A stretch of 64,000 nucleotides of DNA from positions 1,054,001 to 1,118,000 of the forward strand of contig OX637393.1 of NCBI GenBank assembly GCA_951799425.1. Reading direction: 5' to 3'. The translations under genes and the position numbers were made by a program. The notes below the pieces were generated by a model. It was not told where the DNA came from, did not search any database, and saw nothing but the letters and a program-made list of their open reading frames with translations. Below, one piece after another: positions 1-64,000 of the stretch (position 1 is its first letter; every line of letters starts with the position of its first letter). Origin of the DNA: Ilex aquifolium (taxonomy: Eukaryota > Streptophyta > Magnoliopsida > Aquifoliales > Aquifoliaceae).

Positions 1-6321
<6,321 letters not shown>

Positions 6322-7589
6322 TCCATTTGTCATCATCAAGGCTTGTCTTATTTCTGAGGATGAACAAAGTCCAGTGGATATAAAACATTCCCTTTGAATT
6401 GGCATCCATCCCATAATCCAGTGAAAGAAAAAGGGAAGGAGAATGTACCTATACATCAGGCTCTCGTTAGATTTTCTTCTGGTAGGTGGTGCTAACACAA
6501 CATATTTTCATGCCATTTCTTTGCAATCATGTTATGTTATGGAAATTGCCTGTGTATGAAGAAGGTTGCTGATGATACTGACACTGGGTAGCAAAAGAGG
6601 AACTCTGAAGATGAGAGGCTATTCCTCCCAAAACAAAAAGGATCCGTCACTTCCTTCACTATTATCGCGGAAGTTAAGTTTGGATTCATCATCTGTACTA
6701 TTTATTAAGCAAGCCGTACTTTGGTGTGCTTGAATAATTGTATGCCATCATATAATAACAATTCTGGACTTATTGTACAGAACTCCCTAACATTGTAGCA
6801 ATGTCCTATAATTTATAAATTTTTTGTTTGATGTAACAAAAACTCCATTCTGAGCTGCTCACTTGTGTATACTAGCTCATAATTTCCAGCCTCACAAGTT
6901 TCCATTGTTCTGAAAACAAAATCTCTTAGTTCCACATCTCTATTTTCCAATGAGCATCAGTGCACCATCATCGCCTATACATTGACTAGGGTTCTGGGAA
7001 CTGCCTCTTGTGTAAGCCAACTTGCCTCCTTACCCCAAAGTTCTCAGTACCATCAATCCACGCCTTTTAGGACCAAAAACCATTGTTTGTAACTTGCACC
7101 GACCCAGGTGATGTCGCATTTAGGAGGATGACTTCCACCGCGCTAACTTTTTTTGCCCCCAACCACTGTCCTGCCAGACGGGTGCACCAAGGACTACACA
7201 GCCTGTGGCGTCCAACCACAAAAGTCAATGGCTCTGACACTAATTGTAACATCCTAGACTCTCATTATGCAATATTATTCACTTTGGGCTAACTCCGCAT
7301 GTCATATCTTTAAATTGTGTCGTAGAATGAATGTCTAGAGCTCAAACTTTTCACGCACTTCACACTTTACTTGGCGATGTGGGATTGAGTCACCACAATA
7401 TCTTCATGGTACAAGCTGAAAGGAATGGTCGATTGGTCCAAGGAGTTTTCCTCAAAATTAGGATCTAACTTCAGCCACATAATTGCCTCTGCAAATCGGA
7501 GCATTGCTGCATAAACTGCAATAATTTTGGATACAATCTCGAGCCTCACAAGCAGATTTTGCTGAAATAGTTCATTAAGCCTGAATGCT
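6322..7589. other. Convergent intergenic region, LeuRS 3' UTR and PPR 3' flank
   Basis: The LeuRS 3' UTR probably occupies the first few hundred bases. No convincing coding exon is seen. About 7060-7400 resembles high-copy plant repeat DNA (a run around ATTGTAACATCCTAGACTC and later GATGTGGGATTGAGTC), but family and borders could not be fixed. Confidence 0.5.
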
Positions 7590-9890
7590 CTAAGCTCCTT
7601 GTAAGAGCCACCTCTCATTTTCAGACTCTTCAAAATCTAATGTGAAGTTGCCGGGTTGGAAATTCATGCCTACTCTCCTTATTTCCTTGCTCAAAGATTT
7701 CAAAACTAATACTATGTCTTCATATTGGGAATGAGAACTGTGGCCCATGAAAAATGTTGTTATTGTTCCATGTAGTTCGATAAAACTCCATCCGGGAAGT
7801 TTCTTCAAACCAAGAGATCTCATTTGGATCCATGCCTCACCGACACCCTCCCATCTAGCCCGCGAAGCACAGCTATGAGCCAGTCGCACATAGTTTCCAG
7901 CATCTACAGGCTTTAACAAGAAAATTTCTTTGGCAATAATGTTCCCAAGCTTGGTTTTACCATTGGCTCGACAAGCATCAAGTAATATGCCTAGAACATC
8001 AACCATTGGTTCAGGGAACATTCTCTTGCAAAAGTTGTATGCATCCTCTACCCTACCAGCACGACAAAGGAGATCAACAATGCAAGCACAGTGCTCGCGT
8101 GTTGGTTCAATCTCATAATCATTTGTTATGGAGTGGAACAAGCTCATACCTTGGTCGACGAGTCCATTATGACTACAGGCACAGAGAACTGCCAAGAAAA
8201 TAACATGGTTAGGTTCAAGCCCGGTTTGCAGGAATTTGGAGTACATCTCCAAAGCAATCTCACCCTTGCCATGATTACCATATCCGGCAATAATGGTGCT
8301 CCATGACACCAAATCATGCTGTGACATACTTTCAAAACACTTCCTAGAATAATTTAAGTCACCACATTTAGAGTACATGTCAACCAAAGCTGTATTGATT
8401 AAGAAGCATGGTTCAAGACAGCTCCTAATGACAAAGTTGTGGATCCACTTCCCCTGATGGAGTGCCCCAATTGAGGCACAAGCTTGAAGAAGAGAGACAA
8501 CTGTTATTGAATCAGGTCTCTGAAGGGTTTTCCTCATTTCATTAAACAGATGTAAGGCCTCGCCCAGATGGCCATTTTGTGCATGCCCTGCGATAATTGC
8601 ATTCCATGAAACCAAGTCTCTTTGGTCCATCATATCAAAAACAGCACAACTTTGCTCCAGATGACCACACTTTGCATACATGGTAACGAGGGAGTTTTGG
8701 GTAGGAATGTCTACTGGTATTCTTTGCCTCAACAAGTAGCCATGAATTGAAATCCCCATATTAAAGGAACCCAATTGGGCACAAGCTGCAAGAACACTAG
8801 CTATGGAGGCGGTAGATGGCACCACTCTTAAAATCATCATCCTTCGGAACACTGACAGTGCCTTGTCTGCATATTCACTCTGTAGAAGACCTGAGATCAT
8901 TGCCGTCCATAATATTGCATCCTTATGTGGAGTCTGTTCAAATAACCAAAATGCATCATTTACATTCCTATATTTTAAGTACATACCTACAAGTGATGTC
9001 AGAACAGGTGTATCTAACTCAAATCCAGCAGTTAGTATCTTCCCATGCACCAATTTTCCCATTTTAAGATTGCTCTCTCTTGCAGTCACAGACACCAATG
9101 ATCCAAACGTCTGCTGATCGGGTTCCAAACCTTCTATTCTCATTCCATGCAAAAGCTTCAAAATTTCTCTGATATCCCCAATCAGTGCATAAGCAGAAAC
9201 CAAAGAATTCCATGAAACAATATCTCTTCTACCCATCAAATCAAACAAATTCCTAGCATCCCCAAGTCTTCTACATTTACCATAAACGTTCAACATAGAA
9301 TTCACCAAAGTTAAATCAGACCCAAAGCCATATCTTTCAGAACAAGCATGCAAACATTGTACATGGAGACCCTCTGAAACTCCAGAGAGCATACCTAACA
9401 TGGTTACTGAACTGGGTTGAATTCCTTCATGTCGCATTGAATTATACATAGAAAACGCCATATTAACATCACCTGCTCGCGAATAGCACCCAATGATTGT
9501 GCTCCATGGAACAACATTTCTCTCAGGCATCATTTCAAACAAGTTATGAGCACGATGGGTGCATCCAAATTTGGCATAAAAGTTTATCAAAGAAGAAGCA
9601 ATGTATGGGTCAGAAGAGTACCCATTAATGATGACTTGTTGATGGAATGAAAGCCCATGAGAGAGTAGGTTTAGGGAAGTGCAGGCTTTGAGGAGACTAG
9701 GGTATGTGTAGGCGTCTGGTGGAGAGTTGGTCGAGAGCATGTCGGAGTAGGTCCGAAGGACGTCGTGGTGGGCGTTTTCGAACGAGAGACGATTGATTAT
9801 AGCATTGAATGACTTGGTGGTAGTTGAGTTGATGGAGTGAGGTGGTGGTGGTTTTGGAAGATGGAAGAAGCGACGTTGGGCCTTGTTCAT
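7590..9890 (-). CDS. Pentatricopeptide repeat protein, PLS class, E subgroup
   Basis: Single-exon gene of 766 aa, typical of the intronless plant PPR-PLS family. Tandem PPR motifs run from about residue 55 to 610, with signatures such as DAYTYPSLLKACTSLN, RNVVPWSTIIGCYSRAG, RDIVSWNSLVSAYALIG, RDLVSWNAIIAGHAQNG and HDLVSWSTIIAGYGNHG. The last ~100 residues form the E/E+ extension (GRVEDAYNFCKRM, LPGWSFIELHGTITTFFMG). There is no DYW deaminase domain. Such proteins bind organelle RNA and usually specify C-to-U editing sites, recruiting a DYW partner in trans. The gene converges on LeuRS, and from memory the Arabidopsis neighbour of the LeuRS gene, At4g04370, is also an E-class PPR, so this is probably its orthologue. 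The N-terminus is short and a targeting peptide is only weakly visible. The target RNA is unknown. Confidence 0.95.
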   Translation of the reverse strand: MNKAQRRFFHLPKPPPPHSINSTTTKSFNAIINRLSFENAHHDVLRTYSDMLSTNSPPDAYTYPSLLKACTSLNLLSHGLSFHQQVIINGYSSDPYIASSLINFYAKFGCTHRAHNLFEMMPERNVVPWSTIIGCYSRAGDVNMAFSMYNSMRHEGIQPSSVTMLGMLSGVSEGLHVQCLHACSERYGFGSDLTLVNSMLNVYGKCRRLGDARNLFDLMGRRDIVSWNSLVSAYALIGDIREILKLLHGMRIEGLEPDQQTFGSLVSVTARESNLKMGKLVHGKILTAGFELDTPVLTSLVGMYLKYRNVNDAFWLFEQTPHKDAILWTAMISGLLQSEYADKALSVFRRMMILRVVPSTASIASVLAACAQLGSFNMGISIHGYLLRQRIPVDIPTQNSLVTMYAKCGHLEQSCAVFDMMDQRDLVSWNAIIAGHAQNGHLGEALHLFNEMRKTLQRPDSITVVSLLQACASIGALHQGKWIHNFVIRSCLEPCFLINTALVDMYSKCGDLNYSRKCFESMSQHDLVSWSTIIAGYGNHGKGEIALEMYSKFLQTGLEPNHVIFLAVLCACSHNGLVDQGMSLFHSITNDYEIEPTREHCACIVDLLCRAGRVEDAYNFCKRMFPEPMVDVLGILLDACRANGKTKLGNIIAKEIFLLKPVDAGNYVRLAHSCASRARWEGVGEAWIQMRSLGLKKLPGWSFIELHGTITTFFMGHSSHSQYEDIVLVLKSLSKEIRRVGMNFQPGNFTLDFEESENERWLLQGA

Positions 9891-11097
9891 AGCTCATTCT
9901 TACTCTTTCTTGTTTGAAATATTGATGATCGACATAACGGTCTGTAGCTTCAAAAAATTGGTATATTTGAAAAGTTTTCTTAGTGCTGGACCATCAAATA
10001 GGAGCAATGCTATTCGAATTTAATATGGAAGCTAATGAGTATTAGATTAATTATAAGTTTTAAAATTTAATGAAATTCACTTTTAATCTAATAGAAATAA
10101 TTTACATTAAGTTTAAATAATATTTTTTGTTAAAGAAATATGATAAATATAAAAAAAATTACAATAACGAAGATTTATTATCATACCATCTGTTTTTTGG
10201 ATTTTAGGCCAAATTTCATTGTTTTAAAGCCTTCAATTTAGTGTTTTTTTTTGTTATAGGGTTGTCGGAGATTTTTATTTCAGGATCATAAATTTTTCTA
10301 AACTCCAGACGATATATGTTAACTAGTTAGATTATAATAATTCTTTTATTTTTAATAAATTTCATAGAATTATAGATTTTCTTTAGATTTAGATACGTTT
10401 AAACTATTGACCGTTCTTGTATATATTCTTCCTATGCACTAGAAAATACTCGTTGAATAATATAGTGTTTTAGAACCTTCATTTTGGGTTCAGAGTTCTA
10501 CTTGTGTTCGATACACGATTATGTCTAGTTATCTTTGCATCACTGCTTTCTTCGATATGTGAAAATATAATTCAATTGAAAAACAAGACTATTTGTGTGC
10601 TATAAAACTACTAGGTTTGGAATAGTTTTTCACTTATTCTCTTGCTTTTGTTTCATGAATCTCTTTGTAGTGCATAGAATCGATAAGTCATATTTGTTTT
10701 CCTATTCTATTTTTTCTTCTCAGCTGGTTCTCTAGACAAATTTTCAAAGGTCCTTAGCATTCAAAGTTCTTATCTAATCACCTATTTTTGATACTAAACA
10801 TTTGTCGCTAGCACAAATTTTTGGACGAACCACGTAATTTAGTGTATTTTACGTTTCTTTATTTTATTTGACTTTGTTTGAAATCTCATACATAACAATA
10901 GGATTACATTGCAACATGTTATTTTTGAACCAAAATGGGAATGCACCTCTGGTAAGACCAACTTTTCTTCAGTTCTAATCAAACAAATTTCTTCCTTTAG
11001 GAAGCATGTGACTTCATTTTTTCATTGTCACTTATCCCATCCCTCTATAAAATCCCAATCTTCCCCAATGCATCCATGCCACCTTTCCTTTCTAGCC
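9891..11097. other. Intergenic, AT-rich; possible MITE end
   Basis: Upstream flank of the PPR gene and of the STIG1 pseudogene. GAGCAATGCTATTCGAATT at about 10001 matches the terminal motif of the MULE-type MITEs found at 14.0 and 15.8 kb, but no partner end was found. A TATA-like CTATAAAATCCC lies at about 11044, 50 bp before the pseudogene ATG. Nothing else can be supported. Confidence 0.45.
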
Positions 11098-11513
11098 ATG
11101 GAGTCACTAAAACTCTTCTTCATGGCACTCTTCATAACAATGGCTATCGTTTCTACGTCGAATTTAGATGACACTGATAATGACTGGAAGACGTTCAACT
11201 ATCTTGCATTGTCTTAGATTGAAGGAACTGATTCTTTCGGAGGGGTGAGCCGCTTCCTAGCACAAAACAACTTGCCAACCAATTATACATGCGACAAATT
11301 TCCTCGAGTTTTTCGTTTGAAGGGCAGTTCGGGACCAGATTGCTGCAAGAAGAAATGTGACGACGGATCGCTTAAACTGTGGAATGTGTGGGCATAGGTG
11401 CAGGTCCTCTGAAACCTGTTGCAAAGGGAAATGTGTGAACACATTCTTTGACAAAAGGAATTGTGGTGGGTGCAAAAAAGGGAACTGGGATGTGCAATTA
11501 TGCATAAGAATTG
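11098..11513 (+). pseudogene. STIG1-like cysteine-rich secreted protein, pseudogene
   Basis: Begins ATGGAGTCACTAAAACTC with a hydrophobic signal-like segment. It is interrupted by an in-frame stop at 11215-11217, continues in the same frame through SRFLAQNN, YTCDKFPRV and GPDCCKKKC, and then shifts frame near 11360. The rest of the cysteine pattern (NCGMCG, ETCCKGKCVN, NCGGC) is read in another frame. One of the expected Cys positions in CDKFPRVFR has become Phe, and the last cysteine motif is eroded. The layout matches the intact gene 4 kb downstream, so it is a decayed tandem copy. It keeps TATA-like DNA upstream and could still be transcribed. Confidence 0.85.
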
Positions 11514-12533
11514 TTATCTTCTAATGTTTTGAATCTGTTTGTATTAGTTGAGCCTCCTGCTCTATGTCTTCTTCATAGTATGTCTGATAAGGAAGCTTAC
11601 ATGACAATAGGAATGATAAGCTTGTAATATTACATGATTTGGGTAAACCCATAAAAAAATATTACCATCTTGTTATTTAATCTACATTCTATTCATTATT
11701 CATGTGTTTGTACGTATAAAGTACGTAGAGTTCGGTAGTAGGGACGACATAAGACTAAATTAGGCTTCTGATCACTTGATAACATATTTGGATCATTTGA
11801 GTGACTTAGTAATGATACGGTACTATAATGTCCAAGATTACCACATGAAACCACCTACACAGTGTACAAACCAATTCCATAGAATAAGTGATATAAAATC
11901 ACACTTAGAGGTATTAGGATTGAAATTGACCAGAGTACCAGTAAATTCACAAGTCTTAGCATATTTAAGTAGCATTAAACTCAAATTGAGGATGTTAATA
12001 GAAAAACTACATAGTTTAGAGCCGAGTAGTGAAAAGTGCATAGTAGATAAGTGGTCATCGATTGAACTATTTCATCGTCACTTAAAAATTATAGAGACTA
12101 AAGTGACACGATTGAAAAAATGAAAAATAAAGTGAAACGGAACACGCACTTTAGGTACCACGACTGTACTCTATCCTTTGAATCTGAAAAGAATTTCTTC
12201 TTCCATAATCTATCATGTAGTCGATGGTGCAAGTTTGGTGTTTTGCTTTGATCTGTAGTATATTCTACCAGCTTCCTCCCTTAGCTTGTAGTCATTGAAC
12301 ATTCTCTCATATAACCTTTCTTTGGTCCAAATGAACATGTTCTTAAGGAGGGAACACAGTATCAACTGGTTGTTTCATATTCTAGTACTGGAACCCTTTT
12401 GTAAAGTCAATTCTCTGATGATGAATTCAGGTGTATACTACCCGACGTGGTTATGACACAAAGTAAATAGTTTCTAGAGGTCAAGTGGGTTACAAAATAA
12501 GAATCTGTGGTAAGTACTGATAGTCCTAGAAAT

Positions 12534-13397
12534 TAAGGGTGGAATCTGGAACACGATGAGCAATACGTTTCGAACTCAATACCATATGAGTATCGCTAAT
12601 TCAATAATATATGAATTGGATTAGTCAAATACAAATAACTTGATTTTAACATGACAAACTCATTTAACTGGGGCCATTGATTTGAATCAACATATGAAAT
12701 AATGGAACAGATAAATTAGTGGTTGAAAAACGGAAACTATGTACGTTCCCTCTATCAGGCACATTGACAAAAGTCTCAAGGAAGGGTTCAGAGAGGGAAA
12801 AGAAGACCCCGAGTAGGAGCGCACTGGGGGCATTGTGTACATGGCCCTCTTGAGGTCATGGTCCCAAGGTGACCAGTCGCAATCATTAACCTTAGGAGTC
12901 CCATTTTACCTTGGTTGTCGCACCTTCTCTGGGGGCTGTGTTCAGGCTGCGTTTGAAAAAACGTCACATCTGCCTAATTAATATTGAAACACGTGACTCG
13001 CGGTTAACGACTACTGATATCGCCGCGGTTGAAGCAATTGTGAGTTGTCACGAGCGTTAAAGGGTCGTGGCGGGCGGCCCTTGAGACAGCCCGACTTGCG
13101 CGGACACTGTGATATAGATATCTGCATTATTTACCTACTGTAGAGACGAATTACGACCTGGCTGGTAAGAGCATTTACTTCACATACCCTATGCCAAACT
13201 GGTTGGTCCATTCGTTAATAGGCTGTTCTAGTTCCTTTCAACATATTCACTTATCCTACTTATCGCTTTCGATTTTTCTTTGCATAGACACGTGTATTAG
13301 TCTCTTTTAACTCCCCACCTATAATGTGTTATCCTGAATATGAAAAAAATATGACACGATTTATAATTGACAAGACACGACTCGAATACCACCCTTA
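12534..13397. mobile_element. hAT-like non-autonomous element with internal GC-rich insert
   Basis: Ends are inverted: TAAGGGTGGAAT at 12534 against ATACCACCCTTA ending at 13397. The flanking 8-mers are CTAGAAAT and ATAGAAAT (7 of 8 match), the target-duplication size of hAT elements. The outer arms carry ACACGA/GACACGACTCG motifs common in plant hAT MITEs. The interior (about 12730-13200) is distinctly GC-rich and unlike the arms, so it may be a second insertion; its identity is unknown. No transposase reading frame. Confidence 0.6.
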
Positions 13398-14037
13398 ATA
13401 GAAATCACACTTCAAGTTCCCAAAAAACATACAATGCAAATGTTCTGGTGGAGCCAAAGTCGAAATTTTGGAAAGAAAAATTAGAAGACAAATTCAGAAA
13501 ACAATGCAAGGTCATATCTGTTGGCTAGAATTCATAGAATGCTGCTATTAGTCTTCCCAAAGCAGGAGTTTGGTGAGATTTCAATTATGAATATCTCCAG
13601 AAAATTAAACATTTTGTGTGTAAATATGAAACCTAAATTCAGACGTGAACAGAGACAAAGAACAGCTTGGCCCACATCAGCTTGTGATTGATTAGTCAGC
13701 CCAAGTTATTCGGCCAAGGGCTGTACTGGAAATCAGCCAAATCCTGGCCAACCAGATTGACCCAAAAACGAGAAAAAGAAAAAGAAATATTTGCTTCAGA
13801 GTTGCAAGAAGGAGGTGTACGCAAAAACTTCAATATAACTTTGAAAATTCAAAATTCGTTCTACTTTATTATACAGGAGATTATATGATGTCGAATTTTA
13901 TATCTTATCTACAAAATTTTAAAAATTATGACTTCATCAGGGCAAATCACAGCTTAAATGGTCAAATTTACAACACACTAAATTCAAAAAAAGTTGAGTA
14001 GATCATCAATGTCGGGATCTATTTTATTATTTTCAAA

Positions 14038-14215
14038 GAGCAATGATATTAGGACTTAAAAAATTGGCTTAATTTATTGATGTAATGATGTGGTAGTGAC
14101 ACAGTCTTATAGAATTATTGTAACTGTATCTGCTAGACTTTTTACGATTTTACCATTTTACACATCATTAAATCAGTAAATTTTGTCGGTGTTTCAGGTC
14201 CTAATAACATTACTC
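14038..14215. mobile_element. MULE-type MITE, 178 bp, 9-bp target duplication
   Basis: Starts GAGCAATGATATTAGGAC and ends GTCCTAATAACATTACTC in inverted orientation. It is flanked by ATTTTCAAA (14029-14037) and GTTTTCAAA (14216-14224), 8 of 9 matching. A 9-bp duplication with such TIRs fits Mutator-like MITEs. It shares its terminal motif with the elements at 15825 and 16959. Confidence 0.75.
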
Positions 14216-15216
14216 GTTTTCAAATTCAATTATAAATGACCCTTGAGTCGTATCTAGACCTAATTGAATTATAATTTTTTTAATATTTCTAATTTGATTC
14301 TGAATTTGGAATGAAAGTCTTCTACCGGGAATATAATAATTGTCTCATGTTTAACAGTCTATGTCCTTTGATGGCCTAATTAGAACCAAACGGGTCAACC
14401 CTGTAGAAGTCAAAAGACAGACGATATTGAACACTCGAGTGCTAATGTAACGGTTTTTTCAAGTCCAAATACAGAATATTATTACTACTTCTGCGTTTTT
14501 GTGGACTTTGAATTACTTGGACAGTATAAAAATTCTCCTGCACATCGAATTATTTGGACTTTATTTATTAATTATAATGAAGTTCTAAGTAAAACAATTC
14601 TTCTATTCTACCTTAAACTATTTTTTTTTCAGAAAAGAAAAGAACCAACGAGATGGTAAGAGAAAAACTTCAAATGGAAAACTTGAAGCATTATTCATGT
14701 CGAGATTTCAATTTCGAATCTTGTAACAGAATTTTGATTTGAGCAACTAACTCATCATTTCAGTGTAGTTTGAGACATTTAATGCCTCGGTTTGGTAAAG
14801 TAGAATAAAGAATTAATATTAAAATTGCATATCGATTTCTTTTTTATATTAGTCTATTTATTTTTTTGATAGTCGATTGAGAATCATCTAGCTGTACATG
14901 TTTTTGGTTGTAATTATGTAAACTTGAGATGTGAACCGTATCTAAAAATAAACACACGTCGAATCAACTAGAATGTAGCATTTGAAAGTCGAACTTTGAA
15001 TCTCCATATGGTAACTCCTATGTCTATCCCATTGGAACTAGGTTGATGGGTTTACCTGTCAACTTTGTCCATGTGCTGTAACCTTCCCCTATAGGTGAGT
15101 AAATAATTTTTCCTCTAAAGCCTAACTTTCGTTTACTTGAATTTATACGTAGCCGTTGTATAAGACCACCCCACTAAGAGTACAAGAAAGCATGTAACTC
15201 CATGCAACTTCCTCTC

Positions 15217-15224
15217 TATAAATA
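15217..15224 (+). promoter_or_regulatory. TATA box of the STIG1-like gene
   Basis: TATAAATA, about 108 bp before the ATG at 15325. It is followed by a CT-rich leader (about 15290-15305) typical of plant 5' UTRs. It lies downstream of the in-frame ATG at 15202, which excludes that ATG as the start. Confidence 0.7.
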
Positions 15225-15324
15225 CCATTATCATCAACCTCCATTCTCCATCCCAAGCTTTCATTCTTCCTCATTTCCTCATCCAATTCTCTCTCTCTCT
15301 CTCTCGCAACAAACCTACAACAAT

Positions 15325-15786
15325 ATGAAGTGCCTAAAGGTCTTCTTCATAGTGGCCATGCTTATGGCTTTAGCCATTACTCTTTCAGCATCACCAACCC
15401 AAGAGGAAGTCTTAATCGACGATGATGAAGGCTCTGCAACAGAAAATTCCGATGTTCCATTGCCAGAAACCGAAAACCCAATATCACTTCGAGGGACTAG
15501 TCGATTTCTAGCCCAAAAACCACGAGTCCAAATGACATGTAACAAGTACCCTAGAGTATGTCGCACCAAGGGAAGCCCAGGACCCGATTGTTGCAAGAGG
15601 AAATGTGTCAATGTGTTGACAGACACACACAACTGTGGCATGTGTGGTAAGAAGTGCAAGTTTTCGGAAATTTGCTGCAAAGGTGAGTGCGTGAATCGTT
15701 TATCCAACAAGAAGCACTGTGGAAGCTGCAACAATAAGTGCAAGAAAGGGAGTTCATGTGTTTATGGAATGTGCAGCTATGCATAA
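15325..15786 (+). CDS. STIG1-like stigma-specific cysteine-rich secreted protein
   Basis: Intronless gene of 153 aa. An N-terminal hydrophobic signal peptide (VFFIVAMLMALAITLSAS) is followed by an acidic variable spacer, then the conserved SRFLAQ box near residue 63 and a C-terminal cysteine-rich STIG1 domain: CNKYPRVC, GPDCCKRKCVNV, HNCGMCGKKCKFSEICCKGEC, HCGSCNNKCKKG and CVYGMC. STIG1 family members are secreted to the stigma exudate or apoplast; tomato STIG1 promotes pollen-tube growth through a pollen receptor kinase and other members act in flower tissue. The start at 15325 follows the TATA box and gives a proper signal peptide; the upstream in-frame ATG at 15202 lies before the TATA box. 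A MITE sits within 40 bp of the stop, probably in the 3' UTR. Confidence 0.93.
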   Translation: MKCLKVFFIVAMLMALAITLSASPTQEEVLIDDDEGSATENSDVPLPETENPISLRGTSRFLAQKPRVQMTCNKYPRVCRTKGSPGPDCCKRKCVNVLTDTHNCGMCGKKCKFSEICCKGECVNRLSNKKHCGSCNNKCKKGSSCVYGMCSYA

Positions 15787-15824
15787 ACACACTACTAAAT
15801 TTATATTTATGTGGATAAAATGAT

Positions 15825-15977
15825 GGAAAATGCTATTTAGCCTTAAAATGTGAACTTAAAAAGTGTACTTGATAATCACAACTATAGAATATGTAGTAGG
15901 TCCCATAGTAAAATCAATGGTTGTGATTATCAAGTACACATTTTAAGTTTACTTTTTAAATCCACGTAGTATTGCTC
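15825..15977. mobile_element. MULE-type MITE, 153 bp, perfect 9-bp TSD, in STIG1 3' flank
   Basis: Flanked on both sides by TAAAATGAT (15816-15824 and 15978-15986, 9 of 9). The left end GGAAAATGCTATTTAG and right end AGTATTGCTC form TIRs. The interior folds back on itself: GATAATCACAAC pairs with GTTGTGATTATC. It begins 38 bp after the STIG1-like stop codon, so it may lie in that transcript's 3' UTR as a hairpin. Confidence 0.8.
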
Positions 15978-15986
15978 TAAAATGAT

Positions 15987-16740
15987 TTGTTTAGTCAAAG
16001 GAACTTGTTAATTTGTGTAAGAATCGAATAAAGGCAAGCCTTCTATTGCCAAATGATTAGTTATTATTTCTGTAAGTTTTATGATTGTAATTCTTATAGT
16101 TATTGATTCAATATATGTTTGTTGTTTTAAGTATAAGGTGCATCTTCTGAAAAAAAAAAGATATATAATGAAGTTAAATACACGTCTTTAAGTTAAATTA
16201 AACATACCCTTAAAGAGAGTTACGCGCAACCAACCTTATTGCTGAGCTCGAAGATACATTCTCACGAACTCCGAGTTTGTATTCTCACGAATCTCACCGG
16301 TTACTAACGAGGTTGATACATAAATTTAATGGTGTATAGTGGAATATTTTGTCGAAATTTAATAAGAATTTGGATCGTGGGGATCCAAGTTTATTACAGT
16401 AAATCTATATGCAAATAAGTGACCAAAATCAAGCATATGATACCAGTAGATAGTATGCTAGGAACCAATTACCTCTAATGATAACAGATCTGATTATTCA
16501 TGTGGACATTCTTCTCAATCCGTACATATTCACTGAACAAACATTCATATAATATTGCAATTCATAATCTAGTTTTAAGGTCAAACATTTTTTAAACCCT
16601 CCATATGTCTAAGGACTAATGTATAAATATACCAAAGTCAATGACCCTCATGAGCTCGTGCAACCACGTCTAAATGCATCTCAAAATCCTAGCAAGAAAG
16701 GTGTTCGTGGCCACCATCTTGTTAAGTAACTACGTATATG
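15987..16740. other. Intergenic, no gene seen
   Basis: AT-rich spacer between the STIG1-like 3' flank and the TIR element upstream of the first pectate lyase. A likely polyadenylation region lies near 16025 (GAATCGAATAAAGGC). No domain, tRNA or array was recognised. Confidence 0.4.
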
Positions 16741-17252
16741 AGAAAATTACACTAACAACCCCTGAACTATGCTCCTTGTTTCAATTTACCCCCTAGCCTA
16801 TTCATTTCCTTACATTACACTTTAAACTATTGGTTTAAATCTCATGTTGCATGTCCCAATCGTTATTTTTTGCCTTATTCTTTATGGAAAGTCAAGGCAA
16901 AAATGGGGTTTTGCCCAACTGAGGAGAAAAGTGTCACATTTTTTAATATTTTAAAATTGGAAAATGCTATTTGGACTTAAAATATGTTTTTGATAATCAC
17001 AATCATTGAATAGATAATGAGTCACAATAAATGTTGAGAGTTACAGTGAAATCAATAATTGTGATTATCAAATTCACTTTTTAAGTTTACGTCACATTTC
17101 TTTTTTAAAATTTCATTTTTGCCCTAATTTGCTACGAGAAATTGGGCAAAATTCAATGATTGGGGCCATGTGAAACTTAAACAATTAGATAGCCTATGGG
17201 GCAAATGGGAAATGAAGGACATGGTCAGGGGGGTCTAAGCGTAATTTATCCC
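16741..17252. mobile_element. TIR element (MULE-like) in the pectate lyase 1 promoter
   Basis: The left end AAATTACACTAACAACCCC plus CTGAACTATG mirrors the right end CATGGTCAGGGGGGTCTAAG plus CGTAATTTAT over roughly 70 bp. The flanks ACGTATATG and ACATATATT agree at 7 of 9 positions. This CCCCTGAACTATG/AATTTACCCCC type of end is common in dicot repeats and is probably Mutator-like. It ends 79 bp before the ATG of the pectate lyase gene and contains a nested MITE. Confidence 0.6.
16959..17101. mobile_element. MULE-type MITE nested in the TIR element
   Basis: A close relative of the 15825-15977 MITE: same start GGAAAATGCTATTTGG, same fold-back GATAATCACAA/TTGTGATTATC and same TTTTTAAGTTTAC segment. 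The direct repeat TTTTAAAAT lies at both borders. It sits inside the 16741-17252 element, so it inserted later. Confidence 0.7.
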
Positions 17253-17330
17253 ACATATATTTGTGTATATATGTATACATTTGTGTACTTGTATGATATG
17301 CATTCCCACATCTCACTTCACAAGCCAGCC

Positions 17331-19446
17331 ATGGCCTCCCAAGCTTCTTTCCTTTTGATTTTAGCTCTTCTAATAATCTTCTGTTCTTCAACCTTGCAAG
17401 CTGACTACTATGTACCTAGTGGTGGTTCTAAGCCAAACCCGAAAATCATGAACAAAGTAGACTCTTGTTGGCGCACAAACCCTAACTGGGCCTCCAACCG
17501 CCGTGCATTGGCCGATTGTGCCGTCGGCTTCGGCAAAGATGCAATGGGAGGCAAGTATGGAGCCACATATGTTGTCACCAACCCGTCCGACGATCCCATT
17601 AACCCTAAACCCGGCACGCTTCGCTATGGTGTAATCCAAACGAAGCCTCTGTGGATCATTTTTGCTAAGGACATGGTGATAACACTCAAGAATGAGCTTA
17701 TTATGAATAGTTTTAAGACTATAGATGGACGAGGGGCTAAAGTGGAAATAGCCAATGGGCCTTGTTTTACTATACAAGGCGTTAGTCATGTGATCATACA
17801 TGGGATCGGGATTCATGATTGTAAGCCTGGGAAGTCCGGCATGGTTCGGAGCACACCGATGCATGTTGGCCGCCGGGGTGGCTCTGATGGTGATGCCATT
17901 GTTATATTTGCATCTTCGTATATTTGGATTGACCATTGCTCTCTCTCCCGTTCTAGTGATGGCTTGATTGATGTCATCCATGCCTGCACTGCTATCACCA
18001 TCTCTAACAACTACTTTTCCCAACATGATAAAGTAAGTGCACCATATATATATGTTTGCTTTCATTAGTGATTCAAGTGTTAAACATGTTGATATCATCG
18101 TCATCATACATAGTTTGTAACAAGATTGTAACATCATAGTTCATTTCATACATCTGATTGAATGCTACTAAAAAGTGTATGTAGCCTAGTTTTAAGTGTG
18201 TAACAGTCGTTAAGTAATGGGATCACATGGGTCTAACCTTGTAACCGATTGATACAACTATATTACACTGTCGTAGCGGATTTAATAGATAAAATGACCA
18301 TTTCATGCTTGCTTTGATGTGTATAACTACAAATCAAACCTCTTTACTTATTGCGTAGGTGATGTTATTTGGACACAACGATCAGTATAGAGCAGATAAA
18401 GCTATGAGAGTTACAGTGGTGTTCAACCACTTTGGCACTGGTCTAATTCAAAGGATGCCAAGGTGAGGAAGATATTTACAGTTTTGTCTCAGAAAGTTTA
18501 ATTAATTATAGTATGATACTAATGGAGTTCATGACACTACAGGGTAAGGTTTGGCTATGCCCATGTTGCCAACAATAGGTACGATGAGTGGCAGATGTAT
18601 GCCATTGGTGGCAGTGCTAATCCAACCATCTTCAGCGAAGGCAACTACTTCATGGCTCCCAACAAACCTGATGCCAAACAGGTGAGTAGTATAACCTTGT
18701 AAATCACTAGGGTCAAGTTCGACTCGATTTTGGCTTCTTTAATCTAAAAAATGAATCGAATAGTACTCATTTAATATTTAATCCTAGCCCAAATAATATT
18801 CCACTCGACTTACTACTCAGTAGTACTTTTGAGCTTCATTAATTTACACTAAATCAAATAGCCACTGGTTAGTGGATAAATTCCCCAACAATCTTGAGGT
18901 TACAAGTTCGAACGTGACGACAACCACGTTATACAAATAATGCGAAAGACTAAGTTTGCTTTGTACCGGTTTATCTAAAGACTAAGCTAAGTATTATTTG
19001 TCATATATAAATACCTTTTTTATGCTGAAAGAATGAGAAAATATCACTCTTTAACTTAATGGATGAAGCACCTAGGTGTGTGTTTTAGTCAATTCGCTTG
19101 AGGGACGAGCGGAATGGTTGAGCTCTAATTCAAACTCGTAGTACAAAAACGAGCCGTTCTTGAACATATTATCTAGAAACCTTAACTGAGCTTAAGCAAA
19201 ATTCTAACCACGAGCTGTGTATAACAGGTTACAAAAAGAGAGGTTAAAGGTGGTTGGAAAGATTGGAAGTGGAGATCAGCAAAGGATAAATTTGTGAATG
19301 GCGCATACTTTGTTCAATCTGGATGGGGAAGCTGTGCTCCCCTCTACTCTCGCACTCAATCATTTACAGTTGCTGAAGGATCCATGGTTCCAGCTCTAAC
19401 CTCCAATGCTGGTCCTCTGCGATGCGCTACCTACAAATCATGCTAA
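17331..19446 (+). CDS. Pectate lyase, Amb a 1 / LAT59-like (copy 1)
   Basis: Cleaves de-esterified pectin by beta-elimination in the cell wall. Exons 17331-18032, 18359-18462, 18543-18681 and 19228-19446, all GT-AG with matching phases, give 387 aa. The start at 17331 ([14 protein letters not shown]) gives a clean signal peptide. Polysaccharide lyase family 1 marks: [19 protein letters not shown], the parallel beta-helix core, [13 protein letters not shown], the calcium-binding Asp region SDGDAIVIF with WIDHCSLS and DGLID, the catalytic Arg region [16 protein letters not shown], and the C-terminal GWGSCAP with conserved Cys. The subtype resembles anther/pollen pectate lyases and the ragweed allergen Amb a 1. 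Intron 3 is long (546 bp) and carries repeat debris, including a SINE-like box B at about 18900. The proximal promoter is largely a transposable element. Confidence 0.94.
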
Positions 19447-22400
19447 TCGATCAATATCGTGTTCTTGTAATTTTGTGTTCAATTTTCGTTTTGAGATTTA
19501 AATTGTGTGAATAAGGCTTACTAAGAGCTGTGAGCCTAGCTAGCAGAAATTATGTATTATTTTTAACACTTAGCAAGCGTACTAGTTGAGCCCAAATAGT
19601 TTGGTACTCGGCTCGGTGCGATTTATTTGCACCCATAGTAAACGCTAGAGAAAGTTATAAGGGAAACTTGTAATACTTGTCAATAATGTACATAAAAATG
19701 TATTAAGATTTGTTATCGAGATTCAAAAAAAAGTCAATAAGTAGATTTATTTATCAAATATACTTATTAAGTAGGTCGATATAAATTAATCTAAATACAA
19801 CTATACATGATTACTAGCGGTTGCCCTATACAATACACGAGATTTTTAAAATCTTTTTACGACCACTCTTACTTTCATCCTCACTCCCACCACATAATAA
19901 TGTTATTAGAAAATAATTCATTAAATTTCTATAATAGAAATTTAAAAAATGTTAAGTGTAAAATAATTAATAAAGATAGTCAAAAGTTCAAATTTAAATT
20001 AATTTTAAAAAAAAGTTGGATATAACTATATAAGTCACATAAAATAATTTAATTAAAAGAGCTCAATACATATCTATTGAATAATTCAAAATTAGAAAAA
20101 AAATAGAATTTGCATAAGGAAAGCTTCTGAAATTCCCGTGTCTTAAATTACTTGTTGATAAGTAAATAGAGTGTGAATTGATTCGAAGTCTCCATTGTTC
20201 TTGAGCTTCAAAATCTCTGGAAGATTCATGGTGATTTCACGAGAGGTGATGTCCCAGTGCCCTTCTTGTCAAAGTCGATGCTTCAAGAATCGTCAAATTG
20301 TGTTTTTAAAGATATTTTTGTTTATTTATCAGTTATTGTCTTTTTAATTGTAAAAGTTGTTAGCATGGATCTAATGATCTAAAAATTAATGCCGATAAAT
20401 TTATTACAATACAAATTTATGATACGATCAATTACGAAAATAACTGTGGGGGCAAATCGAAATCTCAGTGTAGAAGTACCAAATGCGGTCACGTGCACAA
20501 CATGTGACACTATTTAGCGTATGAACTATAAAACGAAACACATCCTAGATGGAAGAAAAAGTAAGTGAAACAGAGTTGAGGGCCAACAGTAGTTCTGAAC
20601 GCTACCATCTGATACACAAGCCAGGACAGGTACGCCATATCTGCCATGTTCTAAGATCAAGAACCCATGTTCCAAATCTTCCAACCCCAGTTGGGTTTTT
20701 AATGTTTTTTCTTTTGATGATTTTTTTCCCCATTTTTTGGGGCAAATAATGACTTTCATTATTCAACATTGGAAAGATGCATCCGGGAAATTATACACCC
20801 TTATGTACTTGCTGATCATTCATCCAATCTGACCTAAAAAATGTTCAAATCATACTCTGAGAGTCTGTTATTCTATGACTTAAATAATCCTATTTGGTCC
20901 CTTTAAACCCTAGTTATGTGGCATGAAAGTCATTTGTTTTTTGCACAAGGGATGTAATTGTTGTCGAGTTTATGATTACACAGACAAGGGTTTGTGGGGA
21001 ATTTATGCAATGTGATGTACATGCCGTAGTCTTGAATTTTTTGGGGTCACACAAAAGCCTCAAAATGTAGAATCTTGAAGAAGGGAGGAATTTTTTTTTT
21101 TTTTTGGGGGGGGGGGGGGGAGGGGGAGGGGGGAGAGTGTTCATGATTTGATCCCAAAAGAGGAAAGAAGTTGGAATGCTTCCCATTGTAATTGTATATT
21201 GTCCCGGGACATGACTGTGTGGACTGTATTCCTTAATGGTGGCAGCCTATTTGTGGAAGTTTGGTGTGGGCATAGTATCAATGGCCTATATGATTCCACT
21301 AATTAGCTCTTTGTTGAACATAGAGCATTTGAGTGTTTTTGTGAGTTGCGACCCCTTTTTAGGCCAATGGAATGAATCAGGCGTTCCTCTCTTTAACTTG
21401 TAGCATTATTGGAAAATGATTTAGGGAAACTCTAATCCTTATTTAGTTGTCTAGAAACCAGAAAAAAATGTCTCATGTAATTTGTTGACTGCCATTCTCT
21501 TAGGAAGTAGCTGATTACAAAAAGGGAGTTAAAAGTTTTCCATTGAAGTGTTCTATTTCAAGCCCATGTTTTTGGTGAAAACATGGGTCATCAACCTCTT
21601 GAATTTTTAGTCATATCTTGCTGCCTCTCAATCACCGTCTTAAGTTCATATCATCAATTGAATTCTAGCATACTGTGATCCTATATTTTTAACTAATAAG
21701 GTGCTCATAAAATTTTTTTGCTAGGTGGCCTGACTCAAGAAAAATCCTTCTAGTTGAGACTATTTTGTAGCAACATTCTCTGTTGTATTGGATGGTAGAT
21801 ACAGACAGGGTATGGTTTCATAGGGACAGGATTCAAGTTGAAAATTGTTCTAATTCAACCAAGAAGAATTTTGATGTTATAACTTCTGCATGCAAGCAAA
21901 GCAATTGAAGAGAGCTTTATCATCAGTGAATCTCTTCCGTAATTCTCGATAAGAATCTAGTTAGAACAATCCACGCATAGAGGGAGATCAAATTGCAACC
22001 AAAAGTTCCCCTTGAAAAATTCCTCTTTAGACCTTAAGGTGCCTTATTTTGGTAATGCTAGTGCAGCAAATTTTCCACCCTACTCACAACAGCACCACTT
22101 TATTCTTATTTGCTTTTCCTCTGCTTTTTCTTTTTCTCTCTTTTTTATTTGTTTTCAACTACATGCAGAAAAATATGACATATTGCCAGAGTTTTGATCT
22201 GTACCCAATCTACCCCTCCCCGACCCCAATTAATGTGGACTAAAGTGGGTGTTATTACTCCAGAAATTTATAAATTGATCAAGCCTAAAAAACTGTTGCT
22301 ATGTTTGTACTTGAGGATGGTATGTTGCCTTGCTGCTTTATGTTGCAAGAGATATTCAGCATTACCCTTTGTTTTTCACTATGATGCTTGTGGAATCCAG

Positions 22401-22517
22401 GAATTGCAACAGCGGAATCAATTGCGAAGGAGTAGTGTAGATTGTCATTTTTTGGTTTTATGGATCTCTGTGGATTTAGGAGTCATAAGCTAATCATCCA
22501 TATTGATTGCAGAAATT
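19447..22517. other. Intergenic region, no supported gene
   Basis: 3' flank of pectate lyase 1, then AT-rich DNA. A T/G homopolymer block lies at about 21090-21135 (T-run followed by G-run). A non-coding leader exon of the next gene may lie just before 22513, because its ATG is preceded by a good acceptor (TTGATTGCAG). Small frames at 19807, 20526, 20549 and 22012 show no domain. Confidence 0.45.
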
Positions 22518-24203
22518 ATGAAGCGGAGGCGAAGAAGCATATCTGATTTGAACTCCGATGTTTTGAAAGTTATCATTATTTTTGCAGCTAAATCAGCTGA
22601 TGGGGCAGCTACTTTTGCCAGAGCAACATCCATGTAAGATATAAGCAAGAGTTTTCTTTTCTCTAAATAACTTGCTACTTGGAAAATAAAATGCATTGTA
22701 AATGGTGCACAGCTGCTCAGTTTGCAATTCCCTAGAGAGGGAGAGGGAGAGGGAGAGGGAGAGATTTTATGTTCATTTCCCTCCTATAATATGTGTTCAG
22801 TGATAACGATACGAAATTGCTAATCACGACAGAACTCAATCTTGTTCAAGTCCTGTTGGCTTAAAGGTCAAATATTCAAATCCTTGAATTTGATGTGGTT
22901 TGGTCTTAATTTGCTCAGAGTTCTCTTCTGGGTTATGATGATGGTAATGCCTTGTGGTCTTTTGGACCATATCTTCGTTAAAAGCTTATGCTTCTTATTT
23001 TTTTTTTTCAGAGATATGTTTGCATGCATTTGGTGTCCCTGTTGACTTGTGCAACTTTTATTTACAGCTGCAAACTGTTCAAGGAGCTTGCAAATGACAC
23101 AGACATCTTAAAAGCTGTGGAATTTAGTAATGTGATGATAGCTGGAATTGATGGGTCATTCTGGCAGAGTAATGGTTTGCTAATCAGATGTGCGCGTGCT
23201 GGAAATGTGATTGCTTGCAATATACATTTGAAGGTATTTTTCCACTCCAGGTACCTATTGATTTTTTGTTTAATTATTTTGTACAATAGTAATTGCATTT
23301 CGTTGCGATAGGTAGTTTTCATTCACCAGTAATCACAATGCTGATAGATAGTTCTCATTTACCGGTAATCACCTTTGCCCTTTAAGTTAGTGCGCCTTGA
23401 ACTTAAAAAACAAAAATGCTGTTCTTTGGGGTTCAGTTAAGATGTAGACTGAGTAAATCTAGATTATAGCATTTGGTTTTATTTGCAGAACTTAATCGAT
23501 GCCTCCATTTATGATTAAAAAAAAAAAACAATGCCTGCATCTTCCGTCTTGAACCTCGAGAATATTTTTGTTTCATCTGCTTTTTTTCCCCTATTGTATG
23601 TGCACAGGAATTTCAATTTGAGCTCATACACCTAATTTGCCTCAATCCTTGTCTTTGACTTGGTGGCTTAGAATGACTAGTGATTGGGCAGTAATTAACC
23701 CTGAAACACATCAAACCTTGAAACGTTGGTATGTTATTGGCTCCTTTGTAGCTAATCAAAGTTTATGTGCAGCATGTACAAGTCTTGCTTGAACTCATAA
23801 GGACGAATGTGAGGGTTGGTAAATTGGCATCAAGGGTAATGATGAATAAAAGCTTTCATATCATTCTCTTCTATTATCTCAAAGTTTGGATGATGCATTA
23901 AGGATGCCACTTGGGTTGTCTAAACAGTAAACTTACAAGCAGGTTATTGAGGACATGATCAGGGCTGCTGAGAGGCAAGCTTGTACAAGGGCTATGACGA
24001 GGCAAATTAATTCAGCCCTGAAGGTAGAGTTATATTTCTTTTCTGCTAAAATTTCAATTGTGTTGATTGGATTTGGATTTGTGGATTGGTTGCCCCAATT
24101 GTGTTTAGTAGCCAATATGTACATGCAGATGATGACCATTGCTTTTGACGACGCTGATGTGGACCTCCAGAAGGCAGAAGAGTTGTTACAGGCCATAAGA
24201 TAA
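22518..24203 (+). CDS. Small F-box-like protein with unrecognised C-terminal tail
   Basis: Five exons with good splice sites and compatible phases (22518-22633, 23068-23233, 23773-23835, 23943-24023, 24129-24203) give 166 aa. Residues about 8-60 resemble the F-box of At1g67623/At2g35280-type proteins (SDVLKVIIIFAAKSADGAAT, then CKLFKELANDTDILKAVEF), followed by GLLIRCARAGNVIA, which matches the RC-x4-GN segment after the F-box in that family. Exons 3-5 (HVQVLLELIRTNVRVGKLAS, AERQACTRAMTRQI, DADVDLQKAEELLQAIR) look helical and match no family I know. The usual C-terminal zinc-binding part is absent. It may be a reduced gene, a chimera of two sources, or a decaying gene. A 5' UTR intron is likely. 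Confidence 0.55.
22733..22764 (+). repeat. (AGAGGG)n microsatellite in intron 1
   Basis: About five GAGAGG hexamers just inside intron 1 of the F-box-like gene. Simple repeat. Confidence 0.9.
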
Positions 24204-24729
24204 TTCTGGTGCTCACAGCTTTTTTTTTTGGGTTCACATTGCCAACTGAACATTTAGCAAACATTTTTTTTGGCTGTCTCTCTCTCTCTCTCTCTGTAGG
24301 AATATTGTGCTAACTTGTTGCTGTGTATGTAAAGCTCAACCGATCTTTAAATTTATAAATGAATTCTTTTTTGATTGTCATCTCAAAGGCCTCTGGAAGT
24401 TAGATAAATTTGATAATTCTCCCTCCCTTTTTGGGTGCAAGTCAAGATAGCTGTTTGTTTTTTGGAGATGTCAGGTAAGAGATCTGAAGATAGTTGATGA
24501 AAAAAATTCCGGTTTGGTATCGCCTGATGAGCTCAGGGTAGTTCATGCTGTTTAAAACTCACTGAGCCAATGCACCTCTACAAGTTACTGATTTTTTCAT
24601 TTTTACTTTTGTAAATGCAATGTGAGAATCATATATATTTACAATTCTTGACATAATACTGCATATTCTTTAATTTATGTTGTTTTTCTTGTTTTTTTTA
24701 TAATTATTTATGGGGGCAAAAATCTTAGT

Positions 24730-25017
24730 TGAAGGCAGGGCCCGACAATTACAAGTTTTCAATATTTCAAAAGATAGAATTTTTTTTTTTTTTGTACTAG
24801 TCCTATCGAATCCTATCAAATATTTATATTTCTCCTTTGAATTACTCATATATATATCTTACGAAGTTTATTTCGTACGGGAAACTATTCTAGGAGAAGT
24901 TCGAATCTATTCCGTTCGGATATTGATCGGTCTTGGTTTGACATGGTTTATGTGTTGGTGGTTTTTAGAAGAGTTAATATCTCCATTAACTAAACCCTTT
25001 TTAACCCTGCCTTCAGA
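24730..25017 (+). pseudogene. mttB: NUMT: 5' fragment of mitochondrial mttB (tatC)
   Basis: The frame through this stretch reads [20 protein letters not shown], then [40 protein letters not shown] and [18 protein letters not shown] recognise this as the N-terminal part of plant mitochondrial MttB (Sec-independent translocase subunit TatC). Homology fades after TLP, so about 80 codons of a gene of roughly 260 codons are present; the rest is missing. It lies between nuclear genes with no other mitochondrial sequence, so it is a nuclear insertion. It is not expected to be functional. Exact borders need the mitochondrial genome. Confidence 0.82.
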
Positions 25018-25207
25018 CTGCAGTTTATCTATTACTTGTCATAATACTTAAATTTGTTAGTTAATTATCAAATTACAAAAAAAAAAAAAAAAAATCTTGC
25101 CACGTCGCTATTGCTGCACCACCTCCAAAGCCCAACACCGTCACTGGGAGATCACTACCTCCACCCACCGTGCCACACACCTCCTGGGATGGTGGGGTGT
25201 GGGTGTG

Positions 25208-25212
<5 letters not shown>

Positions 25213-25245
<33 letters not shown>
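25213..25245 (+). repeat. (GA)n microsatellite
   Basis: Sixteen or so GA units after a short GT run (about 25196-25210). Confidence 0.95.
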
Positions 25246-25247
<2 letters not shown>

Positions 25248-25447
25248 AAAAGTCTATGACAGAAGCCATCCACCAAACTAATCACTAAAAAACTCACAAA
25301 TCAGAATCTACCTCCCTCTGTCTAACTCATAATTCTCATTAGGATAAATATAATTTCAACGTTGAAGAATTATGAAGTGATTTTAGCAAACCAGATAGTT
25401 GTCTACATGACAATGTACAAGGTTGTCTTTGCTCTAATTTAATTTCA

Positions 25448-25678
25448 AGCAATGTCATAGGACCTAATTTATAAATATAATCAGGGCAATCGTTGGATTA
25501 GTAGTAAGATTCAATGTTAGATGAAGTCGACTCTAAAAAAAATGTTATTTAGATCTAGTTTGAGAAACTAATTCAATGCAATCATTTGATTAAAAGTGGG
25601 TTCCATTTAACATTGAATTTTCAACTAATTCAACGATTATATTGAATTAACTCTCTAATTAGTCCCTGTAACATTGCT
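25448..25678. mobile_element. MITE, 231 bp, GCAATGT-type TIRs
   Basis: Left end AGCAATGTCATAGGACCTA, right end TAGTCCCTGTAACATTGCT in inverted orientation. The terminal motif is shared with the MULE-type MITEs at 14.0-17.1 kb. No clear target duplication. It ends 187 bp before the start codon of pectate lyase 2, within its promoter. Confidence 0.55.
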
Positions 25679-25865
25679 AGTAAAGAGTGTAAGGCCTAAA
25701 ACCTCTAAAGTCCACATTAGCTCGTGCAGACACGTCTAGATGAAGCTACAAAATCTTACCAAACAACAAACTCAAACAAGTCTACAGTCCCAAACATGGC
25801 CACCACATTCTCATCTTCTATTTATTATGTCTTCTTCCTATGTCCTAAACCTCAACACTCAAGCC

Positions 25866-27735
25866 ATGGCATACCTAACTCCTCTCCTATTGCTTTCATG
25901 GTTCGTAGCATATTGTTCTTCATCCTCGTACGCTCACCCATTAGTCTATACGCCCAAAAAAACAATCCCAATGTATCTTCCAGGGTACCCTCAGCCTCAA
26001 AAGAAAATTATGAACACAATAGACGCTTGTTGGCGATCAAATCTGAATTGGGCGTCTAACCGGAAAGCATTGGCCGAGTGTGCAATAGGATTCGGCAATG
26101 GGGCTATTGGGGGGAAGAACGGTGCAATATACGTTGTCACCGACCCTTCTGATGACCCGATAAATCCAAAACAAGGCACACTTAGATATGGTGCAATCCA
26201 ATTTGAACCACTTTGGATCATTTTTGAGAGGAACATGGTGATTACACTAAAAAATGAGCTTATGATGAACAGTTACAAGACCATAGATGGGAGGGGTGTG
26301 AAGGTTGAGATTACAAATGGACCATGCATTACTGTGGAAGGTGTGAGCAATGTTATTATACATGGGATTAGCATTCATAACTGCAAGCCTGGGACACCTG
26401 GCCTTGTCCGAAGCACTCCCGAGCACGTTGGCCATCGCCTTGGCTCCGATGGAGACGCCATTACTGTATTTGCAGCTTCGAATATTTGGATTGATCACTG
26501 CTATCTTGCTAGGTGTTTTGATGGTCTTATTGACATCACTCATGCTTCAACTGCCGTCACTGTCTCTAACAACTATTTCACTCAGCATGACAAAGTAAGT
26601 GTAGGAAAAATCTCTGCATGACTAATTAGATCACAAGTCTCGAGATCACATAGAAGTTCTTTCAACTTCTTTTATTTATCAAACGAACAGAGCTTGAGCT
26701 TAATTTAAAAGCCAGTTTAATAACAGAGCTAGCATAGCCCGAGCAATGATTTGTTCAGCTCGTTAAACTCGTGAACATGTATACATATATGTAAATGAGA
26801 ATACCAGTGTGGCTTTGGAAAATATGTTCTGATTGATTTGCACTTCTAGGTGATGCTGCTTGGACATCGAGATGGCTATACAGCAGACAAAACCATGAAA
26901 GTTACTCTCGTCTTCAATCATTTTGGACCTGGTCTGGTTCAAAGGATGCCAAGGTAACATGGCTTAATTTCTGTGGAACTTTTTTTTTTTTTTTTGGTTT
27001 GGTTGGGGGGGGGGGGTGGGGGGGTAGGTCAGTTCAAACTTATTAACAACCCTAAAAGTTACAGATTGATATCGATCGATTCGATGATTTACAGGGTTAG
27101 GTATGGCTATGCTCATGTTGCCAACAACAAGTATGACCATTGGCTCATGTATGCAATTGGTGGGAGCTCTGATCCAACTATATTCAGTGAAGGGAATTAC
27201 TTTGTGGCTTCAAATGATCCTTACACAAAACAGGTTAGATACTATTCAGTCTTGCATTAAGATCATCCAGTATAAAGTACTAGAAGTGTCCGTTAGCACG
27301 AACACGACACGAACTCGAAAATAAAACAACCAATTTACATGAATAACAAATGTATTAAATTAGTGCTATACACGGATAATATGTTTAGTTGGTATTGTAA
27401 GAAAAACGTATGGATTTTATAAACATACATGACGTGACTGAAATAAAACACGATACGACTTAATTGACACACTTCTAGAAGTACATTTATGGTGTTACTT
27501 TGTGTGGCAGGTTACCAAGAGAGAAACTGGAGCTGAACAGATATGGAAGAACTGGAAGTGGAGTTCCTCCAAGGATGTGTTTGTTAATGGAGCTTATTTT
27601 CTTCCATCAGGATGGGGAAGTTGTGCACCACCATACTCTAGATCTCAATCATTTCCTGTTGCTCAAGGATCATTAGTTCCAAGCTTAACTTCTGATGCTG
27701 GTCCTCTGTTGTGTGTTGCTAACAGAGCATGTTGA
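25866..27735 (+). CDS. Pectate lyase, Amb a 1 / LAT59-like (copy 2)
   Basis: Paralogue of the gene at 17.3 kb with the same four-exon structure (25866-26594, 26850-26953, 27095-27233, 27511-27735), 398 aa. The chosen Met at 25866 starts a signal peptide ([20 protein letters not shown]). Family marks: [73 protein letters not shown] with the catalytic Arg, and [15 protein letters not shown]. Exons 2 and 3 have exactly the same lengths as in copy 1 (104 and 139 bp), which supports tandem duplication followed by clear protein divergence. Intron 2 has a T-run and G-run (26981-27026); intron 3 holds an hAT-like MITE. Likely role: pectin degradation in pollen or another growing wall. Confidence 0.94.
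27281..27477. mobile_element. hAT-like MITE in pectate lyase 2 intron 3
   Basis: Left end TAGAAGTGTCCGTTAGCACG, right end GACACACTTCTA in inverted orientation, with ACACGACACGAACTCG and AACACGATACGACTTAA in the arms. A partial duplication of flanking AAGTAC is seen. Length 197 bp; it nearly fills the intron. Confidence 0.6.
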
Positions 27736-28229
27736 ATTACCAAAACACCATGTTCTAATCTCTAATTATGTTTTATTGTAATTCTTTTCCACTTTTTTTT
27801 TTTTTTTTTTTTTATGTCCCATCCTATTTATAGCGGCCTCCCGAGAAAGATCACATTTTTAACAATAATACTATTTGGAAATAAGAGAGTTATTAATATA
27901 GGGTTGGTATAAATGTGAGAAGTTTAATAATTTGAAATAAGAGAGTTAAATGAGATGGATGATAATACCAAAGTCTAATTCGTAGTTAGGCCTGTCAACA
28001 GATCGAATTTAGATTAAATTTTGGGTGGATCTAAAGCTGAATTTGATTTTTAGAAGTCCAATCCAAATCTGATTCGATTAGCTGACGAATCTAAAATTTG
28101 ATCGGATCCGAATAACTTAATGTAACTAAAGTTTAACATATTACATTTAAATTTCAACTAATAATTACTTAATTTATTTAATATTTATCTAAAAATAATC
28201 GAAATATAATCATATCGAATATAAATATA

Positions 28230-28913
28230 CTAGTTATTGTCTGTGCCTTCAGGCACAGAGTAATAAAAAATAGTAAAAAATAAACATATTTATATTCATA
28301 TTCAAAATCAAATCACAAATATAGAGAAGAGATAAATGAATTTAAGCATCGGTTGTAGTGGGGGTGAGAGGTGGTGGTGGTAGGAGACGGTGATGGTTGT
28401 GGTGGGTGGCAATGACCATGGTGACGGTGGTGGTGGTGGCGACGGTGGTGGCGGCGGTGGTGGTTGTAGTGGCGGCTACGGTGGTGGCGTCGGCAGCGGT
28501 GGTGGTGGCAACGACAGCGATGACGGTGACGGTGGCGGTGGCGGTGGCGATGGTGATGGTGGTGGCTGTGGTGGTGGCCGTGGTGATGGTGGTGGCGGTG
28601 GTGGCGACGACGACAGTGGTGGCGACGGTGGTGGCAATGGTGGTGGTGGTGGTGGTGGTAGAGATAGTGGTGGGGCGGTTTCAAACACTATTTTTTTTTT
28701 AAAGTACTTATGAGAAATAATTTCTAGAAATATTTTTAAAAAGTCACTCCAAACACACCCTTAGGGGCCTATTTTTCCTATTAAATTTAGTGTGTTAATA
28801 TTAGCCGTTAGATTAACTTTAAAGTAAAATTTAAAGCGATCTGAACCGCGAAAAGCAAAAGTCATTTTGTTTATCTTTTGAAATTTGAATTGTAAGTTAC
28901 TTTATTATATAGA
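28230..28913 (-). mobile_element. Non-autonomous Helitron, 684 bp
   Basis: Read on the minus strand it starts TCTATATAATAAAGTAAC, ends in a hairpin CTGTGCC-TGAA-GGCACAG (28241-28258), then seven bases and CTAG (28230-28233), and sits between host A and T. These are the diagnostic Helitron ends (5' TC, 3' hairpin plus CTRR, A^T target). It has no Rep/helicase and carries a 300-bp GGT/GGC-rich tract. Confidence 0.8.
28366..28675 (+). repeat. Imperfect GGT/GGC/GAC trinucleotide tract
   Basis: About 100 triplets, mostly GGT, GGC, GAC and GAT, inside the Helitron. Five or more reading frames stay open here only because of the repeat (Gly-, Val-, His- or Pro-rich), so no protein is called. Strong purine/pyrimidine skew; possibly unstable in length. 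Confidence 0.9.
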
Positions 28914-29033
28914 TTTAAATTTGAATTTTGATTCAAATTATTGATCCATATTTGGCTAATCCAATTTGGATTGGAATTAGATTGGGATCAAACTCTAATT
29001 CATTCACAGACCCTATTCACAGCTAGATGATCT

Positions 29034-30608
29034 GGGGCAAATTTCATTTTACCTTCTTGTGGTTTAATGCAGATCACATCTCTATCCTTCTAAAATAGCA
29101 CATAACCCCCATGTGGTTAATGTACTAAAATGCACTGTGACGTTTTCCATCCAATTCAATAGCGCGTATGCCTAACGCGCATGCTCTACTGTCTATGCTA
29201 AAAAAACATGTTAAAAAGAAAAAAAAAACCTCCTCAACTCTCTTTCTCTCTCTCTACCCAAACTTCCATATCTCTATCTATCTCTCTCTTTCTCAATTCG
29301 ACCATCCACGACGATCACCATTACCAACCATGATGACCCATGACAGCCACGGTCACCCACCTCCCAGTCAACAGACGTCAGCCACCATTACCCACCTCTC
29401 CTTTTCATGACTAGATCACCCACTTTATCTTTCACCGATTAACCACCAACACCCAAGTCCCCTTTTTCCTTCACACCATCACCATTGATATCCATTTTTA
29501 CAGATCAACCCTCTTCGCCATTTGAGTTGGCTAGGAGTGTAGCACATACATCAATGGTGGACATCAATGGCGAACACCTCTTGGTTCAATTTTTTTGTTC
29601 GATTAATTCGATTTTCGATTTTGGTTCAATGTTGATTCAATGTTTTGTTTTTGGACTGTTTTGTGGTGGTTGTATACAGTGGAGGTGACTGATTTATCTT
29701 TGAGGTTTTGACGTCATGATTGGTGCCGTTGCAGTTGATGGGCCCGGCCAGATCAGACCCAAAATTATGAATCAAGCCTAGAATCACAGATTCGGCCCAT
29801 CTTAGAGGCCCAGATTAAGAATATAGGTCAGGCCCACCGTAGGAAGGAAGAAGCTAGGTCAACTACGCCATCTTGAGAGAAAAGTCAGGTCAGTCGCCTC
29901 ATGGTGAGAGAATTAGTCCGTAACTGACAGGCAAAGAGATCTCATTGGGACGTGCACGTTACCGCCTCCATAGAATTGTCTCATCTGTTACGAGAAGGGT
30001 GTCATTTTCACCAAATTACCTCACCTAATACGATAAATGCGCCTCAATCTGTTAGGAGACACCTATAAATTATAAGTCTCATCTATACAAAGAGAGGATC
30101 ACACATATCACTCACACTTGAGCACCTTACACTCTTTGAAGCAATAAAACACCCAAGTCATCCTATCCCTTCACAATGGAGTAGGTCACCTTGACCGAAT
30201 TACTTAAATTGTGTTTTACTTGTATTGATTCTCATCATTTATTATTGTATTTAATACTTGACAAATAGTGAATAAATTCACTTTTGTGCATCATTAACAG
30301 TGGTTGCCGTTATAGTGAGTGATGAAGGTGTAGTGGATTGTGGGGGCAGTGGGTGCTGAGCGATTTGGACTCAATTTTGGAATTGAAATGTTGGGGTTGA
30401 GTTTGGGTTTATCAGAGAAAAAAGTGTTGTGTTGAAAACGGGTATGTCATAGAAATAGTAAAAAAGTAAGTTTGATGAAACAGTAATCTATCCTCGTCGG
30501 AGAAGAAAAATGGGGAGGGGCATTAAAGTCATTTTAATTTTATTGTTAACAGAATTAAGTAATGTCTTTTAATCCAACAATCATAATGGAGTAAAATGAA
30601 GTTTGCCC
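29034..30608. mobile_element. TIR element (MULE-like) hosting an LTR fossil
   Basis: Left end GGGGCAAATTTCATTTTACC and right end GTAAAATGAAGTTTGCCC are inverted. The left arm carries the CTTGTGGTTTAATGC/CCCATGTGGTTAATG pattern of a widespread dicot repeat family. No clear target duplication. Contains short CT-rich and CACC-rich DNA but no supported gene; the LTR at 29736-30293 was inserted into it. Confidence 0.5.
29736..30293 (+). mobile_element. LTR-like fossil (probable solo LTR, Ty3/gypsy type)
   Basis: Begins TGATGGGCCCGG and ends GTGCATCA, so the ends pair as TGATG/CATCA. It contains a short TATAAATTATAAG promoter-like site, then AATAAAACACCC and a purine/pyrimidine pattern typical of the U3-R-U5 order of plant gypsy LTRs. 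About 558 bp, with no internal coding region beside it. Four of five bases of a possible target duplication agree. It looks old. Confidence 0.55.
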
Positions 30609-30703
30609 AAATATCCATACCTTCCCGCTTTCAAGTCAGAACACAGACAAGACCCCTACTCCCTCACTTGTGTTCTCTAAAACTGTTTGGTTCTTGAGAA
30701 AAC

Positions 30704-32244
30704 ATGAGGGAAAACGAAGGAAGAAGCGGGAAAAAGATATCGGTGGGAGATGACAAAGGAAGTAGCAGAATAAACAGCTTACCGGACTCGATTCTCCTTC
30801 GCGTTCTCTCCTTTCTGGAGACGAAATACGTTGTGAGAACCTGTGTTGTCTCGAAAAGATGGGTGAACCTTTGGACCTCTGTCCCCAGTCTCATTTTCTC
30901 TTTCTCAGAACCCGATGCAGATTCAATGGACAGTGTCGAAAGATTTATGGATTTCGTCGATAGAGTACTACTGCTCCGTGATGCGTCAGTTATTCAAAAG
31001 TTCAGTTTGAGTGAGGACCCTTTTGGGCTGCCTGTCGATGTGAACCGTCTCAATTCATGGATAGTAGCTGTGACTAATCGTCGCGTTGAACAGCTTCGAA
31101 TCTCTATGGATCTGCGTATGGAGTTTCCTAACTTTCTTCCAGCTCTTTTTACTTGCAAATCGCTAGTGGAATTAGACCTCCAATTCCGTATTGTTGTTAA
31201 AGATTTTCCCAACTTTGTTTATCTTCCAAATCTCAAGACTCTCAACTTTTCTGTTCTTAATCCTGGCGAGAGTCTAAATCAGAAGTTTTTTAGTTGCCTT
31301 CCTGTGCTTGAGAATTTGGGTATAAGGGCGTACTTACATGAGGATAGAAACGTTGTACTTGATATATCTGTTCCTAAGTTGACGAAATTAAAGACCATTT
31401 TGTTGAGACAAGTGGAAGATTCTCCAATCAACTTTAAGGTTTTGATAGATGCACCAATTCTTGAGTCCTACAGGATTAGGGATGATTGTGTGGTTTCGTA
31501 TATGATAAAGACTCAATCCTCCTCTCTAGTCAGAGCAGAAATTGAAGCTGGGCAAAAGGTTTTCTGGGAGAATATGCATCCTCATCCTATTAGATGTATA
31601 GTTAAGCTTTTTAGAGGAGTATCTCGTGTTAAGTATCTAGGATTATTCGGCGCAACTATGATGGTAACTACACCACCTCTCTCTCTCTCTCTCTCTCTCT
31701 CTCTATGTATATATTTTGCTTGATATTTCTTGATTTCTTGTTTGACTATTATTTTCATGATTGTCTAAAGGCTATTGGTGGCATTAGTGGTAATCCTCTG
31801 ATTCTGTTTCCCAATGTGACACATTTGGAGATGTGTGTTATCTCTCTCCCAAAGTTGCCAAAGGTGCTTCAAATCATGCCTACACTTGAATATTTGAATG
31901 TGTATGTGTGGATTCCAGATGAGGAAGATGATGATGCTGAATCGGAATTTGTTTATGTTGATTTGAGTGAGGAAGGTGATGATTTTGTTGAGGAGTTCAA
32001 ATGGATGCAGTCATATGTAGTGCCTAGTTGTTTGGTATCCCATGTAAGAGTGATTAAAGTAAGTGAGTTTGATGGAACAGAGGATGAGCTGCAGCTGGTA
32101 CACTACTTGCTAAAGAACTCCCTAGTATTGAGTAAGATGACAATTTGTGTTAAACCTAATTTAACCAGAAACAAGAAGAAATTACTTGAGAAAATACCAA
32201 AATTTCCGCGTGGTTCAAAAACTTGTCAAATTGAATTTTCCTAA
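30704..32244 (+). CDS. F-box/LRR/FBD protein (copy 1)
   Basis: Substrate-recognition subunit of SCF ubiquitin ligases, by family. Two exons (30704-31663, 31771-32244) give 477 aa. The F-box lies at residues about 24-66 (SLPDSILLRVLSFLETKYVV, then VSKRWVNLW), followed by degenerate leucine-rich repeats (TCKSLVELDLQ, LPNLKTLNFSVLNPGESLNQ) and a C-terminal FBD domain (VPSCLVSHVRVIKVSEFDG, LQLVHYLLKNSLVLSKMTI). The intron contains a (CT)n run at its 5' end. Unlike copies 2 and 3, there is no second intron before the FBD: exon 2 reads straight through an acidic DEEDDDAESE linker. Target protein unknown; these families expand and change fast in plants. Confidence 0.93.
31676..31703 (+). repeat. (CT)n microsatellite in F-box copy 1 intron
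   Basis: About 13 CT units close to the 5' splice site of the single intron. Confidence 0.95.
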
Positions 32245-32379
32245 GGTGTTCTTAGTAATGTCTACTTGATTTTGATAGGTTGCCCTTTTGAAATATGTAT
32301 GAATACTCATTAGCTGATGCTTAACAGACTATCTAGTTGATCTTATTTTGACTTCCTCTCATGATATAATTTATCATTT

Positions 32380-34501
32380 GGGACTTGGTTTGTAAGTTCT
32401 CTGACGGGAAGATACATGAAGTTGTGCTGTACTATTGGCAACCCTTAATTTGTTCTTTGTTGCTTTTCAGTTCTTCAATGCTTCTTCATATGGCGTGATC
32501 CAAAAGGAGCCTCTATTTAGATCATTTTCTCAAATGGCATTTTTTTTACCCTATAAGATACTGTGTAACTTTGCTGTGAGGCTTTTTTGATCTTCAGCGA
32601 TAAATTGGACGTGGATACACATTCTACACATCCACTACTTATAATCACTTTATATCCTGTTTTTTTATGGTTTATTTTCAACTTCATTGCCTGTTTAGGT
32701 TATGTTGCTTGGGAAAGATGATTACTTCAAATAAGAGGCCCGAAATAGTCATAACCTTTTAAGGCATGATTGTAGTTGATAAAGCTACTAGATGCTGTTA
32801 TATCTGTAAACTGGAGTAAACCCCATGACAGACCTGATACTGACATTGCAATTCAAGAACTCACCGTTGAGGGGTAGAACTGCTATAAGGTTTCTAGTGT
32901 TAGTTAAACATTCTAAGAGATTAGACCTAAGCATCTAGTCATATGGAGTTCCTCTCCTGCACCATAACCTCCGACTCAAAGCCTGAATTGACGTTGATCA
33001 TGCAGGCACCTCTTGTTGTTACCTCACCATAACACTTTGTAATGCTATCATTGTCAATGTTGCGAAAGAGGAGACCTCTGTTGTTTGGATGTTGCTGCTA
33101 TTTGAAGTACTAGGGACTTTTTTTTTTTCACCTCACAGTAAAAAATCTCTTCCCAATAAAAGCGGATGCTTTATTTTCCATCCTAGTACAAAGTACAGGA
33201 GAGTGAAGGTAAATTCTTGTATGTCCAAAAAAGGCTCTTTGAAGGCGAAACTTCTTGTCAGATTATTTTACTTTGCTAGGATTTCTTGTAATCCATTTCC
33301 GGACAAGGTTACTGTTATGAACTCATTGGTAGAACTTGTTCTTGAAACTGGCTTACAATCTAATCTTATTTTTATCATAACAGTTTCCCATTGCCTTCAG
33401 AAACCATTTCTCTAATGTACAAACTTCAGTCCTAAAATCACATCGTCTTCTAGTGGCTACACTAATTCATGAAATGATTGAACTTCTGCCCAAACTCAAT
33501 TATATTATCACTTTCTTCCTCCATGGGATTGTTCTTCTTTCTTAATCAAAATCACTTCTTGTGACTTTGACCAGGGCTCTGGCTCTGTCTTTTTTCTCCT
33601 TAAGCAACAGGTTTTATGAAACTTGCATTTGATGATGCTACAGAAATCTTATAGCTTTAGACCTTTCTTTTTTCTTCTCTGTTTTTTGTATGTGGAAAGG
33701 ATTCAATTCAATTGGTAAAACTCATATCTTCAGTATGGTTGTATGAAATTCGACGCTATTGTCACTTTTTTTTTTTTTACCCTAGCCTGTGTTCATGTCA
33801 TGAAGAGAAATTGTATGGTGTTTTTTTTTTTTTTTGGCCAAGAAAAAGGAAAAAGTGTTCGAGGGAGCAACGAAAAATATAAAACTAGAGTTCTTGTCAG
33901 AAAATTGAATGGAGCTTTTTTATTTTTTTTCTGTTTTATCTCGTTCAAGATGTTGTGCCATACATAATATGCCATCTCAAATCAAAATCAAGTTCCAAAA
34001 ACGATCCTTTCGAAAGGTCTTACTTCTTTCTTGACCAAATAGGTAGACTAGTCCCAATCAAAAAAAATCATAAATCGCTTGCCAACAGAAATTTAATTGA
34101 GTTAAATTTACGCGGGGTGGCGTATATGAACATATTGGATTAAGTGATGAAGTTGATTATGGTTGTGATGCTGCTGGAAGAAGAAGGGTTATGTTTTTGG
34201 GTTCAAACTGAAGAGCCTGCTTGGTAAATGGGAGAAGTCAAATGTCTGTTAGAATTTCGAAGCAGTTTTTTTGGGTAAATATCGAAGCAGTTGGATAATA
34301 CCAATGCAATATGTTACTGGATTCTTAGGTTTTTTTCTCGGAAAATCGAAACATCATTAAAAATGGACTACCCAAAAGACACATTATGATAGCTATATAA
34401 TCATCCGGCTCTCTAGTCAGAACACAAAGCTCTACTCTACTTCTTCACCTTTTTCTTATAGTATGTTTCTTCTGTTTGTTTTCCGAGAAAACATAACGAA
34501 A
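32380..34501 (+). repeat. Duplicated upstream block A (partner 41038-43250)
   Basis: From ACTTGGTTTGTAAG at about 32386 this spacer is collinear with 41038-43250, upstream of F-box copy 3, with roughly 90-95% identity and small indels. The 261 bp at 33933-34193 are identical to 42671-42931. The spacer holds the promoter and leader of F-box copy 2. Open frames here are fragments with no domain. Confidence 0.85.
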
Positions 34502-35254
34502 ATGGAAAGGAAAACAGATGGAAGGATGATGGTGGGAGATGAGAAAGAAGGAAGGAGCATCAACAATTTACCTGACTCCATTCTTCTTCACATTCTCTCC
34601 TTCCTGGAGATGAAATACGTCATGAGAACCAGTGTCGTGTCGAAAAGATGGGAGGATCTTTGGGCATCTGTTCCCAATCTCATTTTCTCGCTCACAGAAT
34701 CTGATGTGAAATCACAAATTCGTTTAGATAAATTTATGAATTTTGTCGATAGAATTCTCCTCCTTCGCGATTCGCCAAAAATTCAAAAGTTCAGTCTCAC
34801 TTGTACGGATAGGTTGGGGCGTCTCAACTGCAACCGTTCCAATTCTTGGATATGTTCTTTAGTTAAACGTAATGTTGAACAGCTCAAAATCAATTTTAGG
34901 ATGGATGTGATGCAGTTTAAGTTGCCTTCCGTACTCGTTACTTGTAAATCGCTTGTAGAATTACACCTCGTAGACAATCTACACGTAAGATTTCCTAGCT
35001 ATGTTCATTTTCCGAATCTCAAAGCTCTCAAATTTTTTATTATAAACCCAAGGGAAACCCTAAATCAGAGGTTTTTTTCTGGATGTCCTGTGCTCGAGAT
35101 TTTGATCATAAATGTTCTCTTAATCGATGATTATGAAGCCTTAATTGATATCAATGCCCCTGAGCTTTTCCCCAAACCCATTCCCTCTCAAAACTTATTT
35201 CCCCAACCCAGTCGGTTTTCAACTTAATTCCCAAACCCAGTCTTTTTTAAAAAA

Positions 35255-35485
35255 CGTCATTTGGAATGACGTCTTCTCGCCTTAAAACGTCATTTCAAAT
35301 GACGATTTTAATTTCAAATTTTTTGTATGAAAACGTCATTCCAAATGACGTTTTTAAAATTGTCATTTAAAATGACGTTTTTTAGCCTGAAATTTAAACG
35401 GACCGCTAACAGAAGCGTTAAAAATAAAAAGGGTGAAAAACGTCATTCTAAATGACGTTTTTATAAAACTCATTTAGAATGACGA
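35255..35485. repeat. Six TGACG palindromes, left TIR of the Pack-MULE
   Basis: Six copies of a 17-bp imperfect palindrome of the form CGTCATT-n3-AATGACG, about 25-60 bp apart, with the core TGACG/CGTCA at most ends. TGACG is the core site of TGA-type bZIP factors; here the sites could equally bind the transposase. Confidence 0.85.
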
Positions 35486-35690
35486 TTTAAACACCTCACT
35501 TATATTCCTCAAATCACTCGTTAGGTCAAAATTTTTGAAAACCACTCAGCTCTCCTCCTCCTCCTCCTCCTCTTCAACCACTCTCTCAGCCAGGCATTAC
35601 TCCGACGACCTCCCACCGAGTATTCAACAGACCCACAGCTGCTCCACCAGCGACTGAGCAGACCAGCGATGGAGCACTGATTGAGCAGCG

Positions 35691-36103
35691 ATTGAGTTAC
35701 TTGATGGAAACTCTGATGAAGCTGAGTATGCACGAACCGCTTTGTTCTCAAAGCATCCTGAGATGAAAGGTAAATAATACTTTATCTATGGCAGCTCTTC
35801 TCTTGTCACTTCTATTCTTTTGTTCCCTAATGGTGGTTTACTTTCCTTCCGATGGTTGGCAGACTGGCCTAAGGGTCACAATTTCCAGATCTTCAAGTTG
35901 GAAATCGAGGATATTTTTATGATTAATTGGTTTGGTGGTCCTAAACAGCTTACTGTGAAAGAGTACCTGCATATCGAAATGTGAGTTTATGAGCATTAAT
36001 AGCCATATCTCCAATAATTTTGCAGAGCAAAAGTTTTGGCCCCAGCTGATGCATTTCTGTTTCACAAATCATTTGCAGGAACAAAGTTGCATTTGTTGTT
36101 TGA
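35691..36103 (+). pseudogene. Captured 3' end of a CREG-family gene
   Basis: Exon pieces ..35769, 35863-35980 and 36079-36103 with intact GT-AG introns. The translation includes LDGNSDEAEYARTALFSKHP, then EMKDWPKGHNFQIFKLEIED and NWFGGPKQLTVKEYL, ending in a short tail and TGA. This is the C-terminal end of CREG-like (cellular repressor of E1A-stimulated genes; FMN-binding split-barrel) proteins, where HPEMKxWP and the FGGP motif are hallmarks. The N-terminal two thirds and the signal peptide are absent, so no functional CREG is expected. Retained introns show capture at DNA level. Confidence 0.8.
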
Positions 36104-38048
36104 ATCCTATTCTGATCTGCATTCCTCTCAGGTGTTTTCGTGCTGGACATGAAGGAGCTTGGGTGAATTAATGAACCTTTTCAAATAACATGTTACATTT
36201 GTGTATGTCAAAGGCAGTATGCTTCAGCTTATTGTTTTGAACAAAAATGCCTAGGCAATTAAATTGTAAATCAGTGCTTGTGTTGACAATGCTTCACTTC
36301 AATTCATGAATGTATATTTACAAACATACTAAGATCTGTTCTTTTAATATTTCCAGCAAAACATAGTCTTCTTTTACGAGGAATGGTTCTATGGGCTCAA
36401 TGCTAGGATTATACCTCATACATGCACCGCCTTACTAGAACTCCATTAAAGTCTTGTTTGGGTTGATCTTTGCAGACTGCCTAACACTAGCCAAACCACA
36501 TTAACATGTGGCATGTGCGGTACATTTGTGTTTTTTTTTTTTTCCGAGTTGTTAAATCGTGATACCATGTGTAAAGGATGACTTCATATCACTTTTGTAA
36601 CATAGCAAAGATTTTGAGTTTCCAGTGATGACTTCTTTAATGTCAATATGGTTTCTTAGGAGTCCTCTGTAGATATCCTGCTTATGAACACTTGCTTGTT
36701 GTGTTTCTTGCGTCTGCTCTTTTAGGATACTGTAATGGCAAGTACTTTACTTTAATCAAATTCCTTTTTTTTTTTTTGGATTGGAAATAATGTTTGGCTC
36801 GTCAGATTATGTGCCGTTCACTCCAACATGGCAAAAATGATATAAATTGGAGTGAAGAGGTAAAGTGCTTCTTATGGGCTAGGAATGTTGGATAATTTGG
36901 AGTGGTGCGGAAGGTTAACCAAAGGATGTGGCGAATAAGAGAGGCTTTTGTGATAAATAGCGGAATTTAATACATGGATGTTTATGTTATGTAATGAACA
37001 CTTTGGATTACTTGTGGATGGTGTTTCATATTGGGTATTTTCTAGCTTCTTGAGAGCTGTGACAAATGTTCCAAACCCTAGCATGTTGATTTTAGTAATT
37101 AGTGCTAAGTCCGGGGCCCACAGGAGTTGGTATCATTAAAAATAATAACACCTTACCATGGTTTTATTATTGGTTTTGTAAAATTGAACTATGAAATCGA
37201 TATAAAAGTTTTATATTTCTTCTCTTTTTCCCCATTAGTTTTACATTTTATAATTGGTATTAATCTTTTTCATTTAAGCCGTGCGCTTAAAATAGGGGAT
37301 GTGTGATAGAGGTCATGTTTGCTAAGGCCTAACGAATAAAAAGAGAAAAAAAAATAGAAAAAGAAACACCTTCCTAAAATTGGGATATTTTTCTAAACAT
37401 TCTTTTTTGAATTTATATATATTATTTTTAGCTTAAATTACATAAAATAACCTACAATAAACATGTCAATATATCTTCTTTAGAGTTAAAGCATAAATTA
37501 CCTAAAAACATTTAAATAGAGATAAATCAATAAACATGTCAATATTTCTAACAAAAAAACGTCATTTACAGTGACGTTTTTAAAAATATACTGAGTTTGA
37601 GAAATAAAATTTTAGGTCCGACTTGGTTTGAGGAAAAGCTCCTCCAGATTGATATGCTTTTATGACATGAGAAGTGAGATTATAATATTGAGATTCTTTT
37701 TATAGCATCTTTTTGATATAAAAGTGAGCTTTCAAAACACACGTTTTTAACTTTTTTCATTAAATATATGTTTTACAAATATGTTTTTATATTGAAAAAT
37801 ATGAAATTAAATTATGCTTTTATATTTTATTTTCAATTATAAAATAAGTTCATATTTATTATGAAAAGGGAATTAAATTCTAAAATTTATTTAAATTTTT
37901 TTTTTGTCTGGTGAATCATGATGTGAGATATAAGATGGAGTTATTAGCTTTTTATAAACTTTATTACAAGTTGGTGGTGATTTTTGGCTAAGACAAACGT
38001 TATTGTAAAAAACTGAGAGGGCAAATAGAAGTTAAAAAAAAAATTTGG
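36104..38048. other. Interior of the Pack-MULE, non-coding
   Basis: Probably begins with the captured CREG 3' UTR and downstream DNA (to about 37080), then AT-rich sequence. One further CGTCATTTACAGTGACG palindrome lies at about 37560. No exon recognised. Confidence 0.5.
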
Positions 38049-38055
38049 GAAGAAG

Positions 38056-38285
38056 GCGTCATTTGGAATGACGTCTTTAAAGACGTCATTTGGAATGACG
38101 TCTTCTGCGCATTTACTTTCTTAACGTCTGTTAAGGCTCCGTTTAAAATTCATGTTTAAAAACGTCATTTTAAATGACGACTTTAAAAACGTCATTTCGA
38201 ATGACGTTTTCATACAAAAAATTTGAAATTCAAATCGTCATTTGGAATGACGTTTTAAGGGGAGAAGACGTCATTCCAAATGACG
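38056..38285. repeat. Six TGACG palindromes, right TIR of the Pack-MULE
   Basis: Mirror array of the left TIR: six CGTCATT-n3-AATGACG palindromes, the first two only 12 bp apart. Confidence 0.85.
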
Positions 38286-39453
38286 ATTTTTAAAAAAGAC
38301 TGGATTTGGGAATTAAGTTTAAAAGTGATTGGGTTGGGGAAATAAGTTTTGAGGGGGAATGGGTTTGGGGAAAAGCTCCAATGCCCCTAAGTTGAGAAAG
38401 TTGAAGGCACATATAGATGCCTATATGTCTAAAGATTTTCCACCACCTGGTCACAAGATTAAGGTTTTGATAAGTGCACCTAGTCTTGAGGACCTTATTA
38501 TTCACGAAAAGAGTGGCCCTTGGTATGTGATAAAGAATCAATCCCCTTCTTTGGTGAGAGCGGAAATTGATTTTGACTTAAACAGGTACTATGTGGATGA
38601 TGATGCTTATAGCCATGTACTTGTTCTTTTGAAAGAAGTGTCCCATGTTAAGTATCTGGTGTTATTTGATCAAACTGTGAGGGTGAGTTTACTGTATTAA
38701 TTATGTGTGTGCGTGTGTGTGTCTATTTGTGCGCACGTGGGTATTTGTTACTTAACTGTTATTTGTATTACTTTTTGCAGTTTATTGCTCGCGTTGATGA
38801 TAATGCTCGTTTTACATTTTCTCATGTGACGTATTTAGAGTTGAAGTTTAAGTATTACAACTTTTATTATCTTTCTAATCTGCCTGGGGCACTTCAAAGC
38901 ATGCCTAATCTTGAAGCTTTGTATCTGGTGAGTCCAGAAGAGAACACTGTCTTAAATAAAAGTTCCCAAAAAAAGTTGTTCTTAATATGCAGCTTTTTAA
39001 GCTTGTTTTTTTTTTTTCCTTTCCTTTTTTGATCTAGAGCTCAACATTTGTACTTGGAGTTGCTGATAATTCGAGTGATGAAGATGATGATTTGGATAAG
39101 CTGTTCAATCTGATGCAGTCAAGTGTAGTGCCTAGTTGTTTGGTATCGCACTTGAGAGTAATTAAAATCAGTGCATTTGAGGGAAAGAATGTTGAGCTGC
39201 AGTTGGTAAAGTATTTGCTGAAGAACTCTGAAGTATTGGGTAAGATGACAATTTGTCTTTCTCGTAATTTAGCTGGCAAAGAGGTGAAAGTACTTGAGAA
39301 AATACTGAAATTTCCTAGGGGTTCAAAGACATGCCAAATTAGAATTTCCTAATGAAAAAGTGTTGCTGGGAGAGGCGGACCGGGTTTTTTTTTTTGCATA
39401 TAATCAAACACACCGGGTTTTGTTTTTTCAAATTATCCACCCGGTTTTGATGT

Positions 39454-39457
<4 letters not shown>

Positions 39458-39491
<34 letters not shown>
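39458..39491 (+). repeat. 34-base poly(C) run
   Basis: Uninterrupted C from 39458 to 39491. True length is hard to sequence and may be an assembly estimate. Confidence 0.8.
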
Positions 39492-40234
39492 ACCAAAATA
39501 CAAAGATAAATTCCAATTTACTCCATGTGGTTTGGCCCCATATCACATAATCACATGAACCTCATATAATTCTGAACCACCATGAAACTCATGATAATTC
39601 TATCACTGGTTTTTCTTCTTCCTCAATCTTTTTCTTCTCCTTCCACCACCTACTGCTCAAAAAACACAACTACTATCCATTGCCCCATGACCACTACCAT
39701 CACTCACAGAACCCCCACAAGGCCAAAACCTCTCCACTCTCCGATCACCACAACCCACTGCCCAACCATGATGGCTAAAACTCAATGCTAATTCAATAAG
39801 AATTCAACGCAAATTCGACAAAGATTACCTCAGTTTCATACACATCAATCAAAACTCATTCACTTGCCCTGTGAGACAGAGAAAATCCAGATTTCAAATA
39901 TGTGAGCCCTAAAAAATCCTAAGGCTTCGAATATGGGGGGAGAGAGAGAGTGAGGAGCACTGATATGTTTCATGCACATATACATGTATATATCAATTGT
40001 GGAGAAAGGCCTATTTGGATGTATATATCAACTCTGGGAGCCCTATCCCTATTGGAAAGCTCAATCATTATCAAATGTCTTTTAAGCATCAATTTTTTTT
40101 TATCCCGACAGTCTACTTTCTCCTCAACTAGAATAAGAGCACCCCTAAACAAATAGAGAATAACTAATTCAGTAAAATGTTGCTGCCTGTTTACACAGGC
40201 CAAGCGGATAGGTAGATGAGGAGTACAATATTAC

Positions 40235-40361
40235 CTCACAAAGTGCAACAAGCATTGCATACGAGGACATTTCACAAGCCCTGTTGTGAATACCAGTTAC
40301 CAGATGCTTTTGCCTTTGTTCATGAACACCCTTGGAATCAATGAGGTGGTTCATCAGGATA
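40235..40361 (-). pseudogene. Orphan exon-like segment, family unknown
   Basis: On the minus strand a TGCAG acceptor at 40362-40366 precedes an open 127-nt stretch reading ILMNHLIDSKGVHEQRQKHL, then VTGIHNRACEMSSYAMLVAL and CE, followed by a GAG|GTAATA donor. Composition and splice signals look like a real internal exon, but no flanking exon was found. It lies in DNA inserted between duplicated F-box units, so it may be a transposon-captured gene piece. Family not recognised. Confidence 0.35.
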
Positions 40362-41037
40362 CTGCAACAAACAAATAACAGGTCAGTGTGAAACTGACGG
40401 GTCATACAACAGATTTGCACAACTAACACTGCTTGGCAAATGATGAAAGATGGACGGCAGAGGGAGATAAAACTTCACTTAAGAGAAAAGGCGGGTAATG
40501 GGGAAGTAACCCTAATAAGTGTTGGCAAACTCACCAAAATATTAAGCATGAAAAGGAATGATAACTTGTGTGTATTTGGAATTGAGACAGAGCATTTGCA
40601 CATGCAAAAACGTTGTTCCGGAAAGCCCCATCAAAGTTCCGAATGTAAGTTCATACCCTTTACACTACAATTCAATATTAAACCACTTTCCATAGAGTAG
40701 GAAAAAAATAACAAAATGGAAAAGAAAAGGGCATCCACATCTACAGCGGGGGAAAACGAGAGCGATGGCTACAAATAAACGAATTAACTAAGCCAAGTAT
40801 TTGCATCTCGTGCTCAATCAACTAAAATGTGGTCACTCTCAGAAATCGCTGGGCCTAGCAAGGGAAAAGCTGGGTTCAGTGGAAAAGAACTACATTACAT
40901 TCAAGTATTTTAACAATTGGCACTCTCAGAACCTTTTTGTTTGTTTTTGGCAAAAATGATCATGGTTTTTCATTTTAATTCATGATGAAGTTTTCTGGTT
41001 ATCTCTCGCTTACCATCTCCTCCTCCCATACAAACCC

Positions 41038-43250
41038 AACTTGGTTTGTAAGTAATCTGACAGGAAGATACATGAAGTTGTGCTGTACGATTGGCAACCC
41101 TATAATTTGTTCTTTGTTGCTTTCAGTTCTTCAATGCTTTTTCATATGGCTGAACACTATGCTATAAAGTGTTGTTTGCAATGACACAGTGACAATACTT
41201 TGTTTTGGCGTGATCCAAAAGGAGCCTATTTAGATCATTTTCTCAAATGGCATTTTTCTAACCCTATAAGATACCATGTAACTTTACTGCTAGCCTCTTT
41301 TGATCGTCAGCGATAAATTGGATGTGGATACACATTCTACACATCCGCTACTTATAATCACTTAATATCCTGTTTTTTATGGTTTATTTTCAACTTCATT
41401 GCCTGTTCAGTTATGTTACTTGGGAAAGATGATAACTTCAAATAAGAGGCTCGACATAGTCATAACCTTTGACATTAAGGCATGAATTGTGGTTGATAAA
41501 GGTACTAGATGTTGTTATATTCATAAATTGGAGTAAACCTCATGACACTGACATTGCAATTCAAGAACTCGCTGTTGAGGGGCAGAACTGCTATAAGGTT
41601 TCTAGTGTTAGTAAACCATTCTAAGAGATTAGACCTAAGCATCTAGTCATATGGAGCTCCTCTCCCGCACCATAACCTTCGACTCAAAGCCTGAATTGAC
41701 CTTGATCATGCAAGCTCCTCTTGTTGTTACCTCACCATAACACTTTGTAATGCTATCATTATCAATGTTGTGAAAGAGGAGACCTCTAGTGTTTGGATGT
41801 TGCTGCCATTTGAAGTATTCGGGACCTTCTTTTTTTTTTCACCTCAGAGTAGAAAATTTCTTCCCAATAAAAGAGAATGCTTTATTTTCCATCCTAGAAC
41901 AAATTATAGGAGAGTAAATGTAAAATTCTTCTATGTACAAAAAAGACTGTATCTTTGAAGGTGAAACTTCTTGGCAGATTATTTTAGTTTGCTAGGATTT
42001 CTTGTAATCCTTTTTCGGACAAGTTCCTGTTATGAACTCGTGAGTATAATTTGTTCCTGTAACCGGCTTACAAGAGAAGGGTACTCAAGAGTTTATATAT
42101 ACACGTCTAATCTTATTTTTAACCGATGCAGAAACCATTTCTCTAATGTACATAATTCAGTCCTAAAACCACCTCTTGTCATCTGGTGGCTACTCTAATT
42201 CATCAAATGATTGAACTTCTGCCCAAACTCAATTATTATTACTTTCTCCTCCGTGGGATTGTTCTTCTTTCTTAATCAAAATCACTTCTCGTGACTTTGA
42301 CCAGGGCTCTGGCTCTGTCTTTTTTTCTCCTCAAGCAACAGGTTTTATGAAGTTTGCATTTGATGCTGGTACTGGACCTTTCTTTTTTCTTCTCTGTTTT
42401 TTGAATGTGGTAAGGATTCAATTGGTAAAACTCATTTATATGAAATTCGACGCTGTTGTCACTTTTGTGTTTTTTACCCAAGCCTGTGTTCATGTCATGA
42501 AGAGAAATTGCATGGTGATTTTTTACCCAAGCCTGTGTTCATGTCATGACATGAGAAATTGTATGGTGATTTTTTTTTTTGGCCAAGAAAAGGGAAAAAG
42601 TGTTCGAGGGAGCAACAAAAAATATAAAACTAGAGTTCTTGTCAGAAAATTGAATGTAGTTTTTTTTTGGGTTTTATCTCGTTCAAGATGTTGTGCCATA
42701 CATAATATGCCATCTCAAATCAAAATCAAGTTCCAAAAACGATCCTTTCGAAAGGTCTTACTTCTTTCTTGACCAAATAGGTAGACTAGTCCCAATCAAA
42801 AAAAATCATAAATCGCTTGCCAACAGAAATTTAATTGAGTTAAATTTACGCGGGGTGGCGTATATGAACATATTGGATTAAGTGATGAAGTTGATTATGG
42901 TTGTGATGCTGCTGGAAGAAGAAGGGTTATGGTTTTGGGTTCAAACTGAAGAGCCTGCTTGGTAAATGGGAGAAGTCAAATGTCTGTTAGAATTTCGAAG
43001 CAGTTTTTTTGGGTAAATATCGAAGCAGTTGGATAATCCCAATGTAGTATGTTACTGGATTCTTTTAGGTTTTTTTCTCGGGAAATCATAATTTCACTCG
43101 AAACATCATTAAAAGTGGACAACCCAAAAGACACATTATGATAGCTATATAATCATCCGGCTCTCTTGTCAGAACACAAAGCTCTACTCTACTTCTTCAC
43201 CTTTTTCTTATATTTTTCTTCTGTTTGTTTTCCGAGAAAACATAGCGAAA
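41038..43250 (+). repeat. Duplicated upstream block B (partner 32380-34501)
   Basis: Collinear with block A. It starts at ACTTGGTTTGTAAGTAATC and runs to the ATG of F-box copy 3. It differs by small indels and a short extra repeat at 42469-42568 (TTTTTTACCCAAGCCTGTG twice). Confidence 0.85.
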
Positions 43251-44847
43251 ATGGAAAGGAAAACAGATGGAAGGATGATGGTGGGAGATGAGAAAGAAGG
43301 AAGGAGCATCAACAATTTACCTTCCTCCATTCTACTTCACATTCTCTCCTTCCTGGAGATGAAATACGTCATGAGAACCAGTGTCGTGTCGAAAAGATGG
43401 GAGGATCTTTGGGCATCTGTTCCCAATCTCATTTTCTCGCTCTCAGTATATGATGTGAAATCACAAATTCGTTTAGATAAATTTATGAATTTTGTCAATA
43501 GAATTCTCCTCCTTCGCGATTCGTCAAAAATTCAAAAGTTCAGTCTCACTTGTACGGAATGGTCTAGGTGTCTCAATTGCTACCGTTTGAATTCATGGTT
43601 GTGTTCTTTAGTTAAACGTAATGTTGAACAGCTGAAAATCGATTTTTGTATGGATGTGCAGCAGTTTAAGTTGCCTTCAGTCCTCGTTACTTGCAAGTCG
43701 CTTGTAGAACTACACCTTGGACAAAAGTTTTATGTAATATTTCCTAGCTATGTTTATTTTCCGAATCTCAAAGTTCTCCTGTTTTCTATTATGGACCCAA
43801 GGGAGAGCATAAATCAGAGTTTTTTTTGTGGATTCCCTATGCTTGAGAGTTTGATCATAGATGTTTTTGTAATTGAGGGTACTGAACCATTAATTGATAT
43901 CAGTGCCCCTAAGTTGAGAAAGTTGAAGATTATATACGCGGATGAGTTTGATGATAATTCCATTGGACACAATGTTAAGGTTTTGATAAAAGCACCAAAT
44001 CTTGAACACCTTATTATTGACACTCGGTGTGGCCCTTGGTATTTGATGAAGAATCAATCCTCCTCCTTGGTGAGAGTAGAAATTAATTTTGAGGTGGACT
44101 ATTACTATGTAGATGATGATACTTCTAGCTGTGTACTTGTTCTTTTGAAAGAACTGTCTCATGTAAAGCATCTGGTGTTATTTGATGAAACTATGAGGGT
44201 AAGTTTACAGTACCGATTATATGTGTGTCTATTTGTGTATGCGTGTATTTGTTACTTGACTATTATTTGAATTACTTTATGCAGTTTTTGGCTCAAGTTA
44301 ATGATCATGATCGTTTTACATTTTCAAATGTGACGTATTTAGAGTTGAAAAAGTTGAGGGAGGACTGCTTGTATGCTCATTCAGATCTGTTTGGGATACT
44401 TCAAAGCATGCCTAACCTTGAAACTTTGTATGCGGTGAGTCTAGAAGAGAACACTATCTGCAGTAAAAGTATTCAAAAAAAAAGTTGTTCTTAATCTGCA
44501 GCATTTAAGCTTTTCTTTTTTCTTTTTTGACCTAGAGCTCAGCATTCACAGTTGGAGATTATGATTCGAGTGATGAAGATGATGATTTGGATAAGAAGTA
44601 CAATCTGATGCAGCCAAGTGTAGTGCCTAGTTGTTTGGTATCGCACTTGAGAGTAATTAAAATCGGTGCATTTGAGGGAAAGAATGTTGAGCTGCAGTTG
44701 GTAGAGTATTTGCTGAAGAACTCTGAAGTATTGGATAAGATGACAATTTGTCTTTCTCGTAATTTAGCTGGCAAAAAGGTGAAAGTACTTGAGAAAATAC
44801 TGAAATTTCCTAGGGGTTCAAAGACATGCCAAATTAGAATTTCCTAA
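43251..44847 (+). CDS. F-box/LRR/FBD protein (copy 3)
   Basis: Three exons (43251-44198, 44285-44434, 44536-44847) give 469 aa, all GT-AG and in phase. The F-box is at residues about 20-62 (NLPSSILLHILSFLEMKYVM, VSKRWEDLWASVPNLIFSL), then LRR-like repeats (TCKSLVELHLGQ, FPNLKVLLFSIMDPRESINQ), an acidic SSDEDDDLDK linker and the FBD domain (VPSCLVSHLRVIKIGAFEG, LQLVEYLLKNSEVLDKMTI, FPRGSKTCQIRIS). Sister of copy 2: about 94% identical over the first 100 residues and about 93% over the FBD, but near 70% in the LRR part. Probable SCF substrate adaptor; target unknown. Confidence 0.94.
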
Positions 44848-45249
44848 TGAAAAAGTGTTGCTGGGAGAGGCAGACTGGATGTTTTTTTTTATGAACATGC
44901 ACAGAATCAAACACATGTACTGAGTTCTGTTTTATCAAACTATCCACCCGGGTTTTGATGTACTACCCTTTTGAATGTATGAATTCTCACAAAGTTGATG
45001 CTTGAAAGATTGTTTAGTTTATATTCCAGTTACTGGGATTGCCATCATACTAAAAGCTTTTCCATATTATAAGCTTTTTTTTTTTATGGGAGATGGGGAA
45101 TGAGCAATATGAAGTAACTCATCAGTACCTATAGCTTTAGGTTTTTACATGAGTTTGGAATATGAACAAGGACATTGGACCTAGTGTTGGACTTACTTGT
45201 CTTCACAATAGTTTTCATTCATCTCAGCAACTCAACAACACCTCCTCTT
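44848..45249. other. 3' flank of F-box copy 3
   Basis: Shares GAAAAAGTGTTGCTGGGAG and TGATGTACTACCCTTTTGAA with the 3' flanks of copies 1 and 2. No gene. Confidence 0.6.
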
Positions 45250-46060
45250 GCTAGTTCGATTCATCTATGAAGCATGGGTTCCTTCATTTAAGTTTACAAG
45301 AACTTTCTACAGTATTGCCACGAGCCTAAGAGCTTAGATCCAACTCTGCACAATAAATTTGCACGTCTTGCTCATCCGCGTTTTATACCATCATTAGTTT
45401 GGCGCTGTCTGTGGGAACGACTGTTCCTGTTACAAATATGCTGATCTTTCAGTAATTGATTGTCTCAACACGCAATATGAGTACCATCCAGTTGAATCCT
45501 CAAGGAATGTAGAACCAGCAGGAAGCCACCAGCGCCAGGCCACAAGAAAATCTACAAGACTTCTTCCCCACCACCGAGGCCAATCCTCCCATAGTGGATC
45601 CTCCAGTGAATAACGAATTGGAGGCTCCTCGCCTAGTCAACCAACGTCTACTATAGCAGAACGAAGAGCTTTTGAAGCTCTTGCAAGGCCCACCAGAGGC
45701 ACGACCAGCCCAAAATGACCTCCCGCAAGGGGAACATCAACATTTTGATCATTTGAGGGAGGACAATGAAAAGGGGGAGCATAGCCATGCTCCCTGACCA
45801 CCCCCCCAGGAACAGGGACAACGAGGAAGTTCAGAGCCAGAATGAGGGAACTGAGAGAAACGAGTATCTCCCATTCCCGCAGGAAAGAAGAGAACAATAC
45901 TAGGAACAACGTTTCAGGGACATACATCAAGAGTTCAGACACATGAAGGAGGCAGTGAGAGGAAAGACCCCAGTCACCATGGACGCTTTGGTACAACAGA
46001 CACTCTTCCAGTTCCTTGAGCCTGGTCTGCCCCTGACAACTTAGATAAGTCCTCGTCTGA
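45250..46060 (+). mobile_element. LTR-retrotransposon fossil, gag-side fragment (Ty3/gypsy-like)
   Basis: An LTR-end-like stretch leads into a primer-binding-site-like TGGCGCTGTCTGTGGGAA at 45400-45417, a form common in plant gypsy (Tat-like) elements. Next comes a Gln/Pro/Glu-rich gag-like region up to about 46050. No pol region follows. It is broken in several places and looks old. Confidence 0.5.
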
Positions 46061-46790
46061 GCAATTTGACGGCTTACCTTGTTGACCTTGTTTCACTCAT
46101 TTTGCTTTGCTCCTTAAGTGTTTGACCTAAACTCAGTGCTGTGGATAGGCAGGTTTTGCTGAGCTTAGAGGGTTGCGATTCAAAGAAATACTCTGAGTTC
46201 ATCAAGCCCTAGAACTTTTAATCATTTCTCAATGCATTACTCAATTTCCAACCATTAAAGTGGCTTGCCAATACCTAACTTTCTGGTGTTACTTAAAATA
46301 TTCTCAGAGATTAGACCTAGACATCTAACATATGGAACTACTCTCCCTCCCACTCCATAGCCTTACCCTTTTGTTCATCTTTTCTCCCTCTACCTGGTGG
46401 TAAGTGAAGGTGGGGTAAGTGGTGGTGTATGGTGGTGTGTGTGGTGGGGTGGAGGAAGTGATGGTGGGACTGGGGGTGGAGGCATTGGTAGGCTGGGAAT
46501 TTAAAAATAGTCACAATTATTATAATGCCATATGAAGCATTTTGGTCAAATTTAATTTCGCTTTAATAAATAGATTAATTTTAGTTTTCACCAAAATTGA
46601 GTTTTATTCTCAAATACATATTAAATATTTTTACATTTACTCTATTTTTAATTAATAGAATTATATGGAGTACCTCTAGTAGGCCATTTTCTTGTGGACA
46701 GGTCTGGGCCTTTCAAATGCTCATAATAGGCCAGCAGCCCACGGATAACGCCTTACAGACGTACAACAGGCCGGACACAAAATCCAGAAA
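46061..46790. other. Intergenic, no gene seen
   Basis: A GGTGG-rich patch at 46400-46490 (simple-sequence-like) and AT-rich DNA. No exon supported. Confidence 0.4.
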
Positions 46791-46794
46791 GAAG

Positions 46795-47150
46795 AAAAGG
46801 GCTCTCATATCTTTAGTTCTCTTTTCTATGCCCAATGGTGTGAAAAGTATCGTTTTATCTCTCCTCTACTCTTGGGGTACCCAGAAGAATGCTTAATGGC
46901 ATCATAAAGTCTAATGCTTGTCTCTTTGTCTCTTTCTTTCTTAAAAGCTCATCGGTCCAACCCACCATGCTTCCAAATTTGAACTTTACAGCTTTCATAT
47001 CAAATGCCTCATACAATTTCTAAAGAGGTAGAAGTCTCTTAATTTAAATAGATTGATTTCCGAATTCGAACGCACGTGTCAACGTAACTCTTTTTCTATG
47101 AATACTTATCGTTTATTCTCGATCATCATGCCACTTATTTTTTTGTTTAA
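46795..47150 (+). repeat. Local duplication, copy 1 (partner 48175-48600)
   Basis: Shared landmarks: CTTGGGGTACCCAGAA, CTCATCGGTCCAACCCACC/CTCCTCGGTCCAACCCACC, CATGCTTCCAAATTT and ACTTTACAGCTTTCATATC, then a weaker shared stretch around GAGATTGATTCCCGAATT. About 1.4 kb apart, direct orientation. No gene. Confidence 0.7.
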
Positions 47151-47318
47151 AGGAAAGTAATTACCTTATTTCACTTATTTGATTATTTTTAAGATCATTG
47201 ATGACAAATAAATTGACACAAAATCAGTGGCTAGCTAGTAGCTAGAGTTTATTTTCGAAAAAAAAAAATACTTTCAGTGATGCAACACCCATTTTTAGTC
47301 TCCATTAATGAGTGAATG

Positions 47319-47475
47319 CGGGTCTTGGCGCAACGGTAAGGTTGTTCCATTGTGATTTAGAGATTACGGGATCGAATCGCAGAAACAGTCTCTCTGCTTA
47401 CATGAGTAAAGTTGTATATATCTAATCCTCTCTAAACCCCACAATGACGGAAACATCGTGCATTGGGTAGCCATT
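47319..47475 (+). mobile_element. SINE, Au-like family
   Basis: Starts GGGTCTTGGCGCAACGGTAA, the hallmark of plant Au SINEs. Box A lies at about 47326-47336 and box B-like GGGATCGAATC at 47368-47378, then GAAACAGTCTCTCTGC. Flanks resemble a target duplication: CCATTAATGAGT before and CCATTAATTAATGAGT after. Length about 155 bp, transcribed-strand orientation +. Confidence 0.75.
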
Positions 47476-47489
47476 AATTAATGAGTCAT

Positions 47490-47710
47490 GTGCTGAGAGA
47501 GGTGGGTGGACTGGGTTTGCTTTTCTAGATTATCCACTCAGTTTTGTGTATTGCTTTCTTAAATTCATGTATGAATACTCAGTTTGTTGATGCTTAAAAG
47601 AACGTCTAGTTTACATTTCATCTAGTAGGAGTTTCATCTTTTTTATTGCTCTAATGTATTCAACTTGAAGCTTTTTGACGTATTAAGCATTGTTTTCATT
47701 CACCTGATCA
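47490..47710 (+). repeat. Relic of an F-box-unit 3' flank
   Basis: GAGAGAGGTGGGTGGACTGG, TTATCCACTCAGTTTTG and TGTATGAATACTCAGTTTG plus TTGATGCTTAAAAGA align with sequence right after the stop codons of F-box copies 1-3. No coding part remains; it suggests a lost or rearranged fourth unit. Confidence 0.55.
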
Positions 47711-47907
47711 ACAAAACATTGTCTCACTATATGGCTGGGTGGGTTGGATTCCTTCATTTGCAAGTTATTTATCATAGAAATTTCAAAATAAAGTCCAAGA
47801 GAATTTTATATATTCAATTTTGTCAATCTTAAAGGCATACAAGGGGTTAATAGGTGATTAACTATTTAACAAAAATGTATATTTATACGTAAATTGCATA
47901 CATCTTA

Positions 47908-48020
47908 GGATTCAGTCGTGACTTAATGACTAACTACTCTGCCGTTAGACCTAAGAGTTGCGGGTTTGAGCCTCACCCCCGTCTCCTCTCCATGTAAACA
48001 CTGTTTAAAAAAAAAAAAAA
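47908..48020 (+). mobile_element. Possible tRNA-derived SINE remnant
   Basis: A box B-like GCGGGTTTGAGCCTC at about 47959-47973 and a 14-base A-run at 48007-48020. Box A is poor and no clear target duplication is seen. Confidence 0.3.
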
Positions 48021-48174
48021 TGCATTAGGCTCTCCAATGATTTACCCGAACTGCAATTAATTATTCGTGTCGTGTTTAAAATGACCTAATTTAGCAGTTA
48101 CTTAGTTTAGACTAATTCTTTGAACACAAAGAAAATTGTATGGTGGCAACATGATCAAATAAAAATCAAAACGA

Positions 48175-48600
48175 AGTCAGAAAGATTTTTCCCAGTAGAC
48201 CCGAAATGGAATTTGAGCACCATGTATGAAAATGGTGTAGTATCTTCTTATCTCTCCTCTTGGGGTACCCAGAATGCTTCTTGGCATTATAAAAGTCTAA
48301 TGCTTGCCTCTTTCTTTCTTAAAGCTCCTCGGTCCAACCCACCATGCTTCCAAATTTCAACTTTACAGCTTTCATATCAAAGTGTCCCATAATGCCCCAT
48401 AGCAATTGTACCACACCGACCTAAAGTTGTACAAAATATAAGTCGTATTTGGCATGTTTTCATTTTCGTTGAAAAAAATTATGTAGGAGTCTCCTAATTA
48501 AGAGAGATTGATTCCCGAATTTAGAAGTACAACGTATCGCTTTATTTATGAACACTTCTCGGTTATTCTCAATTATGCCTCTTATATTTTTGTTTCAAAT
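48175..48600 (+). repeat. Local duplication, copy 2 (partner 46795-47150)
   Basis: See the partner entry. This copy has CTTGGGGTACCCAGAATGC and the same block order with small indels. Confidence 0.7.
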
Positions 48601-50327
48601 TCCATTTATTCTTTTTTTTTTTTTTTGTCACATGGCAATTGTTTTCTGTTAGTCATTTTGCTGATTTGACAAAATATACAGGGTGGGTTTTTTTTTTTTT
48701 TAATTTTCATAGTTGGTGGCAAATAACATCAAGTGCTATTGCGTGACAATGCTACAAAAAGAGCACGTTTTGAGGTCTAGTTTGGTTGAGTGTTGTTAAC
48801 ATAAGACCATTTTATTGCTATAGCCCCTTATGTGGATTTAGATTTACTTCAGTATTAGACGTTTTCGATGTTAAATCACTTATAATTAATTTGTAGTAGT
48901 TCCTCCGATACATGAAGAGTGATCGAATATTGAAAGAATTGAGGGTTGGAGAGCTAATCAAGCTGAATAGGCTGTCATTTGTCAAGCTCGATTACCAAAT
49001 TTGGATTCTTGCTAAAATTCAATTTGATAGAAACTTGTAACCATTTGAGACAAACTCGACTTGCAACTTAATGCACTTTTTCTAGGAAAAACTAAAAAAA
49101 AACTAAACTCAAAAACTAATGATCAATCCTCAAACTATCAACATTTTAACAAAAAATCTCTAAAAATCAATATAATTGTATATGGAATCAAACCCTAAAA
49201 GTTTAAATTTTCCATCAATCTATTAGAAAAAAAAGAGGGAGAGAAAATTCTATAGGGTTTGGAAAGTTTGGAGTTATTCATTTTTCGGATAAGAGTTTTT
49301 GGCGATGAAATTATAATTATAATGGATAGGAACTCATTCAAACCGAGCCAAGCCTATTCAAACCAAGTCACGCCAAATTCTATTTATTTGCATAACGAGC
49401 TTAAAAATTTGAGCAAACTTCATTCATTACACAATTTGAATGAGCCAAAACCGATCTGGACCCGATTTGAGTTTGATCTATTTAGATCATTTAACGACTC
49501 AATTTGAATAAAATTAATATTAGAATGGAGGGTAATCTCTCTATCATTGATTCAAAGTCCTCTCACGTGTAGACGTTTGACAGAATACCTAATTTTGCCA
49601 CCTAACCAACAAGACAACTCTAGCAATAGTGTTGCCATTTACTCATAGCCACAAAAGTCCATGAGCTCCAAAAGAAGAAAATCTATCAGCAACTTGATGA
49701 TGTTTAGTTGAAAATGAGAGATGGCTTCATTTTTGTTTTTTCACATTCTTTCAAAGAATAACGTTTGAATTTGATTGATTTGTCAGCCCAACATTAAAAA
49801 AAAAAATGACTGATTTGTCGGTCTTAAAAGTAGTTTGAAATATGGAGAAACCAATTTGAACTTTGTAAACCATGACAATTCCACAAAGCAAAGAAAAAGT
49901 AGCTAGCCTAGCCTTAATCATCATCATTAAGAGAAAGATTAGGGTGATGATTAAATTTTACTGTATCGTTTCGTGTTATTTTGAATTCATATTGAGTAAT
50001 AGTATATGTTTGTTGTGATTAAGTAATCCTATTAGATGCATGTGTTATATGCCCAGCAATTTGCATATCTATTAACTAAGAAATATAAGATTCGAACTCA
50101 TTTTGTCTCGATCAAACTTACCACCCAGAGTCCTCGTAAACTAAAAATTCACTCAATCGAGATATTAGGAAAACCATATAAAAAACTTATTGGATTCCTA
50201 AAATACCATATTGGAAAAAGGATAAAAAAATAATTCAAAATCAAGTTATTTGGGTTTAGCACTGATCGGCTCCGTTATTAAAGGTATCAGGAAGTTGTGA
50301 ACTATTATAGTCTTATCTGTTAATTTC

Positions 50328-50477
50328 ATTTCGGATTTGTCATGTCAAAACTTACCATTCCAGTAAAAACTTCCTAGTTACTACCTGACATCTAAAGTCG
50401 ACATTTCGGATTTGTCATGTCAAAACTTATCATTTCAATACAAACTTCCTAGTTACTACCTTACATATAAAGTCGAT
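50328..50477 (+). repeat. 75-bp tandem duplication
   Basis: ATTTCGGATTTGTCATGTC starts at 50328 and at 50403; two adjacent copies, about 88% identical. Confidence 0.9.
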
Positions 50478-51418
50478 TTATCTAACGTGTATGTTTCGAA
50501 AAAGAAACTTGTGTGCGGAGGGATTTACAAATCATCTACGTAATTGCCCAAAAACGAGTCAAGGAAAATCGAATCTCTTACTTGAATCGTGTGAACAAGT
50601 GAAAGGTATCTCAAAAAATTCTCAATCTGTACGCAAAGTATTTCAATAGAATTCAATGCCATTGTATTTCAAGGGTCTGTTGCTTTCTTCAACTAATGGG
50701 TCCAATCCAACCTAACCATACCCAAATTTTCTTCACGATGCAAGTAAACCACGTGGGGGTTGGTCTATGGTCAAACCAAATCTTAGTCAACCCTTCTTTT
50801 GTCTTCAAACTTGATAGTATGTGATCTAATATGATTTGAAAATGCACCCACAACTTTTTTTTTTCTTTAGTAATCCAACTGTCTCAATAAATTACAGTGG
50901 TACGTTATTCTGCTCACTTATTGGACTTGTGCTAGACTTTGTGGAAAGTCGCCTCTCCACACAGAGTTAAATCTATGGGCGGTGACTCCAATGAGATGAA
51001 CGTCTTGTAGAATATTCGAACCTCTAACCTGTAAAGACGTTTATCAGATGGGCAAATTATCACTAGGTTAACCCTTTGAGGTTAATGCAGTCACAACTTT
51101 AGTTTTGTTGCTTGCACGAAATTATTATTATATAGTTTCTAGAGGATTATCTAGAACCTAGCAATCTAAAATTTAATTTCTTTGAAATATTAGTGAGAAA
51201 CTAGAGTAGATGAGATCAGGGACAGACCCGAAAATTATGTTTAAGGAGAGCAAGAATGGCGGACAAGTCTTTATTTGGGAAGGCAATCATGAAAGTCAAA
51301 TTATAATTGCAAGTAATTTTTCAAGGAAGGTGAGCTTTATATAAATGTATGGCCACTTAAAACAATATTATATAATTACAAGTAATTTTTCAAACAGGTA
51401 GGAAGTTGTCCTTACTTG

Positions 51419-51742
51419 TAGGGCTGATAATTGAGCCAATCCATTTGGACTCAATTTAGATAGGATTCGACTCAAGTTCAACTCGTGTTTTAAACGAACG
51501 AGCCGAGTTTGAAAAAAAAATTAGATTCGTTTAAAAAACGAGCCTAAAAAAACTCGGCTCGAACTCGTAAAGTTCGGTTCGTTTATATGTTAAATAGTCG
51601 AACTACTTGAACTCAACTCGAGTTCCGCTAGGCTCAGGATCAGGCTCGAGCTGAGCTTGAACAATTTTTTAAATTTGTTTAGAAAAAAGAGCTCGATAGG
51701 CTCGACTCAAACTCGCAAAGATCGGCTCGATTATCAGTTTTA
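51419..51742. mobile_element. hAT MITE, 324 bp
   Basis: Left end TAGGGCTGATAA, right end TTATCAGTTTTA. The flanks CTTACTTG (51411-51418) and CCTGCTTG (51743-51750) match at 6 of 8. The interior is rich in GGCTCGA/ACTCGAGTT motifs, including a long inverted arrangement. No transposase. Confidence 0.7.
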
Positions 51743-52645
51743 CCTGCTTGTGCCTGGCTGGATCTAGGGTTGATAACTTTGGCATTTATGATTTTAACGA
51801 GTACAAATCTTAATTGTGTTGACCAGTCAAATCTACATAATAATTGTACCTACAAGTAGATATATACTGGACTATTATTATATATGTAATATGAAACAAA
51901 TTATATACGACTATAATAAGCGGAGAGAAATTTAACATTCACATTTGACAGGATACGAATCTAACGTGACACTACTCACTGCAAGTCTTATGTGGATCCA
52001 CAATTTTATGAGTTTGTTTTGCCCACTTGCACCGATAGTGAGATCTCCAATACGTTTTCTCTTCAATTATGTTTTTGACAGATTATCTATCTTATATTTA
52101 AGTAGAACCCATTATATATAAGTGGGTCTTTTACTCATTAATGATGGACGATCCGTTAAGCAGAAGAATTGAAAAAAAAAGTATTATAGAGGATTTGACA
52201 CGACAACTTATATCTTGCCTTTCAAATTCTCACTATGGGAGCAGGCTGATAGCATGCTTTTGAGGTCGGCAGGGTATTGAATTATTTAGTAGTTGTTGAG
52301 GGAAAGAAACGATGGGAAAACAACAAAATAATTACAGCAAAGGGACAACCAATGGGTTCATATTGCTGGACAGTAAAGGGAAGAAAGCTTGTCTTTTATC
52401 TTTGACCTAGAAAGCACCTAAATGTTTTTTTTTTTTTTTTGTTATTCGAGAAATAATTTCAATCACCTATCTTTTAGAATTATTTTGTGTGCACGCAATC
52501 ACCCACAAAATTATTTGTATCAGCTAAACTCTAGTTTTATGATTGGGTTACTCGAACTTGAGAATTCGAAGTTTACGTCTTAACTCTTGTTCGACTATTG
52601 GACAACGCATTCTGGTTGAACTACCTACATAGGACTTACAATTAA

Positions 52646-52895
52646 ACAGAGTTATTCGAGCTCGGTTCGGGTTCAACTTTTTTTGAGTTCATTCAGGCTC
52701 GACTCATTTAGAAGCTCAACATGTTCGGCTTGTTTATGTGTAAGTACTCAGATTCGGCTCGTTTTGGGCTCGTTTAGGCTCAACTCGTTTTTTTTAAACG
52801 AGTCAAACTTGAACAATTATTTAGACTCGTTTAAAAAAACGAGTTCGACAGACTCGACTTGAGATTGTTCGTGCTTTGTTCGGTTATCAGCCCTA
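52646..52895. mobile_element. hAT MITE, left end lost
   Basis: Same family as 51419-51742: right end TTATCAGCCCTA is intact and the GAGCTCGG/CTCGACTC interior is shared, but the left terminal motif is not present. Confidence 0.6.
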
Positions 52896-55330
52896 TACCC
52901 AAATGTGATAACAATATAAAGAATTCCTTATTCTTAAAAAATGAAGTAAAAAATCTAGGAGTTGTGGATCAATATGATTGTAACGAAGAGAGAAGCTAAA
53001 AGCTTTTATAGAGGAGAAATCCTAGTCACTCCTATACTCTGGGACATCTAAAAGAAAACAGAATATGGTGGATGAAACAATAAAAAACTTTTTTCTGGGG
53101 GGTCAAAGTGTATATAAGAGAAGATGGGAAAAGGACCAAATAATGACTGCATAATAGCTGCAAAGAGAGACCAATGGGGTCATGGTGTTGGACGGGGAGG
53201 GGTTTGGGAAGACATTGTGTCTTTCATCTTTGAAATATGAACTACCTAAATGTTGCAACCATAGAAAAAAAAAAAAAAATTTATTGTACCTGCACCTGCT
53301 GACTGAAATAAGGTTGTTTTCCTTAATCTTCCGCCATAAAAAAAATATAAAAACTGGGACTTTTTTATATCAATAATACTGTATTGAAGTGACAAGATAA
53401 GCTTTTGTACACGTACTATACTCGGTCGTAAATTTACTTTATTGTAATTTTGTTTTTGATCAAATACTTTATTGTAATTTGAGTATATTATGGATTTGAA
53501 TCATCGGTTAACTTCTCATGCCCTTGCCTAGCTTTGCTCCATTGATACATTGTATGTGGCTAGTGTGCTACAGCCTACAATGTCGGTTTAGATAAGAATG
53601 TTTTTTTTTTTTTTGGGTTCAACGATCAAGAATATTCTGGTCAGTTTATATACACTTTGAGTAATTCTCTCTCCAGTCTGATCAAAGACAGACCATCTAC
53701 GCCGGGACTAGAATATTCATGAGAGATAAATCATTGCTGATCTGAACTAAAAGTATTGTCAAAATTCGAACTCAAGATGATTGAGTTTATAACTTATCCT
53801 TATTATCATGAGAAAGGGGGAGAGGGGTTTTGTTAAAAGAACAATTTTGTGGAGATGGTTAGCAAAAGCATTTTGGACTCTTTTCCTCAAGCTAATGAGT
53901 GATGTTTGTAAATATGTTCCTGCAATCAGGTTGGGACATGAAAGTTCTCTTTCTCAGTGTGTTGCAAATGCTTGATTTTTTTACTCGTGATTATAATGTA
54001 AACTATAAACATGCAAAATCATCAGAGAATTTCACTCACCAAGTTGATTAATTTGGTGTCTTTTGTAAGAGTTAAACTCGATATCTTGAGACGATAACTC
54101 TTAAAATCTTTTCATCTACACTATCCGCCTACGTTTCATAGCGGACTTTTATTTGGTAAGCCACATTAATCTTGATTAGAGACAGTCAGCTACCATTTAT
54201 CTAACCTATCCCCATGTGCCCCTAAACATTAAAACACAAAAAAGAATACCTACACCCTTTTGATTAATTGAACCTCGTTTTCAACCTGTTTTTCTATCCC
54301 ATGAACCAGAACCCTACTTTACCAGTCATTCTCCTTTATGAATACATATAATCTACACACCTCGAACAAATTATCTTGGCACCTTTTCTTTTGTTCTTTT
54401 TTCTTTCTTAAAGGCGCCGTATGTTTGAACTGAAACCCTCTTTCTTTTTCTTGTGTGCTCTCTTTTCTTCCGTCCATGAAAATTTCCATTGAAGACAGAA
54501 GGATAGCGTGGAGAAGTTTACTATCTTTTGGTGGTTTCCAAATTCGAGTCCAATCTGGGCTGCCACCGAGCTAAATTCTTTATGAATAACCCAGAATCAA
54601 TTCGTACTTTTTTGACGGCACTTATGAACATATATATAAACAAGTCGGACTTGATCTTGAGCATGAACCTAAACTCATATTTAATTACGCTTGGATATGA
54701 GCTCAAGTTCGATTTGCTTGATCAGACACGTCTAGTGGAGTCCTAGTTTGGACAATAATTAACAAATCGAACTTAAAGATGTTTCAAACTCGTCACAAAC
54801 GTGTTGGATTCCGAATAGTCCAGCATTCGGCTTGATTCGGTTCATTTGCACCCCAAAATCTAACCCACCAATTTTGGCATGCACTTGGGACTTGGCTTGA
54901 CGATTACTTTAGTTGGGTATAGCATGTTATTCCTCTCCTTTTGAATATCTTCTCTATAATGTGCAATTATGCAGGTATCAATATTTAATGACAGTCTAAT
55001 AAATAAGAGGTACTTTTCAAACCCCTTTTGGGTGGAAGTCACCCGTCAACTCCCAAGATCCATTATTGTATGCAAGTTGTGCAAGTTTGAAAGTAAAATT
55101 TTTAGGACTATTTCTAAACTCAGATGTCCTAAATTTGAATCTTGACAATTCTTTGGGATCAAGTCATGAGAGATTTGTTCCTCATGAATAACATAGTCCC
55201 GATATGGATGGTTTGTCTTTGATCAAACCGGAAAAGAGATTAATTGAAATACGCGTAAGCTAATTCGAATACCCTGTCCATTAAATAGAAACAACGAAAA
55301 AGATAAAGTAAACTATTTGTAATAGAGCTG

Positions 55331-55393
55331 TTTGATTGGATCCAATGGTCAATATAAGACCTCTTTGATTGGATCAAATGGTCAATATAAGAC
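55331..55393 (+). repeat. 33-bp tandem duplication
   Basis: TTTGATTGGATCCAATGGTC at 55331 is repeated at 55364 as TTTGATTGGATCAAATGGTC, each followed by AATATAAGAC. Confidence 0.9.
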
Positions 55394-57354
55394 TAATGCC
55401 AGCTCTGTGTAATTTGTTATAAAGTGGCAATTCTCATGTTGAATTTTCTTTGAAAGAAGACTATATATGCATGGGCTAGTCATGGTAAAGAAAAGAAGCT
55501 ATCAGTTTATTTTCCCTGTTTGGATATGTCTCCTTGAGCCCTTGCCCCACACCATGACAAATTTCCAAAGAAAAATTAATGAGGTTCAAAAGAAGTAGAG
55601 AAAGGAACAAGCAGCACCTTGTTATTTAACCAAAAAAATTCGGTATCAGATCTCTTTTTCTTGTCTAATGAGAATAGACGTGTATAATAAGTTTTTATTT
55701 TATTGTTTCACTTCATTTTATTTTTTCGACGATCAACATTCACGACGAAATCAAAACAAGATGTATGTTTATAAACCATTGGTTATATAAAACAAAAAAA
55801 GATATTTTTCGGTATTATATCTCTATCCACTCTATTAATGGGTTCTTTATCTCTCTGTTGAACATTAATTGTGACTAAACAAAGTTGAGAAAGGCACGTT
55901 TGTACCTGTTGAAATTAGTGTACTATTATTCAAAGAGAGTAAGGGAGGGCTGCAAATGTTGGATGATAGTTCACATCAATGGCCAACAAAATCAATGACC
56001 AAATTACCATCTAACTTTGAATTGCTTTCTTATTTTATTTTATACACTTATAAATATGATTAATATTTTAAATCGTAAATACGAGATAAAGTCTTGGTAT
56101 ACGAAATTGTACACACTAAGAATGGAATTATGATATTGACAATTCAACTATCACACCAAATGAGTTTGAAATTTGGGGTTTTATAACTTTTGTACCGGAA
56201 CAGGTATGGTATTAAAATTTATTATATTTTTAATTCAAAATATAATTTTTATGGTCAAATTAAAAAAATAATTTTATAATCGATCACAACACTTGAGATC
56301 AATATTAAAAATATATAATTTTTGAGATTAAGTTACTTTTTTTTTTAATGCAATGTAGACGGTGTAAAATCAATTAAAATAGTAGGGACAATTTGAAAAA
56401 CTCAATAATATATCTGACAAAGTGTAATTTTTCTTAGAATATATGTTTTTTTTAACCTTGTGTTGAATTAAGACTACGCATGAAGCATGAGGAAAGCAAA
56501 AAAGATAGGAAGGTCCAAAAGTCTAAGCAAGTGACTCGGTCCCACTAGTACCGCCCAAATCAGAACACGTGGAGTTTTTTTATCCAAATATTACGGTTTC
56601 TTTTATGGTAGTTTTTTTAACAATTTTTTTTTTATTTTTCCATAAATTTTATAAAAAGGTTATTTAAATCAACAACATCTAGAAAATTTGTTTTTAATAT
56701 ACCCTTTTATTTTAAAAATATGATTTTAAAACAAAGTTCGGTAGATATCACAATAGATTTAAAAATAAATTGCAAAATAAAATTAAAAAATCACTAAAAT
56801 TTGAAAATTGATTTAGAATGCAAGTATCCCAATAAACAGTAAGAAATGTTACTTAAAATTAATTTACTGTAATGGATTGATAGTGGGTCTCATTATTAGT
56901 CGAGATTCACTACCAATTAATAATTATAATGCATCAGGTTAGTAATTAAGAAGATCTAGGTCTATCAATCGTGTTAGTCGAGGCAGATTCGTGTCGGGTC
57001 TGAGTAGGCTTATATCAAAAAATACTTTCATTTATTAATTTGTGTCTAACAAATCGTATCATATCGAGTTTATATAATGTATAATCTGTATATAAACGAG
57101 TTTTTTTATCAACTTCATTCATATTTTATTTGTTTATTAATCATGTCATATCGGATTTACTCATTTATAAAATAGTTACTTAAAAAAAGTTCAAATCTTT
57201 TAATTTTATATTTTTTTTAATGAATTATATCATAATATCTCTATTACCCTCGACTTATTAGATCCAAATAAATTTTTTTCATAAGCTACACACGGAGTAA
57301 AATGTATAGAATTACCTCACCCAGTCGTCAGTCTCACCCACGCTCTGGCCGTCA

Positions 57355-57475
57355 AATTCGTTGACTTTCTCTCTCTCTTAAGCCTTTTCATTTTCATCAC
57401 GTGGAACGCGCCGCATCCTTCGGGCCGGTTGGGTTTTCTCTATCTTTACGAACGAGTCAAACTCAGTCTTGACGA
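57355..57475 (+). promoter_or_regulatory. W-box cores upstream of the WRKY gene
   Basis: TTGACT at 57361-57366, its complement AGTCAA at 57455-57460 and TTGAC at 57469-57473. (T)TGAC(C/T) is the WRKY binding core, so auto- or cross-regulation is plausible. Further down, the leader has a duplicated CTCTCTCTGTTTCTATACAT unit (around 57711 and 57755). Confidence 0.5.
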
Positions 57476-57811
57476 AATGGAGACGAAACCCCCCCCTCCC
57501 CTCTCTCTCTGTCTCTCTAATTGGGTCCCATTGGCCACCTGTCACCTACTCTGACGCACATCCTTACGTAACTTTATCAGAACCCTTTGGTTTTCTCACT
57601 TCACCACCTTCCTATAGTCTACGTCCCCATGAGACCATGACTCTCATCTAAACCCTTTTTATAGCCTTCTCCATTCCACCTATCAAAAACTTCAGACTCT
57701 CTCTTTCTCTCTCTGTTTCTATACATCTAATCCACCATACTCTCTCTCTCTCTCTGTTTCTATACATCTATCAACCAGTTATTGTTGATCATTTTATTTG
57801 TTTGTTAATAT

Positions 57812-60167
57812 ATGGGAAAAGGATGGGGTCTAACTCTGGATAATTCCGATCCAACTGGGTTGTTCTTGAATAAGGCAGTTGGGTTTAATTCAACTCCCAA
57901 GTTGACTAACAAGAGAGACAGTATGTTTTCCGGCATGGGGTTTCCTGTTAATCTGAGTCGTAGGGAAGAGCCGGCAGTTTCGTCGCCGGTGGATGAGGAT
58001 CGGGTGGTTGTAGGTGAAGTAGACTTCTTCTCCGATAAGAAGAGGTCAAATGATCATATGGTTGTAAAGAAAGAAAACTCACCTCCAAGGACAGATCAGT
58101 ATGATGTAAATGTAAGAAGCAAAGTTTAATTTTCATGTTTAAAGCGTTTTTCTTTTATTGATGTATATAGTTTTAGCCATTATTAATGTTTGTTAGTTTC
58201 AATAGAACAAAATGATGAATCATAATTCATATAACCGACTCCAAAAATACCAGAATAAATAGAGTTTTAAGTATTAACATCGGTTTTTTTTTTTTTTTTT
58301 CCAATTCACAGACGGGCTTGAATCTTCTTACTGCTAATACCGGAAGTGATCAATCAACGGTGGATGATTCAACTTCATCAGAAATGGAAGACAAAAGAGC
58401 TAAGGATGAGGTAAATTATGACAATTTTTTATAGATATTATTGTGATTCAGTCATAAATATTGTGTACCATATGAAGTTTATGCCTAACTTTGCTTTCTG
58501 TCTTATCAGATGGTATTATTGCAAGTTGAGCTTGAAAGGATGAATACCGAAAATCAGAGGTTGAGAGGGATGCTTTCTCAGGTTAGCAACAATTACAGTA
58601 CACTGCAAATGCATCTCGTGACATTAATGCAACAGCAGCAGAGTTCAAGAACTGAAACCACACAAGAACTTGAGGTAAGTTTTAATTAGTTCGATATATC
58701 TTGACCTATTTCCATTTTAATCCGACATTTCTCAGATATCGCAATAGCAAGAGACTCGTGCACTGCAAAAAAAAAAAAAATTTCTATGATTCAAATGATT
58801 GGACTTATGTATGGTCCTTCCTATTTTCCATATGTTCAGGTTGTAGGAGTAAGATCAGAAGATCAGAGAAAGGAGGTTGGAGGACTAAGGGTGCCTAGAC
58901 AGTTTATGGATTTGGGCCCTAGTGCCACAACAGAAGCTAATGAATCATCTCAATCTTTATCTGAAGAAAGAACTCTTTCTGGTTCACCTCAAAACAATCT
59001 TGATTTATCAAAAAATAAAAATCTCAGTGAAGGTAGGGAAGAGAGTCCCGAATCGCAAGGTTGGGTTCCTAACAAGGTTCCGAAATTGAATTCCCCCAAG
59101 CCTGTTGAGCAGGCCATGGAAGCCACAATGAGGAAAGCCCGTGTCTCCGTTCGAGCTCGATCAGAAGCTCCCATGGTAATTCACTAGACTTGTACATTGC
59201 TCAGAATTCAATTCACCAAAAAAATTATCCTATTGTTGTGAATTGTGTGACTAATGCATATAAATTACAGATCTCTGATGGATGCCAATGGAGAAAATAT
59301 GGACAAAAGATGGCGAAAGGCAATCCATGCCCACGAGCATATTATCGGTGCACCATGGCCGTTGGTTGTCCAGTGCGCAAGCAGGTACGTTTCATTTCTT
59401 TCACTAATATTGTTGATTAATATTCAATATAACAATTACATCACGTCACTACTGTCAATCTTGAAATTTTGTAAATACTGATATGAATTACGGAACCTTT
59501 GCAGGTTCAAAGGTGTGCTGAGGATCGGACAATCCTGATAACAACTTATGAAGGCACTCATAACCATCCACTCCCTCCGGCTGCAATGGCTATGGCATCA
59601 ACGACATCAGCTGCCGCGAATATGCTTCTTTCAGGTTCCATGTCGAGTGTAGATGGGATGATGAACCCGAACATCCTGGCGAGGGCGATTCTTCCTTGCT
59701 CATCAAGCGTGGCAACAATCTCAGCCTCAGCCCCATTTCCAACAGTCACTTTGGACCTCACTCAAACCCCAAATCCATTACAATTCCAAAGACCACCACC
59801 CCAATTCCAAGTCCCTTTTCCAGGAGCCCCTCAAGTTTTTGGCCAAGCTCTTTATAATCAATCAAAATTCTCAGGCCTTCAGCTCTCTAAAGACATGGAT
59901 TCTGCCCAATTACTACACCAAGGTTCATCTCCACAGTTCCATCAAGCAGCTACACAACAACATCCCTCATTTGCTGACACTCTCAGTGCTGCCACGGCTG
60001 CCATCACCGCCGATCCCAACTTCACCGCCGCCCTTGCTGCCGCCATCACATCCATCATTGGTGGTGCTCATCCGAACAACAATAATAAAGATACCACAAC
60101 CACCAGCAACACCAACACAAACATTTCAACCACCAGCAACAAAACAAGTAGTTTTCCAGGGAATTAA
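57812..60167 (+). CDS. WRKY transcription factor, group IIb (WRKY6/31/42-like)
   Basis: Six exons (57812-58111, 58312-58410, 58510-58674, 58840-59175, 59271-59384, 59505-60167) give 558 aa, all in phase 0. N-terminal region, then [16 protein letters not shown] (from residue 101), a leucine-zipper-like coiled coil encoded by exon 3 (residues 134-188: [20 protein letters not shown]), then the WRKY domain. WRKYGQK begins at residue 307 and the zinc finger is C-x5-C-x23-H-N-H (last His at 359). The intron lies exactly before VQRC, the V-type position of groups IIa/IIb. The following [20 protein letters not shown] and the late Ala-rich [18 protein letters not shown] are typical of the WRKY6/31/42 clade. 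Those proteins act in senescence, defence and phosphate responses; the precise orthologue is not decided. Nuclear. The Asn/Thr-rich C-terminus is low-complexity. Confidence 0.96.
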
Positions 60168-61050
60168 CTGAAAAGTATTCTAGTGTTTTTGTTGTTGCCA
60201 TTCTTTCCACCATTTATTGTCAATTTTCTTTATTGTGGGGGTGAGAGTTGTGGGGGGGAGGTATAAGGTTTAGAACACCAAATTTCATTCTTTCTTGTTG
60301 TTTCCCGCAGAATAATTTTATCCAAATTTGTAGTAAATACTAGCAAACAAAACAATGCATCATTAGTTTGTTCATGACATATTGATGTTCAGTAATCTTA
60401 AATGTTTTTCTTCAACAAAGAATCATCCCAATCACACATCATTGAAACTCGAGATTACAACACAAACCTCCATTAATGAGTTAGCTAGTTACGTCTCTGG
60501 CTTTGTTTCGTAGCGAGGAAGCTGACTATGGTAAGAAACAAGAAGGAAGAAACGAATAATCAAACGTTTTTTAGGCATATTCTGATTTGATTGGTCAACA
60601 ACTTCGGCCATTAGTGTTTGAATAGGCCAAAAACAGTAGACCCAAAGAGACTTTTTTTTTTTTTTTGAACAGGACCCAAAGAGACTTCAAGGCAACTTCC
60701 TTTAATTGTACATGCACATGCATATACATACATGGATAAGGCTAGAATCATCATCAAAAAAAAAAAAAATGGTACCATATCAAAATAAATACGAAATTGT
60801 AGATCTTGATTGGATGTATTTTAGCTATTGATTGTATGAATAATAAATTTATAAAAATAAGAAAACTTCATAAGATTTTTATTGGGCATATAGTAGAGGT
60901 AAGATTTTTAAAATATAACTAATACTTTAAAAGATATTTTTTTTAGTATCATACATCTACTCCATGTCCAATAAAAAAACTTATGCCCAATAAAATATTA
61001 GTTAGACCAAAATATATATAAAACTAACTTTTAAAGAATCACGCTTTATA
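60168..61050. other. WRKY 3' flank and spacer
   Basis: 3' UTR, then AT-rich DNA. No gene seen. Confidence 0.5.
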
Positions 61051-61546
61051 CCCTAAAAGATTTAATATTTTATGGGGGTTTTAGAACATGGGTTGGTATG
61101 GAGGTTTGGGAGGGGGGGGGGGGGGGGGGGGGTTTGGAACATTGGTTGGGATATAAACCCCTTAAACCCATGTTTGACAATTATGAAGTATGGACAGGAT
61201 TTGAAACCCGACCCGGTCATGAAACCAACATACTTGGGTTTCATGAAACCCAAGGGAGGGGGGTGAGTTTCATATGTGGGTTAATGGGTTTAAGGTGCAA
61301 ATGACATTTATACCCCTATATATCCTATATATACAAATTAGTTAAGGGGCACAATAGTCATTTATATACAAATATATTATCATAATAGTCATATATCCTT
61401 GCGCATACCAAACATGGGTATGAACATCATTGAGTGTTGAATTCCATCTTTGAATCCCATCTTTGAGTCAAACCCGGATTTGGACAATCCAATCTAAACC
61501 CCTCCCAAAAAACATACCAAACATGCCCTAAAAGATTTAATATTTT
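61051..61546. mobile_element. TIR element with 21-bp flanking direct repeat
   Basis: The repeat CCCTAAAAGATTTAATATTT plus T lies at 61051-61071 and 61526-61546. Inside, the left part TTAGAACATGGGTTGGTATG (61081) mirrors the right end CATACCAAACATGCCCTA. This resembles the CATGTTTGGTATG ends of hAT-like repeats. A 21-base G-run occupies 61112-61132. No protein. Confidence 0.5.
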
Positions 61547-62129
61547 CTCACTTTGTACTTTCAAATTTTTGATTTTCTGCACTATACTTTTAATGGATTT
61601 GATATTCTTATACACCGAAATGATTTATTTATTTTTTCTGCCTCATATCTATAGATTAAATTGGAATTTTCTGGACGTAGTGGTTTGTGGGTTGTTGTTG
61701 GAAGCTTTTAATTTTATTGGACGACTGTGATACGTTATTGACTTATGTGCACCCTGAGGTCATGGTCTGCCGACTGATCAAAACAACTATTATTATATTT
61801 TGTCAAGAACGTGTTGAGATTTCTGGGTCTCACCGTACTTCATCCACCGTACTACTTTGTTTACCAGCGACTTTTTAATTAATTTCCACGTGCTTGCATG
61901 TGATTTGGTTGACCAACTTCATTACTCATCGATCCCCGCTGATTGTATGAATATATATAGGAGGAGACTACGGTACAGCCAAAGGAATTTTTGGTACCAT
62001 ACCGAAAATTCATTTTTACAACATTAATGGTATAATTTACTACATTTATGAATTATTTACAAATTCAATGGTATTGAAATGACACCGGACAAGACATTGA
62101 AATGACAAGACAAGACATAAAGTACAGCC

Positions 62130-63065
62130 GTCATTATTGACTTGAGGGCAAAATTACAACATTAGTGGTAAAATTTACCACTTTAATGAATCATTTACCA
62201 CTTTTATGGTAGTTTTTACCACTATTGGGGATAAGCATTTACTAAAGCAATGGTAGTTTTTACAACATTTAATGGTCCATGATCGATCATGGACCATGTT
62301 TGATCGATCAATATGTTAGGTGAGTTGTAAGGAATGGATCATTTACCACTTTAATGGATCATTTACCACTTTTATGGTAGTTTTTATCACTATTGGGGAT
62401 AAGCATTTACTAAAGCAATGGTAGTTTTTACAACATTTAATGGTCCCATGATCGATCATGGACCATGTTTGATCGATCAATATGTTGGGTGAGTTGTAAG
62501 GAATTGATCATTTACCACTTTAATGGATCATTTACCACTTTTATGGTAGTTTTTACCATTATTGGGGATAAGCATTTACTAAAGCAATGGTAGTTTTTAC
62601 AACATTTAATGGTCCATGATCGATCATGGACCATGTTTGATCGATCAATATGTTAGGTGAGTTGTAAGGAATGGATCATTTACCACTTTAATGGATCATT
62701 TACCACTTTTATGGTAGTTTTTATCACTATTGGGGATAAGTATTTACTAAAGCAATGGTAGTTTTTACAACATTTAATGGTCCCATGATCGATCATGGAC
62801 CATGTTTGATCGATCAATATGTTGGGTGAGTTGTAAGGAATTGATCATTTACCACTTTAATGGATCATTTACCACTTTTATGGTAGTTTTTACCACTATT
62901 GGGGATAAGCATTTACTAAAGTAATGGTAGTTTTTACAATATTTAATGGTCTCATGATCGATCATGGACCCTGTTTGATCGATCAATATGTAAGGTGAGT
63001 TGTAAGGAATGGATAATCCAATAATATATACAAATTTAATGGATCATTTACCACTTTTATGGTAC
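62130..63065 (+). repeat. 168-bp minisatellite, five copies in A-B-A-B order
   Basis: The landmark CATGGACCATG recurs at 62289, 62457, 62625, 62794 and 62963 (last slightly changed), so the period is 168-169. Copies 1 and 3 share GGTCCATGATC and TTAGGTGAG; copies 2 and 4 share GGTCCCATGATC and TTGGGTGAG. This is a 337-bp dimer amplified at least twice. Each unit has two GATCGATC palindromes. Confidence 0.92.
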
Positions 63066-63250
63066 AAAACTCGAATTTGAGGATATTTGATCGATCAAAA
63101 CCAGATTTGATCGATCAAATCTTCTCAGTACTTTTCATTCTGATTCACAATAGAAATAACATGATCGATCAAATATATGTTTGATCGATCAAATTTACTT
63201 ACCAACGATTTGATCGATCAATATATCTTTGTGATCGATCAAATTCAATT
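63066..63250 (+). repeat. GATCGATC palindrome cluster
   Basis: Six further TGATCGATCA-type palindromes in 185 bp, spaced 20-50 bp apart, linking the minisatellite with the AT-rich array. Confidence 0.85.
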
Positions 63251-64000
63251 AAAACTGACTAATTAATCCAATTAACATGTAATTTCATCAAATCAACACC
63301 AAATTAACAACAAATTAACATTCAACTCATCAAATTAGAATTCAATTCATAAAATTAACACCAAATTAACACTCAATTTCATTTAATTAACATTCAATTT
63401 TTTCTAATAAGCATTTAATTCACGAAATTAACATTCAAATTCAACTACTTAACATTAAATTAACCAAATCAACTTTCAATTTCATTCAATTAACACCCAA
63501 TTCATCAAATTAATATTCAAATTATCAAATTAACATTCCGATTTATCTAATTGACATTCAATTTTCTCAAATTAACATGTAATTAACATTTAATTTCTCA
63601 AATTAACATGTAATTAACATTTAATTTATCAAATTAACACTCAATTTCATCTAATTAACATTCAATTTTTTCTAATAAGCTTTTAATTCACGAAATTACC
63701 ATTCAAATTCAACTAGTTAACATTAAATTAACCAAATCAACTTTCAATTTCATTCAATTCCCACCAAATTAATCAAATTAACATTCAAATTATCAAATTA
63801 ACATTCCGATTTATCTAATTGACATTCAATTTTATCAAATTAACATGTAATTAACATTTAAGTTATCAAATTAACATTCAATTTCATCTAATTAACATTC
63901 AATTTTTTCTAATAAGCATTTAATTCACGAAATTAACATTCAAATTCAACTACTTAACATTAAATTAACCAAATCAACTTTCAATTTCATTCAATTAACA
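63251..64000 (+). repeat. AT-rich array, ~240-270-bp higher-order units of AATTAACATT
   Basis: Short AATTAACATTCAATTT-like units are arranged in larger repeats: CACGAAATTA recurs at 63421, 63689 and 63926, with long shared context. It runs off the window end. Confidence 0.88.

What the first reader, a model, noticed from the sequence alone, without database searches (positions are those of the whole stretch)
35162..38378. Pack-MULE carrying three exons of a CREG gene, sitting inside an F-box gene
Precise borders are visible: exact terminal inverted repeats, a 10-bp target duplication and a clean empty-site comparison with the paralogue at 43.9 kb. Inside are the last three exons and two introns of a CREG-family gene, captured as DNA. 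A non-autonomous Mutator element moving a piece of an FMN-fold secreted-protein gene into an SCF adaptor gene could yield new chimeric or antisense transcripts.
Basis: partly seen in the sequence, partly recalled or inferred. Interest (0 to 1): 0.85.

Follow-up and report, generated by a model that had tools for sequence, protein, structure and literature searches.

The report
Gene-carrying Mutator-like transposon splitting F-box gene
A transposon that carries the tail end of another gene (a CREG gene) has landed inside an F-box gene in what looks like a plant genome; it is a clear but ordinary example of a known kind of mobile element.

Summary
Window 35162-38378 (3217 bp) has inverted terminal repeats of about 323 nt, about 88% alike; only the outermost 24 nt are identical. 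An exact 10-bp duplication, CAATGCCCCT, flanks it. It sits in exon 1 of an F-box/FBD gene whose tandem paralogue at 43.9 kb shows the empty site. Inside lie the last three exons and two introns of a CREG gene (joined exons: Pfam PF13883, E 1.4e-21), so the piece was captured as genomic DNA. By structure it is a Pack-MULE. The superfamily could not be proved: no plant genome was held, so there was no sister copy, transposase or parental gene to compare.

Corrections and additions: (a) a third, diverged terminus lies inside, ending at 37641 and oriented like the right end, as in published MULEs with an extra solo TIR; (b) CREG and F-box run the same way, so rightward transcription gives sense, not antisense, CREG RNA; (c) a stop precedes the CREG frame, whose first ATG is in the last codons of its first exon; (d) the insertion leaves an F-box frame of 220 codons plus 21 from the TIR, while the rest of the host gene stays open.

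Ordinary in kind; interest is mainly the anatomy.

The parts
35162..38378 (+). Whole element, non-autonomous Pack-MULE-like transposon, 3217 bp
   Evidence: TIRs, 10-bp duplication and empty site
35152..35161 (.). Left copy of the target site duplication, CAATGCCCCT
38379..38388 (.). Right copy of the target site duplication, CAATGCCCCT
35162..35484 (+). Left terminal inverted repeat, with six palindrome-like ACGTCATTNNNAATGACGT sites
38057..38378 (-). Right (outer) terminal inverted repeat, with six such sites (the first begins at 38056)
37559..37641 (-). Internal third terminus: one palindrome-like site and the end motif, oriented like the right end, diverged, about one 29-nt subrepeat shorter
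35489..35690 (+). GC-richer stretch (51.5%) between the left TIR and the CREG homology, origin unknown
35691..35769 (+). First captured CREG exon (left border approximate)
35863..35980 (+). Second captured CREG exon
36079..36103 (+). Last CREG exon with the stop codon
   Evidence: frame kept over the GT-AG junction; exon too short to hit Pfam by itself
36104..37558 (+). Interior without a recognised gene; 36104-37120 (36.6% GC) may be CREG 3' flank, 37121-37555 is AT-rich (24.4% GC)
   Evidence: origin inferred
37642..38052 (.). AT-rich stretch (22.4% GC) between the inner and the outer right terminus, origin unknown; no other match in the window
34502..35161 (+). 5' part of the host F-box gene (220 codons); the frame runs into the TIR and stops at 35225-35227
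38389..39349 (+). 3' part of the host F-box gene, with the FBD domain in the frame 39038-39349
43251..44847 (+). Paralogous F-box/FBD gene with the empty site near 43901-43910

Best explanation
A non-autonomous Mutator-like DNA transposon of the Pack-MULE type. At an earlier locus it acquired the 3' end of a CREG gene (three exons, two introns) as genomic DNA. A transposase made elsewhere then acted on its long TIRs and moved it into exon 1 of one member of a tandem F-box/FBD family, after that copy had separated from its paralogue at 43.9 kb; repair of the staggered cut made the 10-bp duplication. The inner diverged terminus points to a composite history: a right end no longer used lies inside, and a related end 737 bp further right is the boundary that moved. 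Effect today: the F-box frame ends after 220 host codons and 21 TIR codons, before the FBD domain, and the CREG piece is probably not translated. Shown: borders, duplication, empty site, CREG homology with introns, third terminus, truncation. Inferred: superfamily, transposase in trans, route of capture, absence of a function.
For: TIR arms; exact duplication; empty site in the paralogue; CREG domain with two canonical GT-AG introns in frame; third terminus; the host gene stays open on both sides of the insertion and keeps F-box and FBD domains; no transposase domain in 10 interior open frames. The TIR and TSD lengths fall in published MULE ranges: 100-500 bp and 9-11 bp (PMC3310237, parts 1-2 of 6), TSD 8-11 bp (PMC6446971, passages).
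Against: No sister copy, autonomous partner or parental CREG gene could be examined, so the superfamily rests on TIR and TSD lengths. The TIR arms differ at 39 of 325 columns; if they were identical at insertion, the insertion is not recent. The lone window-wide search for TIR relatives found none outside the element.
Confidence: 0.9

Rival explanations
1. Composite element made by joint mobilisation of neighbouring insertions: an older related element ended at 37641, and a second end of the family lay to its right at 38378; the left end and the outer right end were used together, carrying the old internal terminus along. This refines the best explanation rather than opposing it.
For: The internal terminus is real: alignment score 37.5 against a maximum of 24.5 in 1000 block shuffles and 28.0 for the best of 3446 tiles elsewhere in the window; it is 60 of 78 identical to the left and 60 of 77 to the right arm over the aligned part. 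A figure legend of PMC8903248 describes joint mobilisation of neighbouring insertions after deletion of, or mutations at, the internal TIRs. PMC3310237 reports MULEs with one extra solo TIR, some inside Pack-MULEs.
Against: No inner left end pairs with it: best score 18.0 against a shuffle median of 17.5 and maximum of 24.0 of 200. No target duplication partner for it in the element: the nearest are a 9-mer with one mismatch at 35093, outside the element, and an 8-mer with one mismatch at 35883. Replication slippage or capture of a stray TIR, both raised in PMC3310237 section 4.2, would give the same picture.
Confidence: 0.45
2. The captured CREG piece is expressed from the left TIR and has been kept for a function, as a short protein or a regulatory RNA acting on the parental CREG gene.
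For: The 73-residue CREG frame has no internal stop and both introns keep GT-AG. PMC3310237 states that MULE TIRs can hold promoters.
Against: A stop codon stands just before the CREG frame and its first ATG is at 35763, leaving 49 codons; earlier out-of-frame ATGs open short frames. Only positions 111-166 of the 167-position domain profile are covered. An open frame of 210 nt can survive by chance (inference). No expression data.
Confidence: 0.06
3. Not a Mutator-like element but another long-TIR or foldback-like transposon.
For: The TIRs are built of repeated palindrome-like units (13 matches in the element, 0.36 expected) and one strand folds strongly as DNA (z -11, 100 shuffles), as in foldback elements (recalled). 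No transposase was seen.
Against: A 10-bp duplication and TIRs of over 300 bp fit the published MULE ranges. PMC8903248 gives 8 nt for hAT, 5 nt for CACTA in its own data, TA for Mariner and TTA/TAA for PIF.
Confidence: 0.06
4. The paralogue once held the element and lost it by precise excision.
For: Not excluded by two copies alone.
Against: The paralogue has a single uninterrupted target site without footprint.
Confidence: 0.02

Closest known systems
Pack-MULEs (rice, Arabidopsis, maize, tomato and other plants)
   Same: Long TIRs, duplication of 9-11 bp, no transposase seen inside, a host gene fragment with introns captured as DNA.
   Different: Nothing in kind. A CREG fragment was not found described: the search 'Pack-MULE' + 'CREG' gave 4 papers, seen as a listing with abstract starts only.
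MULEs with multiple TIRs, solo-TIR types (Ferguson and Jiang 2012, PMC3310237)
   Same: One additional terminus inside a Pack-MULE; no recognisable target duplication beside it.
   Different: Here the extra terminus is strongly diverged, about one 29-nt subrepeat shorter, and similar over only about 80 nt, while the paper speaks of at least 100 bp of extended similarity.
Pack-TYPE elements formed from neighbouring insertions (PMC8903248)
   Same: An internal mutated end, as expected when an outer end takes over.
   Different: Only one internal end is seen, not two; the paper's worked examples are from other superfamilies as far as the passages read show.

Membership tests
Mutator-like element (MULE) | Target site duplication of 8-11 bp | tested here: met
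   10 of 10 bases; range
Mutator-like element (MULE) | Long terminal inverted repeats, typically 100-500 bp | tested here: met
   about 323 nt, 87.7% identical; range
Mutator-like element (MULE) | Ends recognised by, or shared with, an element encoding a MULE transposase | not testable with these tools
   no whole genome held; none of the window open frames scanned hit a MULE transposase (only part of the window's open frames)
Mutator-like element (MULE) | Several copies with the same ends at different sites | tested here: inconclusive
   no further copy within the 64-kb window; genome not held
Pack-MULE | Carries a fragment of a non-transposon host gene | tested here: met
   CREG domain, E 1.4e-21
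Pack-MULE | No transposase inside | tested here: met
   10 interior open frames of 43-86 residues without a Pfam match at E up to 1; shorter frames not scanned
Pack-MULE | Parental gene elsewhere in the genome | not testable with these tools
   no whole genome held; no CREG parent found by self-comparison of the window
MULE with an additional solo TIR | Additional terminus of the same family inside the element | tested here: met
MULE with an additional solo TIR | At least 100 bp of extended similarity between external and internal TIR | tested here: not met
   81-82 aligned columns; so it resembles, but is not filed under, that class
MULE with an additional solo TIR | No recognisable TSD at the internal terminus | tested here: met

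The most novel reading that the evidence does not exclude
Gene fission by transposon: the element has cut an F-box/FBD gene into two separately expressible genes. The 5' part would give an F-box protein of 220 residues plus a 21-residue tail from the TIR, without FBD, which could bind the SCF core without its normal target. In the right TIR an ATG at 38359 lies in frame with the 3' half of the exon (113 codons if unspliced), so outward transcription could give an F-box-less LRR/FBD protein.
Probability: 0.04. Interest if true: 0.5.

Novelty: new member of a known kind. Interest (0 to 1): 0.25.

Why it matters
It is a clean, dated-by-empty-site case of gene-fragment capture as DNA and of an F-box gene broken by a mobile element. 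The surviving inner terminus is a possible trace of how such elements extend their borders, a step that PMC3310237 and PMC8277862 both call unresolved. By itself it does not change the picture.

Tried and rejected
Other captured genes: 10 interior open frames against Pfam at E up to 1 gave no match. Relatives of the element: no match in plasmids and none in viral contigs for the 24-nt end. An 18-nt end in bacterial and archaeal genome contigs gave 7 exact matches, about the 7.5 expected by chance (arithmetic), so they were not followed. Papers: the 16-nt end string gave 0 papers.

Selection on the palindrome-like units: 11 of 114 columns inside them differ between the arms against 28 of 211 outside, Fisher p 0.38, so no sign of extra constraint. 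ACGTCA occurs 9 times in the element out of 16 in the window; reading it as a bZIP or cell-cycle motif rests on recall and was not tested.

Relaxed selection after the insertion: between the two F-box copies dN 0.106, dS 0.164 in 220 codons 5' of the site and dN 0.290, dS 0.374 in 73 codons 3' of it. Changes assigned to the split copy with the third copy as outgroup were 15 nonsynonymous and 8 synonymous 5', 18 and 4 3'; to the paralogue 24 and 6, 11 and 5. Too few and too fast-evolving to show an effect. The dating of the insertion by TIR divergence was rejected, because the arms need not have been identical at insertion.

An outward promoter in Mu TIRs: the one paper opened for it (PMC545602) used 'outward' only for sequencing primers, so that point is recalled.

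Full report
What is there. Window 35162-38378 is a 3217-bp element with terminal inverted repeats: 35162-35484 and 38057-38378, 87.7% identical over 324 columns, 39 of 325 ungapped columns different in a global alignment, the outer 24 nt identical. It is flanked by CAATGCCCCT on both sides. A local duplication places a paralogous stretch at 41206-44968; the element interrupts the match exactly at the duplicated 10 bp, and the paralogue has the site once, as CAGTGCCCCT. The word 'exact' fits the target duplication, not the whole TIRs.

The repeats. The arms contain units like ACGTCATTNNNAATGACGT. Up to 3 mismatches there are 13 matches in the window, 6 in each arm and 1 at the inner terminus, against 0.36 expected. 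The left arm folds strongly as single-stranded DNA (-65.5 against -28.3 kcal/mol for 100 shuffles). The units are no better conserved between the arms than the rest. They may be transposase binding sites; that is inference.

A third terminus. The end motif occurs three times in the window: at both ends and at 37625-37641, in the orientation of the right end. The stretch 37500-37641 aligns to the right end with score 37.5, above all of 1000 block shuffles (maximum 24.5) and above the best of 3446 tiles elsewhere in the window (28.0). Identity is 60 of 78 to the left arm and 60 of 77 to the right arm over 81-82 columns. From its palindrome-like unit to its end there are 64 nt, against 92 at the outer right end (coordinates), a difference of about one of the 29-nt subrepeats seen. 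No inner left end pairs with it and no convincing target duplication lies beside it. Ferguson and Jiang (PMC3310237; [quoted passage not shown] The present element resembles these, but its inner end is similar over less than the 100 bp they describe. PMC8903248 (passages) proposes that neighbouring insertions are mobilised as one element when internal ends are deleted or mutated, which would also leave such a trace.

The captured gene piece. The exons ending at 35769, 35863-35980 and 36079-36103 join through canonical GT-AG introns into an open frame of 73 residues ending in a stop. The product hits Pfam PF13883 (CREG beta-barrel) at E 1.4e-21, positions 112-166 of 167, and human CREG at E 1.2e-13. 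Unspliced frames also hit it: E 9.4e-12 and E 0.0027, the second below the family's cut-off. The introns show capture as DNA. The left border near 35691 is approximate. A stop codon lies at 35682-35684 and the first in-frame ATG is at 35763. Ten further open frames of the interior have no Pfam match. GC is 51.5% in 35489-35690, 36.6% in 36104-37120 and 24.4% and 22.4% in the AT-rich stretches on either side of the inner terminus, so the interior is probably of more than one origin.

The host gene. The element lies in exon 1 of an F-box gene (PF00646, E 3.2e-10) with an FBD domain 3' of the insertion (E 4.4e-15). With the flanks joined in a script, exon 1 is open for 323 codons to a stop at 38698, beyond a likely GT donor near 38683 (the donor is inferred from the paralogue's GGGTAAGT). 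So the insertion is the only disabling change seen in the parts compared. The interrupted frame gives 220 host codons and 21 TIR codons, stop at 35225-35227. CREG and F-box share the + strand, so rightward transcription makes sense CREG RNA. In the right TIR, one of the nine ATGs from 38057 to 38388 (the one at 38359) is in frame with the 3' half of the exon, 113 codons; one in three would be in frame by chance.

What it is. Defining features tested and met for a MULE: duplication length and TIR length. Not testable: transposase and copies elsewhere. For Pack-MULE: gene fragment met, no transposase domain in the frames scanned met, parental gene not testable. I file it as a Pack-MULE by structure, at 0.9.

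Novelty and interest. Rice alone has more than 3000 annotated Pack-MULEs (PMC8903248, passage; PMC3310237 lists 2853). A CREG capture was not found in print with the search 'Pack-MULE' + 'CREG' (4 papers, listing only). This is a new member of a known kind. The inner terminus is the least ordinary part. Interest 0.25.

Limits. The species was not identified; 'plant' is inferred from the gene content. No genome, RNA or sister copy was available.

Noticed in passing
39458-39491: A run of 34 C just behind the split F-box gene; may be a real tract or an assembly artefact.
   Followed up: no
62173-63014: Tandem array with a 169-bp unit, 5 copies, 96% matches.
   Followed up: no
63289-64000: Long, irregular AATTAACAT-rich tandem array running to the window's end.
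   Followed up: no
30704-32244, 34463-39349, 43251-44847: Three related F-box/FBD genes in tandem, evolving fast.
   Followed up: partly
17196-18068 and 25740-26621: Two pectate lyase-like genes with 74% DNA identity over about 600 bp.
   Followed up: partly
1015-1813: Leucyl-tRNA synthetase pieces (editing domain E 2.8e-21; a weak class I synthetase match below cut-off).
   Followed up: no
38359-38697: ATG of the right TIR in frame with the 3' half of the interrupted F-box exon, 113 codons.
   Followed up: partly
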